Source: Bacteroidota bacterium (GTDB taxonomy: Bacteria > Bacteroidota > Bacteroidia > Chitinophagales > Chitinophagaceae). Taken from it: DNA of 64,000 nt. Location of the stretch: contig CANKWR010000003.1 of NCBI GenBank assembly GCA_947487525.1, positions 1-64,000 on the forward strand, written 5' to 3'. The notes beneath the pieces were generated by a model. It was not told where the DNA came from. It was given only the letters and a program-made list of their open reading frames with translations, and searched no databases. The position numbers and the translations under genes are program-made. This document shows, in pieces, positions 1-64,000 of the stretch (within the stretch, counting starts at the first letter, position 1; every line of letters begins with the position of its first letter).

Positions 1-487
1 AGAGCTACAAAAAGTAACCTTCTATAGCAGGTCTAAAGCTAGACTTTGGACCAAAGGCGAAGAAAGTGGCCACTTTTTAAATTTTATAAGTATGTCTGTA
101 GATTGCGATCAGGATACTTTATTAATACAAGCTATTCCAGTAGGTCCCGTTTGTCATCATGGGACGGATACTTGTTGGGGTAATCAAAACGAGATAAGTA
201 ATACTGGTTTTTTGGATACGCTTGAAGCGGTAATCGCGCAAAGGAAAACGGCCCCGGCTGATACCTCCTATGTTGCGAGTTTGTTTGCCAAGGGGATTAA
301 TAAAATTGCCCAAAAAGTAGGGGAGGAATCGGTTGAGCTCGTGATTGAAGCCAAGGACAATAACGAAAAACTGTTTTTAGACGAGTCCGCAGACCTGCTA
401 TTCCATTATCTAATATTGCTTCAAGCTAAGGGGTATCTGTTAAAAGATGTGGTAAGCGTATTGGAAAAGAGGCATCAGCAAGCCTAA
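1..487 (+). CDS. hisIE: Bifunctional phosphoribosyl-AMP cyclohydrolase / phosphoribosyl-ATP pyrophosphatase, 5'-truncated by window edge
   Basis: The frame is open from base 2 (ELQKVTFYSRSKARLWTKGEESGHFLNF...), upstream of the listed ORF start at 92. HisI motifs SRSKARLWTKGEESGH and CDQDTLL, then a HisE domain (KVGEESVELVIEAKD...ESADLLFHYLILL). Confidence 0.93.
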   Translation, partial: ELQKVTFYSRSKARLWTKGEESGHFLNFISMSVDCDQDTLLIQAIPVGPVCHHGTDTCWGNQNEISNTGFLDTLEAVIAQRKTAPADTSYVASLFAKGINKIAQKVGEESVELVIEAKDNNEKLFLDESADLLFHYLILLQAKGYLLKDVVSVLEKRHQQA

Positions 488-580
488 GCTGATTTTAACT
501 TAATTGAGTGGATTTAATTAATTATATTTGGCTTGAGTTACCACAACATTAACTTAAGCAAATACAAAAAATAGTGTTTT

Positions 581-1675
581 ATGAAAAAAAGTATTTTATT
601 TATTTTGGCTTTAATTTTAGTTGCTCAACTAAGTGCACAAGCCGGATTTAATGGCGGACAAGCAAATAATTTGCAAATCCAAGGAGATATTAAAAATGTA
701 CAAGACAATTCTATCGTTTATTTAATTGATGCCGTTGGTAACAAAGTAGTAGACTCTGCTAAAATAGTAAATGGAAAATTTTCTTTAACTAAAAAATTAG
801 ATTTTACCAGTTTCTATGCGTTAGTTTTTGTTTCAAGCAATAAAAGTGTAGGATTATTTGTAGGCAATGATGAAGTTGAATTGAAAGGAGATATAAATAA
901 TGCGGAAGCTATTGATATTAAAGGTGCTTTATCTCAAGAATTATATTCCCGTTTTGTAAAGACCTTATTGCCTAAAATTCAAAAAGTACAAGCAAACAAG
1001 TCTGCTTACGAGTCTGCCAAGGATGTAAAAATAAAAGATTCAATTTTAAATTTAGTTAAGCTTGGTGAATCTGACTTTGAGAATACAGCGGTTGAATTGA
1101 TCAAAGCAAATAAACAATCTCCTGTTGCAGCTTATTTTTTACTCCAATTAAAAGATTTTCCATATATCTCTACCCATTTCAATGAGCTATATTCAATGAT
1201 TGATGATAGTGCAAAAAAAGGGCCAATTGCAGAAGCCGTAGTTAAATTACAACTTGGCAAAGTGGGTTCTACATTGCCAGACTTCAGCCAAGCGGATGCT
1301 TCTGGTAAGATGGTAAGCTTAAGTTCATTCAGGGGAAAATATGTGTTGGTTGATTTTTGGGCTAGTTGGTGTGGACCCTGTCGTGCTGAAAATCCAAATG
1401 TAGTTAAGGCATACAATACTTTTAAAGGGAAAGGGTTTACCGTATTGGGAGTTTCCTTGGATGACAACAAAAACAAGTGGCTTGATGCTGTTAAAAAAGA
1501 TGGATTAACTTGGACACAGGTCAGCGATTTAAAAGGTTGGTATAACGTTGTTGCAGTGCAATTTGGTATTCAAAGTATTCCTGCCAGTTTTTTAATTGAT
1601 CCGAATGGTGTTATTATTGGTAAAGATTTAAGAGGGGCGGATTTAGAAGCAGCACTTGCAGCAAAACTAAAATAG
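581..1675 (+). CDS. TlpA-family thioredoxin-like thiol:disulfide reductase with N-terminal DUF4369-like domain, signal peptide
   Basis: Signal peptide; WASWCGPCRAENPNV thioredoxin active site. Confidence 0.88.
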   Translation: MKKSILFILALILVAQLSAQAGFNGGQANNLQIQGDIKNVQDNSIVYLIDAVGNKVVDSAKIVNGKFSLTKKLDFTSFYALVFVSSNKSVGLFVGNDEVELKGDINNAEAIDIKGALSQELYSRFVKTLLPKIQKVQANKSAYESAKDVKIKDSILNLVKLGESDFENTAVELIKANKQSPVAAYFLLQLKDFPYISTHFNELYSMIDDSAKKGPIAEAVVKLQLGKVGSTLPDFSQADASGKMVSLSSFRGKYVLVDFWASWCGPCRAENPNVVKAYNTFKGKGFTVLGVSLDDNKNKWLDAVKKDGLTWTQVSDLKGWYNVVAVQFGIQSIPASFLIDPNGVIIGKDLRGADLEAALAAKLK

Positions 1676-1695
1676 AATTGATTCTTTCTGTTGAT

Positions 1696-1728
1696 AAAAA
1701 AAGCCCTAAATTATTTCAGGGCTTTTTT
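1696..1728. terminator. Bidirectional intrinsic terminator between convergent genes
   Basis: AAAAAAAGCCCT...AGGGCTTTTTT inverted repeat. Confidence 0.75.
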
Positions 1729-2061
1729 GTAGTCGGCCTCGTCAAAACCGAGGACAACTATTTTTCCATTTTCTTCAATTAAGGGTCGACGTATAATAGA
1801 GGTTTTTTCGATCATTAAAGCAATTGCTGCTTTTTGTGTGGTGATGGATTCCTGCATTTCTTTGGGTAATTGTCTCCAAGTGGCCCCTTTCTTATTCATT
1901 AAAGCCTCCCATCCAATTTGTTTGCTCCAATTGGTAAGCTGTGTAGCGGTTACGCCGAGCTTTTTATAATCATGAAATTCATATGCCACTTTATTGTCTT
2001 TTAACCAGTCCAATGCCTTTTTTACGGTATTACAATTTGGGATTGCGTATACTATTTTCAT
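1711..2061 (-). CDS. ArsC/Spx-family (YffB-like) reductase
   Basis: IPNCNTVKKALDWL and RRPLIEENGKIVVLGFDEADY are typical of the ArsC/Spx family. Confidence 0.85.
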   Translation of the reverse strand: MKIVYAIPNCNTVKKALDWLKDNKVAYEFHDYKKLGVTATQLTNWSKQIGWEALMNKKGATWRQLPKEMQESITTQKAAIALMIEKTSIIRRPLIEENGKIVVLGFDEADYKKALK

Positions 2062-2113
2062 TGATAGATTTTTTTGAATGATGGAGCAAGCGTAAATGGA
2101 ATCCTTAGTTAGC

Positions 2114-2641
2114 TTACTTTATATATTTCTTTCCAAGCCAACTTTCTTCAATGGGCTGCATCCATTTCTGTTCCATTTCTGCTTTATTGGCTACTAAATT
2201 ATTAAAATACAATGTGTCTTTTTGCAACAATCCATTTTCTAGTGCATAAGCGACTTGTGCCATTGGGATGGTCTGCACTTTATCTTTCACCCAAAAGGCC
2301 AATAATTCTCTATTAAACATTTGAACCCCTGTGATTTTTTCAATCTCCTTAATCACATGCACTGAACTATCTGTGCTACAACCACCAACAGTTGTATATG
2401 ATTCGTCCGCCATTAAAATGATGAACTGGCCATACAAAGCAGTTCCAAAACCTTTCACAGGTTCACCGTGACTTTTCCAAATAGCAGTAAAATTTTCAAG
2501 TAATTCTTCAATTTGAAAAATTTCACCCATCGTAAAAGTTCGGTTTGCTTGATAAATCCACAGTTTAGATTGAGGATGAAAATTAGAAGGCAATATGTTT
2601 TCTAATGCTACTGTCATTCTATTTATTTTTTTATTATTCAA
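2114..2641 (-). CDS. Conserved Bacteroidota hypothetical protein (often labelled ABC transporter ATPase)
   Basis: Full-length ORF; LPSNFHPQSKLWIYQANR, FIILMADE and GGCSTDSSVHVIKEIE resemble a conserved Bacteroidota family. Confidence 0.7.
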   Translation of the reverse strand: MNNKKINRMTVALENILPSNFHPQSKLWIYQANRTFTMGEIFQIEELLENFTAIWKSHGEPVKGFGTALYGQFIILMADESYTTVGGCSTDSSVHVIKEIEKITGVQMFNRELLAFWVKDKVQTIPMAQVAYALENGLLQKDTLYFNNLVANKAEMEQKWMQPIEESWLGKKYIK

Positions 2642-2695
2642 TTCATCATTTTTTTAATGATTGATATCCACAAGCCCATTATCAAAAGTGGTTGA

Positions 2696-3475
2696 CTATT
2701 GTATCGCCATGGCTACAATTTCAGCAATATCCAATACACTTGTATTCACTTCCTCATCTCTATTTTTGATCCCATCGGTCATCATCGTGTTGCAAAAAGG
2801 ACAAGCACTGGCGACGAATTCGGCCTTTGTTTCGATGGCTTCATCGGCACGTTCCATATTAATTCGTTTTTCTCCTTTTTCTTCCTCCTTAAACATTTGC
2901 GCACCACCCGCACCACAACAAAGTCCTTTAGATTTGCATCTTTTCATTTCACGCAATTCCATATCCAAGCTTTCCAATACTTTACGCGGGGCCTCGTATA
3001 TATCATTGGCCCTCCCTAAATAACAACTATCATGATAAGTGATGGACTTGCCTTTCCATTCATTGCTATCCGTGAATTTAATTTTTCCTTGCTCAATAAG
3101 TTCTTGTAAAAAAGTAGTGTGGTGTATAACATCATAAACACCGCCTAGTTCCGGGTATTCATTTTTCAATGTATTAAAACAATGCGGACAAGTGGTTACA
3201 ATTTTTTTGATCTCGTATCCATTTAATACTTGTATGTTTTGGTAAGCCATCATTTGAAACATAAACTCATTGCCGGCCCTTCGAGCAGGATCGCCAGTAC
3301 AAGCTTCTTCTTTTCCTAAAACAGCATACTGGATACCTGCTTTATCTAGGATTGTCGCAAAAGCTTTTGTGATTTTTTGTGCTCTTTGGTCAAAACTACC
3401 TGCACAACCCACCCAAAATAAAACTTCAGGTTTTTCACCCCTTGCCCGAAAATCGGCCATCGTATTTACTTTCAT
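2696..3475 (-). CDS. (Fe-S)-binding protein with two CCG (HdrB/LutA-like) domains
   Basis: VGCAGSFDQR...CPHCFNTLKNEYP; YHDSCYLGR...CKSKGLCCGAGG...CPFCNTMM. Confidence 0.88.
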   Translation of the reverse strand: MKVNTMADFRARGEKPEVLFWVGCAGSFDQRAQKITKAFATILDKAGIQYAVLGKEEACTGDPARRAGNEFMFQMMAYQNIQVLNGYEIKKIVTTCPHCFNTLKNEYPELGGVYDVIHHTTFLQELIEQGKIKFTDSNEWKGKSITYHDSCYLGRANDIYEAPRKVLESLDMELREMKRCKSKGLCCGAGGAQMFKEEEKGEKRINMERADEAIETKAEFVASACPFCNTMMTDGIKNRDEEVNTSVLDIAEIVAMAIQ

Positions 3476-3514
3476 ACCAATTTATTTTATTGCTTCCATT
3501 TATAATTTATACAA

Positions 3515-4789
3515 TTAAGCTTCTTTAGTCCATGCGTCTCTATCATCAGGAGAAAACTTCCATGGGGCGAAGTTATTTTCAATATTACTAAACATACCAT
3601 TCCATTCAACCGGCGCATTACTCTCTTCCATGACCAAAGACCTTCTCAATTCAATAATAATGTCCAATGGCGATATGCTCACTGGGCATTCTTCCACACA
3701 GGCATTACAGGTAGTGCAGGCTCTTAATTCTTCTACACTAATGTAGTCATGTAGTAAGGATTTTCCGTCTTCTACAAATTTTTTATTGCTATCTAAATTT
3801 TTTCCAACTTCCTCTAATCGATCCCTGGTTGCCATCATTATTTTACGGGGGCTTAATAGTTTTCCTGTATTGTTTGCGGGACAAGCAGCACTACATCTAC
3901 CACACTCAGTACAACTATAGGCGTCCATTAAATTTTTCCAGCTTAAATCCATCACATCTCTTGCGCCAAATTTGTCAGGTGCAGTGGAAGTGGTTGGTGC
4001 CAATTCGGGTTGCATCGCATATAAAACCTCATTTTGTATAGACACCATATTGTGCATTTGTCCTTTTGGCGTTAAAGGCGCATAATAAGCATTTGGAAAG
4101 GCAAGTACAATATGTAAATGTTTTGAATAAGGTAGGTAATTCATAAAGGCATAAATGCCAAGTATATGAAGCCACCAAGCTGTATGTTCAATCGCTGAAA
4201 GGGTACTTGAGTCCAAGCCGCTAAAAATTGGTTTAAGCAAATTTGAAATTAAATAGTCTGCTTCTTCATCGGTTGTGTTCATTGTTAAAAACAAGCCCAT
4301 TAATACCACTTCGATAATTAAAATAGCATTTGCATCGGACTTTGGCCAACCATCTAAATCCTTACTTCTTAAACGTTTTATATTGACTATATTTCTTCTA
4401 GTAAAAAAAATAACACACGCAATCAAAACCAATAAAGCTAAAATCTCAAAACTGTTAATTAGGAAATCGTAATAATCGCCTAAATAAGGTTTAAATATGC
4501 GATGGGTACCCGCAATACCATCTATAATAATTTCTAATAATTCAATATTGATGATGACAAAACCTACATAAACAAACAAATGCAAAATAGCCACCAAAGG
4601 ATTGTGGAACATTTTTTTTTGGCCCAAAGCAAGGATCAACACATTGCTCCATCTTTTAGCGGGTGCGTCCTTTATTTCAAGTGATTTACCCAAAAAGATA
4701 TTCCTCCTAATATTCATGAGCTTTTTCCCAAAAAAGAATAAAGCGATGCCAGTGATAAGGCTAAAAGCAAGTTGTGCAATCAATGCCAT
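3515..4789 (-). CDS. Membrane-anchored 4Fe-4S protein (HdrC/NarI-like)
   Basis: N-terminal TM helices; CTECGRCSAACPANNTGK and CTTCNACVEECPVSISPL 4Fe-4S motifs. Confidence 0.87.
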   Translation of the reverse strand: MALIAQLAFSLITGIALFFFGKKLMNIRRNIFLGKSLEIKDAPAKRWSNVLILALGQKKMFHNPLVAILHLFVYVGFVIINIELLEIIIDGIAGTHRIFKPYLGDYYDFLINSFEILALLVLIACVIFFTRRNIVNIKRLRSKDLDGWPKSDANAILIIEVVLMGLFLTMNTTDEEADYLISNLLKPIFSGLDSSTLSAIEHTAWWLHILGIYAFMNYLPYSKHLHIVLAFPNAYYAPLTPKGQMHNMVSIQNEVLYAMQPELAPTTSTAPDKFGARDVMDLSWKNLMDAYSCTECGRCSAACPANNTGKLLSPRKIMMATRDRLEEVGKNLDSNKKFVEDGKSLLHDYISVEELRACTTCNACVEECPVSISPLDIIIELRRSLVMEESNAPVEWNGMFSNIENNFAPWKFSPDDRDAWTKEA

Positions 4790-4964
4790 ATTGGTAATTT
4801 ATAGATTCGAAATTGATTCCAACAAATTTAGCCCATTTCGGGGTTGATTGTATGTTATTTAACTATAAATAATACATATCAAAACTATTGCCTTTTTTAG
4901 GGTATAATTTAAGGGGAATTATTTAATTTGCCCTTATTCTTAAATAGTCTTTAAAAGTGTTGAA

Positions 4965-6692
4965 ATGAGTCAAACAATAGCGGAAAAGGTAAGCGGTTGG
5001 CTGAATGGGAATTACGATGATGCTACAAAGCAAATGATACGTGATTTGCAAGTAAATCAACCTGCTGAATTAGAGGAATCTTTCTATAAAAATTTAGAGT
5101 TTGGAACAGGAGGATTAAGAGGTATTATGGGGGTAGGCACCAATCGTATTAATAAATATACCATTGGTATGGCTACGCAGGGTTTTGCAAATTATTTATT
5201 AAAAGCCTATCCGAATGAGAAAGTAAGTGTAGCTATTGGTCATGATAGCAGAAATAATGCTAGATTTTTTGCGGAAACCACCGCAGCAGTTTTTGCTGCC
5301 AATGGGTTGACTGTTTATTTATTTGAAACATTAAGACCAACCCCTGAATTGAGTTTTGCGATAAGGCATTTGGGCTGTAAAGGGGGTGTTGTATGTACCG
5401 CCTCGCATAATCCAAAAGAATATAATGGGTATAAAGCCTACTGGAATGATGGGGGACAGTTGGTGCCTCCTCATGACAAGAATGTCATTAAGGAAGTGGA
5501 AGCGATTCAGTCGGTGGACGAGGTGAAATGGACCGGCGGAGAGTCCAATATTCAATTAATGGGTGCTGCGATGGATGAAGCCTATATCAAAATGGTAAAG
5601 TCCTTAAGTGTATATCCTGAAATTATTGCTACACAAAAAGATTTAAAAATTGTATACACGCCCATACATGGAACCGGGGTGACCTTGGTGCCAAAAGTGT
5701 TGGCTGAATTTGGTTTTACAAATGTGCATGTGGTGGAAGAGCAGTCCACGCCAGATGGCAATTTCCCAACGGTCGCTTATCCCAATCCTGAGGAGAGTGA
5801 GACCATGAGTATTGGTTTGTCAAAAGCAAAGGCATTGAATGCCGATATTTTATTGGGTACGGATCCCGATGCCGATCGTGTAGGGGTGGGCGTTAAAAAT
5901 CATAAAGGAGAATGGGTTTTAATGAATGGCAACCAAACTGCAGTCCTGGCTTTTGCCTATATGATGGAAGCGCGAAGGGCAAAAGGTATTGCTCAACCCA
6001 ACGATATGGTCATCACCACCATTGTGACCACTGAAATGATCAATGAAGTGGCAAAACAAAACCAGGTCGCTTGCTATAATGTATTGACAGGATTTAAGTG
6101 GATTGCAGAGTTAATTAAAGAAAAAGAAGGCCAAGAAAACTATGTGATTGGTGGGGAAGAAAGTTTTGGTTTAATGATCGGGGATCAAATTAGAGACAAG
6201 GATGCGGTAAGTGCGGTGGCCTTATTGTGCGAAATGGCTGCTTACGAAAAAAGCAAAGGCAGGTCCTTATTTGATAAAATGATAGAATTGTATGTACAAT
6301 ATGGATTTTATTATGAACATTTAATAAGCATTACTAAAAAGGGAATGAATGGGCAGCAAGAAATTGCCAATATGATGGAGCAATATAGACAAACACCTCC
6401 AGCGACGATTAATGGGGTGAAAGTGGTTACTTTATTAGATTACGAATTACAAATGGGGAAGAATTTGTTAACTGGCGCCTCTTGGAAAATTAATTTACCA
6501 AAAAGCAATGTGTTGCAATTTATCACCGAGGAGGGTAGTAAAATTTCTGCCAGACCTAGTGGAACTGAGCCAAAAATTAAGTTTTATTTTAGCGTGAATA
6601 CGACTTTAAACAACGCAACTGAATTTGACGTCAAATATGCGGAATTGCAAAATAAAATCAATGGCATTATCGGAGATATGCAACTAAACTAA
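4965..6692 (+). CDS. Phospho-sugar mutase (phosphoglucomutase/phosphomannomutase)
   Basis: TASHNPKEYNGYK active site, GTDPDADRVGVGV metal loop, ARPSGTEPKIKFY. Confidence 0.94.
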   Translation: MSQTIAEKVSGWLNGNYDDATKQMIRDLQVNQPAELEESFYKNLEFGTGGLRGIMGVGTNRINKYTIGMATQGFANYLLKAYPNEKVSVAIGHDSRNNARFFAETTAAVFAANGLTVYLFETLRPTPELSFAIRHLGCKGGVVCTASHNPKEYNGYKAYWNDGGQLVPPHDKNVIKEVEAIQSVDEVKWTGGESNIQLMGAAMDEAYIKMVKSLSVYPEIIATQKDLKIVYTPIHGTGVTLVPKVLAEFGFTNVHVVEEQSTPDGNFPTVAYPNPEESETMSIGLSKAKALNADILLGTDPDADRVGVGVKNHKGEWVLMNGNQTAVLAFAYMMEARRAKGIAQPNDMVITTIVTTEMINEVAKQNQVACYNVLTGFKWIAELIKEKEGQENYVIGGEESFGLMIGDQIRDKDAVSAVALLCEMAAYEKSKGRSLFDKMIELYVQYGFYYEHLISITKKGMNGQQEIANMMEQYRQTPPATINGVKVVTLLDYELQMGKNLLTGASWKINLPKSNVLQFITEEGSKISARPSGTEPKIKFYFSVNTTLNNATEFDVKYAELQNKINGIIGDMQLN

Positions 6693-6700
6693 TCATTTCA

Positions 6701-7369
6701 ATGAGAAAAACAGAAGATGCCTATTTTCTTAAAGGCTTGCGAAAGCAATTGGTAAAGCAACTAAAAGAAAAAGGAATTAGTGACATCAAAGTATTAGAAG
6801 CTATCGACACAATTCCAAGACACTATTTTTTGGATCCCGCATTTAATAAAATTGCCTACGAGGATCGGGCATTCCCAATTGATGCGAATCAAACAATTTC
6901 ACAACCCTATACTGTAGCCTTTCAAACAGAATTATTAAAAATAAAAAAAGGGGATAAGGTATTGGAAATTGGCACAGGCAGTATGTATCAAACGGCGATC
7001 CTGGCATCACTTGGCGCAAAAGTATTTACGATTGAAAGACAAAAAGCACTTTTTGATCAAACCTATCAGTTTGAACAAGTATTTGGCGATCAATTTCCCG
7101 ATGTTCAATTTTTTTATGGAGATGGCTTTGAAGGCTTGCCCAATTTAGCCCCTTTTGATAAAATTATCATCACTGCAGCAGCACCGAATGTACCCGTGCC
7201 TCTTTGGGATCAGTTAAAAGTGAGAGGGATCATGGTCATCCCAGTGGATGAATCGGAAACGGTACAACGCATGTTGCGCTTGACTAAGAAAAAAGACGGG
7301 ATGGCAAAGCGAGAATCCTTTGATGAATTTTCCTTTGTGCCTATGTTACAAGGAAAAAGCCAAGGGTAA
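6701..7369 (+). CDS. pcm: Protein-L-isoaspartate O-methyltransferase
   Basis: PRHYFLDP, AFPIDANQTISQPYTVA, VLEIGTGSMYQTAILA. Confidence 0.93.
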   Translation: MRKTEDAYFLKGLRKQLVKQLKEKGISDIKVLEAIDTIPRHYFLDPAFNKIAYEDRAFPIDANQTISQPYTVAFQTELLKIKKGDKVLEIGTGSMYQTAILASLGAKVFTIERQKALFDQTYQFEQVFGDQFPDVQFFYGDGFEGLPNLAPFDKIIITAAAPNVPVPLWDQLKVRGIMVIPVDESETVQRMLRLTKKKDGMAKRESFDEFSFVPMLQGKSQG

Positions 7370-7426
7370 TCCTTTTTAACAGGATCGCCTTGGCTTTGAA
7401 AATATCGCTTTAAGTAGGAACTAAAA

Positions 7427-10027
7427 TTATTGAGGAATTTGATCCATTCCGCCACCCTCTTCTCCTTTGGAACTTTTTCTTCTTAATAAGTTAACATCGA
7501 ATTTTCCGAATCGGTAGGAGAAATTCAATCTAAAAAATTGCTGGTCTCTTGTTCTTGAAACGTTCTGTGTGAAAAATAAACTTTCTGAATAGGTTTGTAT
7601 TACTCTTGTTTTGAATAAATCACTTACACTGAAAGTCAAAGAAGCTGTTTTTCCACCTTGTAAAGTCCAATCCTTTCTGATTGAAAAATCAAATTCATAG
7701 TTAGGTAGGTTATATCCTTGTGCTGTTGATTGTGGTCCACCAAATCCACCTCCGCCAAATCCGCCACCACCGCCACGACCACCACCACCACCACCACCAG
7801 AGTTACCTCCTGGAGGAAGCACTGTTTTCGCTTGGTATTGTCCACTAAACTGGATGGACAATCCTTTGGTTACTTTAAAATTGTTATTCATTTTACTGAA
7901 CCAACTTGTTAAGTTATTATTGACATCTTGGCCAGGAATGGTTGCATTGATTTCGGATTTAAATAAATTAAAGCTGACATTCAAATCCCACCATTTTGTG
8001 ATGGCTGTTTTATTGCTCAATTCTAAACCAAAAACTTTGGAAGTATTCGCGTTAATAAATGAGCTATAAAAAGCACTATCATTGGTTACAGGATTAATAT
8101 CCTTGTAAATAAAATTGGTAATCAAATCGGTACTGTATTTATAGTAAGCGGTAACTAATAAATTAGAACCCTTTTTGTATACATTATTATAAGCAATCTC
8201 AAAAGAGTGGGTGAATTGAGGTTTCAATTTTGGATTGCCCACTGAAATGTTTAATGGGTCACTATAATCTGCAAATGGCTGTAATTGGAATGGATTAGGA
8301 GCGTTGATACGTTTTGAGTAGTTAAATTGAAAATCGTTCTTGTCATTTAATTTATAACTCAAAAATGCACTAGGAAATAATGAAATTGGTAATTTGATTC
8401 TTGATTCTAAAGAATCCTGTCCTTGCTTGTTCAATACATTTACGGTATAGTCTCTGTTTTCAACTCTAAATCCGATCTGGTAACTTAGGTTATTCTTTTT
8501 TCCACCAAGATTGGTATAAGCAGCAAGAATTTGCTCTTTATATTTTAATTGGTTACTAATGCTATTTACAAGTATCTCGTTCCTGTATTGATCGCGTAGG
8601 TTAAATTCATTACGGTTATTCATTCTAATACCCGCTTCAAACTTGGCATTATTTTTGAATAATTTTTCATAATCAATATTAGAAGTATAGTTTTTATTAT
8701 ACCCTGAACCTGTTGTACGTTGATTAATGATGGAGGAATTAATGAAGGAGTTATTAGTATTATTACTTTCATTATAGTTAAAGTCTGCACTTAATTCGTG
8801 TCCTGTTTCAGCAAATAAGTGCTTAAAACTCACTTGACCACCTTTATTTAAAAAGGTAAATTTAGAATTATTGTCTAACCCAATGGAAGGCGAAGTGATG
8901 CCAGATAAAATAGAATCAATCTTTTGACTAGAAGTGTTTTCAAATTCACCTTTTACAATGTTACCATAAATTGACAATGTATTTCTATTGTCAACTAAGT
9001 AATCAAATCCACCTCTGTAAAAGGAAAATAAACTATTGCCAATGCTATTTGTATAGGTGTTCACACTTGTTGGCACCGGGGTAAGTAATAAGTCTCTTAA
9101 ATTTTCGGAATTACTTAATGATTTATTATTTCTAATATTGCCACTTAAGGAAAAGTTGAATTTACTGTCTCTTACATTTAAGTCACCTCCGCCATTAAAT
9201 TTACCTCTCATGTCAACGCCTGTTCTTAGGCCCCCGTTGTATCCATTTTTCTTATTTTTTTTCAAAACGATGTTTAAAATACCCGCATTACCACCAGAAG
9301 CGTCATACTTTGCTGAAGGGTTCGTGATAATTTCAACTCTGTCAATAATATCAGCAGGAATTTGATCCATCGTTAATGTGGTAGGACGATTGTCAATCAA
9401 TAAAGTAGGGGTAGCATTTCGTAAAGTAACATTGCCATCAATATCCACGTTTAAGTTGGGTATATTTTTCATTACTTCGACAGCTGTTTGACCAGTGCTC
9501 GCCAAGTTTTTATCTACGTTGAATATTTTTCGATCAATACCCATTTCAAACTGTGGCTTCGCAGAACTGCTTACTGTAACAGATTGAAGCTCATTGGCGT
9601 TTTCTTCCATTTTTATATTTCCTAGGTCCTTGTCAACCAATGCCATCATTTCTTGCATACTTTGGCCTCCGCCCATTTTCAAATTAAAACTCAATTGTTT
9701 TTCCAAGCGCTTATATCCAACACCAGTTACAATGAGTTTAAAGTTGCCCATTACAGGAATATTTTCAAAGCTAAAATCACCATTGGCAGCACTTAGCATC
9801 GTGCCCAATGTGGTTTCAGTTGTTTTTTTTGTAGTAGGATCAAACTTGCTTCCTTTCAATTGAAGGGTTATGCCTTCAATGCCCTTATTGTTTTGGTCTA
9901 CAATTTTGCCATAAAAATGCCCCATATTCATAGTGGCACCTGCGCCAGCGGTTTTAGCACCCGGATATTGGGCTATGCTATTCAATTGCGTTGTAATAAG
10001 TACAAGTAAAGTAAATATATATTTCAT
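7427..10027 (-). CDS. Outer-membrane beta-barrel / TonB-receptor-like protein with CarboxypepD_reg-like N-terminus and plug
   Basis: Signal peptide, carboxypeptidase-regulatory-like domain, plug region (VEVMKNIPNLNVDIDGNVTLRNATPTLLIDNRPT), NPSAKYDASGGNAGILNIVLKK, barrel repeats, C-terminal aromatic strand. Confidence 0.9.
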   Translation of the reverse strand: MKYIFTLLVLITTQLNSIAQYPGAKTAGAGATMNMGHFYGKIVDQNNKGIEGITLQLKGSKFDPTTKKTTETTLGTMLSAANGDFSFENIPVMGNFKLIVTGVGYKRLEKQLSFNLKMGGGQSMQEMMALVDKDLGNIKMEENANELQSVTVSSSAKPQFEMGIDRKIFNVDKNLASTGQTAVEVMKNIPNLNVDIDGNVTLRNATPTLLIDNRPTTLTMDQIPADIIDRVEIITNPSAKYDASGGNAGILNIVLKKNKKNGYNGGLRTGVDMRGKFNGGGDLNVRDSKFNFSLSGNIRNNKSLSNSENLRDLLLTPVPTSVNTYTNSIGNSLFSFYRGGFDYLVDNRNTLSIYGNIVKGEFENTSSQKIDSILSGITSPSIGLDNNSKFTFLNKGGQVSFKHLFAETGHELSADFNYNESNNTNNSFINSSIINQRTTGSGYNKNYTSNIDYEKLFKNNAKFEAGIRMNNRNEFNLRDQYRNEILVNSISNQLKYKEQILAAYTNLGGKKNNLSYQIGFRVENRDYTVNVLNKQGQDSLESRIKLPISLFPSAFLSYKLNDKNDFQFNYSKRINAPNPFQLQPFADYSDPLNISVGNPKLKPQFTHSFEIAYNNVYKKGSNLLVTAYYKYSTDLITNFIYKDINPVTNDSAFYSSFINANTSKVFGLELSNKTAITKWWDLNVSFNLFKSEINATIPGQDVNNNLTSWFSKMNNNFKVTKGLSIQFSGQYQAKTVLPPGGNSGGGGGGGRGGGGGFGGGGFGGPQSTAQGYNLPNYEFDFSIRKDWTLQGGKTASLTFSVSDLFKTRVIQTYSESLFFTQNVSRTRDQQFFRLNFSYRFGKFDVNLLRRKSSKGEEGGGMDQIPQ

Positions 10028-10122
10028 ATTAGTTATAATGCTGATTTCAGAATATTGTTTATTATGGGTGCAAATATCTACCTATTTATCAATAGCCGGT
10101 GCCTGCTTTATATAAACGGCAA

Positions 10123-10653
10123 TTATAAGTGGTAAGTAAGGAAATAGAGGAGGAAGCCCCATAGCAATCCAATGAAAAATGATATTATTCTAAATTTTCG
10201 GGTACTTTTCAGTAATCTGGCCGCTAAAATGGGGTTCCATTTGCTTTCTAAGTTATTTAAAAACCCGTGGAAGGCCGACTTTGACAATGAAGTGACCAAA
10301 GCAGGGAAAATCATGCCTAATTCTTCGATAAAAACAGCCTTTAATTGTACGATTGTTTTTTCACCAATAAACATAGAGACCATGGGTAATTTTTCACCCA
10401 TTTTATGGGTAAAGAAATGATCTAATTGTTGGTCAATTATTGGCAACACGGCTTCAAATTGAGAAGTGGCAGTCTCTTGGTTTACAAAGGTTTCGATTTG
10501 AATAGACTCCATTTCTTTGCGCAAATATTTGCCATTCCCGCTAAAAATGAGTTGAACGAATAGCCAGGCAATAAACCAGGCTAGCAGCGCAGTCATAATG
10601 GGAATAATGAGGATATGCATTGGCGAAATTTTTATAAAAAAAACCCATCCCAA
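10123..10653 (-). CDS. DUF445-like membrane protein
   Basis: TM helices at both ends around a hydrophilic middle; PIMTALLAWFIAWLF. Confidence 0.65.
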   Translation of the reverse strand: MGWVFFIKISPMHILIIPIMTALLAWFIAWLFVQLIFSGNGKYLRKEMESIQIETFVNQETATSQFEAVLPIIDQQLDHFFTHKMGEKLPMVSMFIGEKTIVQLKAVFIEELGMIFPALVTSLSKSAFHGFLNNLESKWNPILAARLLKSTRKFRIISFFIGLLWGFLLYFLTYHL

Positions 10654-10671
10654 TTGGGATAGGTTTTAGGG

Positions 10672-10746
10672 GGAGAACGATGGGTCTCGAACCCACGGCC
10701 TACAGTGCCACAAACTGTCGCTCTAACCTACTGAGCTACGCCCTCC
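10672..10746 (-). tRNA. tRNA-His (anticodon GTG)
   Basis: Cloverleaf: acceptor GAGGGCG/CGTTCTC with encoded G-1 opposite C73; D-arm AGCTCAG; anticodon arm ACAGT-TTGTGGC-ACTGT; T-arm GTGGG-TTCGAGA-CCCAT. CCA not encoded. Confidence 0.96.
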
Positions 10747-10886
10747 ATTTAGGGTCGCAAAAATACACTAAATCGGTAATCAATAAAAGTTGTTTAGCAT
10801 CTTTTTATAAAATTATGGTAAAATAAAGCAGATTCCTTCAATTTGACTGCTTGAATAGCCTTTTTGCGCTATTTTTGAAATACTTC

Positions 10887-13091
10887 ATGCACAGTATTAT
10901 GACATATGTAAAACAAAATAAGTGGAAATTTTTCGCCACAATCGTAGTAATTGGTAGTTTATTTTTTGCTTTTAAGTCCAACATTAAGGAGACGCCTTCC
11001 TTAAGACATCGAAAATTATTATCTACTATTGGGAATTTATTAGAAAGTGAGCACTATAATCCGCGTGCAATTGATGACCAGTTTTCGCAGGATGTGTTTA
11101 CGGCCTACCTTAAAGTGCTTGATCCTGAAAAAAATATTTTTTTACAAGAAGATATCGATGCTTTAAAAGTATTCAGCAAATCGATTGATGATGAAATTCA
11201 TGGTAGTAAAATTGAATTTGAGCCAGCGGCTACTTTAGTGTTTGATGAAAGATATAAGGAAGCAAAATCTATCGTGGATTCCATTACGAAGCAACCATTT
11301 TCTTTTAACACGGACGACTCAGTTTATTTAGATGCGGACAGTGTGAATTATCCAAAAAGCAATAATGAACGGTATGATAGATGGCATAAGATCATTAAGT
11401 TCAGAACACTTGAAAAATATGTTTCTTTAATTGAAGATAGAGACAATCAAACTAAGCTTAAAGCAGCTGGTGAACAAAGAAACAATGCAGACTCAGTTGT
11501 CAACAAGCCTGATCCTAAATTTGTTTTTAAATCTGACGAAGAATTAGAAAAAGACGCACGCAATGCAGTAGTAAAATCTTATCGCAAAAGGTTTGAGCAA
11601 TTTGAAAAAACCTTCACAGAGGAAAAGAAGTTCGATTTATTTTTAAATTCGATTACTGGTTTAATGGATCCTCATACCGATTATTTTGCGCCAGTAGAAA
11701 AGCGCTCCTTTACTGAGCAAATGAGTGGAGTGATATATGGCATTGGGGCACAATTGGGAGCAGATGACAATGGTGTTAAAATTGCCAGTATTCAGCCAGG
11801 GGGTCCAGCATGGAAATCGGGTAAATTATTAGTGAATGACGTCATCATTAAAATTGCACAAGGAAGTCAAGAGCCTGTTGATATTGCAGGTTATGAGGTA
11901 ACCGATGCGGTTAAACTTGTAAGAGGAGATTTAGGAACAGAAGTGAGATTAACCGTAAAAAAACCAGACGGGTCCATTAAAATTGTTTCTTTGATTAGAG
12001 AAAAAATTATTTTAGACGAAGGGTATGCAAGAAGTGCGATTATCACCAAAGGAAATGACAAAATTGGATATATATTATTGCCCGACTTTTACGCGGATTT
12101 TGACAGAGAAGACGGTGCTAGATGTGCTAAAGATGTAGCAGTGGAAGTTGAAAAATTAAAAGCAGAGAAAGTTAAAAGTATCATTATTGATGTTAGGTAT
12201 AATGGAGGAGGTTCCTTGTATGAAGTAGTACAAATGGTAGGGTTATTTATTGATAAAGGACCCGTAGTTCAAATTAGAGACAAGGAAGGGCGAGTACAAG
12301 TGTTGGCAGATGAGACTCCTGGAAGTATTTATAATGGACCGTTGGTAGTGATGGTGAATGAATTTAGTGCTTCTGCAAGTGAAATTTTCGCAGGTGCAAT
12401 CCAGGATTATAAAAGAGGGCTGATTGTAGGAAGTACCTCTACTTATGGTAAAGGTACGGTTCAAAGAAACATTGCCTTTGGACGTCCACTGGACTCATTG
12501 GGCATTCAAACTGAATACGGTGCAGTGAAGTTAACTTTCCAAAAGTTTTATAGAATTACGGGCAGTTCGACCCAAAAAAATGGAGTTGCTTCTGATATCG
12601 TATTGCCGGATGAATATGAGTTATTAAAATATCGAGAAAAAGACAATCCATCTGCATTAGCTTGGGATCAAATTGAAAAGTCAAAATATACGCCTTGGAT
12701 GGGCAGTTATAATATTGACAATGTTAAAAGGTCCATTATGGCTAAGCAGCAAAAAATGGTAGACTCCAATGTTGTTAAATTCAAAAATAACTTGAAAGTT
12801 ATTGCCACTCAAATGTACCGTCCAGTCTATTTAAAAATGGACAAATACATACAGTACAAGAAGCAAATGCAGGCCATCAACAAGGAAAATGAAACGGTGC
12901 TGAAAATAAAAGAAAACATGCAAGTCAATGCGCTCAAAGCAGATTACAATAAGTTTTATAATAATCCAGATAAAACAAAACAAGATAGGTATCAGGCTTG
13001 GTTAAAAATGGTAGCCAAAGACAATCAAATTGAGGAGTCTTGCAATATGTTAGGCTATTTCCAATCGCCAAATATTGCTGTAAAAAAATAA
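10887..13091 (+). CDS. prc: Carboxy-terminal (tail-specific) processing protease, S41 with PDZ
   Basis: PDZ domain plus DVRYNGGGSLYEVV and NEFSASASEIFAGAIQDYKRGLIVGSTSTYGKGTVQ. The listed ORF starts at TTG 10851. A TATTTTTG box at 10870-10877 suggests the ATG at 10887 or 10899. Confidence 0.92.
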   Translation: MHSIMTYVKQNKWKFFATIVVIGSLFFAFKSNIKETPSLRHRKLLSTIGNLLESEHYNPRAIDDQFSQDVFTAYLKVLDPEKNIFLQEDIDALKVFSKSIDDEIHGSKIEFEPAATLVFDERYKEAKSIVDSITKQPFSFNTDDSVYLDADSVNYPKSNNERYDRWHKIIKFRTLEKYVSLIEDRDNQTKLKAAGEQRNNADSVVNKPDPKFVFKSDEELEKDARNAVVKSYRKRFEQFEKTFTEEKKFDLFLNSITGLMDPHTDYFAPVEKRSFTEQMSGVIYGIGAQLGADDNGVKIASIQPGGPAWKSGKLLVNDVIIKIAQGSQEPVDIAGYEVTDAVKLVRGDLGTEVRLTVKKPDGSIKIVSLIREKIILDEGYARSAIITKGNDKIGYILLPDFYADFDREDGARCAKDVAVEVEKLKAEKVKSIIIDVRYNGGGSLYEVVQMVGLFIDKGPVVQIRDKEGRVQVLADETPGSIYNGPLVVMVNEFSASASEIFAGAIQDYKRGLIVGSTSTYGKGTVQRNIAFGRPLDSLGIQTEYGAVKLTFQKFYRITGSSTQKNGVASDIVLPDEYELLKYREKDNPSALAWDQIEKSKYTPWMGSYNIDNVKRSIMAKQQKMVDSNVVKFKNNLKVIATQMYRPVYLKMDKYIQYKKQMQAINKENETVLKIKENMQVNALKADYNKFYNNPDKTKQDRYQAWLKMVAKDNQIEESCNMLGYFQSPNIAVKK

Positions 13092-13094
13092 ATA

Positions 13095-13616
13095 ATGGAG
13101 TTCAGAAAAAAGAGCCCCACTGATAAGCAGTGGCATGTTATTTATACAAAGTCAAAGTGGGAAAAAAAGGTGGACGAATTGCTCATGCAAAAAGGCTATG
13201 AGAGTTGGTGCCCAGTGCAGAAACAAGAGCGTCGATGGTCGGATAGAAAAAAAATTATTGACGTGCCTTTGTTTAGATCTTATGTTTTTATAAAAGCATC
13301 TAAAGAAGACTACACCGCAATTTTGTCGACGGCGGGAGTGGTGAATTTTTTATATTTTGAAAAAAAGCCAGCCATTATTCGAGATGCCGAAATTGAGGTC
13401 ATTAAAAAATATTTGGGATTGGCAGTGGAGTCAATACAAGTAATTGATATGACTAATTTGCCTTTACAAACCAAGGTTGAAATTAATCAAGGGCTATTTA
13501 TGGGACGTAGGGGGGAAGTGATAAAGTCGGGCAAGAACAATGCGTTTGTTCGCCTTGAAAGCCTCAATATGATGATGATTGTGGAATTTAAGATCAATGA
13601 AATTTCACCTATTTAA
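13095..13616 (+). CDS. UpxY-family NusG-like transcription antiterminator
   Basis: NGN domain WHVIYTKSKWEKKVDELLMQKGYESWCPVQ, then a KOW-like domain (GLFMGRRGEVIKSGKNNAFVRLES). Confidence 0.87.
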   Translation: MEFRKKSPTDKQWHVIYTKSKWEKKVDELLMQKGYESWCPVQKQERRWSDRKKIIDVPLFRSYVFIKASKEDYTAILSTAGVVNFLYFEKKPAIIRDAEIEVIKKYLGLAVESIQVIDMTNLPLQTKVEINQGLFMGRRGEVIKSGKNNAFVRLESLNMMMIVEFKINEISPI

Positions 13617-13627
13617 TTCCTGCTTTT

Positions 13628-14920
13628 TTACACTATTTTCCAGTCCACTATTTGATTGCTCCATTCCGCTCTATACGGGGTTATAATGCGGATATAGTTG
13701 TCTGTGTAGCCTTCCAGCATTGCTTGATCACTAGGATCTTTTTGTTTTATGGATTCAAATAAAACGGGTCTTGTAGCCCCTTCATGCTGCGCATTGAAAT
13801 ACTGCTGCTTTTGATAGGATAGGTTGCGTAGTATTTTATTACGTTCATTGCGCACCGAAATGGGAACTACTGGCTTTATATCCAATGCTTTGGTCATGGC
13901 TCTTTCTGAATACGTAAATACATGTAAGTAGGAAATGTCCAGCGAATGAATAAAGTCAAAGCTTTCTTTGAAATAGGCTTCTGTTTCACCAGGCGATCCA
14001 ACAATTACATCCACACCAATACATGCATGCGGCATGATGGACTTGATGGAATGAATTCTTTCTGCATATAAATCACTATTGTATCTTCTTTGCATTAATT
14101 TAAGCACAGCATCTGATCCACTTTGCAAAGGAATGTGAAAATGCGGCATGAAGCTTTTGCTTTTAGCTACCCATTCAATTATTTCATTGGTCAGTAAATT
14201 GGGTTCAATCGAAGAAATACGATATCTAGGTATTGTTGTTTCTTGATCCAGTGCTTTTACGAGATCAAAGAAATTTTCAGTTTGCTTTTTACTACCCGCT
14301 CCACCTTTTCCAAAATCTCCTAAATTAATACCAGTCAAAACAATTTCTTTCACCCCGTTGTCTGCCAATTCCTGTGCTTGCTTAATTACATTGGCAATAC
14401 TGTCGCTTCTACTTTTCCCCCTGGCCATGGGGATGGTGCAAAAAGAACAACTGTAATCGCAACCATCCTGTACTTTCAAAAAAGTACGGGTACGATCATT
14501 CACCGAAAATGAACTATTGAATCCAGAGACGGTTTCAATATCACAGCTGCATATTTTTGTTTCCTGTCCTTTGGCTAATGTAGATAAATGTTGCACTAAG
14601 TTAAATTTCTCGGCAGCACCTAAAACCAAATCAACCCCTGGGATATTGGCAATTTCCTGTGGCTTCAATTGCGCATAACAGCCCGTAATGACCACAAAGC
14701 TCTCTGGCGCATGACGTTGAATTCTTCTAACCAATTGCCTACATTCTTTGTCGGCATTTTCCGTCACTGAACAAGTATTAATTACATAGATATCCGCTTT
14801 GTCGGTAAAAGCTTTTTTTTCAAATCCTTCCTGCTCCAATTGTCTTGAAAGTGTGGAGGTTTCTGAAAAATTAAGCTTACAGCCTAAAGTATGAAATGCG
14901 ACGGAACGTTGGTTACTCAT
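13628..14920 (-). CDS. mtaB: tRNA (N6-L-threonylcarbamoyladenosine(37)-C2)-methylthiotransferase
   Basis: HTLGCKLNFSETS, radical-SAM CDYSCSFCTIPMARGKSRS, VGSPGETEAYF. Confidence 0.93.
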   Translation of the reverse strand: MSNQRSVAFHTLGCKLNFSETSTLSRQLEQEGFEKKAFTDKADIYVINTCSVTENADKECRQLVRRIQRHAPESFVVITGCYAQLKPQEIANIPGVDLVLGAAEKFNLVQHLSTLAKGQETKICSCDIETVSGFNSSFSVNDRTRTFLKVQDGCDYSCSFCTIPMARGKSRSDSIANVIKQAQELADNGVKEIVLTGINLGDFGKGGAGSKKQTENFFDLVKALDQETTIPRYRISSIEPNLLTNEIIEWVAKSKSFMPHFHIPLQSGSDAVLKLMQRRYNSDLYAERIHSIKSIMPHACIGVDVIVGSPGETEAYFKESFDFIHSLDISYLHVFTYSERAMTKALDIKPVVPISVRNERNKILRNLSYQKQQYFNAQHEGATRPVLFESIKQKDPSDQAMLEGYTDNYIRIITPYRAEWSNQIVDWKIV

Positions 14921-15038
14921 TGGCGCAAAGATAAAAAACCTAAAGGGAACCTTAAAATCTTAAAATTTTGATAATCCGGGGCTTAATTTCCCATTTTCAG
15001 TAGATTAAGTTAAGTTTGCAACTACTAAAACTGTCAAA

Positions 15039-18000
15039 ATGGACTTTAAAAAAGTGAATAATTGGACGGGTTGGATGGTGACCCTTATTGCATGTACTGT
15101 ATATATTATGACCGCCGAGGCTGCAAGTAGCTTTTGGGATTGTGGTGAGTTTATTAGCAGTGCGTATAAGTTACAAATTCCGCATCCGCCGGGAGCGCCT
15201 ATGTTTGTATTATTAGGCCGTTTTTTCATTATTTTATTTGGAGACAATCCATTAACTGCTGCAAAAGCAGTGAATATGATGAGTGCATTGGCCAGTGGCT
15301 TCACCATTTTATTTTTGTTTTGGACCATCACGCACTTTGCAAAAAGACTTGTTCAAAAAGGGCAAGAAGCTTTAAGTGATACACAAATTATTTCTATCAT
15401 GGGGGCAGGAGCGGTAGGTGCTTTGGCATATACCTTTTCTGACTCATTTTGGTATAGTGCTGTGGAAGGGGAAGTGTATGCGTTAAGTTCCTTTTTTACT
15501 GCATTGGTATTTTGGGCTATTTTAAAATGGGATCAAAAAGCCGACCAGCCGGGTGCAGATAAGTGGATCATTTTCATCTTTTATATGATGGGTATTTCCA
15601 TTGGTGTTCACTTGTTAAACTTATTGACAATCCCTGCCATTGTAATGGTTATTTATTTCCGAAAATACAAGGCAAGTTTTTGGGGTGCTTTTTTTGCCTT
15701 TCTAATTGGCGTAGTAATTACAGGATTTATCCAAGTGTTTTTAATTCAATACACAATTAAATGGGCAGGTGCTTTTGATGTTGCTTTTGTAAATAATTAC
15801 AAATTGCCGTTTTTTAGCGGGTTCATTGCTTTTTTTGTTTTAGTCGCCATTATTTTAGGATGCTGTATTCAATTGGCAAATAAAAAAGGATGGCATTATC
15901 TTAAATTAGGTGGTTGGGCAACTGTATTTTTCTTGTTAGGTTATACAAGTTATATCACTACCGTGATTAGATCTAATGCAGATCCTTCTGTGGATATGTA
16001 TAATGTAGACAATCCAGTTACATTAGTTGGATATTTGAGTAGAGAGCAATATGGTGATTGGCCTATTTTATACGGACCAGATTATGTAGATAGAGTAGAA
16101 AGCGTAGAAGGGAGTGATCAATATGTAAAATCGGCTAATGGGTATGATTTAGCGGGCAAGAATTATAAAAGAGATTGGCGCTCGGCACCATCAGCGCATT
16201 TTTTCCCAAGAATGTGGGATGCTGAAAATGATCGTGGACAGTTGGATAGTTATAAGGCATTTGCGGGTGTTGGAGAAGGAGATGTACCTACCACTAGAGA
16301 TAACTTAAAGTATTTTGCTAAGTATCAGTTTGGGTTTATGTATATGCGTTATTTCTTGTGGAATTTTGCTGGAAAGCAAAACGATTTACAAGGATTTGGT
16401 AATGTGCGCGACGGAAACTTTATGACCGGTATTTCCTTTGTTGACAATTTCTTTTTTGGCAATCAATCGTCCATGCCTAAGTCAATTAGTACCGACAATA
16501 AAGCCAATAATAAATTATACATGTTGCCATTGCTTTTGGGAATTATGGGATTCATTTTCCAAATTCAAAAAGCAAGAAAGGATTTTGCAGTAACTGGCTT
16601 ATTGTTCTTTTTTACAGGTATTGCCATTGTTATTTATTTAAATCAGGTAAGCTTGCAGCCACGTGAACGTGATTATGCGTATGTAGGTTCTTTTTATGCA
16701 TTCGCAATATGGATCGGCTTGGGGGTGTTACAAGTGATTGCTTGGCTCAACGGAATCCTGACCCAAAAAACGGCGGCTATAGCGGCTACTGGGCTTTGTT
16801 TATTATTGGTCCCTGCGCTAATGGCACAACAAGAATGGGACGACCATGACAGAAGTCAAAAAACCTTACCTCGTGACTTAGCACGCAACTATTTAGAAAG
16901 TTGTCCTCCTAATGCAATTTTATTTTCATTTGGTGACAATGACACTTATCCATTATGGTATGCACAAGAGGTGGAGGGTATTCGTCCTGACGTTCGTGTA
17001 GTGGTGAATAGCTTATTGGGTTCAGACTGGTATATGAAGGAATTGCGTTACAAAGTGAATCAAAGCGAAAAATTTGATCTTATTTTTACTGAGAATCAAG
17101 TTGCTGGGAATAAATTAAATTATGCAGTATTCACTGAAGTACCTGGAATCCAAAAAGATGCTTTCCATGATATGGATTCAGTATTAAGAAATATTGTAGG
17201 CGATACGACAGGTAAATATCGTGTAAGCTATGATGGAGGTCAAGAGCAACTTAATATTTTCCCAACACGCAAATTCAAAATGCAAGTAAATAAGGCAAAT
17301 GCCATAGCTGCTGGAATTGCAAAAGCTTCGGATAGTATTGTCAATGAATTGTTCATTGAGATGAATCCTAATAAACAATATTTGGTTAAGAACGAGTTGG
17401 CGATGTATGCTATTATTGCCACTTCTCAGTTTAAGCGCCCTATCTGTTTTACTTCAAAGCAAGAACTGAAAGAACTAGGCTTGGAAAAATATGTACGTCA
17501 AACAGGGTTATCTTATCAATTGGTTCCAATGGTGGGGGAGAATGCAGTGAATACTGAAGTGGCTTACAACAATATCATGACCAAGTTTACTTTTGGAAAT
17601 GCAAAGAATTCAAAAGTGTATTTTGACGAAGAAAACAGACGCCACTTAAATTCTATGCGCTATGCGATTGCAGAAATTGCACAAGCTTTAATTGCGGAAA
17701 ACAAAAAAGACAAGGCGAAGCAAATACTAAGGAAAATAGACAGTGAAACAAGTGAAGTAAACTTTCCTTATGGCATGACTTCTAATAGAGGCAATCAGCA
17801 TGACTATTTCTCCTATGTATTTTTACAAACCTGCTATGCAGCGGGGGATATGGAGTTGGCTAAAAAAGTTTCTAATTCATTGATAAAAGATTTAAGTCAA
17901 CAAATCAATTACTACAAATCACTTGGTGATTTGTCAGAAGATCAATTTGTCAAAAATTTGGAAATTGCTTATCAAGGAAATGAAAGTTTATTGTCCTATA

Positions 18001-18101
18001 AGCAAACTGCATTTATCAATGATGCTTTAACAGCCTATCAGTTAAAGAACACGGTTGAGAAAATGGCGCAGGATGCAGCTAAATTAAATGGCAGCAAATA
18101 A
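15039..18101 (+). CDS. DUF2723 (GT117-like) multi-pass membrane protein
   Basis: N-terminal ASSFWDCGEFISSAYKLQIPHPPGAPMFVLLGR; many TM helices; large soluble C-terminus. Confidence 0.9.
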   Translation: MDFKKVNNWTGWMVTLIACTVYIMTAEAASSFWDCGEFISSAYKLQIPHPPGAPMFVLLGRFFIILFGDNPLTAAKAVNMMSALASGFTILFLFWTITHFAKRLVQKGQEALSDTQIISIMGAGAVGALAYTFSDSFWYSAVEGEVYALSSFFTALVFWAILKWDQKADQPGADKWIIFIFYMMGISIGVHLLNLLTIPAIVMVIYFRKYKASFWGAFFAFLIGVVITGFIQVFLIQYTIKWAGAFDVAFVNNYKLPFFSGFIAFFVLVAIILGCCIQLANKKGWHYLKLGGWATVFFLLGYTSYITTVIRSNADPSVDMYNVDNPVTLVGYLSREQYGDWPILYGPDYVDRVESVEGSDQYVKSANGYDLAGKNYKRDWRSAPSAHFFPRMWDAENDRGQLDSYKAFAGVGEGDVPTTRDNLKYFAKYQFGFMYMRYFLWNFAGKQNDLQGFGNVRDGNFMTGISFVDNFFFGNQSSMPKSISTDNKANNKLYMLPLLLGIMGFIFQIQKARKDFAVTGLLFFFTGIAIVIYLNQVSLQPRERDYAYVGSFYAFAIWIGLGVLQVIAWLNGILTQKTAAIAATGLCLLLVPALMAQQEWDDHDRSQKTLPRDLARNYLESCPPNAILFSFGDNDTYPLWYAQEVEGIRPDVRVVVNSLLGSDWYMKELRYKVNQSEKFDLIFTENQVAGNKLNYAVFTEVPGIQKDAFHDMDSVLRNIVGDTTGKYRVSYDGGQEQLNIFPTRKFKMQVNKANAIAAGIAKASDSIVNELFIEMNPNKQYLVKNELAMYAIIATSQFKRPICFTSKQELKELGLEKYVRQTGLSYQLVPMVGENAVNTEVAYNNIMTKFTFGNAKNSKVYFDEENRRHLNSMRYAIAEIAQALIAENKKDKAKQILRKIDSETSEVNFPYGMTSNRGNQHDYFSYVFLQTCYAAGDMELAKKVSNSLIKDLSQQINYYKSLGDLSEDQFVKNLEIAYQGNESLLSYKQTAFINDALTAYQLKNTVEKMAQDAAKLNGSK

Positions 18102-18144
18102 CAAGATGGTTATTTTATCGAAAGATAATTTTGGTATCGCATAT

Positions 18145-18183
18145 ACCATAGAAAAGGCCCGCAATGCGGGCCTTTTCTATGGT
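18145..18183. terminator. Bidirectional terminator, 18-bp perfect stem with 3-nt loop
   Basis: ACCATAGAAAAGGCCCGC-AAT-GCGGGCCTTTTCTATGGT between convergent genes. Confidence 0.85.
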
Positions 18184-18221
18184 AGTACAGTTTATTAGGT
18201 AGTTGAATCCTAGCAAACTTG

Positions 18222-19349
18222 CTACAGCAATTCCTTGAGCGTTTCAATGACGGTGTCAATTTCAGCCTTAGTATTGTATTTTGAAAATGAAAAACGAATG
18301 GTTGCAATATCATTGCCTTTGTTAAGGGCATTAATTACATGTGAGCCTTGTTGGGCTCCGCTGGAACAGGCACTTCCACCACTGGCACATATATGGTGAA
18401 TGTCAAGGTTAAATAGCATCATTTCTGATTTTTCATTTTTAGGAAAATTAACGCTTAATAAAGTGTACAAACTTTCACCAAAAGTGTCGCCATTAAAACT
18501 TACCCCGGGGATATATGCAATGAGTTGATCATACATATATTTTTTCAAGTCGTTGATATATGCACTGTCCTTTTCATGATTTTCTGTTGCCAAGGATAGT
18601 GCTTTTGCAAATCCAACAATGCCGTATACATTTTCAGTGCCTGCACGCATGTTTCTTTCTTGCGCTCCTCCATGTAGGAAAGGACTTATCTTGATATTTT
18701 CATTGATGTACAAGATACCTACTCCTTTAGGGCCATGAAACTTATGTCCTGCGCCTGTAATAAAATCAACCGGGGTGTCACTTAATTTAAAAGGGAAATG
18801 TCCAACGGTTTGAACCGTATCACTATGAAAATAGGCTTTGTATTTTTTGCAAATAGCGCCAACGGCATGCAAGTCAATCATATTGCCAATTTCATTGTTT
18901 GCATGCATGATGCTCACAATGGTTTTTTCGGAATGCGTTTCAAGCAATGCTTGTAAATGCGCTAAGTCAATATGGCCATTGGGCAACACATTCACCCAGC
19001 TTAAACGAACGCCAGTTGTTTTGGCTAAATGTTCCACGGTATGTAAAGTAGCATGATGCTCAATGGGAACACTAATAATATGTTTACATCCTAAATCAAA
19101 AATGCAGGCATGTAATATGGTATTGCTACTTTCTGTGCCACCACTGGTGAAAAATAGTTCACTAGGTTTGGCCCCTAAATGAGCAGCTACTGATTTCCTG
19201 GCTTGCTCTACTGCCATTCTGCATTCTCTCCCATAGCTATAAATAGAAGAAGGGTTGCCAAATTTTTCGGTCAAATAGGGCATCATTGCTTCTAATACCT
19301 GAGGATCCAATGAAGTAGTTGCAGCATTGTCAAAATAAATTCTCTCCAT
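18222..19349 (-). CDS. Cysteine desulfurase (IscS/NifS-like aminotransferase class V)
   Basis: YFDNAATTSLDP, TSGGTESSN, GAGHKFHGPKGVGILY, ASGGSACSSGAQQGSHV. Confidence 0.93.
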   Translation of the reverse strand: MERIYFDNAATTSLDPQVLEAMMPYLTEKFGNPSSIYSYGRECRMAVEQARKSVAAHLGAKPSELFFTSGGTESSNTILHACIFDLGCKHIISVPIEHHATLHTVEHLAKTTGVRLSWVNVLPNGHIDLAHLQALLETHSEKTIVSIMHANNEIGNMIDLHAVGAICKKYKAYFHSDTVQTVGHFPFKLSDTPVDFITGAGHKFHGPKGVGILYINENIKISPFLHGGAQERNMRAGTENVYGIVGFAKALSLATENHEKDSAYINDLKKYMYDQLIAYIPGVSFNGDTFGESLYTLLSVNFPKNEKSEMMLFNLDIHHICASGGSACSSGAQQGSHVINALNKGNDIATIRFSFSKYNTKAEIDTVIETLKELL

Positions 19350-19360
19350 ATTTTGCTAAA

Positions 19361-20743
19361 TTACTTAATTGTGCCAATAATAGCAATGATCTCGTCTGCA
19401 AGTTCATCTGCTGTTGCTTGATTCGGGGCTTCTGTATAAATACGTATAATGGGTTCGGTATTGCTGGACCTTAAATGCACCCATTTATTGTCAAAGTCAA
19501 TTTTTAAATCATCTATTGTATTAATAGGGTATTGGCCAAATTGATGTTCTAGGGTGGCAAATATTTTGTCAAGGGAAATATTTCCATCCAAGTCCATTTT
19601 TTTCTTGCTCATAAAATAGGCTGGATAACTAGCTCTTAATGCGGAGCAGGATAATTTTGTTTTTGCCAAATGCGTTAAAAACAAAGCAATACCCATAAGT
19701 GCATCTCTTCCATAATGTAAATCTGGAACAATGATTCCTCCATTTCCTTCGCCTCCAATCACTGCTTGCTGTTCCTTCATCATATTCACCACATTGACTT
19801 CACCTACTGCACTTGCAAAATAGGAACATCCTTGTTTTTCAGTAACATCTCTTAAAGCTCTTGTGGAGGATAAATTACTTACTGTTGCGCCTTTTTTATT
19901 TTGTAAAATATAATCAGCAACTGCCACTAAAGTGTACTCTTCTCCAAATAATTCACCATCCTCACTTACAAAACATAAACGATCCACATCCGGGTCAACC
20001 GCAATACCTAAATGGGCTTTTTCTTGCACTACGGTATTGCATAGATCGGTTAAATGTTCCTTTAAGGGTTCGGGATTGTGGGCAAAATTGCCTGTCATCT
20101 CTGCGTTTAATACTTTTATTTTTTCAACACCAATGGCTTCCAATAATGCAGGCACTGCGAAAGCGCCTGAACTATTAATGGCGTCCACCACCACGGAAAA
20201 ATTAGCCGCTTTAATGGCCTGAATGTCCACCAATGGATAATGCACAATTGCATGAATATGTTTGGCTAAGCTGTCCTCATTGTGGAGAATTTTGCCCATA
20301 TTATCCACCGATGCGTAATTGAAATCTTCCTTGGCTGCCAATGCTAAAATTGTTTTTCCCTCTTCGCCACTCACAAATTCTCCTTTTTCGTTTAACAATT
20401 TCAAGGCATTCCATTCTTTTGGATTGTGACTGGCGGTTAAAATAATGCCGCCATCTGCTTTTTCAAAAACCACCGCCATTTCTACCGTAGGGGTCGTACT
20501 TAAACCTACATGAATTACATCAATCCCTAATGCCAATAAACTTTGCTCTACCAATGCTTCCACCATGGCACCACTCATTCGGCCGTCTCTGCCTACCACT
20601 ACTTTTTTAGGGCCTGCCGACTTATTTTTCAGCCAGCTTCCATAAGCCGATGCGAATTTGACAATGTCAATTGGGGTTAGGTTATCATTGGGTTTACCTC
20701 CAATGGTACCTCTAAATCCAGAGATGCTTTTTATAAGAGACAT
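19361..20743 (-). CDS. glmM: Phosphoglucosamine mutase-like protein
   Basis: TASHNPKEWNALK, AVDPDVDRLCFV, RSSNTEPIIRIYTEA. Confidence 0.88.
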   Translation of the reverse strand: MSLIKSISGFRGTIGGKPNDNLTPIDIVKFASAYGSWLKNKSAGPKKVVVGRDGRMSGAMVEALVEQSLLALGIDVIHVGLSTTPTVEMAVVFEKADGGIILTASHNPKEWNALKLLNEKGEFVSGEEGKTILALAAKEDFNYASVDNMGKILHNEDSLAKHIHAIVHYPLVDIQAIKAANFSVVVDAINSSGAFAVPALLEAIGVEKIKVLNAEMTGNFAHNPEPLKEHLTDLCNTVVQEKAHLGIAVDPDVDRLCFVSEDGELFGEEYTLVAVADYILQNKKGATVSNLSSTRALRDVTEKQGCSYFASAVGEVNVVNMMKEQQAVIGGEGNGGIIVPDLHYGRDALMGIALFLTHLAKTKLSCSALRASYPAYFMSKKKMDLDGNISLDKIFATLEHQFGQYPINTIDDLKIDFDNKWVHLRSSNTEPIIRIYTEAPNQATADELADEIIAIIGTIK

Positions 20744-20818
20744 GGTTATTGTTTTTTCTTTTTTAAAAGGATTTACAAATTTACTTTAAATTTTTACACT
20801 TCTTGGTATCTTTATCCC

Positions 20819-21415
20819 ATGATGCAAGACTTTTGGACTGCTTTATTGACAAAGGACAAGACCCTTTTTTCAACCATCAATGGGGAATGGACCTGCAATT
20901 TGTTTGACCAGGTAATGCCTTGGATGAGAGATTCAAAAAACTGGGTTCCCTTGTACATTGTTATTTTGATTTTTCTTTTTTACAAATGGGGCGTCAGTAC
21001 CTGGCGTTGGATGGTTTTAGTGGTGGTGAATATTACCTTAACCGATCAAATTAGCAGTAGTTTTTTTAAGCCCTTTTTTCACCGACCAAGACCTTGTGCA
21101 GATCCTGCAATAATGACCAACGCGCGTTTATTGTTGGACCATTGTTCGGGTGGCTTTAGTTTTACTTCCTCGCACGCAGCAAATCATTTTGGCATTGCTT
21201 TATTTATAGTAATGACCCTTGCGCCGGTATTTAAAAATTACAGATTTGCATTTTTACTTTGGGCAGCAGTTATTTCCTACGCACAAATATATGTGGGGGT
21301 TCATTATCCATTGGATGTATTGTGTGGCGCATTCATTGGATTAACCATTGGCTATTTTAATGGAAAATTATACCATCAATGGCAAGCAAGTATTGACGCT
21401 AAAAGGCTTGCTTAG
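20819..21415 (+). CDS. PAP2-superfamily phosphatase
   Basis: FFHRPRPCADP, SSHAANHFG, YVGVHYPLDVLCGAFIG. Confidence 0.9.
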   Translation: MMQDFWTALLTKDKTLFSTINGEWTCNLFDQVMPWMRDSKNWVPLYIVILIFLFYKWGVSTWRWMVLVVVNITLTDQISSSFFKPFFHRPRPCADPAIMTNARLLLDHCSGGFSFTSSHAANHFGIALFIVMTLAPVFKNYRFAFLLWAAVISYAQIYVGVHYPLDVLCGAFIGLTIGYFNGKLYHQWQASIDAKRLA

Positions 21416-21473
21416 AATCCATTTGCAATTTCGCACCAAGGGGTGGGGATAAGGCTTTTATGACGCTAAGAAC

Positions 21474-21962
21474 TTAAAATGTAAAGGAAGTTTTATTTTT
21501 CGGGCTAGCCAATTCAAAGCTTTTTCTTTGGCCATTTGTTTTGGCATGTATAATATTGATTTGCGAGGGGTCAATGCCGAATAATATTTCGCAATAAACA
21601 TCCAGTTGCTTTAGTTGTTTAATATTGTTAATTTCAAAATAGCTCCAAGTACTTTCTTTTTGAATTTCAAAACCAATAAAATCCATTTTACTTTTTATCC
21701 CATTCGGCGTAAGGGCCAATTTTTTTTGAAGGTATAATTGAATATATTGTTCGGCTTTTTGCTTTTGCTTCGGGTCGGCCAAATCAAGTTTAATATTGTA
21801 TTCTTTTTCTATTCTGGTTTCCAAGTCAGCTGTAAATGTGCGCACACTTATTTCAAGGCTGGCTTCTTTTTCATTGTGGTTGATATCAATCACAGACACG
21901 TAAAAAGGGTGTAGTAAGGTAATGAGTAAGGATGCAATTGGTTTTATTCCTATCCAAGCCAT
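21474..21962 (-). CDS. DUF6702-like hypothetical protein
   Basis: N-terminal hydrophobic segment; HPFYVSVIDINHNEKEASLEISVRTFTADLE pattern. Confidence 0.65.
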   Translation of the reverse strand: MAWIGIKPIASLLITLLHPFYVSVIDINHNEKEASLEISVRTFTADLETRIEKEYNIKLDLADPKQKQKAEQYIQLYLQKKLALTPNGIKSKMDFIGFEIQKESTWSYFEINNIKQLKQLDVYCEILFGIDPSQINIIHAKTNGQRKSFELASPKNKTSFTF

Positions 21963-22022
21963 ATTGTTTATATTTGTAAGTGTAAAGTTCCTAATTAATT
22001 ACGGAGTCTAAAAATTTCATTT

Positions 22023-22613
22023 ATGGACGAATTGGGTATATACCTTCATTTAGGGTTTAAGCATATCTTAGATTGGGCTGCATGGGATCATATCCTTTTT
22101 GTATTGGTTTTGACCCTGCGCTACCAATGGACGGACTGGAAAAAGCTATTGATTTTGGTCACCGCCTTTACCATTGGTCATTCAGTTACTTTGGCATTAA
22201 GCACCTTAAATTGGATTGACCTGCCATCGGATTGGATTGAAATACTAATTCCCGTAACCATCCTAATCACTGGAATTTCCAACTTTTGGGTGAAATCCTT
22301 CCATTTTAAGTCAAAATACCCCCTAATTTACTTTTTAGCCCTGTTTTTTGGGTTGATTCATGGGTTAGGTTTCAGCAACTATCTTAAAAGTCTGCTAGGC
22401 CAAGCGGAATCGATACTTGGACCGCTCTTCACATTTAATATAGGTTTAGAGCTTGGACAGCTGCTGATAGTAGGTGGAATTTTAATTATTTCATTTATAT
22501 TCGTATCCCTATTGAAAGTAAAAAGAGAGCGGTATTTACAGATCGGATCTGTACTTTCCATTGCTTTTGCTTTAAATATGGTTTTGGAAAGAATCTTACC
22601 GATTATTAAATAG
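22023..22613 (+). CDS. HupE/UreJ-like membrane protein
   Basis: GFKHILDWAAWDHILFVLVL, FTIGHSVTLALSTL, FGLIHGLGFSNYL. Confidence 0.83.
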   Translation: MDELGIYLHLGFKHILDWAAWDHILFVLVLTLRYQWTDWKKLLILVTAFTIGHSVTLALSTLNWIDLPSDWIEILIPVTILITGISNFWVKSFHFKSKYPLIYFLALFFGLIHGLGFSNYLKSLLGQAESILGPLFTFNIGLELGQLLIVGGILIISFIFVSLLKVKRERYLQIGSVLSIAFALNMVLERILPIIK

Positions 22614-22626
22614 AAAAAAATCACCA

Positions 22627-25002
22627 ATGAAGAAACTATTGTCTCTCAGTTTTCTTTTATTGAGCACTAGCTCAGTAATTGTTGCGCAAGACATTCGCAA
22701 CAACCCTACCTCAAACCATGGAAACAAGTTTGAACAATTGGGTACTATTTTGCCTACACCGAACGAATACCGAACGGCGAGTGGAGCACCTGGACCAAAG
22801 TATTGGCAACAACGTGCTGACTATGATATTAAGGCAACCCTTGATGAAAAGAACTTATTATTAACGGGTGCTGAAACGGTTACTTATTTCAATAACTCAC
22901 CTGATGTATTGACTTATTTGTGGTTACAATTGGATGAGAATGAACATAGTTCAACCAAGAATGCCGGTTATCCTGAGGGTAGTTCATTGGGTAGAGGAAT
23001 GAGCCCTGCAACCATTGATAAATTGGCAGAAGAAAAAACAGAGAATGGCTTAGGCGTGAATATCAAAAAAGTAACCGATGCCTTGGGCGCCAATTTAAAA
23101 TACACCGTGAATAAAACCATGATGCGTATTGAATTGCCGACTGCATTAAAGCCAGGTCAAAAATTTGCCTTCAAAATAAAATGGGATTATAAAATTACCG
23201 ACCGTATGACAATTGGTGGTCGTGGTGGTTATGAGTATTTCCCAGAAGACGGCAACTATTTATTTACCATGGCACAATGGTTCCCACGTTTATGTGTGTA
23301 CTCTGACTTTCAAGGATGGCAACACCATCAGTTCACAGGAAGAGGAGAGTTTGCCTTAGCTTTTGGAAATTACAAAGTGGCAATCACCGTTCCTGCTGAC
23401 CACGTAGTTATGTCTACAGGAGAGTGTAAAAATTATCCAGCGGTATTGAGCCCTGCGCAGTTGGCAAGATGGAATAAAGCACAAACTTCTTATACTGAAC
23501 CTATTGAAGTAGTTACTTTAGAGGAAGCTAAAAATGCAGAAAAAAATCCGGTAAAAACAACTAAAACTTGGATATTCGATGCTAAAAATGTCCGTGACTT
23601 TGCTTTTGGTAGTAGCCGTAAATTTATATGGGATGCCTTAGCAACCGATGTAGAAGGAAAGAAAGTAATGAGCATGAGTGCTTATGGTAAAGAAGCTTAT
23701 GGCTTATACCGTAAGTTTTCTACAAAAGCAGTAGCGCATACTATAAAATCTTATTCTAAGTTTTCTATTCCTTATCCATACCCTGTAGCACAAAGTATTG
23801 AAGCAGCCAATGGGATGGAATATCCAATGATTTGCTTCAACTATGGCCGTACCGAAAAAGACGGTACTTATACAGAAGCAACTAAGAATGGCATGTTGGG
23901 TGTGGTGATTCACGAAGTGGGTCACAATTTCTTCCCCATGATTGTAAACTCTGATGAGCGTCAATGGTCTTGGATGGACGAGGGATTAAATTCTTACGTA
24001 CAATATTTAACACAAGAATTATACGATAATAAATTCCCATCAAGAGGGGGTCCAGCTTGGTCAATCGTAGATTACATGAAGTTACCAAAGGATCAATTAG
24101 AGCCAATCATGACCAACAGTGAAAACATTATTGGTTTTGGACCTAATGCCTACACAAAGCCAGCAACTGGATTAAATATTTTACGTGAAACCATTATGGG
24201 TCGTGAATTATTTGATTATTCATTTAAAGAATATGCAAGACGTTGGGCATTTAAACATCCAACACCAGCCGATTTGTTCAGAACAATTGAAGATGCAAGT
24301 GCGGAGGATTTAGACTGGTTCTGGAGAGGATGGTTTTACAGCATTGATCCTTGTGACATTGCTATTGATACAGTTAAACATGCAGTGTACGATGCAACTG
24401 CAGCTGCCCCAACGCCTAGAGGTGGTGGAATGCAAAGAAATTTGGACAAGCCTGCGGTGAATGCTTTTGAGGATATCTCCAAAATCAGAAATAGAGAGGA
24501 CAAGTCTATCGTGTTCTTAACAGATGTAGATACTACTTTACGTGATTTTTATTGGAGATATGACAGAGGTATTGAGCCTTACGATTCAGAAACAAAGCAA
24601 CCAATGCCAAGCTTTGGCACACCTACTGTTTTAGGAGATGACGAAAAAGCAAAATATGCGAATGCTAATTTGTATGAAATCACTTTCTTAAACAAAGGCG
24701 GATTGGTAATGCCAATTATTGTTGAATTTACTTTTGCAGATGGCACTAAGGAAACTAAGCGTATCCCTGCTCAAATTTGGAGAAAAAATGAAAATAAAGT
24801 AACCAAAGTATTTTACACCAATAAAAAAGCAGTGTCTATTAAGTTAGATCCAATGCGTGAAACTGCTGACATTGATGAGACCAATAATAGCTGGCCTAAT
24901 TTCACGGAGCCTAGTAAATTCACTTTGTTCAAAACGAAATCAGTTGGTCGTGGTCAATCTTTTGGATTGTCCCCAATGCAAGCTGCAGCAAACAAGAAGT
25001 AA
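22627..25002 (+). CDS. M1-family metallopeptidase
   Basis: Signal peptide; GVVIHEVGHNFFPMIVNSDERQWSWMDEGLNSY (HEXGH-18-E) zinc site. Confidence 0.92.
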   Translation: MKKLLSLSFLLLSTSSVIVAQDIRNNPTSNHGNKFEQLGTILPTPNEYRTASGAPGPKYWQQRADYDIKATLDEKNLLLTGAETVTYFNNSPDVLTYLWLQLDENEHSSTKNAGYPEGSSLGRGMSPATIDKLAEEKTENGLGVNIKKVTDALGANLKYTVNKTMMRIELPTALKPGQKFAFKIKWDYKITDRMTIGGRGGYEYFPEDGNYLFTMAQWFPRLCVYSDFQGWQHHQFTGRGEFALAFGNYKVAITVPADHVVMSTGECKNYPAVLSPAQLARWNKAQTSYTEPIEVVTLEEAKNAEKNPVKTTKTWIFDAKNVRDFAFGSSRKFIWDALATDVEGKKVMSMSAYGKEAYGLYRKFSTKAVAHTIKSYSKFSIPYPYPVAQSIEAANGMEYPMICFNYGRTEKDGTYTEATKNGMLGVVIHEVGHNFFPMIVNSDERQWSWMDEGLNSYVQYLTQELYDNKFPSRGGPAWSIVDYMKLPKDQLEPIMTNSENIIGFGPNAYTKPATGLNILRETIMGRELFDYSFKEYARRWAFKHPTPADLFRTIEDASAEDLDWFWRGWFYSIDPCDIAIDTVKHAVYDATAAAPTPRGGGMQRNLDKPAVNAFEDISKIRNREDKSIVFLTDVDTTLRDFYWRYDRGIEPYDSETKQPMPSFGTPTVLGDDEKAKYANANLYEITFLNKGGLVMPIIVEFTFADGTKETKRIPAQIWRKNENKVTKVFYTNKKAVSIKLDPMRETADIDETNNSWPNFTEPSKFTLFKTKSVGRGQSFGLSPMQAAANKK

Positions 25003-25020
25003 TAGTAAGTACTGGATATA

Positions 25021-25056
25021 ATAAAAAAGCCCCTGAATTTTCAGGGGCTTTTTTAT
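25021..25056. terminator. Bidirectional intrinsic terminator
   Basis: ATAAAAAAGCCCCTGAA-TT-TTCAGGGGCTTTTTTAT, perfect arms. Confidence 0.85.
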
Positions 25057-25094
25057 TGCGCTTATGTATGCATGCTAAATTCTTTTCACATCCG

Positions 25095-26183
25095 TTATTT
25101 CTTTTTCTTCTCCTCAGCTACTTTTGCATCTTCTTCCAATTTATGTGCAGCCGATTTATAGTTTTTCCATTTCGTAATGGCCGCTTGAATATCGCTTGGT
25201 AATTCACTTTCAAAACGCATTAGCTTTTCGGTGGTTGGATGCACAAAACCAAGGGTGGCTGCATGTAAGGCACATCTTGGACAGGCTTCAAAACAATTGT
25301 CTACGAATTGTTTGTACTTCGTATAGATAGTGCCTTTTAAAATGCGATCGCCTCCATATTCATTGTCATTAAATAAAGTGTGTCCAATATGTTTCATGTG
25401 CACACGTATTTGATGCGTACGTCCCGTTTCTAAGATACAAGATACCAGGGTCGTGTAATTGTATCTTTCAATTACTTTATAATGGGTAATGGCATGTTTG
25501 CCTACTTCACCCTCAGGATAAGCGTCAAACATTTTTCTAAATGTTTTGTGTCGTGCAATATGCGCATTTACTGTGCCTTCGTCTTGTTCCATATCTCCCC
25601 AAACGAGTGCTACATATTTTCTTTCTACCGTATGGTTGAAAAATTGTTTCGCTAAATGACTTGCCGCTTCGGCTGTTTTTGCCAATACAATTAATCCAGT
25701 TGTGTTTTTATCAATTCGATGTACCAATCCAAAACGCGGTAAAACCTCTTCATTTAAATTGGGATTTTGAGAAAGTAAATGATGCGCAACCCCATTTAAC
25801 AAAGTGCCGGTATAATTTCCAATACCAGGATGCACTACCATATTAGCGGGTTTATTAATAACCATTACCGCCTCATCCTCATACACGATATCCAAATTCA
25901 TTTGCTCTGGCTTCAATTCCGTATATTCTGGATTCACATAACTCATATAAGTAACCTCGTCTCCTGGGCGCGTTCGATAATTGCTTTTTACTACTTTTCC
26001 ATTCACGGTTAAAAAGCCGCCTTCGATGCCGTTTTGTAATTTACTTCGCGTCATGCCTTCAATACGCATTTGTACCCATTTGTCAATACGCATCGGCTCC
26101 TGCCCTTTATCTACCATAAAAGTCAGTTTCTCGTAAACTTCCTCGTTATTTTCATCTTGTATTAAATCCTGTTCAGTTGACAT
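25095..26183 (-). CDS. RluA-family pseudouridine synthase with S4 domain
   Basis: S4-like DKWVQMRIEGMTRSKLQ; PRFGLVHRIDKNTTGLIVLAKT; LETGRTHQIRVHMKHIGHTLFND. Confidence 0.92.
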   Translation of the reverse strand: MSTEQDLIQDENNEEVYEKLTFMVDKGQEPMRIDKWVQMRIEGMTRSKLQNGIEGGFLTVNGKVVKSNYRTRPGDEVTYMSYVNPEYTELKPEQMNLDIVYEDEAVMVINKPANMVVHPGIGNYTGTLLNGVAHHLLSQNPNLNEEVLPRFGLVHRIDKNTTGLIVLAKTAEAASHLAKQFFNHTVERKYVALVWGDMEQDEGTVNAHIARHKTFRKMFDAYPEGEVGKHAITHYKVIERYNYTTLVSCILETGRTHQIRVHMKHIGHTLFNDNEYGGDRILKGTIYTKYKQFVDNCFEACPRCALHAATLGFVHPTTEKLMRFESELPSDIQAAITKWKNYKSAAHKLEEDAKVAEEKKKK

Positions 26184-26227
26184 GTTGCAAAAGTAGGATA
26201 TTGCAGCTTAGTTTGTAACTTTGTTCC

Positions 26228-26935
26228 ATGCGTCAACAAGTATATTTTGAAGATTTAGGGGTTAAATCCTATCAACCTACATGGGATTACCAGGAGGCGC
26301 TATTGGCTGCGAATACGCAAATCAAATCCAAAGCAAGGGAAAAGGAGGAAGATGTGCGCCAAACAGCCACTGAACATCGATTGTTGTTTGTGGAGCATCC
26401 AGCCGTATTTACTTTGGGAAAAAATGGCAAAAGGGAGCATGTTTTGGTTTCGGAGGAACATTTAAATAAGCTGGGGATTGAGTTTTTTCATATCAATAGA
26501 GGAGGCGATATTACCTATCATGGACCTCAACAAATTGTGGGCTATCCCATTTTAGACTTGGACAAATTTAAAACCGATTTAGGCTGGTATTTAAGAAGTT
26601 TGGAGCAAGTCATTATTGACACGATTGCAGAATATGGGTTGGTTGGACAAAGAAGTGCTGGAGAAACGGGCGTTTGGTTACAACCCGATGATCCATTTAT
26701 GGCGCGTAAAATTTGTGCCATGGGCATTAAATGCAGTAGATGGGTTACCATGCATGGCTTTGCATTAAATGTAAATCCAGACCTCTCTCATTTTGAATAC
26801 ATTGTTCCCTGTGGAATACAAGGGAAAACGGTTACGTCCTTAGAAAAAGAATTAGGGTACAAAGTGAATTATGCGGAAGTGAAAGAGAAAATCAAAAAAC
26901 ATTTTCAGCGCATTTTTGAAGTCGATTTTATCTAA
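26228..26935 (+). CDS. lipB: Octanoyltransferase
   Basis: HPAVFTLGKNG, NRGGDITYHGPQQIVGYPILDL, MGIKCSRWVTMHGFALNV. Confidence 0.94.
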   Translation: MRQQVYFEDLGVKSYQPTWDYQEALLAANTQIKSKAREKEEDVRQTATEHRLLFVEHPAVFTLGKNGKREHVLVSEEHLNKLGIEFFHINRGGDITYHGPQQIVGYPILDLDKFKTDLGWYLRSLEQVIIDTIAEYGLVGQRSAGETGVWLQPDDPFMARKICAMGIKCSRWVTMHGFALNVNPDLSHFEYIVPCGIQGKTVTSLEKELGYKVNYAEVKEKIKKHFQRIFEVDFI

Positions 26936-26979
26936 GGATACAATCGGGTACGCAAATGATTTTTCAAAAATGAATCTTT

Positions 26980-27885
26980 TTAATCAAATGCGAGTACTCC
27001 TTTTTCAAGGGATCTATTTCCTTGTAAACCTCCGCTATGAATAATTAATACTTTACTATTCGGATTAAAATAATTAGCATGCATTAATTGTTCCACAGCG
27101 TAAAATACTTTTCCAGTGTAAACAATGTCAGTAGGGATGGAAGCATGCTCCCACAAGCGGTTCATAAATTCAATTTGCTCGGGCGTTGTTTTTGCATATC
27201 CCCCTTGATGAAATTGATGCAACAAAATAAAGTTTGCATTTTTATCGTCCAACAATTCAGTAATTTCTGTGTGGATCGTGCCTTCGTTTTTTAAAACAGG
27301 GATACCAATTATTTTCTGGTGCTTAGCTACTGCATTGATGATTCCTGCAATCATAGTACCTGTGCCCACTGCACAAATAATATAATCGTATTGATGTAAT
27401 TTGTTTTTTTGATTTATTTCCCAATCGGTAATCATAGTAGAAGCGCCATTAGCACCTAATGGTGAATAGGCGCCCTCGTTAATATAGTATGTTTTATGAT
27501 AGACATTTCCGATCATAGGCATAAGTGCATCTTTCTTTTCGTGAAAATGGGTTCTCCCTAAATAAATAATTTCCATACCATAGGCTTTGGCTTCTTGAAT
27601 AGTTGGCGTGACAGGTTCGCTTTCATTGCTTCTTACATAACCAATACTTTTAAAACCGTTGAGTTGTGCAGTATATGCAAGGGCAACGAGGTGATTAGAA
27701 TAAGGACCACCAAAACTTGCTATGGTAGTTGCCTGGCTTTTTATCGCTCCTTGTATATAATAGCGCAACTTATACCACTTATTGCCACTTACAATTGGAT
27801 GAATTTGGTCCAGCCTTAAAGTATCAAAGGAAACTTGATTATCGCTTAAATAGGGGATAGGCTCAATGCTTGGACTTGGGTTCAA
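26980..27885 (-). CDS. PLP-dependent 1-aminocyclopropane-1-carboxylate deaminase / D-cysteine desulfhydrase family protein
   Basis: RLDQIHPIVSGNKWYKLRYY, ASFGGPYSNHLVALA, GTGTMIAGI, IIHSGGLQGNRS. Confidence 0.85.
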   Translation of the reverse strand: MNPSPSIEPIPYLSDNQVSFDTLRLDQIHPIVSGNKWYKLRYYIQGAIKSQATTIASFGGPYSNHLVALAYTAQLNGFKSIGYVRSNESEPVTPTIQEAKAYGMEIIYLGRTHFHEKKDALMPMIGNVYHKTYYINEGAYSPLGANGASTMITDWEINQKNKLHQYDYIICAVGTGTMIAGIINAVAKHQKIIGIPVLKNEGTIHTEITELLDDKNANFILLHQFHQGGYAKTTPEQIEFMNRLWEHASIPTDIVYTGKVFYAVEQLMHANYFNPNSKVLIIHSGGLQGNRSLEKGVLAFD

Positions 27886-27948
27886 TCTGTTTATTTTTAA
27901 TGAAAATCAGCTATTTTTGTAACCAGTATTTTACAATAAGTAAAAGTA

Positions 27949-28851
27949 ATGAGTGCACCTACATTAGTGATTTTAGCAGCGGGCATGGCAAGTAGATATG
28001 GTAGTCAAAAGCAAACGGAAGGGTTTGGTCCCAATGGGGAAACCATTATGGACTATTCAATTTATGATGCGATAAGAGCTGGATTTGGCAAAGTGGTTTT
28101 CATTATTAGAGAAGACTTTAGCGAAGCTTTTAAGGCAAGTTTTGAGCCAAAACTAAAAGGCAAAGTAGCCACCAAATATGTTTTTCAAGCCTTGGATAAG
28201 TTTACGGAGGGGAAACAAATCAACCCCGATCGAATAAAGCCTTGGGGGACTGCCCATGCTGTATTGTGCACAAAAGGTATCGTGAATGAACCCTTTGCCG
28301 TAATTAATGCGGACGATTACTATGGAGCTGAGGCATTTGTGCAGGCGTATCAATTTTTAACGAAGGAATGCAATGACCAAACCTATTGTATTTTAGGGTA
28401 TGAGCTATCAAATACCTTAAGTGAAAATGGAACCGTGAGTAGAGGTGTGTGTAGTGTAGATGAAAACAATACTTTGACAAAAATTGTTGAGCGCACAAAA
28501 ATTTATAGAAAAGAAGGGGGTATCGTATTTGAAGAAGAGGGTATTGAAAGCCCATTGAAGGAAGACACTAGAGTGAGTATGAATTTCATGTGCTTTGCGC
28601 CTAATTTTATTGATTTTTGTGAGCAAGAGTTTGATCTTTTTTTAGAAAAACAAGGGCAAGCATTAAAATCAGAATTTTACATTCCTTATGTTGCCGGTCA
28701 ATTTTCTAATTTAGGATTAGGGGTTGTTAAAGTAATTGCTACCAATGCAAAATGGTTTGGGGTTACGTATAAAGAGGACGCTCCAATGGTAAAGGCCAAT
28801 ATTAATGCACTTGTTGCTGGCCATATTTATCCTGCCAACTTATGGAGTTAA
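27949..28851 (+). CDS. Sugar nucleotidyltransferase family protein
   Basis: LVILAAGMASRYGSQKQTEGFGPNGETIMDYS, KPWGTAHAVLC, VINADDYYG. Confidence 0.87.
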   Translation: MSAPTLVILAAGMASRYGSQKQTEGFGPNGETIMDYSIYDAIRAGFGKVVFIIREDFSEAFKASFEPKLKGKVATKYVFQALDKFTEGKQINPDRIKPWGTAHAVLCTKGIVNEPFAVINADDYYGAEAFVQAYQFLTKECNDQTYCILGYELSNTLSENGTVSRGVCSVDENNTLTKIVERTKIYRKEGGIVFEEEGIESPLKEDTRVSMNFMCFAPNFIDFCEQEFDLFLEKQGQALKSEFYIPYVAGQFSNLGLGVVKVIATNAKWFGVTYKEDAPMVKANINALVAGHIYPANLWS

Positions 28852-28885
28852 CGCGATTGAGTTTACAATAAACATAAAAAATAAA

Positions 28886-28927
28886 CATAAAAAAAAGAGT
28901 CAACGATTGTTGACTCTTTTTTTTATG
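28886..28927. terminator. Bidirectional terminator, 19-bp perfect stem, 4-nt loop
   Basis: CATAAAAAAAAGAGTCAAC-gatt-GTTGACTCTTTTTTTTATG between convergent genes. Confidence 0.87.
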
Positions 28928-28939
28928 TGGGGGTTCTTA

Positions 28940-30043
28940 TTAATTAAAAGAACGAATATTGTAAATATAATTTTTCAAATTGCTTATCTGCTTCTTTCTG
29001 TCACCAGATCCAGTTGATTTCTTTGTAAATTTTATGGAATTCTCTTTGGAAGCAGCTTCAATGACATCAAATATTTTTGATGATTTAATTGCGAAAGCAA
29101 CACCCTCTGCTTGTTTTTGACGTGTATTGATAATGCCAATAAGTTCCGCATTGTCATTGAAAACAGGCGCTCCAGAATAGCCAGGATTAGCACTAATTTG
29201 AATTTGGAATGCATTGCTATCTCCTTCAAAACCAGATTGCGCACTTAGGTATCCTTTACCATATACAATATCATTGTCGCTTCTTGGATAGCCTAGTGTG
29301 TATATTTCTTCTCCTAATTCAGTTTTCTTATTTCTAATTGAATATGGAATTGATTTTGGTTGTATAAAATCGGAGTCTTCTATTTTTAACAATGCCAAGT
29401 CACTTGCTTTATCGGTATAAATGATGGTAGCATTCAATTCCTGACCAGTACTACTTATTACGATAGCGTCATCCCCTTTTAAAACGTGTGCATTGGTGAT
29501 GATATAGCCTTTTATATCAATTAAAAATCCGGATCCTCCACTAATTAATTTCGCATTTTCTGGAAGCTTGGTTTTCACTTCATTTAATAAGTGTCCTTGT
29601 ACTTTTTGATTATTCTTGATAATCTCAATTGCTTTACTAAGCTGTAATACTTGAGAGCCATTTAAACTTGGTGAAAAATACATCATCATCACCGTGGTCA
29701 TCCCAGCGATAAATCCACCAACCGAAGCAGCAATGGCGGTTACTTTTTTGTATTTGCTCCAAAGCTGAATAACCTTGTATTTTGTAGAAGATTCGTTGAT
29801 TGGTGCCCAGGTTCCAGCTTCAAATAAAGTATTGAAAGTGATTTCAGATAATTTGGAGAAGTTTTTACGCTTTGCAAAGTTTTCCATTTCATGTAAAAAC
29901 ATGCTATGCTCAACCACCATTTGGTCGATATCTGGGGTACTCTTACGAATGGACTCAAATTGAGCAGCCTCTGTAGCGGACATTTTGCCTGCTAAGTACT
30001 TTTCAATCGCTTCTAATAATTGTATATCGTCCATTGTTGTCAT
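28940..30043 (-). CDS. Membrane-anchored trypsin-like (HtrA/S1C) serine protease with N-terminal cytosolic segment
   Basis: Cytosolic N-terminus, one TM (VTAIAASVGGFIAGMTTVMMMYF), then ITNAHVLKGDDA (His), KASDLALLKIE (Asp), ANPGYSGAPVFN (Ser). Confidence 0.85.
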   Translation of the reverse strand: MTTMDDIQLLEAIEKYLAGKMSATEAAQFESIRKSTPDIDQMVVEHSMFLHEMENFAKRKNFSKLSEITFNTLFEAGTWAPINESSTKYKVIQLWSKYKKVTAIAASVGGFIAGMTTVMMMYFSPSLNGSQVLQLSKAIEIIKNNQKVQGHLLNEVKTKLPENAKLISGGSGFLIDIKGYIITNAHVLKGDDAIVISSTGQELNATIIYTDKASDLALLKIEDSDFIQPKSIPYSIRNKKTELGEEIYTLGYPRSDNDIVYGKGYLSAQSGFEGDSNAFQIQISANPGYSGAPVFNDNAELIGIINTRQKQAEGVAFAIKSSKIFDVIEAASKENSIKFTKKSTGSGDRKKQISNLKNYIYNIRSFN

Positions 30044-30052
30044 TCTATTATT

Positions 30053-30643
30053 TTAATCTCCAATGTTGTATTGTGCAAAAAACAGCTTTTTCAACCGCAA
30101 CAAACATTTATATTTTTGGTTTTTGGCATTGTCTGAATTGGTGTATCCAAATTCTGCCGCTAAAGCTTGCATGTCCTTTTTATTCAAATAATACCCCTCT
30201 AACAAACTTTTGCAGGGTTCCCCAAGGCTGTTAAGTGCCCTGTCCATAATTGCAAAAGCAGCATCTTTTTTTGCAAAGTCGTCCATATCTATCTCCACCG
30301 ATACGGATTCTTCCTCGGTACTTAAGGGAGCGCTGTACTTCCCCATTTGTTGTAACCTTTTGAGCCAGAGGTGTTTACAAATAGAAAATAGGTAGGTTTT
30401 TATTTGACAGGTAAGTGAAAATGAGTCGGTTTGTACTTTTTCATACAAAGTAATCATCGCTTCCTGAAAAACATCCCTTGCATCATCCAAAGAGCCGTTA
30501 TTGTTGGTAACGAAATGCTGAATCATACCAAAATGGCTCTTATATAGCGCTTCTACCGCTCTAGAGTCATTGTTTGCGAGCCCTTTTAAAAGGGCTTGTT
30601 CGTTGTATTCGGCTTTCAATAGATTAATACTTTGTGAGGTCAA
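30053..30643 (-). CDS. RNA polymerase sigma factor, sigma-70 family (ECF-like)
   Basis: ALYKSHFGMIQHFVTNNNGSLDDARDVFQEAMITLYEKV region 2 pattern; C-terminal region-4-like segment. Confidence 0.85.
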   Translation of the reverse strand: MTSQSINLLKAEYNEQALLKGLANNDSRAVEALYKSHFGMIQHFVTNNNGSLDDARDVFQEAMITLYEKVQTDSFSLTCQIKTYLFSICKHLWLKRLQQMGKYSAPLSTEEESVSVEIDMDDFAKKDAAFAIMDRALNSLGEPCKSLLEGYYLNKKDMQALAAEFGYTNSDNAKNQKYKCLLRLKKLFFAQYNIGD

Positions 30644-30755
30644 AAGTAACCCAAATTGCTTATTTAATTTATTTTTTGCTTTTTTGAGGTACTGGGGGTT
30701 ACCTTTTAGCAGTTTCTGTATTAAAAGTATAAATTAATAATTAAAACCTTTCCAA

Positions 30756-30938
30756 ATGAAAAAAGTATTCGCAATTTTCGCTATCGCTGCATTAACTGCT
30801 TGTGGTGGTGCTTCAACTGAAGCAAAAACTGACACTGCTGCTACACCGGTAGACACTGCTTCTACATCTGTAGACACTGCTGCTAAAGCTTTAGATACTG
30901 CTGCTAAAGCGGTTGATACTGCTGCTAAGAAGAAGTAA
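30756..30938 (+). CDS. Small alanine-rich heptad-repeat lipoprotein
   Basis: 60 aa; lipobox LTAC; tandem (V/L)DTAAKA-type heptads; C-terminal KKK. Confidence 0.75.
   Translation: MKKVFAIFAIAALTACGGASTEAKTDTAATPVDTASTSVDTAAKALDTAAKAVDTAAKKK
30850..30935 (+). repeat. Imperfect 21-nt tandem repeat encoding heptads
   Basis: GTAGACACTGCTTCTACATCT / GTAGACACTGCTGCTAAAGCT / TTAGATACTGCTGCTAAAGCG / GTTGATACTGCTGCTAAGAAG. Confidence 0.8.
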
Positions 30939-31036
30939 TTAAACTTATTGGACTATTGGTCCTGAGTGGGGAAACCCATTCTAAAAGCTTGCCAACCAGT
31001 AGTTATCGAACAATTTTCATATGGCAAGCAATCGTT

Positions 31037-31068
31037 AAGCCGCCCTGTTTCAACAGGGGGGCTTTTTT
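31037..31068 (+). terminator. Intrinsic terminator downstream of the small lipoprotein gene
   Basis: AAGCCGCCCTG-TTTCAA-CAGGGGGGCTT then T-tract; one internal mismatch. Confidence 0.85.
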
Positions 31069-31116
31069 TATTTTGGGCCTTTTAAAGAATTTAAAGGCAA
31101 TGAAGATCTACACATC

Positions 31117-31136
31117 AGATGCATGCGCATCTTTTT
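31117..31136 (+). terminator. Second terminator-like hairpin
   Basis: AGATGC-ATGC-GCATCT followed by TTTT. Confidence 0.5.
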
Positions 31137-31141
31137 AAATT

Positions 31142-31166
31142 CAAAGTCCCTGGGGGACTTTGTTTT
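31142..31166 (+). terminator. Third terminator-like hairpin
   Basis: CAAAGTCCC-TGG-GGGACTTTG followed by TTTT. Confidence 0.6.
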
Positions 31167-31297
31167 CCTTATGCTAGGTCTTTCTTCTTCAAATTTAAAT
31201 GAGCATAATAAAAACCTCTTTGCATCATATATACGAATAATTGTTAGTAAAATGTAAAAAACTTTGCTGTTTTAGCCTAAAATAGGGGTTTTTAGCC

Positions 31298-31305
31298 TAT
31301 ATTTG
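31298..31305 (+). promoter_or_regulatory. Putative Bacteroidota -7 promoter element of the aromatic leader/pheA operon
   Basis: TATATTTG matches TAnnTTTG, 7 nt before the leader ATG; no clear -33 element. Confidence 0.55.
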
Positions 31306-31312
31306 TGCTACG

Positions 31313-31396
31313 ATGAAAGCAAATAGCAACTGGTTTTACTTTTTCTTTTATTTCTACTTTAATCAAAGTAGCCGGGTAGTATTTGTAACAGCATAA
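31313..31396 (+). CDS. Aromatic amino acid (Phe/Tyr) attenuator leader peptide MKANSNWFYFFFYFYFNQSSRVVFVTA
   Basis: ATG AAA GCA AAT AGC AAC TGG TTT TAC TTT TTC TTT TAT TTC TAC TTT ... GCA TAA; ten consecutive aromatic codons just upstream of an intrinsic terminator and pheA. Confidence 0.9.
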   Translation: MKANSNWFYFFFYFYFNQSSRVVFVTA

Positions 31397-31446
31397 ACGA
31401 AATAACTAAATATACCATCCCGGCCTAAACAGCCGGGATTTTTTTT
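31354..31446 (+). promoter_or_regulatory. Transcription attenuator: leader hairpin, antiterminator arms and terminator
   Basis: Hairpin CTACTTT-aatc-AAAGTAG (31354-31371). Antiterminator GCCGGG (31371-31376) with CCCGGC (31419-31424), plus GTAT (31379-31382) with ATAC (31412-31415). Terminator ATCCCGGC-CTAAACA-GCCGGGAT + T-tract (31417-31446). Confidence 0.85.
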
Positions 31447-31449
31447 GAC

Positions 31450-32289
31450 ATGATGAACAAAAAAGTGACGATACAAGGATATGAGGGTAGTTTCCACCAA
31501 GTGGCAGCAAGGCAGTTTTTTGGCAAAACGGTCAAAGTGATTACTTGTGATACGTTTAGGGAAGTGGTGAAAATAGGGGCAGATCCTACACAATCGGATG
31601 GGGCAGTGATGGCGATAGAAAACTCTATTGCCGGAAGTATTTTGCCTAATTACAATTTATTGCAAAAAAGCAATTTAAAAGTGATAGGGGAAGTGTACTT
31701 ATCAATTAGTCAAAACTTAATGGCGAATCCTGGCGTAAAACTTTCGGACATCAAGGAAGTGCATAGCCACCCAATGGCAATTTTACAATGTTTGGATTAT
31801 TTGGAAGAACATCATTTCAAATTAGTAGAGTCAGAAGATACCGCATTAAGTGCAAAATTGGTACATCAACATAAAATCAAACATACTGCAGCTATTGCTA
31901 GTAAGTTGGCAGCACAGTTGTATAATTTGGAAATTATTGCTCCTGATATTCATACGTTGAAAAATAATATCACCCGCTTTTTAATATTAGTGCCAGCGAA
32001 AGCAAACGTAAATGTGGAAGACGCAAATAAAGCATCTATCTACTTTCAAACAGATCACTCTAAAGGGATTCTTTCCAAGGTATTGGCAACCATTGCAAAG
32101 GGTGGAGTGAACTTAAGCAAACTTCAAAGTATGCCTATTCCAGGGAGTACTTTTAAGTATGGATTTTATTTGGATTTAGAATTTGAAAATAATAAACAAA
32201 TTAAAAAAGTATTGGAGGCTGTCAATGACATGACCAATAGTTTCAAAGTTTTTGGATTGTATAAAAAAGGTAAAGTGGTAAAAGGCTAA
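31450..32289 (+). CDS. pheA: Prephenate dehydratase with ACT domain
   Basis: IQGYEGSFHQVAARQFFG, AIENSIAGSILPNYNLL, NNITRFLIL, ACT SIYFQTDHSKGILSKVLATIAKGGVNLSKLQSMPI. Confidence 0.93.
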   Translation: MMNKKVTIQGYEGSFHQVAARQFFGKTVKVITCDTFREVVKIGADPTQSDGAVMAIENSIAGSILPNYNLLQKSNLKVIGEVYLSISQNLMANPGVKLSDIKEVHSHPMAILQCLDYLEEHHFKLVESEDTALSAKLVHQHKIKHTAAIASKLAAQLYNLEIIAPDIHTLKNNITRFLILVPAKANVNVEDANKASIYFQTDHSKGILSKVLATIAKGGVNLSKLQSMPIPGSTFKYGFYLDLEFENNKQIKKVLEAVNDMTNSFKVFGLYKKGKVVKG

Positions 32290-32291
32290 TT

Positions 32292-33455
32292 ATGAACCTA
32301 ACATTATCAAATAGATTAGATGGGATTGGTGAATATTATTTCGCTACCAAATTGCGTGAAATTGATGAACTCAATAAAGCAGGAAAGCAAATAATTAATT
32401 TGGGCATTGGAAGTCCCGATTTGCCTCCGCATCCATCTGTGCTAGCTACTTTAAATGAAGAAGCTGCAAAAGAAAATGTACACGGTTATCAATCCTATAA
32501 GGGCTCTCCAGTTTTGAGAGAAGCTATTGCCGAGTGGTATAAAAAGTATTATCATGTTGATAATATTAATCCAGCAACAGAAGTGCTTCCATTACTCGGG
32601 AGCAAGGAAGGGATCATGCATATTTGTATGACCTATTTAAATGAAGGTGATCAGGTGTTAATTCCAAACCCGGGTTATCCTACCTACACAAGCGCAGTTA
32701 AATTAGCAGGGGGCACTCCGCTATACTATGAGTTGACTGCCGAAAACAATTGGGCGCCTGACTTTGAAAATCTAGAAAAATCAGATTTATCAAAAGTGAA
32801 ATTGATGTGGGTGAACTATCCACACATGCCTACAGGTCAAATGCCAACTAAAGCACTCTTTGAAAAATTAGTAGCATTTGGTAAGCAGCATCAAATATTA
32901 ATTTGTCACGACAATCCTTATGCATTCATCTTGAATGATCAACCTGAAAGTTTATTAGCAGTAGAAGGAGCAAAGGAAGTGGTGATTGAATTAAACTCTT
33001 TAAGCAAAAGCCAAAACATGGCAGGTTGGAGAGTAGGTATGTTGATTGCTGCCGAAGAAAGAGTCAACGAAGTATTAAGATTTAAATCCAATATGGATAG
33101 TGGGATGTTTTTACCTGTGCAATTAGCAGCGGCAAAAGCATTAAGCTTAACTAAATCTTGGTATGATTCAGTAAATCAAGTTTATACCGAACGTCGTGAA
33201 AAAGTGTATGAATTATTAGACACATTAGGTTGTGCTTATTCAACACAACAAGTAGGGATGTTTGTTTGGGCTAAAATTCCAGCCACATATAAAGATGGAT
33301 ATGCATTAAGCGATAAGGTATTGTATGATGCGAATGTCTTTATTACACCAGGTGGTATTTTTGGTTCTGCAGGTAATAATTACATCCGTGTGAGCTTATG
33401 CAGTTCAATGGAGAAATTTAATGAAGCAATTAAAAGAGTGAAAGCATGCGTTTAG
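32292..33455 (+). CDS. PLP-dependent class I/II aminotransferase, probably aromatic
   Basis: NLGIGSPDLPPHPSV, PNPGYPTYTSAV, ELNSLSKSQNMAGWRVG (PLP lysine); operon position between pheA and tyrA. Confidence 0.9.
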   Translation: MNLTLSNRLDGIGEYYFATKLREIDELNKAGKQIINLGIGSPDLPPHPSVLATLNEEAAKENVHGYQSYKGSPVLREAIAEWYKKYYHVDNINPATEVLPLLGSKEGIMHICMTYLNEGDQVLIPNPGYPTYTSAVKLAGGTPLYYELTAENNWAPDFENLEKSDLSKVKLMWVNYPHMPTGQMPTKALFEKLVAFGKQHQILICHDNPYAFILNDQPESLLAVEGAKEVVIELNSLSKSQNMAGWRVGMLIAAEERVNEVLRFKSNMDSGMFLPVQLAAAKALSLTKSWYDSVNQVYTERREKVYELLDTLGCAYSTQQVGMFVWAKIPATYKDGYALSDKVLYDANVFITPGGIFGSAGNNYIRVSLCSSMEKFNEAIKRVKACV

Positions 33456-34285
33456 CAGTCATTGGTATTGGTTTAATGGGAGGTTCATTGGCATTGTCAT
33501 TGAAAAAAAAAGGATTTATATCCCATGTAATTGGCGTGGACAATAATCCCGACCACCAAGCCGAGGCATTGCGATTGGGTATTGTAGATGAAATTAGGAC
33601 GCTTACAGAAGCCGTAAAATTATCTGACATCATTGCCATTGCAACGCCAGTAAATATTGCTGAAAAACTATTGCCTTCGGTTTTAGATTTAGTTGACCAA
33701 CAAATCGTTTTTGATTTAGGATCCACCAAAGAAGCAGTTGCGCAGATAGCCAGTGCGCATGCTAAAAAAGGAAGATTTGTTCCTACACATCCAATGTGGG
33801 GAACTGAGTTTAGTGGTCCTAGTGCTGCACAAAGCGATGCTTTTGAAAACAAAGCAACGGTAATATGCAATATGGAACAAGTGGATGCAGATGCGCTATC
33901 AACAGTAGTGCGATTGTATGAAACCTTGGGAATGCATATTGTTTCCATGAATGCTACTAAGCATGACATTCATGTGGCTTATGTGAGTCATATCTCACAT
34001 ATCACTTCTTTTGCATTGGCGAATACCGTGTTGGAGAAGGAAAGAGAATCGGATAATATATTTGAGTTGGCGAGTGGTGGTTTTGACAGTACGGTGCGTT
34101 TGGCAAAGTCCAATGCAGCAACCTGGGTGCCCATCTTTATGCAAAACAAAGAAAATGTATTAGACGTTTTAAATGAGCATATCACGCAGCTTAAAAAATT
34201 CAAGTCTTGTTTGGAAAAAGAAAACTTTGAATATTTAGCTGAATTGATTGAAAATGCAAATGGGATCACAAGAATCTTAAAATAA
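33446..34285 (+). CDS. tyrA: Prephenate dehydrogenase
   Basis: AVIGIGLMGGSLALSLKKKG, FDLGSTKEAV, THPMWGTEFSGPSAA; overlaps the preceding ORF by 10 nt. Confidence 0.9.
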   Translation: MRLAVIGIGLMGGSLALSLKKKGFISHVIGVDNNPDHQAEALRLGIVDEIRTLTEAVKLSDIIAIATPVNIAEKLLPSVLDLVDQQIVFDLGSTKEAVAQIASAHAKKGRFVPTHPMWGTEFSGPSAAQSDAFENKATVICNMEQVDADALSTVVRLYETLGMHIVSMNATKHDIHVAYVSHISHITSFALANTVLEKERESDNIFELASGGFDSTVRLAKSNAATWVPIFMQNKENVLDVLNEHITQLKKFKSCLEKENFEYLAELIENANGITRILK

Positions 34286-34319
34286 GAGATTCTTATTAAA
34301 GAAAAGTAAAAACAACAAA

Positions 34320-36152
34320 ATGAAGAAAACAGAAGAGATGGATACAAAAAATGATTTAATAGAAGCCGTAAAGACAAAAAAGACTTTTGCGGAATTAGGG
34401 GTGAACGAACAATTGGTAAAATCAGTTACCGAATTAGGCTATACCCATGCAACTGAAATTCAAGAGCGTTCTATTCCGGTATTAATTAGCGGAACAAAGG
34501 ATTTTATTGGACTAGCGCAAACAGGTACTGGTAAAACAGCCGCTTTTGGTTTGCCATTAATTCAATTAATTAAAACAGCCGATAAGCATCCTCAAGCATT
34601 AGTGGTTTGTCCAACACGTGAATTGTGTATGCAAATTGTAAACGAAATTAACTTGTTTAAAAAACATGTTGCTGGCGTACAAGTATTAGCAGTATACGGT
34701 GGCACCTCTATTGGAATGCAAATTAGAGATTTGAAAAGAGGCGTACAAATTATTGTAGCTACACCAGGTCGTTTAATTGACTTAATTGAGCGTAAGGCAA
34801 TTAACCTCGAGCAAATTGAATATGTAGTATTGGATGAGGCAGATGAAATGTTGAACATGGGATTCCAAGAAGACATTGAATTTATCTTAAAGAATACGCC
34901 TAATCGTGAAAGTATTTGGTTATTTAGTGCAACGATGCCAACTGAAATTAGAAAAGTAAGCAAGCGTTACATGAAAGAGCCAGTGGAAGTAACCATTGGG
35001 AAAGTAAATGCAACCAATAAAAGTATTGATCACCAATATTATGTTACCTCGGCGCAATATCGTTATGAAACTTTAAAGAGAATCATTGACTTTAACCCAG
35101 GTATTTATGGTATTATTTTTACACGTACCAAAGCCGATGCACAAGATGTTTCAGCCCGTTTAACACGTGAGGGTTATGATATTGATGCCATCCATGGTGA
35201 CTTGACACAACAACAACGTGATAGAGTCATGGGACAATTTAGAGATAAGACTTTACAATTGTTAATTGCAACGGACGTTGCTGCAAGAGGTATTGACGTA
35301 AAAGGAATTACACACGTCATTAACTACGAATTACCAGACGACGTGGAAGTGTATACGCACCGAAGTGGTCGTACTGGTCGTGCAGGTAGCCAAGGTATTT
35401 GTATTTCTATTGTCCATGCAAGAGAATCTTACCGTTTACGCCAAATTGAGAATATCAATAAAAGTACTTTCCATAAATTAGATATCCCAAGTGGTAAGGA
35501 TGTTTGTAGAAAACAATTCTTCCATGTAATGGATAAATTAATGTCAACTGACGTAAGCCACGGTGATTATGAAACTTATGTACCTATGCTTGCAGAGAAA
35601 TTTGCAGACATGACGAAAGAGGAAATTTTAAAGCGCGTAGCTGCTTTGGAGTTTAACCGTTTCTTGGCGTATTATGAAAATGCAGCGGACTTAAATATCC
35701 GTGCTGCTGAAAAAGGCCGTCGTGATGTAGGTGGTATGCAAGATCGCAACAGAGAAAGAGGACGCAACGAATATTCAGATCGCAGAAGCGGTGGAGATAG
35801 ATCTAATGAAAGATCCAATGATCGTGGTGACCGTGGCGATAGAGGGGATGGTCGTGGCCGCACAGCGAATCGTGCTAGCGCTGGAGCTACCCGTTTATTT
35901 GTAAACCTGGGCACGAAAGATGGTTTTTATAAAGCTAGTTTCTTACAATTTGTTTTAGACATGAGCGACTTGAAAAAAGAAGTGTTGGGTAAAATTGATA
36001 TGAGAGACATGAATAGCTGGATTGAAATTGAATCAGGATCTGCTAAAAAAATGATTAATGCCTTAGATGGCAAAAGTTATAAAGGACGTCGTATTCGTAT
36101 GAACGATGCAGACAGCGGTGGTCCGAGAGGGTTTAATAATAACGAAGGATAA
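34320..36152 (+). CDS. DEAD-box RNA helicase with RNA-binding C-terminus
   Basis: AQTGTGKTAAFGLP, VLDEADEMLNMGF, SATMP, HRSGRTGRAG, R/G/D-rich linker, DbpA-like C-terminal domain. Confidence 0.95.
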   Translation: MKKTEEMDTKNDLIEAVKTKKTFAELGVNEQLVKSVTELGYTHATEIQERSIPVLISGTKDFIGLAQTGTGKTAAFGLPLIQLIKTADKHPQALVVCPTRELCMQIVNEINLFKKHVAGVQVLAVYGGTSIGMQIRDLKRGVQIIVATPGRLIDLIERKAINLEQIEYVVLDEADEMLNMGFQEDIEFILKNTPNRESIWLFSATMPTEIRKVSKRYMKEPVEVTIGKVNATNKSIDHQYYVTSAQYRYETLKRIIDFNPGIYGIIFTRTKADAQDVSARLTREGYDIDAIHGDLTQQQRDRVMGQFRDKTLQLLIATDVAARGIDVKGITHVINYELPDDVEVYTHRSGRTGRAGSQGICISIVHARESYRLRQIENINKSTFHKLDIPSGKDVCRKQFFHVMDKLMSTDVSHGDYETYVPMLAEKFADMTKEEILKRVAALEFNRFLAYYENAADLNIRAAEKGRRDVGGMQDRNRERGRNEYSDRRSGGDRSNERSNDRGDRGDRGDGRGRTANRASAGATRLFVNLGTKDGFYKASFLQFVLDMSDLKKEVLGKIDMRDMNSWIEIESGSAKKMINALDGKSYKGRRIRMNDADSGGPRGFNNNEG

Positions 36153-36164
36153 TTTAAATTGATT

Positions 36165-36203
36165 AACGAGTCCTTGATATAATGAATTGAGGACTCGTTT
36201 TTA
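36165..36203 (+). terminator. Intrinsic terminator after the DEAD-box helicase
   Basis: AACGAGTCCT ... AGGACTCGTT TTT. Confidence 0.75.
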
Positions 36204-36263
36204 CATTTTTTGGAAACGAAAAGAGTGCAAGCTATTAAATACTAAATACTAAAATTAGTTAAA

Positions 36264-37349
36264 ATGGGAACCTTAACTGAACAACAACAAAAAGTAAGCG
36301 CATTATTAAAAAAAGCGCCATTTATTATATCTGGTCCTTGTAGTGCAGAAACCGAAGAACAAGTAATGGCAACTGCTAGAGGCTTAGCGGCTACTGGTAA
36401 AGTAGACATTATGCGTGCAGGTATTTGGAAGCCAAGAACCCGTCCTGGAAGTTTTGAAGGGATCGGTACCAAAGGGTTGCCTTGGTTGCAACAAGCAAAA
36501 AAGGAAACTGGTATCCCTGTTGCGGTGGAAGTGGCTACAGGTAAACAAGTGGAAGATGCCTTGCATTTTGATGTGGATGTTTTATGGGTAGGTGCCCGTA
36601 CCACTGTAAACCCTTTTAGTGTGCAAGAAATTGCAGATGCTTTAAAGGGGGTAAAAGTCCCAGTGTTAATTAAGAATCCATTAAACCCCGACTTAGAATT
36701 ATGGGTAGGTGGAATGGAGCGTATTGCAAAAGCGGGTATTGAAGATTTAGGATTAATCCACAGAGGATTTAGTTCTTATGGCAATACGGAGTTCCGCAAT
36801 GCACCTATGTGGCATTTAGCCATTGAAATGAAACGTCGTTTTCCGAATGTTCCCATGATTAATGATCCTTCCCATATTTGTGGAAGAAGAGATATTTTAC
36901 AATCTGTGGCACAACAAGCCATTGACCTTGATTTTGATGGTTTAATTATTGAGTCACATGTTGATCCAGATAATGCCTGGAGTGATGCGAAGCAACAAAT
37001 CACACCAGAAGTTTTAAAGTCGATGTTGGATAGTATGCATTGGAGAAAAGAAACAGTTCAAAATGCAGATTTCCAAAGTGCATTGGAAGCAATGCGTCAG
37101 CAAATTAATCAATTAGACGACGAATTGTTGCAAGTATTGTCTACGCGTATGAAAGTGGCACAAAAAATTGGGGAGTATAAAAAGAACAATGATATTACCA
37201 TTTTACAAACCAATCGTTGGAATGAAATTTTAGATAGAGCGGTTTCAAAAGGAAATAAATTAGGCTTAAGCGATGATTTCGTTACTAAATATATGGACGC
37301 AGTGCATATGGAAAGTATCAATCAACAAAATAAAGTAATGAATAGCTAG
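36264..37349 (+). CDS. Bifunctional 3-deoxy-7-phosphoheptulonate synthase / chorismate mutase type II
   Basis: SGPCSAETEEQV, MRAGIWKPRTRPGSFEG, HRGFSSY, INDPSHICGRRD; C-terminal AroQ domain MRQQINQLDDELLQVLSTRMKVAQKIGEYKK. Confidence 0.93.
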   Translation: MGTLTEQQQKVSALLKKAPFIISGPCSAETEEQVMATARGLAATGKVDIMRAGIWKPRTRPGSFEGIGTKGLPWLQQAKKETGIPVAVEVATGKQVEDALHFDVDVLWVGARTTVNPFSVQEIADALKGVKVPVLIKNPLNPDLELWVGGMERIAKAGIEDLGLIHRGFSSYGNTEFRNAPMWHLAIEMKRRFPNVPMINDPSHICGRRDILQSVAQQAIDLDFDGLIIESHVDPDNAWSDAKQQITPEVLKSMLDSMHWRKETVQNADFQSALEAMRQQINQLDDELLQVLSTRMKVAQKIGEYKKNNDITILQTNRWNEILDRAVSKGNKLGLSDDFVTKYMDAVHMESINQQNKVMNS

Positions 37350-37426
37350 TGGATGCGGGCGCTACATCATTGAGTAAAATCAAAAAGTAGATTCAGTCAA
37401 ATTAGCGTTGAAAAATAAAGAGAATA

Positions 37427-38449
37427 ATGAAAAATTGGAAGGTTAAATTTTCAAGTGCGACAGTAACATTTGTATTAGATGGAAAATTCGCCGCTATTGA
37501 TAAAATGGTGGACAAATCACAGGCCATTTATATTACAGATGAAAATGTATATGCTTTACATCAAAAGCAATTCAAGGGTAAAAAAACCATTGTAATTCCT
37601 GCAGGGGAGGAGCATAAGCATCAAGCTACTGTGGACTTTATTATTGAAGCCTTACTCAATTTTGGTGCTAATAGACAAGCAGTATTAATTGGTGTAGGTG
37701 GTGGCGTAGTGACCGATATGGTGGGCTATGTTGCAGGAGTATACATGCGCGGGGTAGCAGTGGGTTTTGTGCCTACCACTATTTTAGCGATGGTAGATGC
37801 TGCGATTGGCGGTAAAAATGGCATTGATGTTGGATGGTATAAAAATATGGTAGGACTTATTCGTCAACCACAGTTTTTAGTATACGATTTAGATTTTCTA
37901 CAAAGTTTGCCAAAGCACCAATGGGAAAATGGTTTTGCTGAAATCATCAAGCATGCTGCCATTAAGGATGCGTCCATGATGAAGGAATTAGCTTTACATG
38001 ACATTGCCTATTATCAAAAAAATAAAAAAGCCTTGGCTGCATTGATTGAAAAAAATGTACAGCTTAAAGTAAAAGTGGTACAAAAAGATGAATTTGAAAA
38101 AGGAGATCGTAAGCTGCTTAATTTTGGACACACCCTAGGACATGCTATTGAAAATGAACATGCTTTATTACATGGTCATGCCATTAGTATTGGAATGGTG
38201 TATGCTGCTAAAATTTCGCAAGTATTACAGGGTTTTAACAGTGTTGGTTTATTGGTAGATACATTAAATAAATATGGCTTACCAACAGCCATGCATTTTG
38301 ATATTGATGCTGCTATGGAATTAATGCAACAAGATAAAAAAAATGCAAAAGCAGGTATGCAATATGTTTTGTTGAATAAAATAGGGAAAGCGGTATATGA
38401 AACGGTTCCTATGAAAACATTGTACAAATTAATAAAATTGTATTCCTAA
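37427..38449 (+). CDS. aroB: 3-dehydroquinate synthase
   Basis: IGVGGGVVTDMVGYVAGVYMRGV, AAIGGKNGID, LNFGHTLGHAIENE. Confidence 0.93.
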   Translation: MKNWKVKFSSATVTFVLDGKFAAIDKMVDKSQAIYITDENVYALHQKQFKGKKTIVIPAGEEHKHQATVDFIIEALLNFGANRQAVLIGVGGGVVTDMVGYVAGVYMRGVAVGFVPTTILAMVDAAIGGKNGIDVGWYKNMVGLIRQPQFLVYDLDFLQSLPKHQWENGFAEIIKHAAIKDASMMKELALHDIAYYQKNKKALAALIEKNVQLKVKVVQKDEFEKGDRKLLNFGHTLGHAIENEHALLHGHAISIGMVYAAKISQVLQGFNSVGLLVDTLNKYGLPTAMHFDIDAAMELMQQDKKNAKAGMQYVLLNKIGKAVYETVPMKTLYKLIKLYS

Positions 38450-38450
38450 G

Positions 38451-39758
38451 ATGATTGCAACAGTCTATCCTGGAAAGTTAACTGGAGCTCAAGTAGCCCC
38501 TGCAAGTAAAAGTAGCATGCAAAGAGCATGTGCAGCTGCTTTACTACATGTGGGTCAAACTACCATTTTGAATCCAGGACATTCCAATGATGATTTAGCA
38601 GCACTAGATGTGATACAGAAATTAGGTGCAGAGGTTGAAATTAATAATGCCTTAAATGAAAGGGGGTCAATCATTGTTGAATCCATTAAAGTAAATTCTA
38701 AAGGAGTGCATCCTATTGGACCTGAAATGAATTGTGGTGAAAGTGGTTTAGGAATTAGAATGTTTACGCCCATTGCTGCTTTAAGTAGTCAACCCATAAC
38801 CATCAATGGGAAGGGTAGTTTACTAAAACGCCCCATGCATTTTTTTGACGAAATTTTTCCTGCTTTAGGGGTTAAAATACAATCTCAAAATGGATTTTTA
38901 CCTATTCAGATACAAGGACCTTTACAAGCACCCAATAGTATAACAGTAGATGGGTCATTAAGTTCTCAATTTTTAACAGGGTTGTTGATGGCTTATGCTG
39001 CAAGTGATGCAAAGGAAGCAGTGATTAATGTAATGAATTTGAAAAGTAAACCCTATATCGATTTAACATTGTCAGTGTTAAACTCTTTTGGTTGGAAAGT
39101 GACCCATACCAATTACGAACAATTTTCTTTTTTACCACATGAGCCATTAAATGAAATTATTGAATATACTGTTGAAGGAGACTGGAGCGGTGCTGCTTTT
39201 TTATTGGTAGCCGGTGCCATTGCAGGACCGATCAAAGTAAAAGGATTACAAATGAATTCTACACAAGCGGATAAGGCGATAATGCATGCATTGCAAAGTG
39301 CGAATGTATCCATAGCCTTAGAAGCCGATGGTATTGAAATCGGATCAAATGATGGAACTGTATTGAGGGCTTTTGAATTTGATGCAACGGATTGTCCCGA
39401 TTTATTTCCGCCACTCGTTGCCTTTGCTTCGGTTTGTGTTGGGGTTTCTGAACTTAAAGGAGTGACTAGGTTAGCCCATAAAGAAAGTGATAGGGGATTA
39501 ACTTTGCAAACCGAGTTTGCAAAGTTGGGTATTCAAATTGATTTAGAAGGAGATATCATGAAAGTACATGGTGGCGGAGCAATTCAAAGTGCGGAAGTTT
39601 TTTCACAACATGACCATAGAATTGCCATGGCTTGTGGGGTGGCTGCTTTAAAGGCAAATGGGCCAGTCGTAATCACAGAAGCAGAGGCAATTCATAAATC
39701 TTACACTGATTTTTTCGAACATTTAAGACAATTGGGGGTAAAAGTGGATATTGTATAA
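38451..39758 (+). CDS. aroA: 3-phosphoshikimate 1-carboxyvinyltransferase
   Basis: PASKSSMQRACAAALL, NCGESGLGIRMFTPIAAL, DGSLSSQFLTGLLMA, HDHRIAMACGVAAL. Confidence 0.93.
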   Translation: MIATVYPGKLTGAQVAPASKSSMQRACAAALLHVGQTTILNPGHSNDDLAALDVIQKLGAEVEINNALNERGSIIVESIKVNSKGVHPIGPEMNCGESGLGIRMFTPIAALSSQPITINGKGSLLKRPMHFFDEIFPALGVKIQSQNGFLPIQIQGPLQAPNSITVDGSLSSQFLTGLLMAYAASDAKEAVINVMNLKSKPYIDLTLSVLNSFGWKVTHTNYEQFSFLPHEPLNEIIEYTVEGDWSGAAFLLVAGAIAGPIKVKGLQMNSTQADKAIMHALQSANVSIALEADGIEIGSNDGTVLRAFEFDATDCPDLFPPLVAFASVCVGVSELKGVTRLAHKESDRGLTLQTEFAKLGIQIDLEGDIMKVHGGGAIQSAEVFSQHDHRIAMACGVAALKANGPVVITEAEAIHKSYTDFFEHLRQLGVKVDIV

Positions 39759-39824
39759 AGGAAAAATTCAACTGGGTTTAAACTAGTTGGTATAAAATTC
39801 TTAACTTGTAATATTAAGATTAAC

Positions 39825-40820
39825 ATGAATAGTTTTGGAAATTTATTTAAAGTTCAAATTTTAGGCGAGTCACATGGTGCCTGTGTGGGTATTGTGATTG
39901 ATGGCTGTCCTGCAGGATTGAACTTAGTTCAAGCCGATTTTATAACGGATATGGAACGTCGTAAGGGCGGTAAGCAAAAGGGGACCACACCAAGACAGGA
40001 AGATGATATGCCCATTTTTAAATCGGGTTTATTCAATGATACAACTACAGGGGCGCCCATCACCATGTTATTTGAGAATAATAATACGCGAAGTGGGGAT
40101 TATGAAAAACAAAGAGCGGTCCCAAGACCAGGGCATTCAGATTTTACAGCACACCATAAATTTGGGGGCTTTGAGGATTACAGAGGGGGCGGACATTTTA
40201 GTGGGCGTTTAACGGCAGCTTTAGTAGGTGCAGGTGTGATTGCAAAAAAGATATTAAAGGATATTCAGGTTGATGCCCACATTGTAAGTATTGGTGGAGA
40301 AACGGATGTAGAAAAAGGAATACAAAAAGCAATAGATCAAAAAGACAGTGTCGGTGGTATTGTGGAATGTGTAGTAAAAGGGTTGCCAATTGGGCTTGGA
40401 GAACATTTCTTTGACTCAATAGAATCCCTAATCAGTCATGCGGTATTTGCCATTCCTGCCATTAGAGGAATTGAATTCGGAACAGGTTTTGCCGCCGCTG
40501 CGATGTTTGGGGTTGAGCACAATGATCCAATTGTAGATGCTTCAGGTAAAACAAAAACAAACCATGCAGGTGGTGTGGTAGGTGGCTATACCAATGGCAA
40601 TGACTTGGTTTTTAGGATTGCGGTAAAACCCACTTCTTCAACGCCAAAGGATCAAACAACCTGGAATTGGGAAACCAATGAACAGGAACTGTTTTCAGTA
40701 AAAGGAAGACACGATTTATGCATTGCATTAAGGGTACCCGTTGTTTTAGAAGCGGTGACTGCAATAGTGCTTGCTGATTTAATGATATTAGCACAAAAAA
40801 TACCAAGGGTTCTACGATAG
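39825..40820 (+). CDS. aroC: Chorismate synthase
   Basis: GESHGACVGIVIDGCPAG, RPGHSDFTAHHKFGGFEDYRGGGHFSGRLTAALV, GRHDLCIALRVPVVLEAVTAIVLAD. Confidence 0.94.
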   Translation: MNSFGNLFKVQILGESHGACVGIVIDGCPAGLNLVQADFITDMERRKGGKQKGTTPRQEDDMPIFKSGLFNDTTTGAPITMLFENNNTRSGDYEKQRAVPRPGHSDFTAHHKFGGFEDYRGGGHFSGRLTAALVGAGVIAKKILKDIQVDAHIVSIGGETDVEKGIQKAIDQKDSVGGIVECVVKGLPIGLGEHFFDSIESLISHAVFAIPAIRGIEFGTGFAAAAMFGVEHNDPIVDASGKTKTNHAGGVVGGYTNGNDLVFRIAVKPTSSTPKDQTTWNWETNEQELFSVKGRHDLCIALRVPVVLEAVTAIVLADLMILAQKIPRVLR

Positions 40821-40869
40821 AATTCTAAGAAATAATTCTTAAACGAAATAATTTAAAAAAAAGAAAAAA

Positions 40870-41175
40870 ATGGAAAGCGAATACATATATCACGTTACTA
40901 CTCAAACAGAGTGGGAGCAAGCAAAAATAGCAGGCGATTATACGCCCGTTGGATTCGATAAGGAGGGCTTTATTCATTGCTCAAATGAAGGTCAAGTTCC
41001 TGGCGTATTGGACCGTTTTTACAAAGGTAAAACCGGATTGGTGAAGTTGAAAATTGAAAAAGCAAAATTGGCAAGGCCATTATTATTCGAATTGGCAGCC
41101 GATTTAGATGAGTTATTTCCCCATATTTATGGTGCTTTAAATATAGATAGTGTTGTTGAAGTGTCTGTTATTTAA
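40870..41175 (+). CDS. DUF952-family protein
   Basis: YIYHVTTQTEWEQAKIAGDY, GFIHCSNEGQV, FPHIYGALN. Confidence 0.87.
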   Translation: MESEYIYHVTTQTEWEQAKIAGDYTPVGFDKEGFIHCSNEGQVPGVLDRFYKGKTGLVKLKIEKAKLARPLLFELAADLDELFPHIYGALNIDSVVEVSVI

Positions 41176-41267
41176 GCGTCATAAGCAGTTGGAAGGGTTG
41201 AATAAGCCTTTGAATTGTTAATATTTTTAATATTTTATTCTTAATTTTACCACAAATATCAAGTATT

Positions 41268-42554
41268 ATGAAAAAGTTATTATTTTTTTCAATGTTATTG
41301 ACCATCACGATGCAAGGGATGGCACAAGATTCAGCATTGATAAAGCAACCATCCATTGCCTTAAGATTGGGTTTGATGGATTTTAAAAAAACAGTTTATA
41401 CTGAAGGAACTACAAAATCAGCATTAGAATTTGGTATCCAATACATAGATGGTTGGACAAAGAAAATTGATTTTGTTTCTAATTTGAGCTTCTCTGCAAT
41501 GAAATATCCGTATTATCATTCTTTGCAAGTGCCCACTTCAAGTATTCATGAGCCATATGCTTCTATTGATTTTAATATCAATTACAAGTTATTGACCGAC
41601 GATCATACGATCGTACCTTATTTAACTGCTGGTATTGGTTTGGCAACAGACCATTTAAGCACTTTTACTTCCTATGCACCCTTTGGAGGCGGACTTCAAA
41701 TTAAAGCAGCACAAAATTCTTTTGTATACGTTCAAGCAACTTACCGTGCTGAGACTTCTTATTTAACTAAAACACACAATAATTATAGTGTTAGTTATGC
41801 ATTCCCATTAAAATTAAAGAATAAAAAAGCAGTTTTGCCTCCACCACCAGCACCTGTTGATACAGACAATGACGGGGTGGTAGATGCAAGTGATAAATGT
41901 CCAACACAAGCAGGAACTGCTAAATATGAAGGCTGTCCTGTACCAGATACGGACAAGGATGGTATTGATGATGATCATGACAAATGTCCAACACAAGCAG
42001 GAACTGCGAAGTATGATGGATGTCCAATTCCAGATACAGATAAGGATGGTGTGAATGATGAAGAGGATAAGTGTCCAACAGTGGCTGGATTAACACGTTA
42101 TAATGGATGTCCAATTCCAGATACGGATAAGGATGGCGTAAATGATGAAGAAGATAAGTGTCCAACTGAGCCTGGTATTGTAGCGAATCATGGTTGCATA
42201 GATATTCAACCATTGTTAAATGAAATTGCAAGCAATTTTAAATTCAAAACAGGTAAGTCAATCATCGCTAGCAAAAAATTAAATAAATTAGATGCTGCTA
42301 TTGCTGAATTGAACAAATACAAAAACATTAGTGTTAACATTATCGGTAATACGGATAACGTTGGTGCTAAGAAGTTAAATAAAAAATTATCTGAACGCAG
42401 AGCTGCAATAGTACATGCTTATTTAGTGAAAAAAGGAATTGAAGCAAACAGATTGGTTAAACAAGGTGACGCTGATAACAACCCTGTTTCAACAAACAAA
42501 ACTGCAAAGGGCAGGGCTGAAAATAGAAGAACAGACATGAAAGCGAAGTACTAA
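41268..42554 (+). CDS. OmpA-family outer membrane protein with thrombospondin type-3-like repeats
   Basis: Signal peptide, N-terminal barrel-like domain, DTDKDGVNDEEDKCP repeats, OmpA C-terminal domain. Confidence 0.9.
   Translation: MKKLLFFSMLLTITMQGMAQDSALIKQPSIALRLGLMDFKKTVYTEGTTKSALEFGIQYIDGWTKKIDFVSNLSFSAMKYPYYHSLQVPTSSIHEPYASIDFNINYKLLTDDHTIVPYLTAGIGLATDHLSTFTSYAPFGGGLQIKAAQNSFVYVQATYRAETSYLTKTHNNYSVSYAFPLKLKNKKAVLPPPPAPVDTDNDGVVDASDKCPTQAGTAKYEGCPVPDTDKDGIDDDHDKCPTQAGTAKYDGCPIPDTDKDGVNDEEDKCPTVAGLTRYNGCPIPDTDKDGVNDEEDKCPTEPGIVANHGCIDIQPLLNEIASNFKFKTGKSIIASKKLNKLDAAIAELNKYKNISVNIIGNTDNVGAKKLNKKLSERRAAIVHAYLVKKGIEANRLVKQGDADNNPVSTNKTAKGRAENRRTDMKAKY
41857..42201 (+). repeat. Four 87-nt (29-aa) Ca-binding-type DTDxDGxxDxxDKCP repeats
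   Basis: DTDNDGVVDASDKCPTQAGTAKYEGCPVP / DTDKDGIDDDHDKCPTQAGTAKYDGCPIP / DTDKDGVNDEEDKCPTVAGLTRYNGCPIP / DTDKDGVNDEEDKCPTEPGIVANHGC. Confidence 0.85.
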
Positions 42555-42575
42555 TATAAATTCGCTTACAACAAT

Positions 42576-42607
42576 AAAAAAGGCCTCTTTAAAGAGGCCT
42601 TTTTTAT
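42576..42607. terminator. Bidirectional intrinsic terminator
   Basis: TAAAAAAGGCCTCTTTAAAGAGGCCTTTTTA between convergent genes. Confidence 0.83.
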
Positions 42608-42681
42608 TGTTCATTGGGATAAGTTACTAGGATGTATTAAATGGAATGTGGTAATAAGGTTGTGGTTAATCGAGTGCGTGG

Positions 42682-43695
42682 TTAATAGATATTTACTTCC
42701 CTTTCTAATGCTACCTTAAATTTATTTGCCACTGAATGGATGATTTCTTCTGAGAAGTCAAATACTTCTTTGCCTGAGCGGATCCCATAACTTACAATCA
42801 CTAATGCTTGCTTTTCGTAGCATCCAACATTGCCTTTTTTTATTCCTTTCCAACCACAGGATTCAAGGAGCCATCCAGCTGCTATTTTATAGGAATCATC
42901 CGAAATGGGGTAAGCAATAATAGTAGGAAATTGTTCTTGAAGATGTTCATACTGGCTTTTTGATACAGCGGGGTTTTTAAAAAAGCTGCCTGCATTGCCA
43001 AGTATTTTAGGGTCGGGTAATTTTTGAGTTCTAATTTGCACAATGGCATTCGATACACTTTCTAAATTAGGGTGCTTAATTCCTTTTTCGTGCAACATAT
43101 CTCTTATAGCGCCGTAATCAGTTTTTAGTTGGGGTTGTTTTTGTAAAACAAATTGCACTTGAGTGATGATATATCGGTGGGTATATTCTTTGAATAGGCT
43201 GGTCCTATAACCAAATTTACATGCTTGCTTGGATAGCTGCACCCATTCCTTGGAAACGGTATCAAAAGCAGTTATTTGCTGAATGCATTCATGCACTTCA
43301 ACACCATAGGCGCCAATATTTTGGATGGGACTTGCCCCTACGGTACCTGGAATCAAACTTAAGTTTTCTAAGCCTCCCCATCCTTTATGCACGCAATAAC
43401 TTACAAAATGATGCCAATTTTCACCAGCACCCACTTCTAACACCACTTCGGTTGCGGATTCGTTTATTTTTTTGATACCGTTTATTTCCATTTTGGCGAC
43501 CAATCCTGGGTAGTTTTGGGTAAACAACACATTGGACCCGCTCCCTAATATCAATAAGGGTAAATTTTGTTCATGACACCATTCAATTGCATCCGTTACG
43601 TCCTCCTTATTTTTGATGACCGTAAAATATTTTGCTTGTTCTTCACTGGCAAAAAAATGAAAAGGCTGTAGGGAAATATTAGTATCTGTGTGCAT
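42682..43695 (-). CDS. murB: UDP-N-acetylmuramate dehydrogenase
   Basis: LPLLILGSGSNVLF, GLENLSLIPGTVGASPIQNIGAYGVE, GNAGSFFKNPAVS. Confidence 0.94.
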   Translation of the reverse strand: MHTDTNISLQPFHFFASEEQAKYFTVIKNKEDVTDAIEWCHEQNLPLLILGSGSNVLFTQNYPGLVAKMEINGIKKINESATEVVLEVGAGENWHHFVSYCVHKGWGGLENLSLIPGTVGASPIQNIGAYGVEVHECIQQITAFDTVSKEWVQLSKQACKFGYRTSLFKEYTHRYIITQVQFVLQKQPQLKTDYGAIRDMLHEKGIKHPNLESVSNAIVQIRTQKLPDPKILGNAGSFFKNPAVSKSQYEHLQEQFPTIIAYPISDDSYKIAAGWLLESCGWKGIKKGNVGCYEKQALVIVSYGIRSGKEVFDFSEEIIHSVANKFKVALEREVNIY

Positions 43696-43731
43696 GCTTT
43701 TGTATCGTAATTAAGGATAATGGATATTGTA

Positions 43732-46167
43732 TTAATTAGGGTCTACATCAATTATAATTTGAACCGTTTTATACCTTGGATGTGCTTGTATTAATTGTAC
43801 ATAATTATACAATTGTTTTTTTGCAATTTGTAATTGTACTGCTTGTGTAGCAATTTTTACACAAAGCTCCCAAATATATTTATTGCGCACCCTATTCACA
43901 AGGGGTTGTGCTGGCCCTAGAACGGTTCTTTGTATTTCGGGCGTGAGTGAGTGAAGATAATGATTGGCTGCTTCTTCAGCGATGGTATTGTCCTTATGTT
44001 TAAACAATATGCTCATTAATCTACTAAAAGGAGGGTAAGCAAATTGTTTTCGATTTTGAATTTCAAATTTATAAAATCCAAGGTAATCATGTTGTTGTAC
44101 CAATTGAACTATGGGGTGTTGCACTTGACTTACTTGAATAAGCACTTTACCATTGCTGTTTTTGCGTCCTGCTCTGCCACTTACTTGTTCCATCATTTGA
44201 AATGCACGTTCATTTACACGATACTGGTTAAAATTCAATAAACTATCTGCATCTACGATACCCACTAAATCAACATTTTCAAAATCCAACCCTTTAACCA
44301 CCATTTGGGTTCCCACCAATACATCTATTTGACCTTGTTCAAATTGTTGAATTAACTGGTCATGTTCATTTTTTCCTTTTACATTGTCAAAGTCCATTCG
44401 CGCAACCATGACACCAGGCAATGCTTGGTTTAATTTTTCCTCAATTTGCTCTGTGCCAAAGCTTTTTTGTTTAAAATGATTTTTACCACAAGCCTGACAT
44501 GCGGTTAAAATTGGGTAAGATGATCCGCAGTAATGACAGGAGAGTATATTTTTTTGTTTATGGTAGGTAAGTGTGACGTCACAGTGGGTACAATGGGGAA
44601 TCCATCCGCAGGTTTCACAAATCATATAGGCGGCATAGCCACGTCTATTTTGAAAAAGGATCACCTGTTTTTGTTGCTCGATTGTTTTTTTAATTTCAGC
44701 CAACAATAGGGGCGTTAAAATGGCGGTCCCAGAAGGCTGCTTTTTAGTATCAATAATTTGAATGCTAGGCAATACTCCTTTGCTGAATCGTTCAGTTAAA
44801 TGGGTATATCCGTATTTTTTATTTTCTGCATTGTAGAATGATTCAACGGAAGGGGTTGCTGACCCTAAAATTACTTTTGCGTTTATTTGATTTGCATAAT
44901 AAATGGCGGTATCCCTTGCTTGGTATCTTGGAGCAGGGTCCTGTTGTTTATAAGATCCATCATGTTCTTCATCAACAATAATAAGTGATAAATATTTGTA
45001 GGGAAGAAATAATGCAGAACGCGCGCCAAGTACAATTTTGATTTCCCCTGTTTTAACTTTATTCCATATTTCAACTCTTTCATTGGGGTTGAATTTGGAA
45101 TGGTAAATAGCAATTTTGTTTCCGAAATATTGTTTTAAACGACGAATCATTTGGGCTGTCAAGGCAATTTCAGGCAGCATATACAATGCTTGTTGCCCCT
45201 GTTCAATTAATTCATTAATGAGTGCAACATAAATTTGTGTTTTTCCGCTACCGGTAATTCCGTGTAATAAATGTACAGAATGGGTTTTTAATTGTGCTTT
45301 TACATCCTCCAATGCAATTTGTTGTTGGGCAGATAATTGATGCAACTGATCATTGCCAGTAAGTCCGTCATTTTTTAAACGGTCTATTTTTCGCTTTTCT
45401 GCTACTAAAACGCCTTTGTCAATGAGCGCTTTTAGTTGTGCATGGGAGGCCCCTGATTTTTCTAATATTGATTTTTGACTCACCTCCCCTTCGGTTTTTT
45501 CAAAATGCAAAAACGACAATAAAAGTGACAATTGCTTAGGAGCTCTAGTCCATTCATTAAGTAGTTGTTCTATTTTTTCTTCAGATCGATAGGCTTCGGC
45601 AAATTGAATAAAGGTTTCTTCTTTTACTTTGTATTTGTCAGTCATGTTTTCCTGAATGAAACAAACCCCTTTTTGTATGAGCTTATTGACAATGGGATAA
45701 ACCGATTTTCTGTCTAATAATTTCTGCACTTCTGTATGGCTCAGTTCTTTTTTTATTTGAAGTGCTTCGCAAAGTATATACTCCAAGTCATTTAATTGAT
45801 GGGAATCCATTTCATAATAGGCATTGTAAATGAATACGGACTCACTTGATATTTTTAAATGACTTGGTACTGCTGCTTGCATTACTTCCCCTTCGGTACA
45901 CATATAATACTGCGCCATCCACTCCCAAAGTGCTAATTGTGCTGGATAAACGATGGGTGCTTCGTCTAATATGGAAAGGATGGGCTTAGGGTTAAATGCG
46001 GATGGTTTATCGGTCAATAATTTCTTTACAATACCTGCGTACCTTTTATTGCTTCCTAACATGACTTCAACACGCATCCCAATCATTACCTGATCCAGCA
46101 TGCTTGATGGTATTTCCCAGGTATAATTTTTAGGCAGGGCTAAGGGTATAATGATTTCGGCGTACAT
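43732..46167 (-). CDS. priA: Primosomal protein N' (helicase)
   Basis: LLHGITGSGKTQIYV, IIVDEEHDGSYKQQDPAPRYQARD, zinc-binding CETCGWIPHCTHCDVTLTYHKQKNILSCHYCG. Confidence 0.95.
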   Translation of the reverse strand: MYAEIIIPLALPKNYTWEIPSSMLDQVMIGMRVEVMLGSNKRYAGIVKKLLTDKPSAFNPKPILSILDEAPIVYPAQLALWEWMAQYYMCTEGEVMQAAVPSHLKISSESVFIYNAYYEMDSHQLNDLEYILCEALQIKKELSHTEVQKLLDRKSVYPIVNKLIQKGVCFIQENMTDKYKVKEETFIQFAEAYRSEEKIEQLLNEWTRAPKQLSLLLSFLHFEKTEGEVSQKSILEKSGASHAQLKALIDKGVLVAEKRKIDRLKNDGLTGNDQLHQLSAQQQIALEDVKAQLKTHSVHLLHGITGSGKTQIYVALINELIEQGQQALYMLPEIALTAQMIRRLKQYFGNKIAIYHSKFNPNERVEIWNKVKTGEIKIVLGARSALFLPYKYLSLIIVDEEHDGSYKQQDPAPRYQARDTAIYYANQINAKVILGSATPSVESFYNAENKKYGYTHLTERFSKGVLPSIQIIDTKKQPSGTAILTPLLLAEIKKTIEQQKQVILFQNRRGYAAYMICETCGWIPHCTHCDVTLTYHKQKNILSCHYCGSSYPILTACQACGKNHFKQKSFGTEQIEEKLNQALPGVMVARMDFDNVKGKNEHDQLIQQFEQGQIDVLVGTQMVVKGLDFENVDLVGIVDADSLLNFNQYRVNERAFQMMEQVSGRAGRKNSNGKVLIQVSQVQHPIVQLVQQHDYLGFYKFEIQNRKQFAYPPFSRLMSILFKHKDNTIAEEAANHYLHSLTPEIQRTVLGPAQPLVNRVRNKYIWELCVKIATQAVQLQIAKKQLYNYVQLIQAHPRYKTVQIIIDVDPN

Positions 46168-46215
46168 AGGAGCGTTTGCAAAAATAAGCTATGCAATTGA
46201 GACTATTTTGATAAG

Positions 46216-46977
46216 TTATGCCGAAGGGTATGTTCTGTATCTCCTTAATCCTTCATCCATCATTTGATACACTTCATTTTTCAATTTTTCAATATCTTCT
46301 AGGCTATATTTTGATACATCAATAGCAGGTAAATACACCACTCTATTGGGACCGGGGGTTAGGCTAAAAACACTTTCATAATGCATTCGGTCAACTGCAT
46401 CAATCATTAATATGGGCTGAATAGGCACTTGCATTTCAATGGCTAATTTAAAGGCGCCATTATAAAATGATTTAAGGGGTTGTTCACTGGTCATGCTAAA
46501 TGTGCCTTCGGGAAAAATGAAAATTGAGCTGCGTTTATGCAATGCTGCTTTTAAATTTCTTAAACTTTTCGCTCTTTTTTCTGGGCTACTTCTGTCAACC
46601 AATATTACGGCTGCACGGTATACCCAACCAAAAATGGGAATTTTAGAAGATTCAAATTTCCCCAATGGTCGAATAGGTTGGTGTTTTAATTGGACAATGG
46701 GTGGGATGTCCATATAGGAATTATGGTTGGCTACAAAAATATGCGGCGTTTTGAAATCATGCGTTGATTCAAATATCTCCTTATGCCAAACACCTATAAA
46801 TAGATACCAAGTTTTTGCCCAATACCTGCATACTTTGTATATCCTTTTACTCAATTTAGCTTTGCCAAAAGGGAGTAAGAGTAGGAGCGCGATCGCTGAC
46901 AATATGGTTAGGATGGCAAATACGATGAGTGCGTAGATACAATAAATAGTTTGCAGAATTTTATAAATGGCTTTCAT
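46216..46977 (-). CDS. 1-acyl-sn-glycerol-3-phosphate acyltransferase (PlsC-like)
   Basis: FVANHNSYMDIP and FIFPEGTFS motifs. Confidence 0.9.
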   Translation of the reverse strand: MKAIYKILQTIYCIYALIVFAILTILSAIALLLLLPFGKAKLSKRIYKVCRYWAKTWYLFIGVWHKEIFESTHDFKTPHIFVANHNSYMDIPPIVQLKHQPIRPLGKFESSKIPIFGWVYRAAVILVDRSSPEKRAKSLRNLKAALHKRSSIFIFPEGTFSMTSEQPLKSFYNGAFKLAIEMQVPIQPILMIDAVDRMHYESVFSLTPGPNRVVYLPAIDVSKYSLEDIEKLKNEVYQMMDEGLRRYRTYPSA

Positions 46978-47067
46978 CTAGGCACTAATATAATAAAAAA
47001 GGCCCGATTGCCATAAAACAAGCCATCATTGCCGGGTTCACTCCATTTGGGGTTGCGATGAAAATGA

Positions 47068-47889
47068 TTAAATAACGTCTATCCGTATCGTAGGATCAAA
47101 GGACAAATCAACTGCGCTGTTTCCTTTTCGAAAGATCCCAAATAAGGAACTTCCTGATCCGCTCATGCTAGCATAAATAGCACTTTGCTGGTATAATTGA
47201 GCTTTTATTTCCGCCAAGGATGGATGCGCGATAAAAATAGGGGCTTCAAAATCATTGATCAATTCTTCCTTCCAAGTTTCAATAGGTTGAGCCACTATTG
47301 TTGCAACAGATTTTTGTTTTGCACCTGGGGTTAATTGCCCAAATGCCCATGGAGTAGAAATGTGTATTCCTGGATGAACCAATACAATGGTATAATCGGA
47401 TAAATTGCAAGGAGTAGGGGTTAAAATTTCACCTCTTCCTGTTGCATGACAGGCATTGTCATGGATAAAAAAGGGACAATCGCTTCCTAGTTGTGCAGCA
47501 TATGCAACTAATTGCGCTACAGACAATCCAATATTGAATTGTTGATTTAATAATTTTAAAACAGCTGAACCATCGCTAGAACCCCCACCTAAACCAGCAC
47601 CCATGGGGATATGCTTATGCAAGTGCATTTTTACAGCAGGAATGGAAGGAAAATCCTTTTTCAATAAATGATAGGCTTTAATGCAAAGGTTGTTGGATTC
47701 GTCCCCAGGAATGGCAAGCCCGGTATGTGAAAATTGAATATCAGTTGCAGTATGATGGCTGTGTACAATTTCAACCATGTCTTGCAAGGCAACTGGGTAA
47801 AATACGGTTTCTATTTCATGGTAACCATCGGCTCTTTTAGCAACAATGGATAAGCCTAAATTAATTTTACAATGGGGAAATGCAATCAT
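47068..47889 (-). CDS. ispE: 4-diphosphocytidyl-2-C-methyl-D-erythritol kinase
   Basis: CKINLGLSIVAKRADGYHEIETVFYP, PMGAGLGGGSSDGSAVL, SMSGSGSSLFGIF. Confidence 0.94.
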   Translation of the reverse strand: MIAFPHCKINLGLSIVAKRADGYHEIETVFYPVALQDMVEIVHSHHTATDIQFSHTGLAIPGDESNNLCIKAYHLLKKDFPSIPAVKMHLHKHIPMGAGLGGGSSDGSAVLKLLNQQFNIGLSVAQLVAYAAQLGSDCPFFIHDNACHATGRGEILTPTPCNLSDYTIVLVHPGIHISTPWAFGQLTPGAKQKSVATIVAQPIETWKEELINDFEAPIFIAHPSLAEIKAQLYQQSAIYASMSGSGSSLFGIFRKGNSAVDLSFDPTIRIDVI

Positions 47890-47900
47890 AGTTGAATGAG

Positions 47901-48500
47901 TTAGGATTTCTTTTGCTCATTTCTTTTTGCAATTTCATCTCTGATATCAATAGCGCGCATATAGTCCTCTTGTTCCAAAACTTCATTTAACAATTCATTC
48001 AATTCATTGATAGATAAGATTGACAAGTCACTTGCGTTGTTGCTGAGCGGTGTATCACTAAATGAAGTGGGGTTAGTGTCGGTTTCGTTCGTGTCAATTT
48101 CATTGCCTGCCTTGTCTAATACACTTGCATTAACATAAATGGGACATCCAAAGCGAACGGCTAGGGCAAGCGCATCACTGGTTCGACTATCAATTTCGAT
48201 GGTGTCATTGGCAGTGTAACAAACTAGTTTTGAATAAAAAATACCTTCTTGTAAATCTGAGATATATACTTCCTGCAATTGAATATCAAATGCACTCATA
48301 AAGTTTTTCATTAAGTCGTGCGTGAGTGGGCGAGCGGGTTGCATGTTTTCCAAGGCAACTGCTATTGCTTGCGCCTCAAACCCTCCAATCACGATTGGTA
48401 GTCGGCGTGTTCCACCAATTTCACCTAATATAACTGCATAGGAGTTAGATTGGGTAATGCTATGGGAAAGGGCAACAATTTCTAATTCTATCTTTTGCAT
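47901..48500 (-). CDS. Bifunctional nuclease (BFN) family protein
   Basis: LPIVIGGFEAQAIAVALE, RPLTHDLMKNF, DSRTSDALALAVRFGCPIYV; C-terminal UVR-like segment. Confidence 0.88.
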   Translation of the reverse strand: MQKIELEIVALSHSITQSNSYAVILGEIGGTRRLPIVIGGFEAQAIAVALENMQPARPLTHDLMKNFMSAFDIQLQEVYISDLQEGIFYSKLVCYTANDTIEIDSRTSDALALAVRFGCPIYVNASVLDKAGNEIDTNETDTNPTSFSDTPLSNNASDLSILSINELNELLNEVLEQEDYMRAIDIRDEIAKRNEQKKS

Positions 48501-48534
48501 TGATATATTAATGACACAAATTTAAAGATAAAAT

Positions 48535-49497
48535 CTATGCGTTGCTCTTAGATTTTAAAATTGCGGCAGTTAAGGCCGGAACCACTTCAAATGCATCTCC
48601 CACTACTCCATAATCGGCAGCCTTAAAGAAAGGGGCTTCCCCATCCTTATTAATCACTACAATGGTTTTGCTTCGGTTGACCCCTGCTAAATGCTGGATA
48701 GCGCCTGAAATGCCAATGGCAATATATAAATTCGGTGCAATTTGAATCCCGGTTTGTCCCACATGTTCATGATGCGGCCTCCAATCAGCGTCAGATACTG
48801 GACGACTACATGCGGTAGAAGCACCCAATGCCTTGGCCAAATCCAATAAAACGCCCCAGTGCTCAGGACCTTTTAAACCACGGCCACCACTTACTACTAA
48901 ACTTGCTTCCGTTAAAGGAACTTCGCCTTGTATTTTATGGACGGATGTGATTTTTAAAGTACTAGATGGAACTGCAACTGCTAATTCATGCACGGTAGCA
49001 ATCGCATCAGATATTACTGTGCCAAAACTATTTTGATTAATAGAAATCACTTTAATGGGTGTACTAATTTCAATAGAGGCAAATGCTTTGCCTGAAAATA
49101 CAGTTTTAGTCACTACAAAACCTGCATCTGTTTTTGGTAAGGCGCAAGCACCTGTAACAATACCAGCGCCCAGTTTTACAGCAACGGCAGGGGCGATGGC
49201 TCTTCCATTTAAATTGTGTGCAAAAATCAAAACTGTTGCGCCAAGTGATTTTGCTGTTTCAGCAACAACGGTTGCATTCACTCTTGCATCAAAACTATTC
49301 AATACAATATTGTTCACATGATGCACTTTATTTGCTCCCCATTTTCCTAAATCAGCCAGGTTATTTTTCACCGTTCCTAACAACAAGGCTTCTGCCGTGG
49401 TGCCCAATTGTTTTGCTATTGTGGCCCCATAGGAAATAGCTTCAAAACTTGCTTTTTTTATTTCTTGTTCGTCTTGGTCAATATATATAAGTACCAT
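48535..49497 (-). CDS. etfA: Electron transfer flavoprotein subunit alpha
   Basis: VSGGRGLKGPEHWGVLLDLAKALGASTACSRPVSDADW, GQTGIQIAPNLYIAIGISGAIQHLAGV. Confidence 0.94.
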   Translation of the reverse strand: MVLIYIDQDEQEIKKASFEAISYGATIAKQLGTTAEALLLGTVKNNLADLGKWGANKVHHVNNIVLNSFDARVNATVVAETAKSLGATVLIFAHNLNGRAIAPAVAVKLGAGIVTGACALPKTDAGFVVTKTVFSGKAFASIEISTPIKVISINQNSFGTVISDAIATVHELAVAVPSSTLKITSVHKIQGEVPLTEASLVVSGGRGLKGPEHWGVLLDLAKALGASTACSRPVSDADWRPHHEHVGQTGIQIAPNLYIAIGISGAIQHLAGVNRSKTIVVINKDGEAPFFKAADYGVVGDAFEVVPALTAAILKSKSNA

Positions 49498-49534
49498 AAA
49501 ATATAATTAAATGTTGAATGAAATTTTTGAAATA

Positions 49535-50287
49535 TTAAATCACTTTTGCTTCTTCTTTTAAAAGTCGAACCAACTCATCCATATTGTCAGGATCAATTAA
49601 TTTCACACCTGATTTAGCTGGTGGAAGTTCAAAGTTTTTAATATGGGTAGTTGCGTTGGTTACCGATGCTTCAACCACTTTTAACGGTTTGGTTCTTGCA
49701 GCCATAATCCCCCTCATATTCGGAATTCTTTGTTCTGCCATTCCTTTTTGACAACTGATAATGGCTGGAAAATTTAATTCACCTGTTTCTTCACCACCAT
49801 CAATTTCTCTCACTACTTGAAGTGTATTTCCGTTAAGGTCTAATTTTACTGCAGCAGAGATGAAATTTTGATCAAGTAGGGCACAAAGCATTGAACCGAT
49901 ACTCGCACTGTTATAGTCAATGGTTTCTTTTCCTGTTAATATTAAATCATACGATCCTTCTTTAGCAATGGCTGCAATTTCCTGCGCCACAATGAATGAA
50001 TCATTGCTATTATTATTCACGCGAATTGCTTCATCACCACCCAATGCAAGCGCTTTTCTAATGATGGGTTCCGTGTCTGCACCACCTACGGTAATTAAAT
50101 GAATCGTTACCGATGCATCTTTTTCTTTTAATTCAATTGCCTTTACTAATGAGTACCATTCATCATAAGGATTAATGATCCATTGCACTCCGTTTTCATC
50201 TAACTTTGTATTACCTTCGGTAAAAGCAATTTTAGTGGTAGTGTCAGGTGTTTTACTGATACAAACTAAGATCTTCATAATAGCCAA
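49535..50287 (-). CDS. etfB: Electron transfer flavoprotein subunit beta
   Basis: ILVCISKTPDTTTKI, INPYDEWYSLVKAIELKE, DLILTGKETIDYNSASIG. Confidence 0.94.
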   Translation of the reverse strand: MAIMKILVCISKTPDTTTKIAFTEGNTKLDENGVQWIINPYDEWYSLVKAIELKEKDASVTIHLITVGGADTEPIIRKALALGGDEAIRVNNNSNDSFIVAQEIAAIAKEGSYDLILTGKETIDYNSASIGSMLCALLDQNFISAAVKLDLNGNTLQVVREIDGGEETGELNFPAIISCQKGMAEQRIPNMRGIMAARTKPLKVVEASVTNATTHIKNFELPPAKSGVKLIDPDNMDELVRLLKEEAKVI

Positions 50288-50372
50288 TTTTGTTTTTTAA
50301 TAAATAGTTGTTTATGCAACTAATGCAAATATAGGATAGTTTTTTGACCCAAAACATTGATTTTTAGATAGG

Positions 50373-50684
50373 ATGAATAGAATAGAAAAAATATTGGAAT
50401 TTTTAGCCCAACAGCCCCAGGATAACTTCTTAAGACATGCATTGGCATTGGAATACATTAAAATGGGGGAGGATCAGCAAGCCAAGGATTTATTCATTGA
50501 AATTTTAACACAATCTCCTGATTATATTGGTTCTTATTACCATTTAGCAAAAACCTTGGAAAAACTAGCATTGCGCGCAGAAGCGATTGAATGGTATGAA
50601 AAGGGGATGGCTGCCGCAAAATTGGCGAAGGACGATCATTCCTATAGGGAGTTGCAAGGGGCCTATGAGGATCTAGTGTATTAG
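50373..50684 (+). CDS. Small tetratricopeptide-repeat protein
   Basis: RHALALEYIKMGEDQQAKDLFIEILTQSPDYIGSYYHLAKTLEKL TPR pattern. Confidence 0.75.
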   Translation: MNRIEKILEFLAQQPQDNFLRHALALEYIKMGEDQQAKDLFIEILTQSPDYIGSYYHLAKTLEKLALRAEAIEWYEKGMAAAKLAKDDHSYRELQGAYEDLVY

Positions 50685-51256
50685 TTAAAAGGCAATCGGT
50701 CGCCTAATTTTTTGTCAATCAATAAAAAGAAATCCTCCGGTTTGTAGGTTCTCCATTTTTCAAATTCCATCAATTCAATATACCGGTTCAATTTTTTTTG
50801 TAAAAAATCATGTTGCGCTGCTTGGTGCATGTTCACCATCACTGCCCATCCATTTTCGTCCGCTAATTCTTCATACAACTCTTCATAATAGTCTCTATCC
50901 CCATTGTGAAAATTAAATACATTTTCTCCTATGAGGATAAACTTATAAATGCCTTCATCCATTAGTTTTTCTAAAATTTCTCGCTTTAGGGTCATGATGT
51001 CATTTTCAATGGCATCATTCCACTCTCCAATCATTTCAATAATGGCAAAACCCATTTCATAGTCAGCGTAAATAATTTTCAGGTACAATGTTTTACTCCC
51101 TATTTCATCCCATTGAGGATGAATGTAGTAATTGTATACCGCTTGGGAGAATTCAAACTCGCTATAGGTTTGACCAAAAAAGGGCGATTTTGCGTCTTCT
51201 TCCGCCATATATAAATGACGCCAATGATAATAAGGTTCAATTTCGTGCATGCCCAA
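50681..51256 (-). CDS. Hypothetical acidic protein
   Basis: Intact 191-aa ORF, 1 nt from the next minus-strand gene. Confidence 0.65.
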   Translation of the reverse strand: MGMHEIEPYYHWRHLYMAEEDAKSPFFGQTYSEFEFSQAVYNYYIHPQWDEIGSKTLYLKIIYADYEMGFAIIEMIGEWNDAIENDIMTLKREILEKLMDEGIYKFILIGENVFNFHNGDRDYYEELYEELADENGWAVMVNMHQAAQHDFLQKKLNRYIELMEFEKWRTYKPEDFFLLIDKKLGDRLPFN

Positions 51257-52108
51257 TTACTTTTCTTGCTGATGGTAAACGAGTAAGCCCTCCATGGTGG
51301 ATTTAATTATTTTCCCGATTTCAAGTTCGTAAGCGGTTGCCAATTGTTTAATCACATCCCTGAATACAAAAGCCACGGAACCTGCAAAATGAATAGGGTG
51401 CAACCAGGATTCATTTAATTTATTTAAATGGGCAAAAAAGAAATCGTTGATGCCGTCTTCAATTATATTTTCAATCATGTAATGGCCACGGTGCTCAGAT
51501 AAAAATTGTGCGAAGGAAGCCATGTACCTATTGGGGAGCGGTTGCTTATAAATGGCATCTAAAATTTGGTCCTTACTTATTTGATATTTGCTTTCAAATG
51601 AATGCAATAATTCCTCATCAAAGGTTTGGTATAAATAATATTGCAATACTTTTTTCCCTAAATAGGCACCGCTTCCTTCATCTCCCAAAACATAGCCAAG
51701 GCCTGGACTACTTTTAATAATTTTCTTTCCATTATAATATCCTGTATTGGAGCCAGTACCTAAAATACAGGCAACGCCTTTATGGTGTTGACAAGTCGCA
51801 CGTGCAACGGCTACTAAATCGGTTTGAATATCTAATTTGGCTTTTGAAAAAACAGTTTTCAATGCTTTTTTTATGGATGCCACATTTAAGGGGTTACTTA
51901 ACCCTGTCCCATAAAAGTAGACTGCATCAATGATTTTGGGGTCAATCTTTTTCTGGAAACCCTTTTGAATTGTTTCAATTATCTGGGTCGTTGTCAAAAA
52001 ATAGGGGCTAATCCCAATAGTGGTAATTGTTTTTTTTTGCTTTCCTACAACAACAGTCCATTGGCATTTGGTAGCGCCACTATCGGCGATGATATAATTG
52101 TTTCGCAT
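51257..52108 (-). CDS. N-acetylglucosamine kinase-like (BadF/BadG/BcrA/BcrD ATPase family)
   Basis: IIADSGATKCQWTVV, GVACILGTGSNTGYYNGK, GLGYVLGDEGSGAYLGKKVLQ, FAGSVAFVF. Confidence 0.88.
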   Translation of the reverse strand: MRNNYIIADSGATKCQWTVVVGKQKKTITTIGISPYFLTTTQIIETIQKGFQKKIDPKIIDAVYFYGTGLSNPLNVASIKKALKTVFSKAKLDIQTDLVAVARATCQHHKGVACILGTGSNTGYYNGKKIIKSSPGLGYVLGDEGSGAYLGKKVLQYYLYQTFDEELLHSFESKYQISKDQILDAIYKQPLPNRYMASFAQFLSEHRGHYMIENIIEDGINDFFFAHLNKLNESWLHPIHFAGSVAFVFRDVIKQLATAYELEIGKIIKSTMEGLLVYHQQEK

Positions 52109-52170
52109 GGGTAAATTCTTGTGTGTGAAAATAACCTTTTTAGTGTAATTTTAGCCGATAGAATATAAAC

Positions 52171-53742
52171 ATGCAAGAAAATAACAAATCAAATTGGTTT
52201 ACGCCCTTCTCTTATGCGATTGTATTAATTATTGGGCTAGGCATTGGACTTTTTTTTAAGGGAAATTTTTCCCTACAAAGTTTAAAAATGAATGGGGCGA
52301 GTCCAATACAAGAAATATTGGATTTGGTGAAAACAAAGTATGTTGAACAAACAAATGAGGATAGTTTAAATATGCAATTGGCCAATTATTATTTAGCACA
52401 ATTAGATCCTCACTCAGTATATATAGCGCCTTCGGAGTTGACGGATGTAAATGAGCAATTAATGTCCAATTTTAAAGGCATAGGCATTGAGTTTCAGCAA
52501 TACCGGGATAGTATATTTGTTTCCTATGTGATGAAAGGAGGACCTGCTGAAAAAGCGGGATTAAAACTTGGGGACATTTTATTAAAGGCGGATGATTCAA
52601 TTCAAATATCAGGTAAAAAATGGGAGGCCGATCAAATTAGAGCAAAAATCAAGGGTCCGGATAATACTAAGGTAAAACTCCAAATTTTATCGGGTAAAAC
52701 TACCAGGGAGTTGGTGATTACGAGGGGCAATGTGGCTGTTTCATCTGTGGACGCTTCTTATCAAATACAACCAGGCGTGGGCTATATACGAATTAATAAA
52801 TTTGCAGACAGAACTTATGAAACATTTATGCAAGCTTTGGAGCCACTCATCAAGGACAGTGTTAAATCATTGGTGATTGACTTAAGGGGCAATAGCGGTG
52901 GTTTGCTTTCAGAAGCGGTTGCCATTGCGGACGAACTCATTCCTGGAAATAAATTATTGGTGTATACCGAGGGAGCGCATTCTCCCAAAACAGTATACAA
53001 TAGCAAAAGAGAAGGCTTGTTTGAACAAGGGGCTATCACCATTTGGATGGATGAGTCCTCGGCATCCGCTAGTGAGGTATTGGCAGGCGCTTTGCAGGAT
53101 TGGGATAGGGCTACTATTATTGGAAGAATGTCCTATGGTAAGGGCTTGGTGCAACAGCAATTCAGATTATCTAATGGGGGTGCGGTAAGAATTACGACCG
53201 CCAAGTATTTCACCCCTTTAGGCAGAAACATACAAAGACCTTATGAGCAGGGCAAAATAGCGTATGAGCATGATTTTATGAATCGAATTCAAGCCGATGC
53301 AATGGGCAAGCAAGATACCGCTGCTAAAGGAAAAGCATATAGAACGCCCAAGGGACATTTAGTGTATGGTGGGGGAGGTATTTATCCGGATAAGTGGATC
53401 AAACCCAATTCGATTATGTTGGATGCTGCCTATCGCAATATTTGGGAACAAAGTTTGCTGAATGATTTTGTTTTGCATTGGTATTTAGCCGAGCAACAAA
53501 ATATTAAAAAGTTCAAGAATACAAAGGAGTTATTAAATGGGTATCAAAAAGTGGACTTGTGGAGTCCCTTGGTCAAGTTTGCCAATCCAGCGCAAAAAAA
53601 CCAATTGAAGTTATTGGAAAAAAGCAAAGTGCAAATTCAGCATCAAATGCTTGCCTTAATTGCTAGAATGCAATGGTATAAGCAAGGATATTATGAAGTG
53701 CAGAATACTTTGGATCCTCAATTAACGGAAATGTTGCCTTAA
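52171..53742 (+). CDS. S41-family C-terminal processing peptidase with PDZ
   Basis: PDZ; DLRGNSGGLLSEAVAIADELI; DESSASASEVLAGALQDWDRATIIGRMSYGKGLVQ. Confidence 0.92.
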   Translation: MQENNKSNWFTPFSYAIVLIIGLGIGLFFKGNFSLQSLKMNGASPIQEILDLVKTKYVEQTNEDSLNMQLANYYLAQLDPHSVYIAPSELTDVNEQLMSNFKGIGIEFQQYRDSIFVSYVMKGGPAEKAGLKLGDILLKADDSIQISGKKWEADQIRAKIKGPDNTKVKLQILSGKTTRELVITRGNVAVSSVDASYQIQPGVGYIRINKFADRTYETFMQALEPLIKDSVKSLVIDLRGNSGGLLSEAVAIADELIPGNKLLVYTEGAHSPKTVYNSKREGLFEQGAITIWMDESSASASEVLAGALQDWDRATIIGRMSYGKGLVQQQFRLSNGGAVRITTAKYFTPLGRNIQRPYEQGKIAYEHDFMNRIQADAMGKQDTAAKGKAYRTPKGHLVYGGGGIYPDKWIKPNSIMLDAAYRNIWEQSLLNDFVLHWYLAEQQNIKKFKNTKELLNGYQKVDLWSPLVKFANPAQKNQLKLLEKSKVQIQHQMLALIARMQWYKQGYYEVQNTLDPQLTEMLP

Positions 53743-53766
53743 GCAAGGTAAAAACAGCGCGATATC

Positions 53767-53804
53767 TGAGGATAATCAGTTTTTATACTGATTATCCTCA
53801 TTTT
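53767..53804 (+). terminator. Intrinsic terminator
   Basis: TGAGGATAATCAGT-TTTTAT-ACTGATTATCCTCA + TTTT; 14-bp perfect stem. Confidence 0.8.
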
Positions 53805-53898
53805 GTTTTTGCCCAAGAGCGCCGATTTTTGAATCCCTTATTCAAGTCTAGTGGTCGCAATTGGCAATGAGGAGGTTTGATGTCCTAACTAAACTATT

Positions 53899-54270
53899 AT
53901 GAATAAGGAAATAATATTACAGGAAATTGATTCGATGATTCGAACCTTGGATTTTATTCAAGAGCAACAATCCTATATTAAGCTTAAGTTAAGTAGTTTA
54001 TTAGATCATTTGGTTAAGTATAATTTGCTTGATTGGGCGGAGGAATTACAACAGGAAATTTTAAAAAGGGAAACAGCGGTACAACTTTTAAAAAGAGACC
54101 TGATTCAATATTCAAATCAAGTTAAAAATAATAAACCGGTTCAGGATATAATTGATGCAACTATGGCAACAAGCTATAGAAAATACAAACAACAAGTAGG
54201 GTATATTGAATCGAAATTTTTTGGTTGGAAAAAAATGGTCAATGAGCAGTTCGATGATGCGCTTAATTAA
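53899..54270 (+). CDS. Hypothetical coiled-coil-like small protein
   Basis: Intact 123-aa ORF, charged helical composition; no family recognised. Confidence 0.6.
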   Translation: MNKEIILQEIDSMIRTLDFIQEQQSYIKLKLSSLLDHLVKYNLLDWAEELQQEILKRETAVQLLKRDLIQYSNQVKNNKPVQDIIDATMATSYRKYKQQVGYIESKFFGWKKMVNEQFDDALN

Positions 54271-55321
54271 ACAAGTTTAATAGTTTCGATGCATCTAGAA
54301 TGGTGATTTTACCCTCTTTAATTTCAATTAGTTTTTCTGCTTTAAAGTCGCTAAGTGTTCGAATTAAGCTTTCGGTTGCGGTACCTGCAATATTAGCTAA
54401 ATCATCTCTGGAAATAGACATTGAAAAATGCAACTCATCTTCCTTGGCATATTTCTTTTTTAATGTTAGCAATGCATCGGCCACTCTTTTTCTAAGGCTA
54501 TGGTAAGCAAGTGCAACCAATTGTTGTTCTTTCTCTGCAATATTATTGGCTAAAAGCTTAATTACTTTTAACGCTATTTCCTGGTTGGTTGTTAATAATA
54601 GTTCAAATTCTTTTCTTGGAATTACTCGAATCGAAGATTCTTCTAGGGTTTCAGCAAACTCTTCGTAATTTTTATTTTCAATAAGTGGGATATGTCCAAA
54701 AAAATCACCTGCCGACAACAAACTGGTGATTAGTTCTTTTCCACCATCGCTGGTTTTAAATATTTTTACTTTCCCGGCTTGTATATAATAAAGTTTATTG
54801 GGATGTTGTCCTTCCGAATAAATGGTTTGTTTTTTCTTGTATTCAATTACATCGTGATTTTCCAAGGTCTTGTGCATAGCATCTTTATTGCCAAGGTCCG
54901 AGATAATTTGATTCCAGGTTTCAATCGCTTTTCCACCGTGATTTTGTTGCATCTTCACTTTCTCAAATCTTATTCTAATTGCATTAAGTAGTTCTGATTC
55001 GGAAAAAGGTTTTGTGATATAATCATCCGCACCCATTTCCATCCCTTTTCTAAGATCAGTTCTTTCGCTTTTGGCACTTAAAAAAATAAAGGGGATATGT
55101 TGCAAACTAGGGTTTTTATTGAAAATTTGAAACACACCATAACCGTCCAGTACGGGCATCATAATGTCGCATATAATTAAATCAGGAGGATTGGCAATGG
55201 CTATTTCAACACCAATTTTCCCATTTTCAGCTGTGACAATTTCGTAGTTGGCTAAAGCTAATATTTCAGCTGTATTATCTCTTAATGCTTCATTGTCTTC
55301 AATTAGTAGTATTTTTTTCAT
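54263..55321 (-). CDS. Response regulator: REC + cyclic-nucleotide-binding + Crp/Fnr HTH
   Basis: KKILLIEDNEALRDN, LIICDIMMPVLDGYGVF, FLSAKSERTDLRKGMEMGADDYITKPF; cNMP-like YYIQAGKVKIFK...GDFFGHIPL; HTH SISRDDLANIAGTATESLIRTLSDFK. Confidence 0.9.
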   Translation of the reverse strand: MKKILLIEDNEALRDNTAEILALANYEIVTAENGKIGVEIAIANPPDLIICDIMMPVLDGYGVFQIFNKNPSLQHIPFIFLSAKSERTDLRKGMEMGADDYITKPFSESELLNAIRIRFEKVKMQQNHGGKAIETWNQIISDLGNKDAMHKTLENHDVIEYKKKQTIYSEGQHPNKLYYIQAGKVKIFKTSDGGKELITSLLSAGDFFGHIPLIENKNYEEFAETLEESSIRVIPRKEFELLLTTNQEIALKVIKLLANNIAEKEQQLVALAYHSLRKRVADALLTLKKKYAKEDELHFSMSISRDDLANIAGTATESLIRTLSDFKAEKLIEIKEGKITILDASKLLNLFN

Positions 55322-55333
55322 AACATTCGTATT

Positions 55334-56579
55334 TTATTCGAAGCGTGTTTTTATTTTGCTAGGGTAGTTGATTGTAAATGTGCTTCCGTTTTCCAATTCA
55401 CTTGTATATTGAATCGTACCATTTAATAAGTCAATATATCTGCCAACGATATGTAATCCCAATCCGGTTCCCTGAATATTCGCAACATTGGTTGCTCTGA
55501 AAAATCGTTCAAATAAATGTACCTGATCAATGGTAGGGATGCCAATGCCTTTATCTGAAAATTTAAGTTGTGTATTGTCGTTTTTAATTTCACTTTCAAT
55601 GGTAATTGTTGAATTTTCAGGAGAAAATTTAATTGCATTGGATAAAAGGTTAATCACTACATGTTTAAGTAAATTACTATCAGAGTATGTAATGGGTGAT
55701 CCGACATGGGTATATTGTATATGTTGTCCAGGTTTTAACAATACATTCATTTCGTATATAATATTACTTATGAATTGGATTAGGTCAAATGAGTCAGGAT
55801 TCACTTCTACTTTTCCTTCTTCAATTCTACCGAGGGATAAAAATTCATTTAAGATATCGGTAAGGGATTTTACAGAAGATTTTATTCTGTCAATATGCTT
55901 ATCCCTTTTTGGTTGATCTTCGGTAGTACTGTATTTCGACAATAAGGAGATAGAGGAGAGGATAGTGCTTAAAGGAGTTCTAAATTCATGAGAAGCCATT
56001 GAAACAAATCGTGATTTAAGGTCATTTACTTCCTTCTCTTTTTTTTAGTAAAACAGTGAGTACTTCTTTGGAGGCCTCTAATTCATTAAGTAAATTTTTT
56101 AGTTCAGTGGTTCTATTTTCTACTTGTTCTTCTAAATTTGAGTTTAATTTTTTTATTTCCTCATTGGTAGTTGCTAAATCGGCCTGTTGCTTAAGAATTT
56201 TTTCTTCATTTTGTTTTCGCATTGTAATATCAGCAATATAGGCAATCACAAATTGTTCTTCATCTGTTTTGAAATGGCCGAGACTCACTTCGACAGGGAA
56301 TTCAGTACCGTCTTTTTTTAATGCAGACAATGTCATCCCCAATCCCATTCCTCTTGCTTTTGGATCATGTGCATATCCTTCACGGTAACCTACATGATGT
56401 TGGTGGTATCTTTGGGGGATTAATTTTTCGAGTACTTCACCTGTGACGGGTGCTGATGTATATCCAAATAAATTATTGGCAAAGTGATTGGATAACACAA
56501 TAATGCCATTTTTATCAACCAAAATAATGCCTAATGAAGCTGAATTAAACAATGCCTCAAACCTGATATCCGTATTAAT
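55334..56579 (-). pseudogene. PAS-domain sensor histidine kinase, split by a frame change at an A8 run and lacking an in-frame upstream ATG
   Basis: PAS half (ORF 56022-56552) and kinase half (ORF 55334-55999, MASHEFRTPLSTILSSISLL...). Removing one A from the minus-strand run joins them as VLLKKEKEVNDLKSRFVSMASHEFRTPLS. May instead be a sequencing error or a functional slippage site. Confidence 0.75.
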
Positions 56580-57047
56580 TTAAATAGGGGGTTCTTGCAT
56601 ATGAGTATTAAAAGTTTCAAAAATTAGGGCGCACCTTGAAGGTACCGAATATATAGTTAGGTATTGATTTTGAATAGGTTAAGCAAAAACCGTACAATCG
56701 GAATGAATTTTATCTTTTTAATGACTAGGCTAAAGGCCATTAATACACTAATTTCCCACGTAATCAAATATAAAATAATTATATATAATTCAAAAGAGCT
56801 TATTTCAATCAAAAATTTGTATTTTAGCATTGCAATATAGATATATAAATAATACTAATATATATTGTTATTCCACGTAATAAAAAAAATAATGCTTTCA
56901 AAATACGTTTTCTGTTTAGCTAAGTTTTATTAATTGCTCATTCAACGGGTAATTTTTTGGCTGCAGCAGTTTATACATTTTAAATCATTTAATAAAATAG
57001 TTGAGCCTTTTGGCATATTGGTTTATTAAGCAAGCAATCAATAACCG

Positions 57048-57072
57048 GGCCCCATTTTTATGGGGCCTTTTT
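57048..57072 (+). terminator. Orphan intrinsic terminator upstream of the M28 peptidase
   Basis: GGCCCCAT-TTTT-ATGGGGCC + TTTTT with no plus-strand CDS upstream. Confidence 0.8.
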
Positions 57073-57137
57073 ATGTAGATTTCAAAAACACCATAACATT
57101 TAGTTGTATATTTAGAACAATTAATTCTTTAATATTT

Positions 57138-58487
57138 ATGAAAAATATTTTATTAGCAATTTTGCTTTTTGGTTTGGTGGATACAACATTTGCGCAAGTG
57201 ATTGTGAAGCGAGATCCTGAAATTGAATCCATGTTAAAGGAAGTGAGTGCGGACTCTTTAAAAGTGAATATGTATAAATTGGTTTCTTTTGGAACAAGGA
57301 ATACATTAAGTACACAATTAAGTGCCACCAGAGGTATTGGCGCTGCAAGAAATTGGATCCTAAGCAAGTTCAAGGAATATGCTAAAAATTCGAACGGAAG
57401 ACTCTCTGCATTCATTGATACAGTAAGGTATATGCCTGATGGTAAAAGAGTAGATAGACCCATTAATTTAGGCAATGTTGTTGCTACTTTAAAAGGGACA
57501 GATACAAATGATAAACGCATTTTTATCATAAGTGGACACATGGATAATATGAGAACAAAAGTGATGGATAGTGTTGGAGATGCACCGGGTGCAAATGATG
57601 ATGGAAGTGGAACGGTTGCAGTGATGGAATGTGCAAGGGTAATGAGTAAACATCAATTTCCCGCAACAATCATTTTTGTAACAGTAGCAGGGGAAGAGCA
57701 AGGTTTGATAGGGGCCTACTTTATGGCCAAAAAAGCGAAAAAAGAAAATTGGGCAATTGAAGCTGTTTTAAACAACGACATTATGGGCAGTAACAACAGT
57801 AACGAAACCAATATTATTGACAATACCAAGTTGCGTGTGTTTAGTGAGGGACTATCTGTTTCGGATACCGGTAAAGCAGCTATGCAGTTAAGGCAATTAG
57901 GTCTTGAAAATGACGGACGTTCAAGACAATTGGCAAGGTATATTAAGGAAGTTGCAGAACGCTATATTGATAATATGCAAATTGTAATGATTTACCGCAA
58001 TGACCGTTTTTTGAGAGGAGGTGATCATACTCCATTTGTAGAAAATGGCTATGCGGCAGTAAGATTTACAGAAATGAACGAAAACTATACGCGTCAACAC
58101 CAGGATGTTAGAACTGAAAATGGAATTGCTTATGGAGATTTACCTGAGCATATCGACTTTGAATATTTGAGAAAAAATAGTGGAGTAAATTTGGCAAACC
58201 TTGCCAATTTAGCAAAAGCGCCTTCGATACCAGAACTCGTAAAAATTGATGCAAGTAAATTAAGTAATTCAACTTACTTGTCTTGGAAGTCGCCAAAAAC
58301 AGGACGTGCAAAAGGGTATTATATTTTAATTAGAGAAACAACCAGTCCGGTTTGGCAAAAGAAAATATATACTGAACAACTGGACATAAAATTGCCTTAT
58401 AGTAAAGACAATTACTTTTTTGGAGTGCAAAGTGTGAATGAATTTGGCAATGAAAGTTTACCTGTGATTCCATCCGTTGGTAGGTAA
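57138..58487 (+). CDS. M28-family metallopeptidase with signal peptide
   Basis: ISGHMDN...APGANDDGSGTVAVMECARV, VTVAGEEQGLIGAYFMA. The listed ORF start at 57060 lies in the terminator; the signal peptide MKNILLAILLFGLVDTTFAQ begins at 57138. Confidence 0.9.
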   Translation: MKNILLAILLFGLVDTTFAQVIVKRDPEIESMLKEVSADSLKVNMYKLVSFGTRNTLSTQLSATRGIGAARNWILSKFKEYAKNSNGRLSAFIDTVRYMPDGKRVDRPINLGNVVATLKGTDTNDKRIFIISGHMDNMRTKVMDSVGDAPGANDDGSGTVAVMECARVMSKHQFPATIIFVTVAGEEQGLIGAYFMAKKAKKENWAIEAVLNNDIMGSNNSNETNIIDNTKLRVFSEGLSVSDTGKAAMQLRQLGLENDGRSRQLARYIKEVAERYIDNMQIVMIYRNDRFLRGGDHTPFVENGYAAVRFTEMNENYTRQHQDVRTENGIAYGDLPEHIDFEYLRKNSGVNLANLANLAKAPSIPELVKIDASKLSNSTYLSWKSPKTGRAKGYYILIRETTSPVWQKKIYTEQLDIKLPYSKDNYFFGVQSVNEFGNESLPVIPSVGR

Positions 58488-58727
58488 GTGGGCTTTATAT
58501 AAATAGCATATTTAGATATCTATTATGTGCTCAAGAATATACCAAAACTAGGATGGTTGCTTCTGATTTGATTGAATTTTTAGGAAAAACAGGGGTCTTG
58601 GACTAGTTATCCATCGTGGTGAATGTAAAACATTGAAAATCAGGCTATTTTAAATAGTGTCACTTTTAGAAAGTTTTTCCATAGTTTGATTTGTTTATTT
58701 GTAGGAATTACTATCTTTAATATCAAT

Positions 58728-59153
58728 ATGAAAACAATTAAGCTTTTATTAGTAGCCCTTCCTTTTATACTTTCTTCTTGTAGCAAAGGAGGTGGAACCC
58801 CAGCACCAAATCCACCAACGCCTCCAACTCCAACCGAAGCAAATATTACTTTTACGGTTGATAAGGATCCTGGAGCAGGAAGTATTTTAGGGGTCGTGGG
58901 TACTTCACAACCAATTGTTGTTAAAGTGACATCTGCTCTTCCGGCAGCAGGGGTAACTATAAATGTTCAAGTGACCAAGGATGCAGATAATTCTTCGGTA
59001 TTTTCAAATTCAAATTCTAGTGTAACTGTGGATAATAACGTAAACATTGCTGGATTAACGCCAGGTGTATTATGCACAGCCACGATTGTGGTCACTTCCA
59101 AGTCAACGATTACCAATACAAAATCTGCTTCTTTTAAGTTAGCGGCTAAGTAA
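58728..59153 (+). CDS. Putative lipoprotein with Pro-rich linker and Ig/fibronectin-like domain
   Basis: MKTIKLLLVALPFILSSCSKGGG lipobox; PAPNPPTPPTPTE linker. ATG at 58728 preferred over the ORF start at 58686. Confidence 0.7.
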   Translation: MKTIKLLLVALPFILSSCSKGGGTPAPNPPTPPTPTEANITFTVDKDPGAGSILGVVGTSQPIVVKVTSALPAAGVTINVQVTKDADNSSVFSNSNSSVTVDNNVNIAGLTPGVLCTATIVVTSKSTITNTKSASFKLAAK

Positions 59154-59963
59154 TTTATTTTTTGAGCCTGTCTGAATGGTATAACCCAAATTCAAAATGA
59201 ATTCTAATGTTCCAAAGCTTTGGCTTGCTTTACCTTCATACACATCAAGGCCATAGTAATAAGCATAATCCAATTTGCCTGCAAATTCAAGGTACAATCC
59301 TTTTTTATAGGTACTTCTTAGGGCATATTCAACACCTGTATTCCAGCCGCCAAGTTGAAATTTGGCATCATTTTTATCTCCAAACAAGGAATTCTCAACA
59401 TGTGGAATAACAGGGCCAACTCCAATTTTTGCTAAACCATCGATCGCAAAGTATTTATTTGAAATTTTTGTAAATCTATTTCTCTTTACAATATTGAATA
59501 ATAAAAAGTTGGCGCCATTGTTTAAATAATAATAGTTTCTTGACTTGCCAGTACCCGTTTTTGAAAAAACAAAACTAGAGTCAATGGGGCGGCCACCATA
59601 AGTGCCCAGAATACGCACGGTTTGATTGTCTTTAAATAATGCTTTAGTATGATCAAAGTTGATTTCAAAAGCTAAATCCTCATCGAAAAAATAGCCAATA
59701 CGATAATTATATTGAGGGATACTTAACTCCATTGTCAATAACGCCTGATCCCATCCCGGATTGTCCACCAATTTTGTGTTTTTAAATACAAAGTTGTTTC
59801 CTAAGTTTTGCTGACTAATACTTACGTCAGAATTGGTATACCATGCTTTGTTGTACCCCCAAGAAAAGTAAAATTCTCCTTTTCTTTTATCGTTTTGAGC
59901 AAATACATTTAGGGTGATTGTTAGCAATATGAATACATAGCTAATTTTGGCGATTTTTTTCAA
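59139..59963 (-). CDS. Outer-membrane beta-barrel-like hypothetical protein
   Basis: Signal peptide (ITLNVFAQ), aromatic alternating strands. Confidence 0.65.
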   Translation of the reverse strand: MKKIAKISYVFILLTITLNVFAQNDKRKGEFYFSWGYNKAWYTNSDVSISQQNLGNNFVFKNTKLVDNPGWDQALLTMELSIPQYNYRIGYFFDEDLAFEINFDHTKALFKDNQTVRILGTYGGRPIDSSFVFSKTGTGKSRNYYYLNNGANFLLFNIVKRNRFTKISNKYFAIDGLAKIGVGPVIPHVENSLFGDKNDAKFQLGGWNTGVEYALRSTYKKGLYLEFAGKLDYAYYYGLDVYEGKASQSFGTLEFILNLGYTIQTGSKNKLLSR

Positions 59964-60066
59964 TTTTGTTCCTTTTGGTAAAGGTACTATAATTTTAAAC
60001 TTTGACTTCCTAAAATCTCAATTTATACGTCTATTTTAGGTAATTTTGCCACTCGAATAATTCATC

Positions 60067-62991
60067 ATGAAACAGCATCTAAAACAACTATCAAAAATAC
60101 TTGAAGGAGCGTTGTTTTACGATAAAATGATGCGCACATTGTATGCTACCGATGCATCTAGTTACAGAGAGCTTCCATTGGCGGTAGCGATACCCAAAAC
60201 AAAAAATGATATCGCGGTATTAATTGATTTTGCAGCAAAACACAATACCTCTTTAATTCCAAGAACAGCAGGTACTTCTTTGGCTGGGCAAGTAGTAGGT
60301 AGTGGTATTGTTGTAGATGTTTCAAAGCATTTTAATAAAATTGTAGATTTCAATAAGGAGGAGCAATGGGTGCGTGTGCAGCCAGGCGTTATTAGGGATG
60401 AGTTAAATTTATTTTTAAAGCAACATGGTTTATTTTTTGGACCTGAAACATCTACGGCAAACAGGGCTATGATTGGCGGGATGGTCGGCAATAATTCCTG
60501 TGGATCAAATTCCGTTGTGTATCGAAGCACAAGAGAGCATTTATTAGAAGTAACTGCTTTTTTAAGTGATGGGTCAGAAGTGGTATTTAAAAGTTTGTCA
60601 ACCGATGACTTTCATGCCAAATGTGCACTCCCCACATTAGAAGGAAATATTTATAAATCGGTTCGAAACATCCTTGGCAACTATGACAATCAACTAGAAA
60701 TTAGGAAAGAATTCCCCAAAAAGTCAGTTGAACGAAGAAATACCGGGTATGCAATTGATTTATTAATTGAAGCCGATCCATTTACCGCAGGTGGGGAACC
60801 TTTTAATTTTTGTAGTTTAATTGCAGGTTCTGAAGGGACCCTTGCTTTTATAACAGAAATTAAATTAAATCTGGTTCCTGCCCCTGCTAAGGAAACAGGA
60901 TTGCTTTGTGTACATTTTAATACGATTGATGAAAGTTTGCATGCGAATTTAATTGGTTTAAAGTACAAGCCAAGTGCAAGTGAATTAATTGATCATTATA
61001 TTTTAGAATGTACCAAGGAAAATACAGCACAAAGTAAGAATCGATTTTTTGTACAAGGGGATCCGGGTGCGATATTGGTTATTGAATTTGTAAGAGAAAC
61101 CAGGGAGGAGATTTTGGCATTGACCAATGCAGTGGAAGCGGATATGCGTGCTGCTGGCTTAGGCTATCATTTTCCTGTTTTATTTGGGGAGGATACTAAA
61201 AAAATATGGACCCTGCGAAAGGCGGGTTTAGGTTTGCTGAGTAATTTGCCTGGCGACGAAAAAGCAGTGCCTGTGATAGAGGATACGGCGGTGGATGTAA
61301 ATGATTTACCAAGTTATATTCGAGATTTTAATGAGATATTAAAAAAGCATGGTTTGTATTCAGTGCATTATGCCCATGCTGGTTCAGGAGAAATTCATTT
61401 AAGGCCCATCATTAATTTAAAGACGAAAGAAGGGAATCAGTTGTTTAGGACCATTGCCGAAGAAGTAGCAACACTGGTTAAAAAATACAATGGATCTTTG
61501 AGTGGAGAGCATGGAGATGGAAGATTAAGAGGAGAGTTTATCAAACAAATGGTAGGAGAGAAGAATTATGCTTTACTTAAGCAGGTTAAAACCATTTGGG
61601 ATCCCAATCATATATTCAATCCCAATAAAATTGTGGATACCCCTTCCATGAATAGTATGTTGCGTTATGAGCCAGGACAGTTTACACCTGAGTTCAAAAC
61701 CATTTTTCGTTTTCACAAACAAGATATTTTACAACACGCTGAACAATGTAATGGATCGGGGGATTGCCGTAAAACACATTTGTCAGGAGGGACCATGTGT
61801 CCTTCTTATATGGCAACAAGAAACGAACAAGATACCACTAGGGCGCGTGCCAATATTTTAAGGGAGTTTTTAACGCATTCTGATCAACAAAACAGGTTTG
61901 ATCATAAGGAAATTTATGACGTAATGAGTTTGTGTTTAAGCTGCAAGGCTTGCAAAAGTGAATGTCCTTCCAATGTGGATATGGCCAAATTAAAGGCTGA
62001 ATTTTTGCAACATTATTATGATGCCAATGGCGTGCCGTTTAGGGCCAAGTTAATCGCCAATTTTACGGCAACTGCAAAACTTGGTTCATTGATGCCTTCC
62101 GTTTATAATTTTATAATGCGTAACGCAATAACAGGAACATTCATCAAAATGATTTCAGGTTTTGCAGTGAAAAGATCCATGCCTGCTTTGTCCAAACAAA
62201 CCCTTCATGCCTGGTATCGTAAAAATTATACAGCGCCATTCAATCCAATAAAAAAATTGTATTTATTCTGTGACGAGTTTACCAATTACAACGATGCGGA
62301 AATTGGGATAAAAGGGGTACAATTATTAACGACCCTTGGGTATGAAGTAATTATTCCAAAGCATATTGAAAGTGGGAGAACTTGGCTGTCCAAAGGACTG
62401 GTAAGAAAAGCCAAAGAAATTGCCAATACCAATATACAGTTATTGGGTAAACTCATTTCTGAGGCGTCTCCGATCATAGGTTTTGAACCATCTGCGATAT
62501 TGACATTCCGGGATGAGTATCCCGATTTAGCAACCGATGAAAATATGGCGGCAGCCAATTTATTGGCTAAAAATAGTTTTTTCATTGATGAATTCATTGC
62601 CAAAGAAATGACTTTGGGCAATATCACCAAAGCGCAGTTTACACAAGAGTCCAAAACAATATTGCTCCATGGGCATTGCCAACAAAAAGCAGTAGGGTCT
62701 TTGGCGGACTCCGTAAGCATATTGTCCTTTCCTGCCAATTTCAAGGTAGAAACCATCGCTTCGGGTTGCTGTGGAATGGCAGGTTCCTTTGGCTACGAAA
62801 AAGAGCATTATGAGGTTTCTATGAATATTGGCGAGTTGGTTTTATTCCCTAAAGTGAGGGAGAATATGCACCAATCCATCATTGCGGCGCCCGGTACAAG
62901 TTGTCGACATCAAATCAAGGACGGCACAGGGGCAAAGGCAGTTCATCCCCTGGAAGTATTGTATAATGCCTTGGTTACAAATAAATTGTAA
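60067..62991 (+). CDS. FAD-linked oxidase / Fe-S / CCG-domain protein (D-lactate or D-2-hydroxyglutarate dehydrogenase-like)
   Basis: PRTAGTSLAGQVVGSGIVVDVSKHFNKI, MIGGMVGNNSCGSNSVVY, IAGSEGTLAFITEI, CLSCKACKSECPSNVDM, ASGCCGMAGSFGYE. Confidence 0.92.
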   Translation: MKQHLKQLSKILEGALFYDKMMRTLYATDASSYRELPLAVAIPKTKNDIAVLIDFAAKHNTSLIPRTAGTSLAGQVVGSGIVVDVSKHFNKIVDFNKEEQWVRVQPGVIRDELNLFLKQHGLFFGPETSTANRAMIGGMVGNNSCGSNSVVYRSTREHLLEVTAFLSDGSEVVFKSLSTDDFHAKCALPTLEGNIYKSVRNILGNYDNQLEIRKEFPKKSVERRNTGYAIDLLIEADPFTAGGEPFNFCSLIAGSEGTLAFITEIKLNLVPAPAKETGLLCVHFNTIDESLHANLIGLKYKPSASELIDHYILECTKENTAQSKNRFFVQGDPGAILVIEFVRETREEILALTNAVEADMRAAGLGYHFPVLFGEDTKKIWTLRKAGLGLLSNLPGDEKAVPVIEDTAVDVNDLPSYIRDFNEILKKHGLYSVHYAHAGSGEIHLRPIINLKTKEGNQLFRTIAEEVATLVKKYNGSLSGEHGDGRLRGEFIKQMVGEKNYALLKQVKTIWDPNHIFNPNKIVDTPSMNSMLRYEPGQFTPEFKTIFRFHKQDILQHAEQCNGSGDCRKTHLSGGTMCPSYMATRNEQDTTRARANILREFLTHSDQQNRFDHKEIYDVMSLCLSCKACKSECPSNVDMAKLKAEFLQHYYDANGVPFRAKLIANFTATAKLGSLMPSVYNFIMRNAITGTFIKMISGFAVKRSMPALSKQTLHAWYRKNYTAPFNPIKKLYLFCDEFTNYNDAEIGIKGVQLLTTLGYEVIIPKHIESGRTWLSKGLVRKAKEIANTNIQLLGKLISEASPIIGFEPSAILTFRDEYPDLATDENMAAANLLAKNSFFIDEFIAKEMTLGNITKAQFTQESKTILLHGHCQQKAVGSLADSVSILSFPANFKVETIASGCCGMAGSFGYEKEHYEVSMNIGELVLFPKVRENMHQSIIAAPGTSCRHQIKDGTGAKAVHPLEVLYNALVTNKL

Positions 62992-63164
62992 AGTTATATT
63001 TTTTATATTAAATATATTTATATCTATAAATAATTTATATATAATATCTTATGATTATTATTTTGCTCCTTTTCATTTTTTTGATTAGTATTTTTTTGCA
63101 TTAAGGATTTGTTAACAGTTTTTTACTATTTTAGATATCTAATTAACAATAAAAACTAACAAAA

Positions 63165-63452
63165 ATGGAACAAAAACAAACATTGCCAAATGCAACCGCT
63201 GTATTAGTATTGGGAATCTGCTCAATCGTATTCTGTTGTGTATTTATAGGTCTAATCCTAGGAATTATTGGACTTTCTATGGGTTCTAAAGCAAAGAAAC
63301 TATATGCAACAAATCCAGATATCTATGATGGTTACGGTTCTTTAAATGCTGGTTACATTATGTCAATTATTGGTACAATTTTAGGAGGATTATACATCCT
63401 TTATTATATTGTAATTGGAGGAACTGTATTGGCGGTTTTAGGTAATATGTAA
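63165..63452 (+). CDS. Small CCC-motif/DUF4190-like membrane protein
   Basis: Two TM helices, SIVFCCVFIGLILGIIGLSMGSKAKKLY. Confidence 0.75.
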   Translation: MEQKQTLPNATAVLVLGICSIVFCCVFIGLILGIIGLSMGSKAKKLYATNPDIYDGYGSLNAGYIMSIIGTILGGLYILYYIVIGGTVLAVLGNM

Positions 63453-63473
63453 TTTATTACTAATGTAATACAA

Positions 63474-63779
63474 GTGTTGATTCCTAATAACCTTTTGTCC
63501 ATTCAATTTAAAATGTTGCCTTGTGCATCAAAATCCTTGTTCAATATTGATTGCCCTATTTGTGGTTTTCAGCGATCATTGATTTTTTTTATAAATGGAG
63601 AATTTAAAAACAGTTTCTTTCAGTATCCACCTTTAATTCCAGTTTGTATACTGATAGGCTTATTTATGATACATCTATTTTCAAAGCAATTGGTAACTAG
63701 GAAATTAATAGATTATAGTTCGGTAATAGTGTTATTGATCATATCTGTAAGCTATGTAACCAAATTGATCATTGCCTAG
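63474..63779 (+). CDS. DUF2752-like membrane protein
   Basis: IDCPICGFQRSLIFFINGEFKNSFFQYPPLIPVCI matches the C-x-x-C-G-x-x-R pattern; GTG or TTG start. Confidence 0.8.
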   Translation: MLIPNNLLSIQFKMLPCASKSLFNIDCPICGFQRSLIFFINGEFKNSFFQYPPLIPVCILIGLFMIHLFSKQLVTRKLIDYSSVIVLLIISVSYVTKLIIA

Positions 63780-63804
63780 AAAACAGCTTGAACATATAAA
63801 ATTG

Positions 63805-63835
63805 AAAGAGCCACCTTTTAGGTGGCTCTTTTTTT
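63805..63835. terminator. Bidirectional intrinsic terminator
   Basis: AAAGAGCCACC-TTTTA-GGTGGCTCTTT TTTT. Confidence 0.83.
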
Positions 63836-63845
63836 GGTATGATTT

Positions 63846-64000
63846 TTATTTCTTGTTAAATACGCGTTTCAGTAAATCGGTGGTTCTAGCAATCGGATTG
63901 GCGCGAATGTCTTTTTCTTGAGCTGCTATTTCACTGTAAATGCCTTTCATTGATTTTTCGGTAACATAAGCTACTAAGTCAGGGTTCACTTTTTTATTCA
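63846..64000 (-). CDS. DUF4197-like protein, C-terminal part only
   Basis: Minus-strand translation NKKVNPDLVAYVTEKSMKGIYSEIAAQEKDIRANPIARTTDLLKRVFNKK-stop, continuing beyond the window. Confidence 0.75.
   Translation of the reverse strand, partial: NKKVNPDLVAYVTEKSMKGIYSEIAAQEKDIRANPIARTTDLLKRVFNKK

Follow-up and report, generated by a model that had tools for sequence, protein, structure and literature searches.

The leader region of the pheA-aminotransferase-tyrA operon

The stretch of DNA analysed in this work (64,000 nucleotides, hereafter the window) belongs to a 2.0-Mb draft genome; the public genomes nearest to it come from the Sediminibacterium group of the Chitinophagaceae. An operon of three genes is located on its plus strand: pheA (31450..32289), which codes for a prephenate dehydratase with a PDT domain (PF00800, 2.1e-54) and a weak match to the ACT domain; a class I/II aminotransferase gene (32292..33455; Aminotran_1_2, PF00155, 3.9e-61); and tyrA (33446..34285), coding for a prephenate dehydrogenase with PDH_N and PDH_C domains (PF02153 and PF20463). 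These Pfam assignments agree with the identities given to the three genes in the preliminary description, which had been made from the sequence letters and a list of open reading frames. The order pheA-aminotransferase-tyrA is retained in nearly all the related loci.

Reading of the sequence upstream of pheA has located a leader ORF of 27 codons (31313..31396, plus strand) that encodes the peptide MKANSNWFYFFFYFYFNQSSRVVFVTA, and its codons are kept in 47 close loci. The codons with a putative regulatory role, W F Y F F F Y F Y F (31331..31360, plus strand), constitute the run of ten aromatic residues (one Trp, six Phe and three Tyr) on which the preliminary description was built, and this run was found exactly where it had been placed. 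The second-longest aromatic run among the ORFs of the window comprises five residues, and six was the maximum in 60 Markov sequences preserving dinucleotide frequencies. The aromatic leader ORF is far beyond chance. Its stop codon lies 20 nt before an intrinsic terminator and 53 nt before the ATG of pheA (31450), the same distances as first reported. The terminator, ATCCCGGC-CTAAACA-GCCGGGAT followed by a T run (31417..31446, plus strand; hairpin 31417-31439), was recovered between the leader ORF and pheA by a terminator scan, which revealed six sites within 30800-31700 versus 0.8 expected.

The start codon of pheA is situated 3 nt past the U run of the terminator (31440-31452), and it is also nearby in L023, L027 and L035; the terminator hairpin might additionally hide the pheA initiation region. 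Farther upstream, a 60-codon ORF (30756-30938, plus strand) begins like a lipoprotein (MKKVFAIFAIAALTACGG) and contains Ala/Thr/Asp repeats, and two terminator-like hairpins (31043-31058 and 31142-31162) are found 3' of it.

Conservation and alternative pairings of the leader

A recognisable aromatic leader was present in 76 of the 80 related pheA loci fetched (77 loci including the window), and three of the four loci in which it was not recognised have less than 200 nt of upstream sequence. In all 77 leader-bearing loci a terminator is present, and its left arm pairs with the RNA located just 3' of the aromatic codons. In a sample covering the class Bacteroidia, an ATG-initiated ORF with at least five aromatic residues out of ten was found in 33 of 40 pheA upstream regions, and in 28 of 40 with at least seven out of ten; shuffled upstream regions reach these values in 7.8% and 0.1% of the cases, respectively. 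The leader ORF was accompanied by a detected terminator in 32 of the 40 regions, and no such leader was found before 7 of the 40 pheA genes of this class-wide sample. The preliminary description had proposed to look in relatives, upstream of pheA, for the aromatic run and for the alternative stems. Both are conserved, so its hypothesis passed this check.

Each of the 60 leaders tallied for the order and class samples has both Phe and Tyr codons, and Trp occurs in only 17 of them; Phe and Tyr therefore constitute the constant signal and the Trp of the window does not. Codons in the aromatic run show almost no variation among the 47 close loci, synonymous sites included, and TTC TTT TAT TTC TAC TTT is invariant. 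The mean identity at third positions was 94% in the leaders versus about 50-70% in pheA, in in-register comparisons from which loci with a pheA identity of about 0.28-0.30 were left out as one-codon-offset artefacts. The local hairpin described below accounts only for the last codons among the near-invariant synonymous positions at 31331-31360, and a need to avoid long U runs, or codon-specific decoding, may contribute to this invariance.

Two arms of a putative antiterminator were delimited by pairing and covariation across loci. The 5' arm (GCCGGG plus GTATTTG, 31371..31385, plus strand) is located within the leader ORF, and the 3' arm (TAAATATAC-CAT-CCCGGC, 31407..31424, plus strand) overlaps the left arm of the terminator. 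The pairing of GCCGGG (31371-31376) with CCCGGC (31419-31424), extended by GTAT/ATAC and mutually exclusive with the terminator, had been noticed before, and it has been confirmed here and shown to covary. Compensatory variants of this majority form are AACCGGG/CCCGGTT (L060), GCGGGG/CCCCGC (L072) and ACCGGG/CCCGGT (L063 and L079). When arms were permuted against the terminators of other lineages, the mean energy of the arm-terminator duplex was -16.5 kcal/mol versus -19.4 kcal/mol for the cognate duplexes, a value reached in none of 10000 permutations. In 30 class-wide loci outside the family, the corresponding means were -18.3 (cognate) and -12.5 (permuted), with 0/5000 permutations. The terminator stem was paired in 99.5% of the alignment cells, with 15 double-change cells. 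Pair counts were obtained from a separate genafpair alignment, as the default MAFFT alignment misplaces the arm of the Lacibacter group by two columns.

The local hairpin CTACTTT-aatc-AAAGTAG (31354..31371, plus strand), located where the aromatic run ends, had also been pointed out from the sequence, and it is real: 93% of the cells are paired over 70 distinct rows, with 20 double-change cells, a result matched by none of 500 shuffles, and slid controls were paired at 36-59%. This hairpin shares a single base with the antiterminator arm and thus does not look like the arm-sequestering 1:2 helix of classical attenuators. A function as a pause or timing hairpin rather than as a protector is possible. 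Another candidate pairing, TTATTTC/GAAATAA, between the aromatic codons and the spacer, was dropped after inspection by eye, as it is not maintained in relatives.

Ribosome position, transcription start and proposed mechanism

The effect of ribosome position was analysed with a folding model in which the ribosome was assumed to cover 15 nt counted from the first base of its P site and only the RNA made before the right arm of the terminator was folded. For the window, the antiterminator had a probability of 1.0 as long as the codon in the A site of the stalled ribosome was no further than the last aromatic one; this fell to 0.58 at the next codon and to 0 beyond. Averaged over the 77 loci, the probability was 1.00 for stalls on aromatic codons and 0.00 for a ribosome at the stop codon. 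The expectation that a stall at the aromatic codons frees the antiterminator arm, and that advance to the stop codon covers it, is borne out in this model, from which it follows that the aromatic run ends where the footprint starts covering the arm. Equilibrium partition-function folding of the full leader, carried out at every ribosome position, did not show the antiterminator switch in the window, where the terminator always wins. Given that the terminator is favoured at equilibrium for all stall positions, we infer that the choice must be kinetic. Whole-leader equilibrium folding is uninformative for kinetic control, and it was replaced by the folding of the RNA preceding the right arm.

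A promoter element overlooked in the preliminary description, the predicted -7 element TATATTTG (31298..31305, plus strand; consensus TAnnTTTG), precedes the leader ATG by 7 nt, a spacing that is kept in relatives. The Bacteroidota element TAnnTTTG occupies positions -12 to -5 in Flavobacterium (PMC9723704; PMC6847099). This spacing predicts a +1 at about 31310-31311 and a 5' end located 2-3 nt before the leader ATG, so the leader transcript is probably leaderless. A direct repeat, TTTTAGCCTA, is present twice at a distance of 20 nt (31270-31299), with its second copy overlapping the -7 element, and relatives carry TAGCCTA...TAGGCTA palindromes; the repeat is possibly an operator or an upstream promoter element.

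The attenuator could also be carried by an ordinary leadered mRNA, with the true transcription start further upstream and a coincidental TAnnTTTG match. Within the phylum, few mRNAs are leaderless (5.5% of those of F. psychrophilum, PMC9723704; about 3.7% with 5' UTRs below 10 nt in B. thetaiotaomicron), leaders longer than 10 nt were found in 87% of the predicted transcripts of F. johnsoniae (PMC6847099), the distance from TAnnTTTG to the leader is mostly 15-35 nt outside Chitinophagaceae, and the start site given here is a prediction from sequence. However, 71 of 76 loci have TAnnTTTG (with no more than one mismatch) 4-8 nt 5' of the leader start, and four of the remaining five carry, as read from their sequences, an in-frame start 4-7 nt from the element. 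Only 22 of the 365 other ATGs of the same regions have the element at that spacing, and a 4-9 nt spacing is also found for the his leaders listed and most trp leaders (17 nt for the trp leader of the window's own genome). A leadered mRNA is therefore considered improbable, although it is the alternative that deserves the most weight.

All these data make it very probable that the region is a ribosome-mediated transcription attenuator of the pheA-aminotransferase-tyrA operon, as originally suggested, and conservation, covariation, geometry and operon context support this reading. RNA polymerase would start at about 31310, giving a nearly leaderless mRNA on whose 5' AUG the ribosome would initiate. 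Under a shortage of charged tRNA for Phe or for Tyr, the ribosome would stall in codons 31331-31360, and the arm 31371-31385 would pair with 31407-31424 before the right arm of the terminator exists. The antiterminator thus formed would block the terminator, allowing the polymerase to continue into pheA. With plentiful charged tRNAs for both Phe and Tyr, the ribosome would cover the arm inside the ORF and the terminator (31417-31446) would form. Coupling between transcription and translation in Bacteroidota is presupposed in this scheme and has been assumed. A dual Phe/Tyr input is plausible but unproven; the AroR leader of Corynebacterium, with its mixed F-Y-F motif, is reported to respond to Phe and not to Tyr (PMC11802643).

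Alternatively, the leader ORF would encode a small hydrophobic peptide with a function of its own, exerted in trans or in the membrane; the terminator would then end the short mRNA of this peptide, and only a fraction of transcripts would read into pheA. The conservation of the peptide is very high in close relatives, and a trans-acting leader peptide, peTrpL, is known from S. meliloti (PMC7298713). The C-terminal half, however, varies in frame and sequence among lineages while the RNA arm is kept: the arm is read as Ser-Arg-Val in the window, Lys-Pro-Gly in the Lacibacter and Terrimonas types and Ser-Pro-Gly in L070, which indicates that the RNA, not the peptide, is selected. In addition, the leader ORF ranges from 13 to 40 codons, three loci stop just before the arm, and at greater distance the aromatic content is conserved and the sequence is not, all of which makes the functional peptide very unlikely. 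In those three loci (L073, L074 and L076) an in-frame TGA closes the ORF right before the antiterminator arm, which is retained together with the codons that follow it.

Related leaders and known attenuation systems

The genome to which the window belongs contains two further leaders of the same type: a Trp leader, MIKLNNMWWWHTNSVGVL, before trpE (L175:377-431), with a terminator after it, and a His leader, MNLNNPIHHHLLSKG, before hisG (L161:1223-1270), also followed by a terminator. Relatives of the same genus likewise have Trp and His leaders with terminators before trpE and hisG. A covariance model built from the aromatic leader gave matches in 59 of 80 family genomes, and it also caught leaders rich in Ile/Val before ilvE-ilvD in two genomes, with two more found in congeners. 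The genome of the window yielded no ilv leader; the flank examined there may stop short of the site. The Ile/Val-rich leaders (IIVIVIIII, for example), with their terminators, were seen in L191, L192, L198 and L207, before ilvE-ilvD or in ilvD loci.

Attenuation controlled by a metabolite or a protein (a riboswitch, a T-box or an RNA-binding protein), with an incidental ORF, has also been considered, as riboswitches and T-boxes likewise use terminator/antiterminator pairs. It is weakened by the aromatic codons of the 33 class-wide regions, by the matching runs of Trp, His and Ile/Val codons before trp, his and ilv genes, and by the Rfam search, which gave no family at gathering score on the leader or in the related loci; this explanation is even less likely than a functional peptide. 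The Phe_leader family (RF01859) scored 31.5 bits on the leader, below its gathering score of 55, and the T-box covariance model had no match at the leader. Other Rfam near-hits (Ref84, Hrs12 and RsaJ) were far under their cut-offs. No Pfam or NCBIfam family was found for the leader peptide. The Bacteroid-trp motif (RF01692), a cis-regulatory motif of Bacteroidetes listed in PMC2864571 whose name suggests an association with trp genes, had no match in the window, the related loci or the trp leader loci tested. Least likely of all, the combination of an unrelated upstream-gene terminator with a chance ORF, which the small plus-strand lipoprotein-like ORF ending at 30938 might suggest, is already refuted by conservation. 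That ORF has its own terminator-like site (31043-31058) with the leader promoter lying between, a run of ten aromatics was never reached in shuffles, and the leader ORF covaries with the terminator.

The attenuator shares with the E. coli pheL-pheA system (RF01859), a classical case of ribosome-mediated attenuation (PMC11802643), a leader ORF with Phe codons, a terminator and an antiterminator before pheA, and ribosome stalling as the sensor. It differs in its mixed Phe/Tyr codons, the pheA-tyrA operon, the predicted leaderless start and the arm inside the ORF, and no arm-sequestering helix has been found. A mixed Phe-Tyr-Phe leader before an aromatic pathway operon is also known in Corynebacterium glutamicum (aroR, aroF operon; PMC11802643), an actinobacterium in which a single F-Y-F motif controls DAHP synthase. 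Leaderless leader-peptide mRNAs take part in the attenuators of Sinorhizobium meliloti trpL and Streptomyces lividans leu, trp and ilv (PMC7298713; PMC8079986), which belong to other phyla and concern other amino acids. In the phylum itself, the F. psychrophilum transcriptome study (PMC9723704) reports strong indications of attenuation by leader peptides upstream of amino acid operons and conserved structured 5' elements without Rfam hits at pheA and hisG of Flavobacteriaceae; its main-text passages are confined to Flavobacteriaceae and give no peptide, alternative pairing or covariation for the pheA element. No experimental test of the switch was found in the open-access literature. The mechanism class is known; this system is a variant of it, marked by class-wide conservation, by an arm embedded in the ORF for which no sequestering helix was found, and by a predicted leaderless design. 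Lopatovskaya and coworkers, cited in PMC4833913, reportedly described attenuation across bacteria in 2010, and prior predictions of attenuators in Bacteroidetes may exist.

The comparative evidence defines an attenuator class that is conserved in much of Bacteroidia and absent from Rfam, Pfam and NCBIfam, which suggests that several amino acid operons of Bacteroidia are controlled by the translation of tiny leaders. To our knowledge, the mRNAs of Bacteroidota lack Shine-Dalgarno sequences. A joint reading of these observations, put forward tentatively and with more doubt than confidence, is that Chitinophagaceae (and, in a leadered form, much of Bacteroidia) would regulate operons for Phe/Tyr, Trp, His and Ile/Val through a set of attenuators based on leaderless or short-leadered mRNAs free of Shine-Dalgarno sequences, whose 3' codons would double as antiterminator arm and whose default state when translation fails would be ON without a protector helix; the pheA-tyrA leader would act as an OR-gate opening on shortage of Phe or Tyr. 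If true, this would require coupling of transcription and translation in Bacteroidota. As ribosome-mediated attenuation needs a ribosome close behind the polymerase, the switch would be a natural reporter for such coupling and also, in a phylum without Shine-Dalgarno sequences, for initiation on leaderless messages, and the mixed Phe/Tyr run offers a direct test of two-signal attenuation.

The genes beyond tyrA code, according to Pfam, for a DEAD-box helicase, a DAHP synthase/chorismate mutase and a 3-dehydroquinate synthase. The helicase gene (34320-36152 in the window) separates tyrA from the DAHP synthase gene in the Sediminibacterium group; in the Terrimonas-like loci (L067, L071, L072, L077 and L078) it lies 5' of pheA, and the DAHP synthase gene comes next after tyrA. 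Genome G341 presents a natural split of the pheA-tyrA operon, with pheA and tyrA on different contigs (L189 and L190), each of them with its own aromatic leader and terminator.
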